From a virus: a stretch of DNA of 23,888 nt. Position 1 is the first letter of the stretch; each line of letters begins with the position of its first letter. Both the position numbers and the translations under genes were made by a program. The notes under the pieces were generated by a model. It saw only the letters and a program-made list of their open reading frames with translations, was not told the DNA's origin and made no database searches. Positions 1 through 23,888 of the stretch are shown here, piece after piece. The stretch covers positions 1 through 23,888 of IMG/VR virus record IMGVR_UViG_3300035187_000453, one strand, 5' to 3'.

Positions 1-186
1 GTACCACGCCTGATCGGGCTTGATCTTCTTAATGTCCGGCAGATGGGCAGGCCATGTGCACTTGATCGCGCCATCTGCATGAAACTGCAATTGACCGTCC
101 TTAAGCTGCGGCTTTTGCCGCACGATGAGCGGCGTTTCGCCCTCAGGCGCAAGAGAAATTAGGAACTCCAAGAATGCTTTTGTCAT
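1..186 (-). CDS. 5' end of an unidentified replication-module gene (cut by window edge)
   Basis: An open frame of 62 codons starts at ATG 186 and runs off the left edge of the window, so only the N-terminus is visible (begins MTKAFLEFLISLAPEGETP). A GAGG ribosome site lies 6 bases before the ATG and overlaps the stop of the HNH gene just upstream. The visible residues include VRQKPQLKDGQLQFHADGAI and CTWPAHLP, which hold no catalytic motif. Its place directly after the DNA polymerase suggests another replication enzyme, and the N-terminus loosely recalls phage primase/helicase proteins of the virulence-associated E type. That is inference from context and memory, not from a motif I can point to. 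Confidence 0.6.
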   Translation of the reverse strand, partial: MTKAFLEFLISLAPEGETPLIVRQKPQLKDGQLQFHADGAIKCTWPAHLPDIKKIKPDQAWY

Positions 187-194
187 GTCAACCC

Positions 195-593
195 TCATTT
201 AATTGCTATTAAACCCATACGATGCAATTTTCTATCCTCAAAATTTTCTTTAGTTGTGCCGTATTTGAGATTGCCTAAACGATTATTTGTTTTATCACCG
301 TCAAGATGCCGAATCTCGCATTTACCCTCAACAGTTGGTCTATACCCTTCAAAAGCTAGCAGCACTAACTCATGGATATATTTAGTTTTTGTCACACCCG
401 TTTTTGATAATTTGACACTCAAATAAGACCCAGAAATAAATTGTTTTATGTCACGACCTTGGTACATTGTTCTTTTATGACGTCCATAAGGCACTGAACG
501 TGTAAGCGACCGAACATCGCCATAATTGCTAACCTCATAAAAACCTTCATATCCTGGGATGGATGTCCAAACTAAAATTTCAGCCTTTTCCAT
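195..593 (-). CDS. NUMOD4-HNH homing-type endonuclease (downstream of DNA polymerase)
   Basis: This 132-residue protein has a NUMOD4 DNA-binding motif at about residues 9-30 (W-x-x-I-PGYEGFYEVSNYGDVRSL) and an HNH_3-type nuclease core at about 73-120 (YIHELVLLAF, then EIRHLDGDKTNNRLGNLKYG and TTKENFEDR). The family makes site-specific DNA breaks that spread its own gene. It starts 14 bases inside the 3' end of the polymerase gene in another frame, so translation may be coupled. Its base use differs sharply from its neighbour: I counted 19 G/C of 60 at 241-300 and 18 of 60 at 421-480, against 41 of 60 at 781-840 in the polymerase. This points to recent transfer. It is free-standing; I see no intron around it. 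Confidence 0.92.
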   Translation of the reverse strand: MEKAEILVWTSIPGYEGFYEVSNYGDVRSLTRSVPYGRHKRTMYQGRDIKQFISGSYLSVKLSKTGVTKTKYIHELVLLAFEGYRPTVEGKCEIRHLDGDKTNNRLGNLKYGTTKENFEDRKLHRMGLIAIK

Positions 594-2553
594 ATCTATC
601 CATAACGTTAATCTCGGCCTCTAAGGGCAGACCGCTTGCCCATGCGGGCGACGTACACATGACGCTATGGAGCATCGTTACCGCAGCGTCAGCGTCAGAC
701 GCTGGAACCTCTAAAACAATCTCATCATGCACATGCAACACGACGCCATCAAGCTGACGCAGCGACGAGCGCAAGATGTCGTTCGCCGCTGCCTGGCAGA
801 TGTTCTCTGCCGCTAACCCCTTCCACAGCCGCGCTCGGGGCCACTCCTTAGCGTCCGCAGCAGGCTTCCATGACGCCTTGGCATAGGACACGCCATCATC
901 CTCTAGCCTAGCGTAGGGGTAGCATAAGATGCGACCCGACGGCAGCGCGTACCAGAGATGCTGACCGTCAAAATAGTACGTCACACGGCCAGCCTTAAAC
1001 TCAGACTTTGGATGCTTCATCGCACGCAAGTAGGCCGACTCAAGCGCCTGCCAGTAGTGCACCGCCCACGGGTTAGCGCGACGCCACGCATCGACCATGC
1101 GCCTGCTGTCAGCCTCTGGAAGGTTAACGCCATAGATGCGCCCCATCGAGGCGAACGCACCCACGCCGCCACCGTAACCACAGGCAAGCTCTTGGACCTT
1201 CCCGATCTGGCGCTGCTCCTTGTCGATCTGTTCAATGGGCACGTTAAAGGTTCGACTCGCGTTGTGTTTGTAAATGTCAGCGCCCGTGCGAAACAAATCT
1301 AACTTAGCCTCAGACGTCACATGCGCTGACAGCCACGGGTTCATACGCGCTTCAATAGCCGCCCAATCTGCTACGATAAGCACATGCTCAGGCGCAGGCA
1401 TCAGCGCAGGCCGTAGCATTCCTTTAAGTACGTCAGTGACGCGTCGCCCGTAGGTCGGCACGATCTTGTGACCGCGCACCATCGCGTGCCGCACAGCCTC
1501 GGGGTCATCCGCACACTTGCGCGTGAAATTGTGAACTTGTGCGCCGTAAGACGACGCACGACCCGTGGCCGAGCCGCCAGCGAATACGAACGCACCCCTG
1601 ACGCGATGGTCCTCATCATCTGCAAGCGCAGCCAGGCGAGCGAACTTCGCCACACTGCTAGCCCACAGGTCGTCCGCGCACTGGATCACGTCAGCAACGT
1701 CCGGTGGCACCTGTTCAGGATCGTCCATCGCAAGCAAATTAGCGCGAACGGTCTTATCAATCGAATACTTCTTCTCACCGTCCTTGTAAGACTCCATGAG
1801 CTTGAGCGCCTCAGGACCAACGCGGTCCATGACCCACTGACGCATCTTGGGCGAGCGCACGCTCATAATCTCACCTTGCGTTACTTCAGCGACCAGTTGC
1901 TCGATCTCGACCAACTCGTCTGACGCGTAGTCGATCGCGGCCTTGCACAGCGCTACGTCCACCAGCACACCACGGTCGTTGATGCGCTCGTTCACATGGT
2001 AGTCGGCTAGTTCTTCGGCTGATAGGTCGCGCATGGCCTTGGAGATGGCTCGCATGGCGCGAACGTCTTGTTCACAGTAGGCCACCATCTCGGCAAAAAG
2101 TGCCGCATCTTGGCAAAACTTGCCGTCTGCCTGCGGCATACATAGCCGCCTTATCAGTTGCGCCCCACGGTAGTCCTTACGCATGTCTGCGCTAGCAAAC
2201 CGCCCCACGTCCTCAAGCGACCCTGGCGCACAGTTAGCACGCGCCTGTGTTGCAGTGCAATAAAACTGCTCAAGTCGGGGTTCAGGAACGTCAAATTCCG
2301 GACAAACCACATACCACAGAATTAAACGATCAAACGCCGCGTTATGAACATAGATGCGGCCGCCATTTGCGAAGTGATCCGCCACACGCTGGGGGAAAGG
2401 TTGATCAGGTATCCAAGTTTTAACTTCCTCGTCGTCAAACGCATATGACAAACACAGTAACGATGTCGATGGGTCTTGAGCGTAGTTGTAAGAGCCCCTT
2501 GAAATAAGATCAACGCGACTTCTTGTTTCTGTGTCAAGCCACAATACACTCAT
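580..2553 (-). CDS. Family A DNA polymerase with 3'-5' exonuclease domain
   Basis: This is the phage replicative polymerase, 657 residues from the chosen start. The N-terminal proofreading exonuclease shows LWLDTET (D7, E9), HNAAFDR (70-76) and YCEQDVRAM (159-167). The polymerase domain shows TGRASS (330-335), motif A VADWAAIEAR (394-403, catalytic D396), motif B R448...K452...Y460 (RQIGKVQELACGYGGG) and motif C HVHDEIVLEV (607-616, D610). All key residues are present. The ATG at 2553 overlaps the stop of the upstream HNH gene as ATGA; another in-frame ATG at 2565 would add MVVR. I prefer 2553 because the exonuclease motif then sits at the usual distance and the ATGA overlap matches the coupling style of this genome. 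The C-terminus (MDRYGKG) looks complete despite the overlapping HNH gene. Confidence 0.97.
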   Translation of the reverse strand: MSVLWLDTETRSRVDLISRGSYNYAQDPSTSLLCLSYAFDDEEVKTWIPDQPFPQRVADHFANGGRIYVHNAAFDRLILWYVVCPEFDVPEPRLEQFYCTATQARANCAPGSLEDVGRFASADMRKDYRGAQLIRRLCMPQADGKFCQDAALFAEMVAYCEQDVRAMRAISKAMRDLSAEELADYHVNERINDRGVLVDVALCKAAIDYASDELVEIEQLVAEVTQGEIMSVRSPKMRQWVMDRVGPEALKLMESYKDGEKKYSIDKTVRANLLAMDDPEQVPPDVADVIQCADDLWASSVAKFARLAALADDEDHRVRGAFVFAGGSATGRASSYGAQVHNFTRKCADDPEAVRHAMVRGHKIVPTYGRRVTDVLKGMLRPALMPAPEHVLIVADWAAIEARMNPWLSAHVTSEAKLDLFRTGADIYKHNASRTFNVPIEQIDKEQRQIGKVQELACGYGGGVGAFASMGRIYGVNLPEADSRRMVDAWRRANPWAVHYWQALESAYLRAMKHPKSEFKAGRVTYYFDGQHLWYALPSGRILCYPYARLEDDGVSYAKASWKPAADAKEWPRARLWKGLAAENICQAAANDILRSSLRQLDGVVLHVHDEIVLEVPASDADAAVTMLHSVMCTSPAWASGLPLEAEINVMDRYGKG

Positions 2554-3071
2554 GCGAACCACCATACGTATCCATACGCGGGCTTTCCGCGTTTCATCGC
2601 TCCGCTGATACCACCAGTTTGCTTGCCGCGTAGGGCAATTTCAGCCGCGATTTGACTCCCAAAACATACCGTCGTCTTGGTGCGTAAGTTGATGCCCATG
2701 ACGCGCTTTTCCGGTTTGACTCGCCGCCCAGCGGCTAGCGCGTGCTGCACGTTTTCCTTGCGCGATACCCACTCTAAATTGTCTACGCGGTTATCACGCC
2801 TCAAAAAATTTTTGTGGTTGACTTCGCGGTGGCCTTGCGGGTTAGGGATGAACGCCTGCGCTACAAGCTGATGTATGGTTTTAACGACGCGGGTTTGTTT
2901 ACCGCCCGAATACAAATGAACGCAGGCATATCCGTGTTTCATGATGTTCGGTTTAAGCGGTCGATTGGTACGTTTTGACAATACGCGTCCAATGTCGCTG
3001 ACTTCATACAACCCCTCATAGCCTGACACATCTTTCCAGCTTTCAGTCATATTTAAAATCAGCACGCTCAT
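2550..3071 (-). CDS. NUMOD4-HNH homing-type endonuclease (upstream of DNA polymerase)
   Basis: A 173-residue protein. NUMOD4 lies at about residues 12-30 (SWKDVSGYEGLYEVSDIGRV), an HNH_3 core at about 62-110 (IHQLVAQAFIPNP, EVNHKNFLRRDNRVDNLEWV, SRKENVQHA), and a C-terminal region resembling NUMOD1 or an AP2-like helix (SQIAAEIALRGKQTGGISG, ending YGYVWWFA). It starts directly after the TAG stop of the 55-aa gene and its TGA stop overlaps the polymerase ATG. Met8 at 3050 (MTESWKDV) is the start expected for the family, so the first seven residues, MSVLILN, are an extension that resembles the polymerase N-terminus MSVLWLD. Base composition matches the neighbours (34 G/C of 60 at 2821-2880), unlike the other HNH gene, which suggests longer residence. 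Confidence 0.93.
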   Translation of the reverse strand: MSVLILNMTESWKDVSGYEGLYEVSDIGRVLSKRTNRPLKPNIMKHGYACVHLYSGGKQTRVVKTIHQLVAQAFIPNPQGHREVNHKNFLRRDNRVDNLEWVSRKENVQHALAAGRRVKPEKRVMGINLRTKTTVCFGSQIAAEIALRGKQTGGISGAMKRGKPAYGYVWWFA

Positions 3072-3239
3072 CTACGGACCCAACGTCGGTTCAGCATTTT
3101 GTGCAGCCAACACAACCAACTCCGAAGCGGTGCGCCTGATCTGCATCGCGCACTCAAGCGCACCAACCGCATCACACATGTCGCATAGATGCTTATATTC
3201 GCGCAATAAATGCGTAAGCGTTTCATAAGGGTGTTCCAT
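3072..3239 (-). CDS. Small phage protein, 55 aa, unknown function
   Basis: I do not recognise this protein (begins MEHPYETLTHLLREYKHLCD, ends AEPTLGP). It looks mainly helical, with three cysteines (CDMCD, ALECAM), and has no signal peptide or membrane segment. The start at 3239 is supported by GGAG 9 bases upstream. A longer frame reaching 3290 would translate through the terminator hairpin and has no ribosome site, so it is rejected. The stop TAG abuts the ATG of the HNH gene, so the two are probably co-translated. It lies between the putative ssDNA-binding protein and the polymerase, suggesting a replication accessory, but nothing in the sequence proves this. Confidence 0.7.
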   Translation of the reverse strand: MEHPYETLTHLLREYKHLCDMCDAVGALECAMQIRRTASELVVLAAQNAEPTLGP

Positions 3240-3253
3240 CGTTTTCTCCAAAG

Positions 3254-3284
3254 AAAAAAAAGCCACGGCTGTTACACCGTGGCT
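3254..3284 (-). terminator. Intrinsic terminator inside the replication operon
   Basis: On the minus strand an 8-bp perfect stem, AGCCACGG/CCGTGGCT, with an 8-base loop is followed by a run of seven T. It lies after the stop of the 216-aa gene and just before the GGAG of the 55-aa gene. No T run follows on the plus strand. It would lower transcription of the downstream polymerase and endonuclease genes relative to the nuclease and putative ssDNA-binding genes. Confidence 0.85.
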
Positions 3285-3295
3285 CTCCAAGCTAG

Positions 3296-3946
3296 TTAGG
3301 CTACGCGACGACGACGACGCGGCGCATCTTCAGCGGCGGGGTTGGCCTCCTCCGGTGCGTCCACTTCCTCGGTCTTACCGTCCATGCTTGCCCACTCCAC
3401 AACTTCAAACACTGGCGTGAATATCTTGCCATAGCTTTTGTGTGTGTAGTGGTCCTTCTTGAGCCTCACGACAGGCACAGGCTTTGATTGATCCTTCTCA
3501 ACCTGCGCGGCGATCGCTAGCGCGAGCGTCTGTACGCTGCGCTTACCACCGACTGACGTGGTGGTATAGCGGGCTTCCATACCTTGATCGTCGCCTGTCA
3601 GACACTTAAGCGACATGCCGACTTGGGTTTCCCAACCCTTCTTTGCGCCTGGCGGGGCGACATCGATGTTGGGCAAAGGCTCAGATACCGACACCATCTT
3701 CTCAGCCAACACCTCGCCATCACCCCACGCAATGTAGCCGTGGACAAACGAGAAGGGATTGACTGCCCAAGTCGAACCATCTTCGATCTCGGTCTGATCA
3801 GCACCAAAGACCCAGTGGCCGGTCTTGTCCATCTTAAGAATGACGATGCCAGACGGGCCAACGTCCTTTTCAAGTGTACGCAGTGCTGTGGAAAGGCTTG
3901 CTACTGATGGGAGATTTGCTTGACTGAAAGCTACTAGATTAGACAT
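3296..3946 (-). CDS. Conserved phage replication-module protein, possible ssDNA-binding protein
   Basis: A 216-residue soluble protein with no motif I can name. The central part is rich in alternating hydrophobic and polar stretches (GHWVFGADQTEIEDG, NPFSFVHGYIAWGDGE, VGMSLKCLTGDDQGMEARYT) typical of a beta-rich fold. A basic/aromatic stretch follows (VVRLKKDHYTHKSYGKIFTP), then an acidic, Pro/Ala-rich tail that ends in five arginines. ATG 3946 is preferred over the GTG at 3949 because AAGGA then sits at 7 bases. In phages with this type of replication module a gene in this position often encodes the ssDNA-binding protein, and none other is seen here. That role is inference. A terminator follows directly. 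Confidence 0.85.
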   Translation of the reverse strand: MSNLVAFSQANLPSVASLSTALRTLEKDVGPSGIVILKMDKTGHWVFGADQTEIEDGSTWAVNPFSFVHGYIAWGDGEVLAEKMVSVSEPLPNIDVAPPGAKKGWETQVGMSLKCLTGDDQGMEARYTTTSVGGKRSVQTLALAIAAQVEKDQSKPVPVVRLKKDHYTHKSYGKIFTPVFEVVEWASMDGKTEEVDAPEEANPAAEDAPRRRRRVA

Positions 3947-3956
3947 CACGATTTCC

Positions 3957-5072
3957 TTACTGAAGTTTAGAAAGGGCAGCAGTTAAGTGCAACCCAACGT
4001 TAAGCACGGCAGGCCGGGGATCGCTCTCCGGCGCTAACGTGCTGCCGCTCGACACTGCGATGACAAGATCGTCAGGCAGTGCTAGCTTGCTCTTTTTCAG
4101 CACCTTCTCAGCTTGAGTAGGGCTAATTAATTCGGTCTTACGGCGCTCGCTGTCAGGGATGCCAAGCTGCGCCAGTGCAGCGTCTGCTTTGCTCTCGTCC
4201 GCCCACTGACGCGTTGCGCGTTTCGATACAAGTTTATACCCCGGCACGGGCATGTTTTTCTCAAGCCGGTTATACGCCAACTTGCGAGCCTCTGCGATGA
4301 AGGACTCTAGCTTATCAGCCATCTCAAGCGCCGACGCTAATTGATCAGGCGCAAGCGCCTCTAGCTTCAGATGCACAACGCGATCGATCTCGCCGGTCAT
4401 CTTAGGGCAGACGGGCTTGCCTGTGCACCAGCGGCACCAATCACCAATCTCAAGCGGCGCGTTGGGTTTGCTGGCTAAGGTCACAGCCGTCTGTAGTTCG
4501 GCGACAAACTGCTGCACACGCTCAAAGGTCGTCACCCAGCGCCGCACGGCAGGCGGCTGTACGATGATGATCTCGATCTCATCTGCGAAATAAAACACCC
4601 ACGACAGCTTATTAGTTGCCATCGCAGCGGCAGCGTAAAAAAGACCTTGATAGTTTTCTTCGGCGTCAACGATCACGCCATCGCCAAACTTCCAATCAAG
4701 GACCACGGCTGTGCGGCCAATGCGCCCGATCAGATCGACGTTACCGAAGACGCCCTCAAGACCTTTGACGCCTTCAAACTCAACCTGCACCTCTTGCGCG
4801 AACTCCATCGACTGACCAGGATCAATCGCTTCAAGTGCCTGCACGCAAAAGGCGAGCTTCTCGATCTGCTCGTCCGTTAGGTTGTGCTTGGCTGCAACCT
4901 CAGGCAACGTCGACGCGCCGAGTAAGTCTTCCATGCACGCGTGCAAGAGCGTACCCTCTGCTGCGTACTTGCTCTCGACCTGCGGTGGCATTTGCTGCAC
5001 AAGCGCCACCGACCCAGGGCAGTTGATCACACGTTTGGCGGTCGAGCCGCCAACGATCTTAGAGTGATTCAT
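3957..5072 (-). CDS. DUF2800-type PD-(D/E)XK nuclease (Cas4/RecB-like, Fe-S)
   Basis: A 371-residue nuclease of the RecB/Cas4 superfamily. Visible motifs are AEGTLLH (38-44, H44), GNVDLIGRIG (110-119, D113), VVLDWKFGDG (123-132, D126 and K128, the D-x-K catalytic pair) and NYQGLFYAAA (140-149, the Q-x3-Y motif). Cysteines C18, C213, C216 and C222 (INCPGS and WCRWCTGKPVCPK) match the iron-sulphur cluster of this class. It is expected to process DNA ends during replication or recombination. ATG 5072 has GGAG 7 bases upstream and gives the usual N-terminus; the longer frame to 5153 runs back through the preceding gene. It overlaps the 52-aa gene by 14 bases. Confidence 0.9.
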   Translation of the reverse strand: MNHSKIVGGSTAKRVINCPGSVALVQQMPPQVESKYAAEGTLLHACMEDLLGASTLPEVAAKHNLTDEQIEKLAFCVQALEAIDPGQSMEFAQEVQVEFEGVKGLEGVFGNVDLIGRIGRTAVVLDWKFGDGVIVDAEENYQGLFYAAAAMATNKLSWVFYFADEIEIIIVQPPAVRRWVTTFERVQQFVAELQTAVTLASKPNAPLEIGDWCRWCTGKPVCPKMTGEIDRVVHLKLEALAPDQLASALEMADKLESFIAEARKLAYNRLEKNMPVPGYKLVSKRATRQWADESKADAALAQLGIPDSERRKTELISPTQAEKVLKKSKLALPDDLVIAVSSGSTLAPESDPRPAVLNVGLHLTAALSKLQ

Positions 5073-5217
5073 TGTCGGTCTCCACCTTGGTAAAAACAAA
5101 GGTTTCGCTGTAAGAGTAGCCTTCTTTACTGACGCAATTGAACAAATCACCAAACTTAGCTTGCGCCCAGTCCAGCAATATTTTCTTCGCTTCTTCCGTT
5201 GTTAGCTTTAGTTCCAT
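5059..5217 (-). CDS. Small acidic leader gene of the minus-strand operon, 52 aa
   Basis: I do not recognise this protein (begins MELKLTTEEAKKILLDWAQA, ends VETDNESL). It has an amphipathic helix at residues 5-20 and a Tyr/Phe-rich C-terminal half (YSYSETFVFTKV), and could be a small DNA- or protein-binding factor. ATG 5217 is preceded by AAAGGA at 7 bases; the frame can extend to 5274 but that would cross the promoter. It is the first gene after the divergent control region and overlaps the nuclease gene by 14 bases. First genes after a phage operator are often regulators, but no DNA-binding motif can be seen. Confidence 0.75.
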   Translation of the reverse strand: MELKLTTEEAKKILLDWAQAKFGDLFNCVSKEGYSYSETFVFTKVETDNESL

Positions 5218-5246
5218 TTGACTTTCCTTTAGTTGAGTGAGACTTG

Positions 5247-5274
5247 ACTGTAGCACATCTAATTTACTTGTCAA
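5247..5274 (-). promoter_or_regulatory. Putative sigma70 promoter for the minus-strand replication operon
   Basis: A perfect -35 TTGACA (5274-5269, read on the minus strand) is followed after 16 bases by TACAGT (5252-5247), a 4/6 match to the -10 box. The expected start near 5240 leaves a leader of about 23 bases carrying AAAGGA before the ATG at 5217. The -35 box lies inside the palindrome 5267-5289. Confidence 0.45.
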
Positions 5275-5289
5275 ATACTTTTTGACAGG
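5267..5289. promoter_or_regulatory. Operator-like palindrome between divergent operons
   Basis: The arms TGTCAAA (5269-5275) and TTTGACA (5281-5287) are perfect reverse complements around a 5-base spacer. They extend to 9-base arms with one mismatch (CTTGTCAAA and TTTGACAGG). The element covers the -35 region of both the leftward and the rightward promoter, as expected for a repressor or activator site controlling both replication operons. The binding protein is unknown; the winged-helix protein at 7766-8077 is a possible candidate. Confidence 0.5.
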
Positions 5290-5296
5290 TTATGAT
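5268..5296 (+). promoter_or_regulatory. Putative sigma70 promoter for the VRR-NUC/helicase operon
   Basis: TTGTCA (5268-5273) and TATGAT (5291-5296) are each 5/6 matches to the consensus and lie 17 bases apart, the ideal spacing. The predicted transcription start falls at about 5302-5304, on the ATG of the VRR-NUC gene at 5303, so the mRNA may be leaderless. No good ribosome site precedes that ATG. Confidence 0.6.
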
Positions 5297-5302
5297 TCAG
5301 AC

Positions 5303-5569
5303 ATGGAAAAACACATTGAAGCGTATCTCGTCAAGCGTGTCAAAGCGATGGGCGGTATTGCGTATAAATTCGTTAGCCCCGCTCATCGTGGCGTTGCAGA
5401 CCGCATCGTCGTGCTGCCTGATGGTGTGGTGTGGTTCATTGAACTTAAAGCGCCCGGGGGCCGTCTGTCGCCGCTACAGAAGGTGTTTGCTGACGACATG
5501 GCACGGCTAGGGCAACGGTACGCTTGTTTATGGAGCAAGGAAGATGTTGATGCGTGGGCAAAAACTTAG
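5303..5569 (+). CDS. VRR-NUC domain nuclease
   Basis: An 88-residue stand-alone VRR-NUC domain, the compact PD-(D/E)XK fold known as a structure-specific nuclease that acts with helicases. It shows the family signature in order: HRGVADRIVVLPDG (28-41, D33), WFIELKAPGGRLSPLQ (44-59, E47 and K49, Q59), then a helix and YACLWSKEDVDAWAKT. All catalytic residues are present. ATG 5303 is chosen because the family begins here with MEKHIEAYLVKRVKAMGG; the upstream frame to 5237 runs through the promoter. It is the first gene of the plus-strand operon and overlaps the SNF2 helicase, a pairing common in phages. Confidence 0.93.
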   Translation: MEKHIEAYLVKRVKAMGGIAYKFVSPAHRGVADRIVVLPDGVVWFIELKAPGGRLSPLQKVFADDMARLGQRYACLWSKEDVDAWAKT

Positions 5570-6842
5570 ACCCTACCAAGAACAGGCCGCTGACTTCTTG
5601 TACGAATGTGATCGTGCGATGGTGCTTGCGCCCGTAGGTGCAGGCAAGACAGCGATCACGCTTACGGCCATGAGCGATATGGTGCGTGATGGGTTAGCGG
5701 CGCGTTGGCTAGTCGTAGCCCCTAAGCGCGTGTGCACTGACGTGTGGCCCATCGAGGCACCTAAGTGGGCGCCCGAGCTAGATGTGCAGGTTGCGGTCGG
5801 AACGCCAAAGCAGCGCACCGCCGCCTTGACCGCGCAGGTTGTTGTGATCAACTACGACAACTTGCAGTGGCTGGCCGAGCAGTCGATGGACTTCGATGGC
5901 GTTGTGTTTGATGAGCTGACACGCCTCAAAAACCCATCAGGTGCCAGATTTAAAGCGCTTGCCAAAGTGCTTGACTGTCCGATCCGTTGGGGTCTGACCG
6001 GCTCGTTCACAAGCAACGGTCTTGAGGACGTCTTCGGTCAGTGCAAGATCATCGATCAAAAGTTGCTCGGACGCTCCAAGGGCGCGTTCATGCAGCAATA
6101 CTTTAGTCTTAATACTTACGCTGGGTTTGACGATTGGACGCCACTACCTGGCGCACTAGAGCGCGTCATGCAGCGCATCAAGCCTGCTACTTTCGTACTA
6201 GAGCCAGGTGAGTACAAGGACAAGCTGCCGCCCTGTCATGTGGTGCAAATACACGTTCAATTAGACGACCGTGAGCCGTACGAGGCTATGAAGCGTGACT
6301 TCGTGGTGCAGTTTCCTGACGCTCAAGCCATCGCTCAGAACGCTGCGGTTGTCACGCAGAAGTTGCAGCAGATGTCGTCAGGGTTTGTTTACTCACCTGA
6401 GCCTGTCTGGTTTAGCCCGCACAAGTTTGACGCGTTAGATGATCTGCTGAACGAGAATCAACGCGCCAACACGATCCTTGTTTACCAATACAAAGAGGAG
6501 CTTGATGAACTCAAACGACGATACCGAAATCTTACCTGTCTGGACGACCCTGACGCCATTGAACGATGGAACGCTGGCAACGTTCCGCTTCTGGCGGTGC
6601 ACCCAAAGTCCGCCGGTCATGGCCTTAACTTGCAGTTCGGCGGTTGCCACATGGTGTTTCTGTCCCTGCCGTGGTCACTTGAGCTTTTCGAACAAACTGT
6701 CGGACGTCTGCACCGCTCAGGACAGCAGCGCGGCGTGTGGGTCTACGCCATGATGACTAAAGATACCGTCGATGAGCGCATATGGACCGCGCTGCACGAC
6801 AAACGCAAACTAAGCGATATTGCGATGGAGGCACTGAAATGA
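5550..6842 (+). CDS. SNF2-type DEAD-box-like helicase/ATPase
   Basis: A 430-residue superfamily 2 DNA translocase of the phage SNF2 type. Walker A is LAPVGAGKTA (26-35), motif II is VVFDELTRLKN (118-128, DELT in place of DEAH), motif III is GLTGSFTSNG (148-157), motif V is HPKSAGHGLNLQ (351-362) and motif VI is QTVGRLHRSGQ (382-392). ATG 5550 lies 8 bases after AAGGA and is preferred over 5544, which has only 2 bases of spacing. It overlaps the VRR-NUC gene, and the two probably act together on branched DNA during replication or recombination. Its stop overlaps the next ATG as ATGA. The DELT and TGSF variants depart from cellular SNF2 proteins but the ATPase core looks intact. Confidence 0.94.
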   Translation: MRGQKLRPYQEQAADFLYECDRAMVLAPVGAGKTAITLTAMSDMVRDGLAARWLVVAPKRVCTDVWPIEAPKWAPELDVQVAVGTPKQRTAALTAQVVVINYDNLQWLAEQSMDFDGVVFDELTRLKNPSGARFKALAKVLDCPIRWGLTGSFTSNGLEDVFGQCKIIDQKLLGRSKGAFMQQYFSLNTYAGFDDWTPLPGALERVMQRIKPATFVLEPGEYKDKLPPCHVVQIHVQLDDREPYEAMKRDFVVQFPDAQAIAQNAAVVTQKLQQMSSGFVYSPEPVWFSPHKFDALDDLLNENQRANTILVYQYKEELDELKRRYRNLTCLDDPDAIERWNAGNVPLLAVHPKSAGHGLNLQFGGCHMVFLSLPWSLELFEQTVGRLHRSGQQRGVWVYAMMTKDTVDERIWTALHDKRKLSDIAMEALK

Positions 6843-7066
6843 TCGAAAACAAAACAGCAAAGACACCTGCGGACGGCCCTGTGGCTTGGGGTTGTCAGTG
6901 TGGCAGAGCCTACACGGTTACTTGTATTTCAAGCAAACCACCAAAGAAAGAATGGGTTGGGCTGACCGATCAGGAAATACACGAGATTGACGGGTACGAA
7001 GAAGATCGGAAAATGTACCGATTCGCCAGAGCTATTGAAGCCAAGCTAAAGGAGAAGAACACATGA
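6839..7066 (+). CDS. Small KEWVGLTD-motif phage protein, 75 aa
   Basis: This protein begins MIENKTAKTPADGPVAWGCQ and ends with a module shared with the next gene: KEWVGLTDQEIHEID, then YRFARAIEAKLKEKNT. The DGPVAWG segment resembles the EPVAWM motif of a family of small, variable phage proteins of unknown function. Cysteines in GCQCGRA and VTC might bind metal, but this is unproven. The start overlaps the helicase stop as ATGA, with GGAGG 7 bases upstream. It looks like a shortened paralogue of the 160-aa protein that follows. No membrane segment or signal peptide is visible. Confidence 0.75.
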   Translation: MIENKTAKTPADGPVAWGCQCGRAYTVTCISSKPPKKEWVGLTDQEIHEIDGYEEDRKMYRFARAIEAKLKEKNT

Positions 7067-7421
7067 GCAGAGAAGCTATGCAACTGGCGCTGCACACGCT
7101 GGAGGGCTGGGCAAATTACGGAAAGTGGGTTTGGCCTGAGTCTGCGCTGGAGCAGGCAAAGCGCAATACAACTGAATCCATCGCCGCCCTACGCCAAGCA
7201 CTAGAGACAGAGCAAGAGCCGGTGGCGTGGATGCACAACTTTATTACGAATAATGTGATCACGCACATACCAGCAGATATTGGCCGTCATCCTGAGCGAT
7301 GGACTGCGCTTTACAAAGACCCTACGCCATGCAAAACATGCGAGTCGCTTGCGAGGGCGGTGATGGCTGATCAGACATACCACGAAAAAGTAATCCCAAA
7401 GCGTGAATGGGTTGGGCTGAC
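6950..7421 (+). repeat. 17-bp direct repeat marking paralogous small genes
   Basis: The 17 bases GAATGGGTTGGGCTGAC occur at 6950-6966 and again at 7405-7421, in the same frame, coding the EWVGLTD motif in two successive genes. A related stretch recurs at their ends: GATTCGC...GAGC, ATTGA and GGAGAAGAA just before the next ATGAGC. This shows gene or segment duplication. Confidence 0.85.
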
Positions 7422-7545
7422 GGATGATGAGATTGATGACTTGAGTTATCTATCTCAAAAAATCGACGAAGGTAATGCAGCGTGGTTTGATAGATGGGGA
7501 TTCGCACGAGCCATTGAGCAAGCCTTGAAGGAGAAGAATCAATGA
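7063..7545 (+). CDS. EPVAWM/KEWVGLTD-family phage protein, 160 aa
   Basis: A protein of modular build and unknown function. The N-terminal helix (residues 3-48, LALHTLEGWANYGK and SIAALRQALETE) is followed by EPVAWM (52-57), WTALYKDP (80-87), a CKTCESLARAV segment (89-99) and the C-terminal module REWVGLTDDEIDDL...WGFARAIEQALKEKN. These segments recur in many combinations in phage small-gene regions; I know of no proven role. Its start overlaps the previous stop as ATGA, with GGAG upstream. The C-terminal module is shared with the 75-aa protein encoded just before it. It is likely cytoplasmic and expressed early with the helicase. Confidence 0.85.
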   Translation: MSREAMQLALHTLEGWANYGKWVWPESALEQAKRNTTESIAALRQALETEQEPVAWMHNFITNNVITHIPADIGRHPERWTALYKDPTPCKTCESLARAVMADQTYHEKVIPKREWVGLTDDEIDDLSYLSQKIDEGNAAWFDRWGFARAIEQALKEKNQ

Positions 7546-7775
7546 GCGGTGATCACAACATGTTCCAGAAAGCCACCTCTTATCTATCTGGCGAGGCTTT
7601 TTGGCGCACTGCTGAAGATCAGGAGCCACCGCTTGGCGTCAAGATGCTACTGCTAAACCCTAGTGGCGTCTGCGTGATCGGGACTTGGGACGACTGGGCC
7701 GTGGCCTGGGCGCCGTTGCCCAAGGTGCCCGCGCACATCAAACAAATTTTATTGGAGAAAAGCACATGGCTATAG
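7542..7775 (+). CDS. DUF551-like small phage protein, 77 aa
   Basis: The core, FWRTAEDQEPPLGVKMLLL, then GTWDDWAVAWAPLPKVP, fits the pattern of DUF551 proteins: W at the N-terminus, a PP-x-G turn, a short strand with V/LL, G-x-W and a closing W-x-PLP. Function of the family is unknown. The start overlaps the previous stop as ATGA, with AAGGAG 8 bases upstream. It overlaps the next gene by 10 bases. It belongs to the same small-gene cluster as the EWVGLTD proteins, which often neighbour DUF551 proteins in phages (recalled, not checked). Confidence 0.75.
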   Translation: MSGDHNMFQKATSYLSGEAFWRTAEDQEPPLGVKMLLLNPSGVCVIGTWDDWAVAWAPLPKVPAHIKQILLEKSTWL

Positions 7776-8077
7776 GTATAGTGCGGCTGAGAAAAGAATC
7801 AGCCGTTGATCGGAAACAAGCGTGTCTTAAGTACATGCAACAACGCTCTACACCCATCACGGCGCTTGAGCTAGCCAAAAAACTGAATATGTCCGCAAAG
7901 ACAATTCACAACTCACTGTGGCCTTTGTTGGATGAAGGCAAGATCATACGCAAGCGCGTTAAACGGCAGTCATCTGTATCAAAGCGATCGGGCTGGGCCT
8001 ACGGCTACACCGCGACCGAAATAACGCCACCCACGCGCAATAAGAAAATCTCTTGGCACAACCCCTTCTCGTTATGA
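7766..8077 (+). CDS. Winged helix-turn-helix DNA-binding protein, 103 aa
   Basis: Residues about 27-66 read as a winged helix: TPITALELAKKLNMSAKTIH is a typical helix-turn-helix, followed by NSLWPLLDEGKIIRKRVKRQ, the third helix and wing. The remainder is basic (KRSGWAYGY, TRNKKISW). It is likely a transcription regulator of the phage or host. ATG 7766 has GGAG 8 bases upstream; a longer frame reaching 7685 lies wholly inside the previous gene and is rejected. The stop overlaps the next ATG as ATGA. It is a candidate binder of the palindrome at 5267-5289, by context only. Confidence 0.8.
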   Translation: MAIGIVRLRKESAVDRKQACLKYMQQRSTPITALELAKKLNMSAKTIHNSLWPLLDEGKIIRKRVKRQSSVSKRSGWAYGYTATEITPPTRNKKISWHNPFSL

Positions 8078-8274
8078 TTACCGACGACGAATTGATTGGC
8101 ATGATCCGCAACGCTGCTACCGAGCAGTTGCCGATCGCCGTAATGACCGTCAAAGAGATGCGCCAGTTCGCGCAAAAGGTTGCGATGGATTGCTTTCTCA
8201 TCGCAGCCATCCCCAACATGACGCCCAAAGACATCATGCGTGTGATTAAGGATCGCTATGACCTCCCGACTTAG
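8074..8274 (+). CDS. Small phage protein, 66 aa, unknown function
   Basis: I do not recognise this protein (begins MITDDELIGMIRNAATEQLP, ends MRVIKDRYDLPT). It is mostly helical and includes FAQKVAMDCFLIAAIPNM. It has no charged DNA-binding tail. The hydrophobic stretch is too short for a sure membrane segment. The ATG overlaps the previous stop as ATGA, which sets the start; it overlaps the next gene by 17 bases. Expression with the plus-strand early operon is likely. Confidence 0.7.
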   Translation: MITDDELIGMIRNAATEQLPIAVMTVKEMRQFAQKVAMDCFLIAAIPNMTPKDIMRVIKDRYDLPT

Positions 8275-8470
8275 TTTATGGCAGACTAAACTTAAAACCG
8301 CTAAGGCCGAGCAGCATCAGCACGAGAAGATGTTGCGGCAACAATACCGTGCGCTAGAGCGCATACAAAAGCAGATTATCGAACTGGAGAACAAAATTGA
8401 GCATGAACTGGCGAAAGCTCAACAAAGAACTGGCGCTTATGACCGAGGAACAAGTGTTGAGTTTGCTTAA
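8258..8470 (+). CDS. Coiled-coil small phage protein, 70 aa
   Basis: The protein is almost entirely a predicted coiled coil from residues 5 to 55 (LWQTKLKTAKAEQHQHEKML, QYRALERIQKQIIELENKIE), rich in Gln, Lys and Glu. The start has AAGGA 5 bases upstream and lies 17 bases inside the previous gene. Its last 68 bases are also read in another frame by the next gene. Function is unknown; a scaffold or adaptor role is possible but unsupported. Confidence 0.7.
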   Translation: MTSRLSLWQTKLKTAKAEQHQHEKMLRQQYRALERIQKQIIELENKIEHELAKAQQRTGAYDRGTSVEFA

Positions 8471-8588
8471 CGAAGAACGCGCAGGCGCTAAACGCATCTC
8501 GATCATGGAGCGCCTGCACCAGCGCTACACAGCGTTGCGTGCGTCACGCGAGCGGATAGAGTTGTTTAAGGAAGCAAGAGCGCTCTAG
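8403..8588 (+). CDS. Small conserved phage helical protein, 61 aa
   Basis: This begins MNWRKLNKELALMTEEQVLS and continues LLNEERAGAKRISIMERLHQ, RYTALRASRERIEL. The pattern of MNW-x-KL, a TEEQ-x-LxxLLxxER helix and a basic R-x-S-I-x-ERLHQRY helix is one I know from short phage proteins of unknown function. ATG 8403 is preferred over the TTG at 8397. The gene overlaps the coiled-coil gene by 68 bases in a different frame. Its TAG stop shares the palindrome CTAG (8585-8588) with the stop of the convergent holin gene. Confidence 0.75.
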   Translation: MNWRKLNKELALMTEEQVLSLLNEERAGAKRISIMERLHQRYTALRASRERIELFKEARAL

Positions 8589-8950
8589 CGTTTCTTTGAG
8601 TAGAACAGCGTCCGGTCGCCGAAAAGATAGAACCCTACGGCGGCTGCGAAGTTATCAACCGACTCTGATGACTGACCGTTGAGTTTTAGCGTCGCCCATG
8701 TCACTAGCACGATGAGCGCAACGCCTGGGCGCATCAGCCGCACAATCGCCTCGACCCACGGATAGGACGGGTTAGCGCCGCCTGCGTCGTTCATCGCCTT
8801 GAACATGTTAAGGTCTAACTCACGCATCCGCACGTACTCAGTGATGTTGGTAGGCTTATAGCCGTCTGTCTGTATAAACCGACCGATCAAGGACTTACCA
8901 AGATCAACGGCCAGTGGTCCAAACGCAGCGAGGATGGTTAGCGGGTCCAT
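8585..8950 (-). CDS. Holin, GTA-type 3TM-like
   Basis: A 121-residue membrane protein, last gene of the late operon. It resembles the Holin_3TM family (holins of gene-transfer agents): the central part TNITEYVRMRELDLNMFKAM, then ANPSYPWVEAIVRLMRPG leading into a hydrophobic segment ALIVLVTWATL (about 76-88), and a second hydrophobic stretch AAAVGFYLFGDRTLFY near the C-terminus. An N-terminal hydrophobic segment (LTILAAFGPLAVDLG) may be the third. It would form pores in the inner membrane and release the endolysin. ATG 8950 overlaps the endolysin TAA as TAATG. The family call rests on pattern memory and gene context. Confidence 0.8.
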   Translation of the reverse strand: MDPLTILAAFGPLAVDLGKSLIGRFIQTDGYKPTNITEYVRMRELDLNMFKAMNDAGGANPSYPWVEAIVRLMRPGVALIVLVTWATLKLNGQSSESVDNFAAAVGFYLFGDRTLFYSKKR

Positions 8951-9330
8951 TAGGGGTAGAACTTGCGATCTAACTCGAAGTGCGGACCGTCCTTGAACGT
9001 GCGCCAATCGCCGCCCCACACAATAGCAACGCCTAATTCTTTAGCTGCTGCCTTCATCGCGTTTGCGATCTTAGCGTACAGCGGCCAAGACCAATCGACT
9101 TGATTGTCCACCCATGCGCCAAGATCCACAGCGTGGCCGGTGATGTGACGGCTATTGAGTGTCTGGCTAGCGCCTGATGCTACTAAAGTCTGCTGGCGCT
9201 CAGGCGAGCGCAAGCCCTCAAGGACGGTAAAGTCTACGGGCGTCAGATCGATTGCACGCTCAACGACGCGTACGAGGTCAGGATGAACGCCTTGCAGACG
9301 CTCAATAGACCTTTTACCTAGTTTAAACAC
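8950..9330 (-). CDS. Endolysin, M15-type L-Ala-D-Glu peptidase
   Basis: A 126-residue peptidoglycan peptidase of the Ply500/CwlK type. The zinc motif S60-R-H62-x-x-GHAVD69 is clear, and the third ligand is H117 in GPHFEL. LEGLRSPERQQ (38-48) is the usual strand before the motif, and WGGDWRTFKDGPHFELD the usual end. It is short but complete as a catalytic domain, with no cell-wall binding domain, as is common in Gram-negative phages, and no signal peptide, so export depends on the holin. The start is GTG 9330, overlapping the previous gene's TAA by 8 bases; there is no in-frame ATG nearby. Confidence 0.95.
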   Translation of the reverse strand: MFKLGKRSIERLQGVHPDLVRVVERAIDLTPVDFTVLEGLRSPERQQTLVASGASQTLNSRHITGHAVDLGAWVDNQVDWSWPLYAKIANAMKAAAKELGVAIVWGGDWRTFKDGPHFELDRKFYP

Positions 9331-9541
9331 CTAGTAGCTTCTTAAAAAAAATTGCAGCAGCGCCAGGCCCAAGGAGCACAGCGACCATGACGGCGTACAT
9401 GAGGTACTCTAAGCGCTTCATCTTAGCCGAGCCATCGTCAAAGCGTTGCTCGACGCGACCGAATGACTGTTCAATCGACTTGTACCGCTCTGCACAAACT
9501 GCCTCATGGACAGTCAAACGCGTATCTACATCGTGCTCCAT
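9323..9541 (-). CDS. Small membrane protein in lysis cassette, 72 aa
   Basis: A short protein with a charged helical N-terminal part (RLTVHEAVCAERYKSIEQSF, GRVEQRFDDGSAKMKRLE) that could form a coiled coil, and one C-terminal membrane segment (YLMYAVMVAVLLGPGAAAIF) ending FKKLLGV. This layout resembles XhlA-like lysis membrane proteins; it might also be an antiholin or an i-spanin-like protein. It directly precedes and overlaps the endolysin gene, so a lysis role is likely. AAGGG lies upstream of ATG 9541. The exact type cannot be decided from the sequence. Confidence 0.75.
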   Translation of the reverse strand: MEHDVDTRLTVHEAVCAERYKSIEQSFGRVEQRFDDGSAKMKRLEYLMYAVMVAVLLGPGAAAIFFKKLLGV

Positions 9542-9556
9542 GATGACCCTTACCTA

Positions 9557-11668
9557 TCAATCGATGAGTGCATTTTCGCTAGGTTCCGATGCTAGCGCAT
9601 TAATAGCCGTTGTAGAGGCTCCACTTCTCATAAACTCAGCAGCACGCTGCGCTGCTTTGCTTTTAAGCGATGATGGATCGCTAATAATTTTTACAACGCG
9701 GTTGCGTTCTTCTATGGGCAGTCGTTCCAATAAGTTTGCAGCACCACCAGGTGTTTTTAAAGCCTCTGTCAAAACGCCCATCGTTTTTGTGCCAATCTTG
9801 TTCTCTAAGATATTTAACGCTTTATTCGTAGTCGTCGCTACAGCACTTAAGTATGAAGGTATACGCAGCTTCGATGTGTTATCCAACAAAAGTTGCTTCA
9901 GCGCGTCTTGCCCTGCGCTTACTTGACCTTTGACCGATAAGTTTGCAAGATGTTTTTGCGCTTCAGATTGTAACGTTGACACTACATTCTCGCTCAGTTC
10001 TGTGGCGATGTTGTAGTTGCCAGGGCCAAGAAATTTCTCAACAACGTCAGGCGATTCGTTTTGCACCAGACGCACGAACGCGTCTTTGTCGGTCTTCCAT
10101 AGCCTAACTGCTTCACCGGTCAGCTTGGTCTCGGCAATCTTTTGCATACCCTTAGAAAACTCATCAAGGTACTCACGATAGCCTTTGCCGCCTGCCGCTT
10201 CGATGGCGTTGATAAGCGTTGGTTTTATTTCCGACGTTACTTTAGCGGCCAAGTTACGCTGCGTTGTAGCGTCTACGCCTGGGCGTAGCTGCTGTACAGT
10301 TGCGTTGATGGAGTTCTTACGAATGGCATCTAGTGCTCTTGCGTCAATGATGCCGCCATTTTTGGTCCACTGAGCAATATCGTTTGCTATGTTCTTAGCC
10401 GCACCACTAAGCAAATCATTGCCTGCGAATTCAGGGTTGTTTAGTACACCGCGAATCTGCCCTATGATTGCTTCGCCTTTAAGTGGTTTGATGCCCGCCT
10501 CTCGTAAACTGTCTGCCGCAGACTGAGCAAACCTTGCGCCTTGACCCAAGTCAAGCGACGCATCCGCCGCCTTCGACGCCCACTCATCAGCCATACGAGC
10601 TAAGTCGCCTTTGTAGGTGTACTTAGTCAGCCCCACAGGTAAGTTGCGCTTGATGAGGTCAAGCCGAGCAGACGCTTCAGCCAAATTGCCTGCGTTGATT
10701 AGTCGGCGTACGTCTTGCACCTTTGCTGCTGCTTCGGCGCTTAACTTACCGGCCTCAGCCTCATACTGTGCGACTTGCTGACCAAGGTTAGCGCGGTTTA
10801 ACGCGGCCTGACGTGCTGGCGATGTAATGTCGCGCAACGTCTGCTTCATAGTATCCGTCGTAGCGCGAACGTCCGTGGCAGTTGCGCCGCCAACAAGACG
10901 CGATAGCGCGTTTAATGACGTTTCGCCTTGCGATTGCTCAAGCGCTCTTAAGAAACGAGGATCTCTTGCTGTCGCACGATCAATTAACGCTTGCCAAGTA
11001 GGACTATTTATAGCCGCAGTAGCTTGGGCTGCACTAACATTTTGACCCTGCGCCGCCTTAAGCGCGTTGATAACTTCAGGTAAATCGGGGCCAAGCGCGT
11101 TTCTTGCAATTTCAGCGGCTTTGTTTTGCGGTATGTTTTTAAGGTCAGCAGCTTTACCAATAGCTTTACCAAGCAAAGGCGCAACAACGCGCCCGCCAGC
11201 TTCGTAAGTTGCGCCTTCAAGTATATTTTTAGTAGGCTCTACTGCGATCGCTGCGCCTTTGCGCGGCTCTTTACCACCTAAATAAACGTCGCTTAACTCA
11301 AGCGCCTCTTTAGCAAGACCATAACCTAGACCCGCGCCGACTACGCCGCCCGTCACAGTACCTATAGGGCCAGCGCCAAATGTTCCTGCCGTACCACCAA
11401 GCAACGCGCCGCCTGCGGACCCTAGCGCCTCAATCGTTGGTGCGACGTAAGGTCTAATACTTTGGTACATGCGCTGCCCTGCGGTCAACTCTTGACGAGG
11501 TGCCGTGGGCATACCTTCGCTGCGCGGTTCGGGTGTAGGTGTAGGCGCAGGAGTGGCGAACAGACGTTGCGCTTGCGCGATAACTTCTTCATCGCTAGCA
11601 CCTGCTGGACCTTTAATCTCTCGTATATTGCCTTGAGGATCGCGTACCTTGTAAATTTGATCGGCCAT
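9557..11668 (-). CDS. Internal virion / DNA ejection protein (P22 gp16 position), 703 aa
   Basis: A large protein carrying a small N-terminal domain (residues 3-37: IYKVRDPQGNIREIKGPAGA, SDEEVIAQAQRLF) that I know as a tag at the start of diverse phage virion proteins. A Pro-rich linker (38-58) follows, then a glycine-zipper region at about 82-118 (GSAGGALLGGTAGTFGAG, VTGGVVGAGLGYGLAKE) that could insert into membrane. The rest is long helical Ala/Lys-rich sequence. It is the last of three ejection-type genes and the largest, as in P22 where gp16 follows gp7 and gp20. It probably enters the cell envelope with the DNA. GAGG lies 5 bases before ATG 11668. Sequence similarity to P22 gp16 itself is not evident. 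Confidence 0.8.
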   Translation of the reverse strand: MADQIYKVRDPQGNIREIKGPAGASDEEVIAQAQRLFATPAPTPTPEPRSEGMPTAPRQELTAGQRMYQSIRPYVAPTIEALGSAGGALLGGTAGTFGAGPIGTVTGGVVGAGLGYGLAKEALELSDVYLGGKEPRKGAAIAVEPTKNILEGATYEAGGRVVAPLLGKAIGKAADLKNIPQNKAAEIARNALGPDLPEVINALKAAQGQNVSAAQATAAINSPTWQALIDRATARDPRFLRALEQSQGETSLNALSRLVGGATATDVRATTDTMKQTLRDITSPARQAALNRANLGQQVAQYEAEAGKLSAEAAAKVQDVRRLINAGNLAEASARLDLIKRNLPVGLTKYTYKGDLARMADEWASKAADASLDLGQGARFAQSAADSLREAGIKPLKGEAIIGQIRGVLNNPEFAGNDLLSGAAKNIANDIAQWTKNGGIIDARALDAIRKNSINATVQQLRPGVDATTQRNLAAKVTSEIKPTLINAIEAAGGKGYREYLDEFSKGMQKIAETKLTGEAVRLWKTDKDAFVRLVQNESPDVVEKFLGPGNYNIATELSENVVSTLQSEAQKHLANLSVKGQVSAGQDALKQLLLDNTSKLRIPSYLSAVATTTNKALNILENKIGTKTMGVLTEALKTPGGAANLLERLPIEERNRVVKIISDPSSLKSKAAQRAAEFMRSGASTTAINALASEPSENALID

Positions 11669-11670
11669 GA

Positions 11671-13047
11671 TTACCTCACGACGGACCAGCCGCCAGTTGA
11701 TTTTGCACCGCTAGGCGCAGGCGCAGGCGCAGCCTCTTGTTGCGTACGGTACTCATACGTTGAATCATAAGCCTCACGTACACGCGATTTTGACGTACGA
11801 ATCTCTTGAATTAACTCATTGATGTTATTTCTAACATCCTTAATGTTTTGCGTTCTGTCAAGACCGCCAACAATTGACTTCTCAAGACGACGACCTTCTT
11901 CATTAGACACGTTACCAAGCGCACCGCCTGTTTTAGACGCTTCGCGCATATCCTGCAACGCCTGAAAGCCGCCCTTAGCAAATATCTTATCGTACAGCGC
12001 CTGCGCTCGGCTACCTGCTTGGCTTACGCTTGGCGTGCGGCCATAAATTGGCCCTGTAATTTGATTCAAACCTGGATCATCTCGAAGACGCTCCAAGTCT
12101 TTAATAAACAAATCAGATTTGCTTTCAAACCCTTTGACAGCTTGTGTGGCCTGCGGAAATACTGCTTCACGTTTTTGAATGTCTTTGTTCGACAATCCCG
12201 GCGCTGCTGGACCACCAGGGATAGGCTCAAGATCACCCGACGGCGTAAAGCGATACCCTGAAGGAGGCTTAGGTGCTTCAGATTCTTTTGGTGCTTTTGT
12301 TGGACCTAAACCCATTATTTGAACTGTAGCGGGCGTAAACGGTGTTTGACCGGCAGCTTGTTCACGAGTGCGTAAAACTGGCTTACCGTTTTCGAGCACC
12401 GGTACAAGCGGTTGCGGTGGTGGGGGCGTGCGTTGAGCGCTTTGGAACGCTTGATAACCTTCTTGTGTGGCTGGATAGCCAAGTGACATCATTGTGCGAA
12501 GCGTCTCAGGCGGTAGTTCAGCACGCAACTGGTTTTCAAGCTGCATTTTAAGTATTGCCGCTTCAGGTTTACCAACCTCACCTAATTGGCTAACTCGTCG
12601 AATTCTATTGATCAACTCTTGCGTTTGCGGGCTTACTGTGGGTGCGGCGGCAGCCCTTGGCGCTGCCAAAGCATTAGCAGGCGGTGTCTCAGCCGTTGCA
12701 GCGGCAGGCGCTAATGCGTTAGCAGGCGCGGGCGCGCCTTCTATATCGCGTCGGTATTGTTCGTAATTTTTTTGGTTCTGTAATTTCTCAAGTATCGCCA
12801 TACCAGATTGAACAAACTGAGGTCTGCCGGTGCTAACCATAGCTTGCGCGGCTGCTTCTAAGTCTGGTGGCCCACCTTTAGCTGTAATGGCCGATCGAAT
12901 TTGATTTAGCGCTTCGCGCTCTTGCATCAGTTCATCCATCTTAAGCGCGTTCAGTTGCGCCGCAGACGCTTTGCTGTACTGGTCAAGCGGGTCTTGTAAC
13001 TGAAGACCTCGGTAAGACAACGCGATGTTCGGATCAACAAGAGCCAT
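11671..13047 (-). CDS. Putative internal virion / ejection protein (P22 gp20 position), 458 aa
   Basis: This begins MALVDPNIALSYRGLQLQDP; residues 20-95 are helical and Gln/Ala-rich. Two Pro/Ala low-complexity stretches follow (about 104-136, and 203-280 with PPPPQPLVPV and PKPPSGYRFTPSGDLEPIPG). The C-terminal half (about 285-430) is helical and ends in a Pro/Ala linker and GGWSVVR. I see no enzymatic motif. The GYRFTPSGDLEPIPGGPA segment recurs in ejection and virion proteins of other podoviruses, as I recall. It lies between the gp7-like and the 703-aa proteins with 2-base gaps on both sides, so all three are likely made and packaged together. Confidence 0.75.
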   Translation of the reverse strand: MALVDPNIALSYRGLQLQDPLDQYSKASAAQLNALKMDELMQEREALNQIRSAITAKGGPPDLEAAAQAMVSTGRPQFVQSGMAILEKLQNQKNYEQYRRDIEGAPAPANALAPAAATAETPPANALAAPRAAAAPTVSPQTQELINRIRRVSQLGEVGKPEAAILKMQLENQLRAELPPETLRTMMSLGYPATQEGYQAFQSAQRTPPPPQPLVPVLENGKPVLRTREQAAGQTPFTPATVQIMGLGPTKAPKESEAPKPPSGYRFTPSGDLEPIPGGPAAPGLSNKDIQKREAVFPQATQAVKGFESKSDLFIKDLERLRDDPGLNQITGPIYGRTPSVSQAGSRAQALYDKIFAKGGFQALQDMREASKTGGALGNVSNEEGRRLEKSIVGGLDRTQNIKDVRNNINELIQEIRTSKSRVREAYDSTYEYRTQQEAAPAPAPSGAKSTGGWSVVR

Positions 13048-13049
13048 GA

Positions 13050-13757
13050 TTAGCCTCCATAGTAGGTGTAGCCACCATAACTGTAGTCAGTAATAGGCGC
13101 AGCAGCGGTAGGTTGTTGAGGAAAACGAGCGTTTAAATAATTCTGACCTTGCTGATAATTCAAATACGTCCCAAGACCTTGCGACAATGCGTTAGCGCCG
13201 CCGATGTACCCTGACGCTCGCGCCTGCCCCGCAGCGCCTAACGCTTGGCCGACGTTGCTCGCCATCGCCTGCCCTGCCTGACCTAGCTGGTTTGTTGCCG
13301 TTTGGCCTACGCCTGCTAGCGACTGTAATGGGTTCAGACGCGCATTACGCTCGGCTTGATACCGGTTAAAGGCGTTCATGTACTCCTGTGACGCTAAATC
13401 CTGACCGTAGCGTTGAGCACCTCTTAACATGCCGCCTGACAGCAAGCCCCCACGCGCTGCTGCCGATCGCTCTAGCGCCTTCATACCTTCGCTCATACGG
13501 AAAGCGTAGCCTGGGTCTTGCTGAAACTGATCCATACCGAACGGCGTGTATTCGGTTGCCAACGGCGTGAGCTTGTTAAGCGCCGTAATGCCCGCCTGAC
13601 GCCAAGGCTCTTGCAGTTCAACTTGGCGCTCAAACTGCTGCATCTGCAAGTCAGCAGCGCGATTAGCAGCGTCAGCTTGTGTGCTGGCAGCTTTCTTAGA
13701 TGCGCTAGAACCTATTAAAGAACTACCGACGACGGCGGCGGCGATCATCCAAGGCAT
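13050..13757 (-). CDS. DNA transfer / ejection protein (P22 gp7 position), 235 aa
   Basis: The N-terminus MPWMIAAAVVGSSLIGSSAS is hydrophobic and glycine/serine-rich. A helix follows (ADLQMQQFERQVELQEPWRQ), then the family hallmark at about 83-120: DPGYAFRMSEGMKALERSAA, ARGGLLSGGMLRGAQRYGQD. A helical repeat region with QA(G/M)-type motifs follows and the protein ends in YSYGGYTYYGG. This family is widespread in phage ejection cassettes and corresponds by position to P22 gp7. AAAGGAG before ATG 13757 lies within the last codons of the cupin gene. It is expected to be packed in the capsid and delivered with the DNA. Confidence 0.85.
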   Translation of the reverse strand: MPWMIAAAVVGSSLIGSSASKKAASTQADAANRAADLQMQQFERQVELQEPWRQAGITALNKLTPLATEYTPFGMDQFQQDPGYAFRMSEGMKALERSAAARGGLLSGGMLRGAQRYGQDLASQEYMNAFNRYQAERNARLNPLQSLAGVGQTATNQLGQAGQAMASNVGQALGAAGQARASGYIGGANALSQGLGTYLNYQQGQNYLNARFPQQPTAAAPITDYSYGGYTYYGG

Positions 13758-13758
13758 G

Positions 13759-14100
13759 TCAATTCTCCTTTAAGCACTGGGCCATGTGCTGCGCTTCAGA
13801 TTTATCGCCAGACGTAATTAATACTTCGTCTATTTTGTCTTCGTCAGAGCAGTCAGTTGCATGGATACAGTACCAAACAACATCTGTAAGCGATTTTACG
13901 CCGTGATGTTTATTAGCTTCAATAGTTAAACACGCAGGCGCATGAACTTCAGATCGAACGCCGTCAACCATAAGTTCAACAGATCCACTCGCCAAAATCG
14001 ACAAATGATCAAACTTATGTTTGTGCGAAACAAGTACACAACCCGCTGGAATGCGGGTTTCTTTAGCGTAAACGCCTGAACTAAAGTGATGGTAGATCAT
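13759..14100 (-). CDS. Cupin-fold protein within the virion cassette, 113 aa
   Basis: A single small cupin barrel. The first metal motif is HKHKFDH (H26, H28, H32), where H32 stands in the place of the usual Glu; the second cupin box supplies H65 or H66 (EANKHHGV) and the strand after it contains YCIHATD (H80). GSVELMVDG and CLTIEANKHH are typical cupin strands. A helical tail follows (KSEAQHMAQCLKEN). Cupins bind metals and small molecules or serve as structural domains; the substrate is unknown. The ATG overlaps the preceding TAA as TAATG, placing it firmly in the late operon between the tail needle/14 position and the ejection genes. It may be a virion part or a metabolic passenger. Confidence 0.85.
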   Translation of the reverse strand: MIYHHFSSGVYAKETRIPAGCVLVSHKHKFDHLSILASGSVELMVDGVRSEVHAPACLTIEANKHHGVKSLTDVVWYCIHATDCSDEDKIDEVLITSGDKSEAQHMAQCLKEN

Positions 14101-14435
14101 TACGTCACTTCGCGCCCACTAACGCGCATGTTGATGGCGCTAGCCGTACCAGCAATCGTGCTGATGAAATCGCCTGCGCCCAGCACCTGTCCGACCAACT
14201 CAGGAAACGTATAAACCTCAGACGCCTGTAGTGTCTTAGTCTTCGTAATCAAGTTAGTGTTACCCGCTGATCCTGCTGCTGTGACAAGATTGACGCTAAT
14301 CGTTGCAGCGCTGGCGCTGTAGTTGGTCGCCGTAAACTTGTCAATAATAGCCGTCACACCTGTTGCGGTGTACTGCGTAGTTTGTGATGATTCGACCGTC
14401 TTGGCCGGAACAAGCACTTTAACGGTAACTGCCAT
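14100..14435 (-). CDS. Small beta-rich virion protein, 111 aa (P22 gp14 position)
   Basis: The whole protein is alternating beta-strand sequence rich in Thr, Ala and Ser (VKVLVPAKTVESSQTTQYTA, TISVNLVTAAGSAGN, VYTFPELVGQVLGAGDFIST), like the small beta-sandwich proteins found in many phage virions. It lacks any catalytic motif or membrane segment. Start and stop overlap both neighbours as TAATG. In P22 order this is the place of gp14, but I see no sequence match to gp14. A head-tail or decoration role is likely. Confidence 0.75.
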   Translation of the reverse strand: MAVTVKVLVPAKTVESSQTTQYTATGVTAIIDKFTATNYSASAATISVNLVTAAGSAGNTNLITKTKTLQASEVYTFPELVGQVLGAGDFISTIAGTASAINMRVSGREVT

Positions 14436-15271
14436 TATTGAACCCCTTCAATGTTGTTACTGACAGTAAGAATAATGCTTGGCACAGCCGGATAAAACGC
14501 AGAAGATGCAAACGATGTTAGTTGCACCGTTACATCATCAACCGCGTACATGACTTCGACGTAATCGCCAGCATTAAGTTTAAAAAAGTACCCAATAGTA
14601 GCAAGTTGTTCGTTGTTATTGCCTTGCAATCGTAGTTGACTGTTGCTGTTAGGTACGTCAACGCCGTTAATTCGGGGCCATATCCAGATAAGACCTACAC
14701 CACCAGTCGTCTTATCCAGTTGGATACTGAACAAAAAGTTATAGATACCACGCTCATCGACGTAAACTCTTGACGTTGGTGACCCGATATAGACGCCGTT
14801 GCTGACATCAGTGGTGTCAAACGTAACAGCGTAAGGCGTATTGATCGCAGCCGGGATCTGGGAGGTAGTGTCAAGAAACTGGCCGTACCGCGAACGCTTG
14901 AACTCTCGTGGTGGCGGCGTTACTTGCAACGCTTGGATCTGACTTTGCAGTTGAGCAATGTCGTTAATTAAACTGTTTGGCTGTGTCTCTAAGTTCTGAC
15001 GCAGTGCATCAATTTGCTGTTGCAACGACCCAAGCTCGCTAGGCGGCTGAGTCTGCACCTCTTGCGCCAACGTCTGAAGCGCAGCGTCATACGAAGCGAT
15101 AAGCGACTCTAGCCCTAGGCTAGCGATACCATCGTTAGCTGCAACATCAGCAACGCGGTACAACGACAAGAAGAACTGATACCAAGCGCGGTCGATCAAC
15201 CCTGTGCGTGCGTCGATAAACGGCACACGCGGTGGCGTGATCGGCGTCGGGGTGGCGCTAGGATTAGGCAT
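14435..15271 (-). CDS. Putative tail needle / fibre with C1q/TNF-like tip, 278 aa
   Basis: The N-terminal segment (PPRVPFIDARTGLIDRAWYQ, FFLSLY; residues 13-38) is a virion-attachment motif seen at the start of many phage tail proteins. A trimeric coiled coil is likely at about 60-120 (LGSLQQQIDALRQNLE, INDIAQLQSQIQALQ). The C-terminal domain (about 130-278) is all beta with YAVTFDTTDVSNGVYIG, RVYVDERGIYNFLFSIQLDK and FFKLNAGDYVEVMYAVDD, the pattern of C1q/TNF-like jelly rolls. Coiled coil plus TNF-like knob is the design of Sf6-type gp26 tail needles, and the gene follows gp10 just as in P22. A side fibre is the alternative. It overlaps the gp10-like gene by 8 bases. Confidence 0.8.
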   Translation of the reverse strand: MPNPSATPTPITPPRVPFIDARTGLIDRAWYQFFLSLYRVADVAANDGIASLGLESLIASYDAALQTLAQEVQTQPPSELGSLQQQIDALRQNLETQPNSLINDIAQLQSQIQALQVTPPPREFKRSRYGQFLDTTSQIPAAINTPYAVTFDTTDVSNGVYIGSPTSRVYVDERGIYNFLFSIQLDKTTGGVGLIWIWPRINGVDVPNSNSQLRLQGNNNEQLATIGYFFKLNAGDYVEVMYAVDDVTVQLTSFASSAFYPAVPSIILTVSNNIEGVQ

Positions 15272-16904
15272 TGGTAGGACTGATCAAAAGTTCTGCGCCC
15301 ATCAGCGCTGTCTTTACAGGGTCAGTCATCGACAACTCGTACACCCGATCGCGCAACTGTAGCGTCATACCCAGTCTACGGAACCACACGCGTCGGTAAT
15401 ATTCGCCTATCTTGCCAATCGATGCTGTGCGATAGTTGGACCACGTATGCCCGCCATCGTCTGACCAGCGCAGCATGACCTCGGGGTCAGCGCCTTGTAC
15501 GCCCGCCATTTCTTCTTCGATGAAATATGCGCCATCTTCAGACACTAAAAAGTAGTCGTTAGTCTCGATAATGTCTGTCGTTAGGTAGATCGACTCTACA
15601 GACGTGTCCTCGTCAATCAGCGAATCGCCACCCTCAGACAACAAGAAATAGTTGATGGGTTCTGTGACATCCGTGGTCAGGTAGCTGTCTTGCAAAGGTA
15701 TGCCGTTCAGACCAACGCCCGACTCGATGTCGATCTGCATCGAATGCTGCGCGGTGCGCTTGAGGTTGTTCTGACCGGTGGGCAGCGCCCGCCACGACCG
15801 CAGCCACTTTTGCGTCTGACCGTTATCAGCGTAAGTATTTAAGTCAAGCGCGTAGATATTGCCGTTTTCATAGTCGCCAACGACAATTTTATTGTTAAAC
15901 GCCATCTGGCAATTGCTGCGGTGCCGCGTAAACAATCCGTTATCCCAACCAGCACGCTCATGCCATGCGCCTGTAGCGACGTCGTAAACCCAAGTTGCGT
16001 TGCCACTAGGGAACGTTAGGACGTAAAAACTATGGCCGTCTTGCTGATAGGTGTAGGCAATCGCGTTGGTTAGTGTGCTGTACTGCTGAATCTGCCATTC
16101 GACGGCGTGCGTACTGATGCGCTGTCCGGTGTAGCCGTTAGCGCGGTAGACAATACCTTGCCCACGAGCGTCTGCACCAAGCCAAAACAGCCCGTTATCC
16201 ATCTTGGCAATCGTGTACGCGGAGATGCACCCGATCTCATTAAACGCGCCTTGGATGCGCTGAAGCGGAAAGTCAGACGACCCTGTGTCATACCAGACCT
16301 CAACCGTTCCTGTGCCGTACACCCATACTTCGCGGTGATCGACAATAAGGCCCACCACGCCATCAGGCGAGCCTTCTGCGCTAGCAAAGTCAAGCGGGTC
16401 GATGGACGTGCCATCAAGCAGTTGCGTGACCCAGATGCGCTGGCTATTAGGCTCGTTAAAGACAAAATAGCCATCAAGGTAGCCAACCGTCACCGCGCCA
16501 GGGAAATCTTCGTCCAGTATTTGCGCGAACGTGTTGGTAAGGTTGTTATAGATGTAGCTTGGCCCGTTAGCCGCGATGAAAACTTGCGTACCGTTATCAG
16601 CAATACTGACCGGCCCAGTGCCTGCTATAACGCCAAGCAACGTCGGTGCGTAACTGGTTGTGATTTTGTATAGCGAATTGCCGGATACTACAAACGCAAC
16701 GCTGCTGTCAGACGAGAAGGTCCATAGACCTCTGATCGGTCCTGTACCTATGGTTGCAAGTTTTAACAGCCCAGGACAGCGCTGAAGAAACGCGGGTTCT
16801 TTGCCACCCTCGGGTACAACTTCCGGAAACAAATTGACCATCCTCGCATCGGCTGCGTTGACGGACCGTGCAACGTAGGACGAGCCTAGGATCGGCGTTT
16901 TCAT
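15264..16904 (-). CDS. P22 gp10-like packaged DNA stabilisation / tail protein, 546 aa
   Basis: The start MKTPILGSSYVARSVNAADA and MVNLFPEVVPEGG, followed by repeated beta-propeller-like strands (RGLWTFSSDSSVAFVVSGNS, GQGIVYRANGYTGQRISTHA, WVYDVATGAWHERAGW) and the end WSDDGGHTWSNYRTASIGKI, are typical of the P22 gp10 family, which forms the hexameric tail hub that closes the portal after packaging. It follows gp4-like with a TAATG overlap and precedes the needle, as in P22. An unusual insert of two similar acidic units lies at about 408-465, between the strand QIDIESGVG and the WSDDGGHTW motif. The rest looks complete. Confidence 0.93.
   Translation of the reverse strand: MKTPILGSSYVARSVNAADARMVNLFPEVVPEGGKEPAFLQRCPGLLKLATIGTGPIRGLWTFSSDSSVAFVVSGNSLYKITTSYAPTLLGVIAGTGPVSIADNGTQVFIAANGPSYIYNNLTNTFAQILDEDFPGAVTVGYLDGYFVFNEPNSQRIWVTQLLDGTSIDPLDFASAEGSPDGVVGLIVDHREVWVYGTGTVEVWYDTGSSDFPLQRIQGAFNEIGCISAYTIAKMDNGLFWLGADARGQGIVYRANGYTGQRISTHAVEWQIQQYSTLTNAIAYTYQQDGHSFYVLTFPSGNATWVYDVATGAWHERAGWDNGLFTRHRSNCQMAFNNKIVVGDYENGNIYALDLNTYADNGQTQKWLRSWRALPTGQNNLKRTAQHSMQIDIESGVGLNGIPLQDSYLTTDVTEPINYFLLSEGGDSLIDEDTSVESIYLTTDIIETNDYFLVSEDGAYFIEEEMAGVQGADPEVMLRWSDDGGHTWSNYRTASIGKIGEYYRRVWFRRLGMTLQLRDRVYELSMTDPVKTALMGAELLISPTNA
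15510..15683 (-). repeat. Tandem repeat insert in the gp10-like protein
   Basis: Two 26-residue units start at Tyr408 (codon 15683-15681) and Tyr440 (15587-15585), 96 bases apart. Each has the form YLTTD-x2-E-x3-YFL-x-SE-x-G-x3-I-x-E; 14 of 26 residues are identical. The insert is acidic and sits between otherwise conserved gp10 motifs, suggesting an added surface loop or hairpin repeat. Confidence 0.85.
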
Positions 16905-17614
16905 TAGAAGTTGTTAGCGTAGATGTTGTACCGTTGACGCGTTGCAACAATCGGGTATGGGATAGCCATAAGATCGCCGGGGAAGTTGATACGCTTGATG
17001 TTGCGCTTGCTTGTCATCGCAATGCGCTGCACTTGAGGCGATGGCTCAACACCAAACTCAGGTGCTAACTCACAGGCTAAGTTGTAGCGAAACGCACGCA
17101 AATAGCCTGGCGGGAAATAAATATCTGTAGCAACGCTCGATACTTCATCAAGCGTCTGCACCGAAATGATGTGCCACTCTAGCGCCTTAATGGGTACAGG
17201 GTAGACATACATTTCGATGTTCGGAAACGTGTTGTTGACCCACAGAACTTGCGGATACGTCGATGTGACCGTCTTAAACGCGATGCCATCGTACTGCTGC
17301 TGGTTGATCAACTTAACGCCAAACGATAGTCCAGAGGAAGGATCTTTAAAGTACGTGGCGTCGTCGATCTCAATAGGACGATTACCCACAAAGTCGCCCG
17401 TTGGACCTAACGTGCGCGAAAGGACGTTAGCAGGCCAAGTGAACACTTGATCTTGCGTACTGAACACTGACAGGCGTTCGGTGTCCCAAGACTGAATCAT
17501 CTGGTTCATCGCCATGATGGAGTCTTGCATAACAGCCGCAGAGGGCGTTTCACCTTCCGCTAATACGCCAAGGAGTCTAAGCGACCCGTCAATGAGTTCA
17601 GCAGCAGTGGTCAT
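16904..17614 (-). CDS. P22 gp4-like tail accessory factor (head completion), 236 aa
   Basis: Family features are seen in order: a helical N-terminus (AAELIDGSLRLLGVLAEGE, then AMNQMIQSWDTERLSVFS), the strand region with RPIEIDDATYF (about 80-90), WHIISVQTLDEVSSV, and the PPGYLRAFRYNLACELAPEF helix followed by a basic stretch (SKRNIKRINFPG). This matches gp4 of P22, which joins the portal ring to gp10 after packaging. It lies directly before gp10-like (TAATG) and after a 67-aa gene (ATGA). There is no sign of the extra lysozyme-like segment reported for P22 gp4, but I cannot judge that from sequence alone. Confidence 0.9.
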   Translation of the reverse strand: MTTAAELIDGSLRLLGVLAEGETPSAAVMQDSIMAMNQMIQSWDTERLSVFSTQDQVFTWPANVLSRTLGPTGDFVGNRPIEIDDATYFKDPSSGLSFGVKLINQQQYDGIAFKTVTSTYPQVLWVNNTFPNIEMYVYPVPIKALEWHIISVQTLDEVSSVATDIYFPPGYLRAFRYNLACELAPEFGVEPSPQVQRIAMTSKRNIKRINFPGDLMAIPYPIVATRQRYNIYANNF

Positions 17615-17814
17615 AGTTCGGCCTCCTGAGTCCTACGACTGCGACGACGAGGTTGGAGTTCGTTAACAGGCTCAAGTTCGTCTGGCGCAGCATCAACAGT
17701 CAAGTTGTTGGGATCGTAATCTTCCCAACCGTTCTCTCTGTCACGGTCAGCTTCCATGTCAGATGTTGCAACTTTAGCACCATGCGAGGTGTGGCGGAGG
17801 TAGATGACGGCCAT
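17611..17814 (-). CDS. Small acidic head-region protein, 67 aa
   Basis: Begins MAVIYLRHTSHGAKVATSDM and continues EADRDRENGWEDYDPN. The pattern of YLRH-x3-HGAKVA, an acidic stretch and NGWE-x-Y belongs to short phage proteins that lie next to head genes; their role is unknown to me. The C-terminus is basic (PRRRSRRTQ). It overlaps the gp4-like gene as ATGA. No ribosome site is present in the short space between the ATG and the GC-rich hairpin at 17824-17839, which is unlike nearly all neighbours. Confidence 0.75.
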   Translation of the reverse strand: MAVIYLRHTSHGAKVATSDMEADRDRENGWEDYDPNNLTVDAAPDELEPVNELQPRRRSRRTQEAEL

Positions 17815-17823
17815 ATTTTAATT

Positions 17824-17839
17824 GGGGGCCGAAGCCCCC
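17824..17839 (-). terminator. UUCG-loop hairpin after the 136-aa gene
   Basis: Read on the minus strand, GGGGGC-TTCG-GCCCCC forms a 6-bp GC stem with the very stable UUCG tetraloop. No T run follows (AATTAAAAT then ATG), so it looks like an mRNA stabiliser or a barrier rather than a strong terminator. It is the same element as at 18720-18737. Confidence 0.6.
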
Positions 17840-17844
17840 CTTCC

Positions 17845-18255
17845 TTACACGCAGTGGATAAGAGCAAAATTAATAACAACTGCTTCCGACAACGATCCAC
17901 CCGAAATGTTGCGTACTGTAATAGTCGCCGCCCCAGCACTTAAACCAGATACCCAGCAGTTATACGCGCCCGCAGTAGCACCGCCGCTTACGTTCAAAAT
18001 CAAAATGTCGTTCGTAGAAATGAACGAGTTGTTCAACGTAAATGTTACGTTGGTTACGCTCGCCAAAGCTGCGTTGTTCATCGTGATTTGACCGGCAGAC
18101 TTGTTCAGCGTTACGGCTGTAGACTTGCTAGTAGCTTGAGTTACCGTACCTTGCGCGGCTGCTGTATAACCAAACTGCTCATCGGACAGCACGTACTGTG
18201 CGCCGATAATGTCTTGGTCTGTGTAAGCAACGCCAATAGGCTTAGTGTTTGACAT
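17845..18255 (-). CDS. Putative head decoration / structural protein, 136 aa
   Basis: Begins MSNTKPIGVAYTDQDIIGAQ; the rest is Thr/Ala/Ser-rich beta sequence (VTNVTFTLNNSFISTNDILI, LNVSGGATAGAYNCWVSGLS, AATITVRNISGGSLSEAVVI). The pattern repeats in freshwater and marine phage small virion proteins placed after the coat gene, as I recall. No enzyme motif is visible. AAGGA lies 7 bases before ATG 18255. It is flanked on both sides by GC hairpins, so its mRNA is likely separately stabilised or terminated. A decoration or head-fibre role is inferred from position. Confidence 0.7.
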   Translation of the reverse strand: MSNTKPIGVAYTDQDIIGAQYVLSDEQFGYTAAAQGTVTQATSKSTAVTLNKSAGQITMNNAALASVTNVTFTLNNSFISTNDILILNVSGGATAGAYNCWVSGLSAGAATITVRNISGGSLSEAVVINFALIHCV

Positions 18256-18272
18256 AGCTAATCCTTTTAAAA

Positions 18273-18292
18273 ATAGGGGGCGAACCCCCTAT
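18273..18292 (-). terminator. UUCG-loop hairpin / weak intrinsic terminator
   Basis: On the minus strand ATAGGGGG-TTCG-CCCCCTAT is a perfect 8-bp stem with a UUCG loop, followed by TTTT and then AAAAGGA, the ribosome site of the next gene. The T run makes this the most terminator-like of the three hairpins in this region. Confidence 0.7.
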
Positions 18293-18295
18293 CAA

Positions 18296-18691
18296 TTACG
18301 CAATACGATAAGCCGTCCAAGTACCGGTACCGGTCTTGCGTGCTAGCCACTGCGAAGACGTGTTAGCCGATACCGCAGCGGTACCAACAATCGTCCAGCC
18401 CGTACCTGCGGTTACGGTCACAGCGTCAGTACCATCAATGTTGACGACTGCAAACGTGAACGCAGCGTTGACCTTAGCTGCCGAAGAAATTTCATCTTCG
18501 AGCAACGCAACGGTCGGCAACGTCATAGCACCAGCGGTGCCATCAAACGTGAACAGACCATTAGCCAGTTGCGCGGCGGTGACCGTTGCTGCGCCGGTTA
18601 GCGCAGTGGGTGCACCTTGGACAAACAACAAAGCCTCGCCGGTATTACCGTCGTTGTACTGATAGCCACCAGCACCGTTAGGAATTGCCAT
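18296..18691 (-). CDS. Putative head decoration / minor capsid protein, 131 aa
   Basis: Begins MAIPNGAGGYQYNDGNTGEA; strand-rich Thr/Ala sequence follows (TAAQLANGLFTFDGTAGAMT, LPTVALLEDEI, FTFAVVNIDGTDAVTVTAGT, WTIVGTAAV) and it ends WLARKTGTGTWTAYRIA. The TLPT and SSQWL-x-RKTGTGTWTAYR patterns occur in phage proteins encoded just after coat genes, as I recall. It is likely exposed on the capsid. ATG 18691 has AAGGA 8 bases upstream; the longer frame to 18706 starts with TTG and is rejected. Hairpins lie immediately before and after. Confidence 0.75.
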   Translation of the reverse strand: MAIPNGAGGYQYNDGNTGEALLFVQGAPTALTGAATVTAAQLANGLFTFDGTAGAMTLPTVALLEDEISSAAKVNAAFTFAVVNIDGTDAVTVTAGTGWTIVGTAAVSANTSSQWLARKTGTGTWTAYRIA

Positions 18692-18719
18692 GATAGATCC
18701 TTTCAAAAAATAATTTGGT

Positions 18720-18737
18720 AGGGGGCCGAAGCCCCCT
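18720..18737 (-). terminator. UUCG-loop hairpin after the coat gene
   Basis: On the minus strand AGGGGGC-TTCG-GCCCCCT, a 7-bp stem with UUCG loop, lies just after the coat stop codon. The run of six T follows only 9 bases later, so termination would be partial. This is a plausible 3' stabiliser for the coat mRNA that still allows reading into the next gene. Confidence 0.6.
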
Positions 18738-18743
18738 TATTGA

Positions 18744-19952
18744 TTAGCCCCAGAGACGAACGCCCATTTGAGGACGGATCACGCTGTAGCCGTACAGCAC
18801 GTCAATACGGCAGGGCATACGGTCGTTGTTGATGTCGTACTGGCGGACAATACGCATCGAAATACCGTTATGAACCTGACGCGACGCCATATCAACGCCT
18901 TGCGGCATCATCAGATCGGCGGTAGCGAACGTGATTGCATCTTTGTGGTAGACCAAGTTTTGTGGGTACTGCGATGAAGCTGCACCAACAAACGTTACGG
19001 CCTTGCTAGTAGCGGGGAGGCTATCTACGGTAGCTAAAGCGTTAGCTGCCGAATAGATAGGAGCAACAGTGATGTTACCTGCGCCAGAACCGTTAAGCGT
19101 GACGTCAACCGTCGCAACGAACTGGAACAGCGATCCAGTGGACTCGCGTGTCTGTGGGTTAACTGCATAGCAGTCAGCCACGGTAAACACATCGCCAGCC
19201 TTAACCGTCGCGCTAGCACCAGCGCCTGTGATGGCGATAGTGGTTGCGCCTTCGCTTGTCACAGCAGCCGAGGTCGTGCCGCCGGTCGCTGTACGCGAGC
19301 CAGTGGTGAACTGCTTGATCGACTGAGACATGTTGATCTCGTCAAACCCGAGCACACCCATACCCATCATGCCGTTTTTGAACTGGCGGCTGATCGTATC
19401 AGTGGGGTTGAAAAGACCTTTCATGCCTTCGACCAATCCAGCGTTAGCAGCTGGGTTGACTGTGGCGTAACGGGGCGACATGACCGCAGCGTTCTCGTTG
19501 AGCTTTTGCTGTGCTTGCAACAGAACCAGCGATGTAGCAGGCGTTGTACCAGGCGTACCAACGGTGTTACCGATGTATTTGTACGAGTTTGCAACGTCAG
19601 CGTCGATGCTGGCAGCAAGCTGGCTAATACGAGGCTTAAGCACACGCTCTGCGAAATCGTCCAACTGCAACGTCAATTCAGCAGATGTGAAGTTAACGCC
19701 GATGTGCTTTTGCGAAGCAACAGTCAACGTGGTGAACTGCTCGTTGTCGCTCTGAACTTGCAGCGCGGCGCCGTCGGTAACCAGAGCGCGGTCCGGGAGG
19801 CGGATACGCAGGGTTGAACCAATCTTAGCGCCTTCGACAGCAAAACTGTCGTCGTACTGACGGTTTACGTTACGGGTTAAGACAAGATTATTCTCAAGGA
19901 TTTCAAGCGCCTTGCGGGTAATCATGTCAATGGTAAGTAGGCTATTTGCCAT
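18744..19952 (-). CDS. Major capsid protein, P22 coat (gp5)-like, 402 aa
   Basis: The HK97-fold coat protein of the P22 type. Family marks are MANSLLTIDMITRKALEILE at the N-terminus, NRQYDDSFAV, KIGSTLRIRLPDRA, QKHIGVNFTSAELTLQLDDF, LFNPTDTISRQFKNG, and the end DRMPCRIDVLYGYSVIRPQMG. A Thr/Ala-rich beta segment at about 215-300 (TTSAAVTSEGATTIAITGAG, VFTVADCYAVNP) stands where P22 coat carries its inserted I-domain. AAGGA lies 6 bases before the ATG. It follows the scaffold gene by 20 bases, as expected, and a UUCG hairpin follows its stop. Confidence 0.95.
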   Translation of the reverse strand: MANSLLTIDMITRKALEILENNLVLTRNVNRQYDDSFAVEGAKIGSTLRIRLPDRALVTDGAALQVQSDNEQFTTLTVASQKHIGVNFTSAELTLQLDDFAERVLKPRISQLAASIDADVANSYKYIGNTVGTPGTTPATSLVLLQAQQKLNENAAVMSPRYATVNPAANAGLVEGMKGLFNPTDTISRQFKNGMMGMGVLGFDEINMSQSIKQFTTGSRTATGGTTSAAVTSEGATTIAITGAGASATVKAGDVFTVADCYAVNPQTRESTGSLFQFVATVDVTLNGSGAGNITVAPIYSAANALATVDSLPATSKAVTFVGAASSQYPQNLVYHKDAITFATADLMMPQGVDMASRQVHNGISMRIVRQYDINNDRMPCRIDVLYGYSVIRPQMGVRLWG

Positions 19953-19972
19953 GACAATTCCTTTTTAAAAAG

Positions 19973-20767
19973 TTAGCGGACTCGGTTCTGAGCTTCCCAT
20001 TTCTTAATCTGCCTTTGACGCTCGGCTTCAATCCACTCTGACGTTGACATTTCCTTTATCGAACGCGGGTCAGTCGTGTCTAAAACTCTTGCGTTGCCAC
20101 CCCGAGGAGTGACAGGCTGAATCGGCGCTGGGGCACTCGACGATTTTTTAACAGGAGGATTTTCACTTAACTTAGCTTCGATCTTCCCAATCTCTTTTGC
20201 CTGCAAAAAAGGCGACAACTTGGCAATACGATCAGCTTCTTTTGGGTTAGATCCAAGGTAATACGCTACCTCGGGGCCAATATCAGAGGCTTGAATCGTC
20301 TCAGCCATCACTGTCGTGATTGGAAGACGGGGGTTGTACGCGACTTGTTCAAAGTCTTCGTACTTAGACCGCGCTTCTTCTTCGCGTTCGTGATAGACCT
20401 CAAGAACTTCGGCACGCTGTCGTTCTGCTTCACGTCGTGCAAGTAACTCTGCTGCCTTCCGTTCGGCTAGCGCTTCCGCGTAGTCTTCGGTCGATGCAAA
20501 ACTATCTTGCGTCGGTAAATCACCAGACGGCACATTGGGCGTTGCGGCCCTCAGCTTCTGCTCTCGTTCCCACTTGCGTTGCTCTCTTGCAAGGCGTTTG
20601 CTGATCATCGCATCTATTTCAGCCTGGGTGTAACGCTTTTCCTCAGTCTGTTCCGACGCTTGTTCAGCTGCTTCCGGCGCATTTTGTGCACTTTCCGTGG
20701 TGGCCGTCACCTCGGGTGCTGGCGCGGATTCTACTTCCGCTAAGGCTTCTTGAACTTGCTCAGTCAT
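19973..20767 (-). CDS. Capsid scaffolding protein, 264 aa
   Basis: A highly charged helical protein typical of scaffolds: an acidic Ala/Glu N-terminus (about 1-45), YTQAEIDAMISKRLAREQRK (46-65), a long Glu/Arg/Ala coiled coil at about 95-140 (AEALAERKAAELLARREAER), and a basic C-terminus (STSEWIEAERQRQIKKWEAQ). P22-type scaffolds bind coat through a basic C-terminal helix-turn-helix, which fits. It lies directly before the coat gene. GGA and GAAG just before ATG 20767 give a modest ribosome site, partly inside a small GTTCC/GGAAC hairpin. Confidence 0.85.
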   Translation of the reverse strand: MTEQVQEALAEVESAPAPEVTATTESAQNAPEAAEQASEQTEEKRYTQAEIDAMISKRLAREQRKWEREQKLRAATPNVPSGDLPTQDSFASTEDYAEALAERKAAELLARREAERQRAEVLEVYHEREEEARSKYEDFEQVAYNPRLPITTVMAETIQASDIGPEVAYYLGSNPKEADRIAKLSPFLQAKEIGKIEAKLSENPPVKKSSSAPAPIQPVTPRGGNARVLDTTDPRSIKEMSTSEWIEAERQRQIKKWEAQNRVR

Positions 20768-20857
20768 CTTCGTTCCAAAGGAACCCTGGTCTACCGGGCC
20801 AGTACGGGTAATTAAACTTAAGTCTGGGGCAATCTTACATTAACTGTCAACTAAAAC
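20768..20857 (-). other. Gap between tailspike and scaffold genes
   Basis: This 90-base gap is the longest in the late module. It holds a perfect TTGACA on the minus strand (20850-20845) but no -10 box at 16-18 bases, and small hairpins (GTTCC/GGAAC at 20772-20784). A head-gene promoter could be here but I cannot define one. Confidence 0.3.
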
Positions 20858-22816
20858 TTAATAGGCTGGCGAAATCAAACTTTTTTGCGACTGCACATAG
20901 AAGTTACCAGCAGCTAACGTAACGCTGCCGCCCGTGTTGTTGGACAAAATTAACGTGGTTGCGTTGGTTGCATTGACGTAACCGAATACCGTAACACCCT
21001 GCAAATCCTTATCGTATGCCGCAGTAACCATATCACCCAGCGCAGCGCCAGGCGTCGTTATGTTGACCGTCGTACGAGCGCCATTAGCAATCGTTGTTGA
21101 TCCGTACGCTTGCGTGCCGTACGCTACTGGACCTTGATAGCTAGTGGTTGTCGATAGAACGCTTACGTTGCCGGTTTTATTGGTGGCAAACTGATTGCCT
21201 GTAACCATTAGACCTTCCAACAGCGCACTTTGTTCGACGTAACCATACGTCTGCGTACCGCCTGCACCGTTAGAGTCGTAGCACAAATTACCGCTAAACA
21301 GCGAGTAATTAGCGTTGTATGTTGAAGTGCCGTATCTTGCGACAATACCTGGTGAATTAGCGGTTTTTCCGTTGTTAAAGCAGTAGTTGTTGGCGCAAAT
21401 ACTGTTCTTGCCGCCTTGGTCAATGCCACTGCCAGCGTTGTCGATGCAGTAGTTACCCGAGATAATAGACAGCGCGGCCCAGTTTTCGATGCCTTGGCAC
21501 ACGTTTAAGTTAACGTCAGTACCTACTGAATCGCCGCAGTAGTTATTTAGGATCTGCAAGGATTTGCAGTTGGGGTCTTGCTCAGTCGTAATACCGCCAC
21601 CAAACCGCCATCCTGATATGTAGTTGTTTGCGATTGTGCTTGCAGACATCGACACATTCAAGGCGCTATTCAGCATGATGTTGTTCGAGATAGTCGATTG
21701 CGTCACAACACCTGCCGACGTGGATACTAAAATCGCTTGGTTCTGCGTATTAACTGCCGTGTTTCGTTTGATGTAGTTGCCGTCAAACAAGTAGCGCGAA
21801 CCACCGTTTGCTATCAAACCGAACCGATCCATGTTGACAAAACGACAATTCAATACTTTAACGTCAGTGCAAAGCTGGAAGGCAACCAAACCGATGTTGG
21901 TAGCAACTGTATAGCTGCCGCCGTCAAAGGTAAGACCTTCAATGACAACATTTGTTTTAGACGCACCAAACAACAAATCGGTCGTTGGCGTCGTAGCGCA
22001 AGTAATAGTAGCGTTGTAACCAAGCAAGGTGATGTTTGACACCAAGTTGATTTGAGTGCTTACCACGTAAGTACCGCTAGGAAAGTAAAGCGTCTTGCCT
22101 GCTGATTGCGTAATAGCGGTCTGAATGGCCGTTGTGTCATTAGCCACCCCGTCACCCACAGCGCCAAAATCTTTGACGCTAACAGTCTGCGCCAACTTGT
22201 TTGAGACGTTGGTGGCTGAACTGCTTGTAAACGGTGGCGTGTACGATATTTGAGTCGCAGTGCCATACGATGACCCGTTGATCTCAGAGTTCGTAAACTT
22301 GACTTTTTGCCCTGCCGTCAAACCCGTGTTAAACGTTACTGTCGTGCTATTAGTCTCTGTATACGCGTACTGCGCCCCTGGCCCGTATTGATTAATACCA
22401 TCAACAAACACTGATAAGCTGTTTGTACCGGGGGCGTACTGCATCGTGGTCAGCGTGAACACTGTCTGACCAGACGTCGCAGTTTGGATCTCTTGGCTGT
22501 TGGTGTAATTCAAATAATTTGAATTGATGCCAGTCAAATTATCGTACGTTCCAATCAGCGCACCAGCACTGTCACGCAACACAAACTTGTAGCTAAGACC
22601 ATCCGATAGCCAGATCTCGCCCGATGAGACGCGCCCTGCTGCGTCCAGCACGATTGGGTTTGTGTGCGCCGTTGAACCGGCTGACGATGTAAAGGTAGCT
22701 TGAGGTGTTGTGGTGCCCGCGGCGTATGAGTAAAGTAACCCGCCCGTCAAAGGGTTGCCGCTGCTATCAAAAAACTGTGCTGCCGCGCCACCAAGCGCTG
22801 AAATAAAGACGGTCAT
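20858..22816 (-). CDS. Tailspike with head-binding domain and pectate-lyase-type beta-helix, 652 aa
   Basis: Residues about 15-97 resemble the P22-type head-binding domain (NPLTGGLLYSYAAGTTTPQA, then NPIVLDAAGRV and IWLSDGLSYKFVLRDSAG). Residues about 107-180 form a second strand-rich module (GTNSLSVFVDGINQYGPGAQ, GLTAGQKVKF). VKDFGAVGDGVANDTTAIQT (214-233) opens a right-handed beta-helix of the Pectate_lyase_3 type, with Asn-ladder coils such as VLNCRFVNMDRFGLIANGG and NNYCGDS running to about 560; a C-terminal beta domain follows. It should bind and cut a surface polysaccharide of the host. AAGGAG lies 7 bases before the ATG. It sits upstream of scaffold, unlike P22. Confidence 0.9.
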   Translation of the reverse strand: MTVFISALGGAAAQFFDSSGNPLTGGLLYSYAAGTTTPQATFTSSAGSTAHTNPIVLDAAGRVSSGEIWLSDGLSYKFVLRDSAGALIGTYDNLTGINSNYLNYTNSQEIQTATSGQTVFTLTTMQYAPGTNSLSVFVDGINQYGPGAQYAYTETNSTTVTFNTGLTAGQKVKFTNSEINGSSYGTATQISYTPPFTSSSATNVSNKLAQTVSVKDFGAVGDGVANDTTAIQTAITQSAGKTLYFPSGTYVVSTQINLVSNITLLGYNATITCATTPTTDLLFGASKTNVVIEGLTFDGGSYTVATNIGLVAFQLCTDVKVLNCRFVNMDRFGLIANGGSRYLFDGNYIKRNTAVNTQNQAILVSTSAGVVTQSTISNNIMLNSALNVSMSASTIANNYISGWRFGGGITTEQDPNCKSLQILNNYCGDSVGTDVNLNVCQGIENWAALSIISGNYCIDNAGSGIDQGGKNSICANNYCFNNGKTANSPGIVARYGTSTYNANYSLFSGNLCYDSNGAGGTQTYGYVEQSALLEGLMVTGNQFATNKTGNVSVLSTTTSYQGPVAYGTQAYGSTTIANGARTTVNITTPGAALGDMVTAAYDKDLQGVTVFGYVNATNATTLILSNNTGGSVTLAAGNFYVQSQKSLISPAY

Positions 22817-22855
22817 AGCTAACTCCTTATTGCAGCTCTGACGTTAAACTTTTGT

Positions 22856-23026
22856 TTAACGGACATGATCATCGTCATTATGATCCGGTTTTTCTTGGAT
22901 TTGAGGCGTTACTTGAACTTTGAGTTTGTCAATCAAGGCAACCACTTGCACGTAAGGCATGGCGCCTAAAGCATTCAAAATACTATTAAGTTCATTAATA
23001 TTTAAGTCAAGTTTGATATTCTGCAT
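22856..23026 (-). CDS. Small conserved phage protein, 56 aa
   Basis: Begins MQNIKLDLNINELNSILNAL and continues GAMPYVQVVALIDKLKVQVT. The pattern strand, then EL-x-x-ILNALG-x-MPY-x-x-V-x-x-LI-x-KLK, is one I know from short proteins near phage tail genes, possibly helper or trimer-assembly factors; the role is not established. The tail is acidic and His-rich (KPDHNDDDHV). ATG 23026 is used instead of the TTG at 23038. It is 2 bases after the previous stop, so translation is coupled, and it directly precedes the tailspike gene. Confidence 0.7.
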   Translation of the reverse strand: MQNIKLDLNINELNSILNALGAMPYVQVVALIDKLKVQVTPQIQEKPDHNDDDHVR

Positions 23027-23028
23027 AG

Positions 23029-23349
23029 TCAATTCCAAGGCAAATCAACCTTAGTCGCTACAGGTTGTTTTTGCTCGTCAATCTGGTTTTGCACTTCTTG
23101 CTCAATCGACAAAACGCCAGCAGGCTCTAAAGCCTCTTTAGTCCAAGCAATGACTTGCTCATGCGTTAGTTGATCAAAAGGTAAGAAGTTGTTTGGGTCA
23201 GCAGGTTTAAGCATAACAGCATGGTTTGCAGAGGCTGTTAGCGCACCATCAACGCCTCTAACCGTGAAGTTGCTCAAGACCACGGTGTTTGGCCCAGGCG
23301 TTTGCATCACCCGCAGCGATTCAATTTTCCAAGTCAATACTGTTGCCAT
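23029..23349 (-). CDS. Conserved tail-region protein, 106 aa (possibly DUF7936-like)
   Basis: Begins MATVLTWKIESLRVMQTPGP; an immunoglobulin-like strand pattern (NTVVLSNFTVRGVDG, LTASANHAVMLKPAD) leads to FLPFDQLTHEQVIAWTKEAL and a helical end with QNQIDEQKQPVATKVDLPWN. This combination (strands, LT-x-EQVIxW, an N-x-IxxQK helix and a final PW) recurs in small phage proteins near tail fibre genes, which I recall under DUF7936. A virion or fibre-assembly role is likely but unproven. AGGA lies 7 bases before ATG 23349. Confidence 0.75.
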   Translation of the reverse strand: MATVLTWKIESLRVMQTPGPNTVVLSNFTVRGVDGALTASANHAVMLKPADPNNFLPFDQLTHEQVIAWTKEALEPAGVLSIEQEVQNQIDEQKQPVATKVDLPWN

Positions 23350-23360
23350 TATGAAGTCCT

Positions 23361-23888
23361 TTACGCTACAACAGCAAGTTTGCGAACAGTGCCGCCAGAA
23401 TCTTTAATCTCTATGTAGCCTGCAATTGATAAAATAGTGCCTGTATACGTTCCAAAACTAACATTACCCGTGCCTTTGGGTGTGAAAAGTATGTCAATGT
23501 TTGAGTCGGAACCTCCAGCCATCAATTCAGCACCACTCCCTGTTACACCGCCTCTGGCCTGCAAATAGTTAACTGCTGAAGCAAGATTTCCTACCCTAAA
23601 CTGTTCACCGCCACCAGTGCTAAAAACATGAAAACCGCTATTTTTAGCAAGATATTGAATAACAACGTTAGCATCTGATCCTTGAGCATTAATTTTGACT
23701 CGCGCACTAGATGAATTACCACCAGTGACTTCAAGATAATTGTAAGAATTTGCGGTATGCGCTACGCGAAATTGTCTATCCGTAGAGTTGGTAGCAAAGT
23801 CAAAAACACCCGTACCTTGCGTACCAAAATACATGGATACGTTGCTGTCGGACCCTGCGACATAAAACAACGGACTTGAGCCTGTTGG
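23361..23888 (-). CDS. C-terminal part of a repetitive tail fibre / virion protein (cut by window edge)
   Basis: The frame is open to the right edge (the first visible residues are PTGSSPLFYVAG), so the N-terminus is missing; 175 residues are seen. About two and a half repeats of roughly 55 residues occur, each starting GSD-x-N-(V/I) and containing QFRV-x3-A-x-S-x-NYL and GG-x3-S-x-A: units begin at GSDSNVSMYF, GSDANVVIQY and GSDSNIDILF. The last unit continues TPKGTGNVSFG, a phrase common in phage tail fibre proteins, and the end YIEIKDSGGTVRKLAVVA is also typical. It is a likely receptor-binding or fibre-shaft protein, expressed first among the visible late genes. The repeats suggest length variation between relatives. 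Confidence 0.8.
   Translation of the reverse strand, partial: PTGSSPLFYVAGSDSNVSMYFGTQGTGVFDFATNSTDRQFRVAHTANSYNYLEVTGGNSSSARVKINAQGSDANVVIQYLAKNSGFHVFSTGGGEQFRVGNLASAVNYLQARGGVTGSGAELMAGGSDSNIDILFTPKGTGNVSFGTYTGTILSIAGYIEIKDSGGTVRKLAVVA

Follow-up and report, generated by a model that had tools for sequence, protein, structure and literature searches.

The window analysed here, a stretch of 23,888 nucleotides from a virus (IMG/VR record IMGVR_UViG_3300035187_000453), carries on its minus strand a family A DNA polymerase gene that is bracketed by HNH genes at 2550-3071 and 195-593. The features that bear on the history of this locus are given below in the 5' to 3' order of the minus strand. 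L numbers denote related loci, which were fetched by polymerase (80 loci) and by p55 (24 loci).

3296 to 3949, minus strand: p217, a 217-amino-acid gene upstream of p55; a homologous flank that served for comparison
3072 to 3239, minus strand: p55, a 55-amino-acid gene whose TAG (3072-3074) abuts the next ATG; homologues of 53-100% in relatives
3060 to 3071, minus strand: leader ATGAGCGTGCTG, a stranded start (codons 1-4), most likely that of the polymerase, and the present HNH start; 12 of 12 bases as in the L245 polymerase start
3051 to 3059, minus strand: 9-nt filler ATTTTAAAT, separating the stranded start from the ATG typical of the HNH family; it forms the left edge of the cassette
2550 to 3050, minus strand: core of the predicted HNH homing endonuclease (MTESWKDV...WWFA*), NUMOD4 plus HNH_3, a relative of I-HmuI (Pfam, PDB, PHROG)
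2550 to 2553, minus strand: ATGA, the polymerase start codon overlapping the HNH stop; overlap kept in L083-L085, L166 and L169/L170
580 to 2553, minus strand: family A DNA polymerase, 657 amino acids (Pfam DNA_pol_A 8.7e-23; PHROG 17)
2275 to 2553, minus strand: foreign polymerase nt 1-279 (codons 1-93, DTETRS type), travelling with the HNH gene; from the identity break against L245
2263 to 2275, minus strand: right breakpoint, polymerase nt 279 to 291, in the conserved LEQFYC segment; from the mismatch map
195 to 593, minus strand: second NUMOD4-HNH gene (Pfam), with a 14-nt overlap with the polymerase 3' end
187 to 194, minus strand: GGGTTGAC, the stranded original polymerase end behind the second HNH gene, by comparison with insert-free L018

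At the left junction the HNH frame starts with ATGAGCGTGCTGATTTTAAATATGACTGAAAGC, its ATG at 3071, immediately behind the p55 stop codon (TAG, 3074-3072); the first-pass annotation had placed an old polymerase start directly after this TAG, and that is where the ATG stands. The frame reads MSVLILNMTESWKDV...WWFA* and ends in TGGTTCGCATGA, the ATGA of which is also the start of the polymerase (ATGAGTGTATTGTGGCTTGAC), which reads MSVLWLDTETRS from 2553. The likeness claimed for the two starts was likewise confirmed, the first 12 bases of the HNH frame, ATGAGCGTGCTG, agreeing with those of the polymerase, ATGAGTGTATTG, at nine positions. As the junction is identical in L001, a separate contig, a one-off assembly error is excluded. 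Codon 8 of the HNH frame, an ATG 21 nt downstream of the first, offers an alternative start. A hairpin resembling a terminator separates p217 from p55, and a promoter search before the HNH gene gave nothing above shuffled sequences. It is very likely that the HNH protein is translated from the stranded ATG, by reinitiation at the TAG-ATG site of p55.

The HNH protein matches the Pfam families NUMOD4 (2.6e-13, 50.4 bits against a cut-off of 23.4, residues 10-54) and HNH_3 (1e-7, 31.9 bits against a cut-off of 24.8, residues 66-108), as well as I-HmuI (PDB 1u3e, 8.9e-17) and the PHROG HNH family (8.6e-42). Since NUMOD4 starts at residue 10 and the I-HmuI match at residue 11, the seven residues of the leader lie outside the known domains. 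Among prokaryote genomes the relatives of this protein are only distant (34-54%). By these matches the gene is a putative free-standing homing endonuclease gene (HEG), of a class already known.

The HNH gene shows a present/absent polymorphism at the homologous site, being present in the window, L001 and L082 and absent from L004-L006, L245 and others. As had been predicted for relatives that lack the insert, in more than 20 loci the p55 stop is directly followed by an MS[VTI]L polymerase start, in the form ATGAGC[ACC/GTC/ATC]CT[G/A]TGGGT... or ATGAGTGTCCTGTGGGTT, with polymerase N-termini of MSTLWVD, MSVLWVD or MSILWVD. Insert-free L245 has TAGATGAGCGTGCTG directly followed by TGGGTTGAT, and the window is identical with it at 15 of 15 bases up to the junction (the TAG plus the 12-mer), TGG being next in L245; set against the L245 reading TAGATGAGCGTGCTGTGGGTTGATTTTGAAACG, the window matches through CTG and departs thereafter. 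Six distinct 12-mers occur at this site among the insert-free loci, and the chance that the nine bases after an ATG match one of six targets is, by our own arithmetic, ~2e-5, a figure that becomes ~1/16 if the leader started as the methyltransferase start ATGAAGGTGCT. Among INPHARED phages the nearest polymerase (MW202483, 56.5%) was uninformative on the junction. On this comparison, the leader would most likely represent the first four codons of the former polymerase, now a stranded start.

The insert extends beyond the HNH gene. The polymerases of the window and L245 are 58.4% identical over codons 5-93 (with 24 gap columns) and 98.9% over the following 270 nt; mismatches of the foreign part end at nt 279, and the next lies at nt 291. 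Against L002 the corresponding values are 58.8% before the break and 96.2% over the remainder of the gene. Because of this sharp break in identity at codon 94, the insert is read as the HNH gene together with the first 279 nt of another polymerase, and it is a mark of co-conversion that these 279 nt go with the HNH gene across loci. The earlier proposal that the endonuclease had invaded the polymerase just after its start codon is retained in part: an old start was most likely left before the HNH gene, exact in L245, but the event was not an insertion merely behind a start codon. The further proposal of a polymerase start recovered from the HNH end has to be given up, because the start arrived ready made in the cassette, within the foreign 279 nt, and the ATGA overlap is older, occurring in phages whose HNH genes have no leader. 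The main inference of that annotation is sound, but the event is a cassette transfer rather than a simple insertion, and it exemplifies a known process at good resolution.

Relatives of the HNH gene (51-85%) in L083, L084, L085, L166 and L169/L170 have the same GCATGA overlap with a DTETRS-type polymerase; in the loci that include the upstream side they begin MTETWK, MQEVWK or MENWK, without a leader, and are preceded by p217, not p55. Within a non-redundant set, DTETRS was found in nine of nine distinct loci with a window-type HNH gene and in two of 100 others (Fisher 1.3e-11, uncorrected for shared ancestry), the two exceptions being L168, without an HNH gene, and L213, with another HNH type. 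This association reflects linked inheritance rather than independent events. Over polymerase nt 1-279 the window is 99.6% identical with L082, 99.3% with L003 and 100% with L087, as against 91.9%, 83.2% and 90.3%, respectively, over nt 280-1400; the evidence from L003 and L087 concerns the right side, as their left flanks are missing. The HNH segment of L082 differs from that of the window at eight of 506 bases and its upstream flank by ~4%, and L001 is identical with the window throughout the cassette. On backgrounds 8-17% apart, the cassette remains 99-100% identical, and identity so far above that of either flank points to its recent spread through homing or recombination.

Taking together the observed junctions, the insert-free state, the mosaic tract and its occurrence on several backgrounds, we consider that the best explanation as a whole is probably the homing of an HNH cassette with capture of the recipient's start. 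A NUMOD4-HNH gene, in other phages already overlapping a DTETRS-type polymerase at its start, would have entered a phage with p55 directly before its polymerase, and the endonuclease would have cleaved the 5' end of the recipient polymerase gene. Only the right side offers homology between donor and recipient, in the LEQFYCTATQARANCAPGS segment, and homologous recombination within polymerase codons 94-97 presumably repaired the break there; co-conversion would have brought in nt 1-279 of the donor polymerase and would also have made the locus resistant to recutting. On the left, donor-type loci (p217-HNH) and the recipient type (p217-p55-polymerase) share nothing beside the HNH gene, and yet p55 is intact, a combination that points to one-sided homing with illegitimate repair. 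The left side, which lacked homology, would have been joined behind the fourth codon of the recipient polymerase, with ATGAGCGTGCTG left stranded. The TAG-ATG site, which formerly would have passed ribosomes from p55 to the polymerase, may now start the HNH protein, with the polymerase being translated via its ATGA overlap with the HNH stop. One-sided events, illegitimate repair and microhomology at the junction have been described in the homing of the T4 td intron, and free-standing endonucleases overlapping the upstream gene have been discussed as translationally coupled (PMC2988022). A donor with ATTTTAAAT before the HNH gene was sought, and among the matches examined only the window lineage (L001, L082/L267) has it. 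It is rare for the birth of a free-standing HEG locus to be documented by an insert-free recipient as well as a donor-type cassette; in this case the junctions are known to the base, one apparently homologous and the other illegitimate, the old start of the host gene appears to have become that of the invader, and the scheme predicts a cut site plus a resistant allele.

A different history for the leader is possible, though we regard it as unlikely, namely that it remains from a methyltransferase gene (MKVLVACEYSGR...) which lay between p55 and the polymerase and was replaced by the HNH cassette, giving the MKVLILN of L082; the MSVL of the window would have arisen later, by a change of 2 nt or a patch acquired from a polymerase start. 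At this site L243 and L002 have TAG directly followed by ATGAAGGTGCTA and the methyltransferase, a DNA methyltransferase gene (PHROG 757, 9.7e-74) that starts with ATGAAGGTGCTAGTAGC after the TAG; the HNH leader of L082, ATGAAGGTGCTG (MKVL), is the same as this methyltransferase start, and for 99 nt up to GTGCT L082 does not differ from L243. The 3' allele of the window p55 is common to L002 and L243, and the remaining polymerase is 96% identical with that of L002; in both these parts the nearest loci are the methyltransferase carriers L002 and L243. Yet the window 12-mer is exact to the L245 polymerase start and three bases off the methyltransferase start, and with two differences in the 12-base leader, compared with eight in the 506 bases of the HNH segment, recombination is a better account than mutation (P ~0.015). 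L082 is equally explained by a single crossover within GTGCT between a window-like and an L243-like phage. Weighing such a crossover against an HNH gene that replaced the methyltransferase first, we hold the crossover to be about twice as likely, the L245 match speaking for it and the p55 allele and L002 polymerase for the methyltransferase. An insert-free phage with the window p55 3' allele (CGCACCGCTTCGGAGTTGG) was not found; ATGAGCGTGCTGTGG after its TAG would represent the polymerase-origin state.

Common as MS, MT and MK starts are, and although the methyltransferase too begins MKVL here from its own family start (MRILV in L058), it is very improbable that MSVL is a chance match or that the start was shaped solely by selection for a compact stop-start junction. 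The first-pass annotation had named a chance match of four residues as the outcome that would count against its reading; the identity with L245 spans all 15 bases at a homologous site, divergence is abrupt immediately after, and HNH relatives have no such leader. A transposon-like insertion with target-site duplication, deriving both copies from one polymerase start, would account for the near-duplicate 12-mer on both sides of the insert, but it is so improbable that we regard it as ruled out, since the right copy lies in the 279-nt tract of different origin and the two copies therefore differ in their histories; no transposase was seen. Least probable of all is a group I intron or intein with the HNH gene inside the polymerase gene (ATGAGCGTGCTG spliced to TGGCTTGAC). 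I-HmuI is intron-encoded, and this nearest solved relative (PDB 1u3e, phage SPO1) likewise combines NUMOD4 with HNH and is tied to a phage DNA polymerase gene; the window gene, however, has no intron. The polymerase after the HNH gene is complete with its own start, in relatives the HNH gene lies between two complete genes, and the HNH gene and polymerase are in different frames, each with its own stop and start. These separate frames, together with an Rfam intron search of window positions 1-4200 that gave no match, tell against an intron or intein.

The 3' end of the polymerase mirrors the left junction. Insert-free L018 reads GGAAAGGGTTGACATGACAAAA and the window HNH-TGA-GGGTTGACATGACAAAA, the window 3' junction being GGAAAAGGCTGAAATT...HNH...TGAGGGTTGACATGACAAAA, and from this comparison the old polymerase end appears stranded behind the second HNH gene, as the start is before the first. 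Relatives of the second HNH gene always lie at a polymerase 3' end (17 other loci). What is shared between otherwise unlike phages is the 5' cassette only, and L001 has no second HNH gene.

The free-standing HEGs of T4-like phages (seg and mob; intronless homing, marker exclusion) are likewise intron-less HNH or GIY-YIG genes beside essential genes, and as in the present case they spread with co-conversion of flanking alleles and often overlap the start or stop of a neighbour, with mobE in Aeh1 and seg43 in phage 25 inserting in essential genes (PMC2988022). The window differs in that the host gene is unsplit, the cassette supplies the polymerase start, and the old recipient start would have become that of the predicted endonuclease. 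In HEG-islands, as described by Barth, Dunham and Seed 2023 (PMC10448857), HEGs bracket an essential gene at fixed positions and are interchangeable, and phages of unlike background carry homologous cargo. A polymerase between two HEGs fits this description; the present case differs in concerning a family A polymerase, aquatic phages and NUMOD4-HNH genes, and in that transfer, known from sequence, involves the 5' cassette only.

It is rather doubtful, if worth entertaining, that the polymerase borders are dedicated docking sites, into which HNH genes unrelated to one another (five or more types at the 5' end), as well as the methyltransferase, would swap seamlessly, each bringing polymerase end codons ready made; the scar behind codon 4 on the left would then be the cut site, and a covarying hairpin before four interchangeable HNH types a fixed regulatory and recombination anchor of the exchange.

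This ~95-nt RNA hairpin, with a T-run, stands directly before HNH genes in L083 (2896-2994), L166 (2403-2502), L170 (2395-2496), L027 (3376-3480), L326, L328, L331 and L334. Its minimum free energy is -48 to -53 kcal/mol (z -4.7 to -6.1; four tested), with two-sided changes at 6 of 30 pairs, and it precedes at least four HNH types, three NUMOD4-HNH types plus a CxxC-type HNH, lying before the polymerase wherever that side is present. No Rfam family fits the hairpin, which was absent elsewhere among the 100 loci searched and from the window. By eye, upstream TTGGCGG and AAGGT could pair with loop TCCGCCAA and ACCTT to form pseudoknots.

Other arrangements occur at the polymerase 5' end. A methyltransferase gene lies between p55 (or p217) and the polymerase in L002 (111-655), L243 and L058, and in L243 the polymerase start appears to lie within the methyltransferase end (ATGGGGCTGATCCTG). 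In L213 (2450-3001) another DTETRS polymerase is immediately preceded by an HNH gene of a different, CxxC type. In L060 (3526-4001) yet another HNH gene has the ribosome-binding stretch of the polymerase, GGAGACACT(T)ATG, on either side, which suggests a similar start capture.
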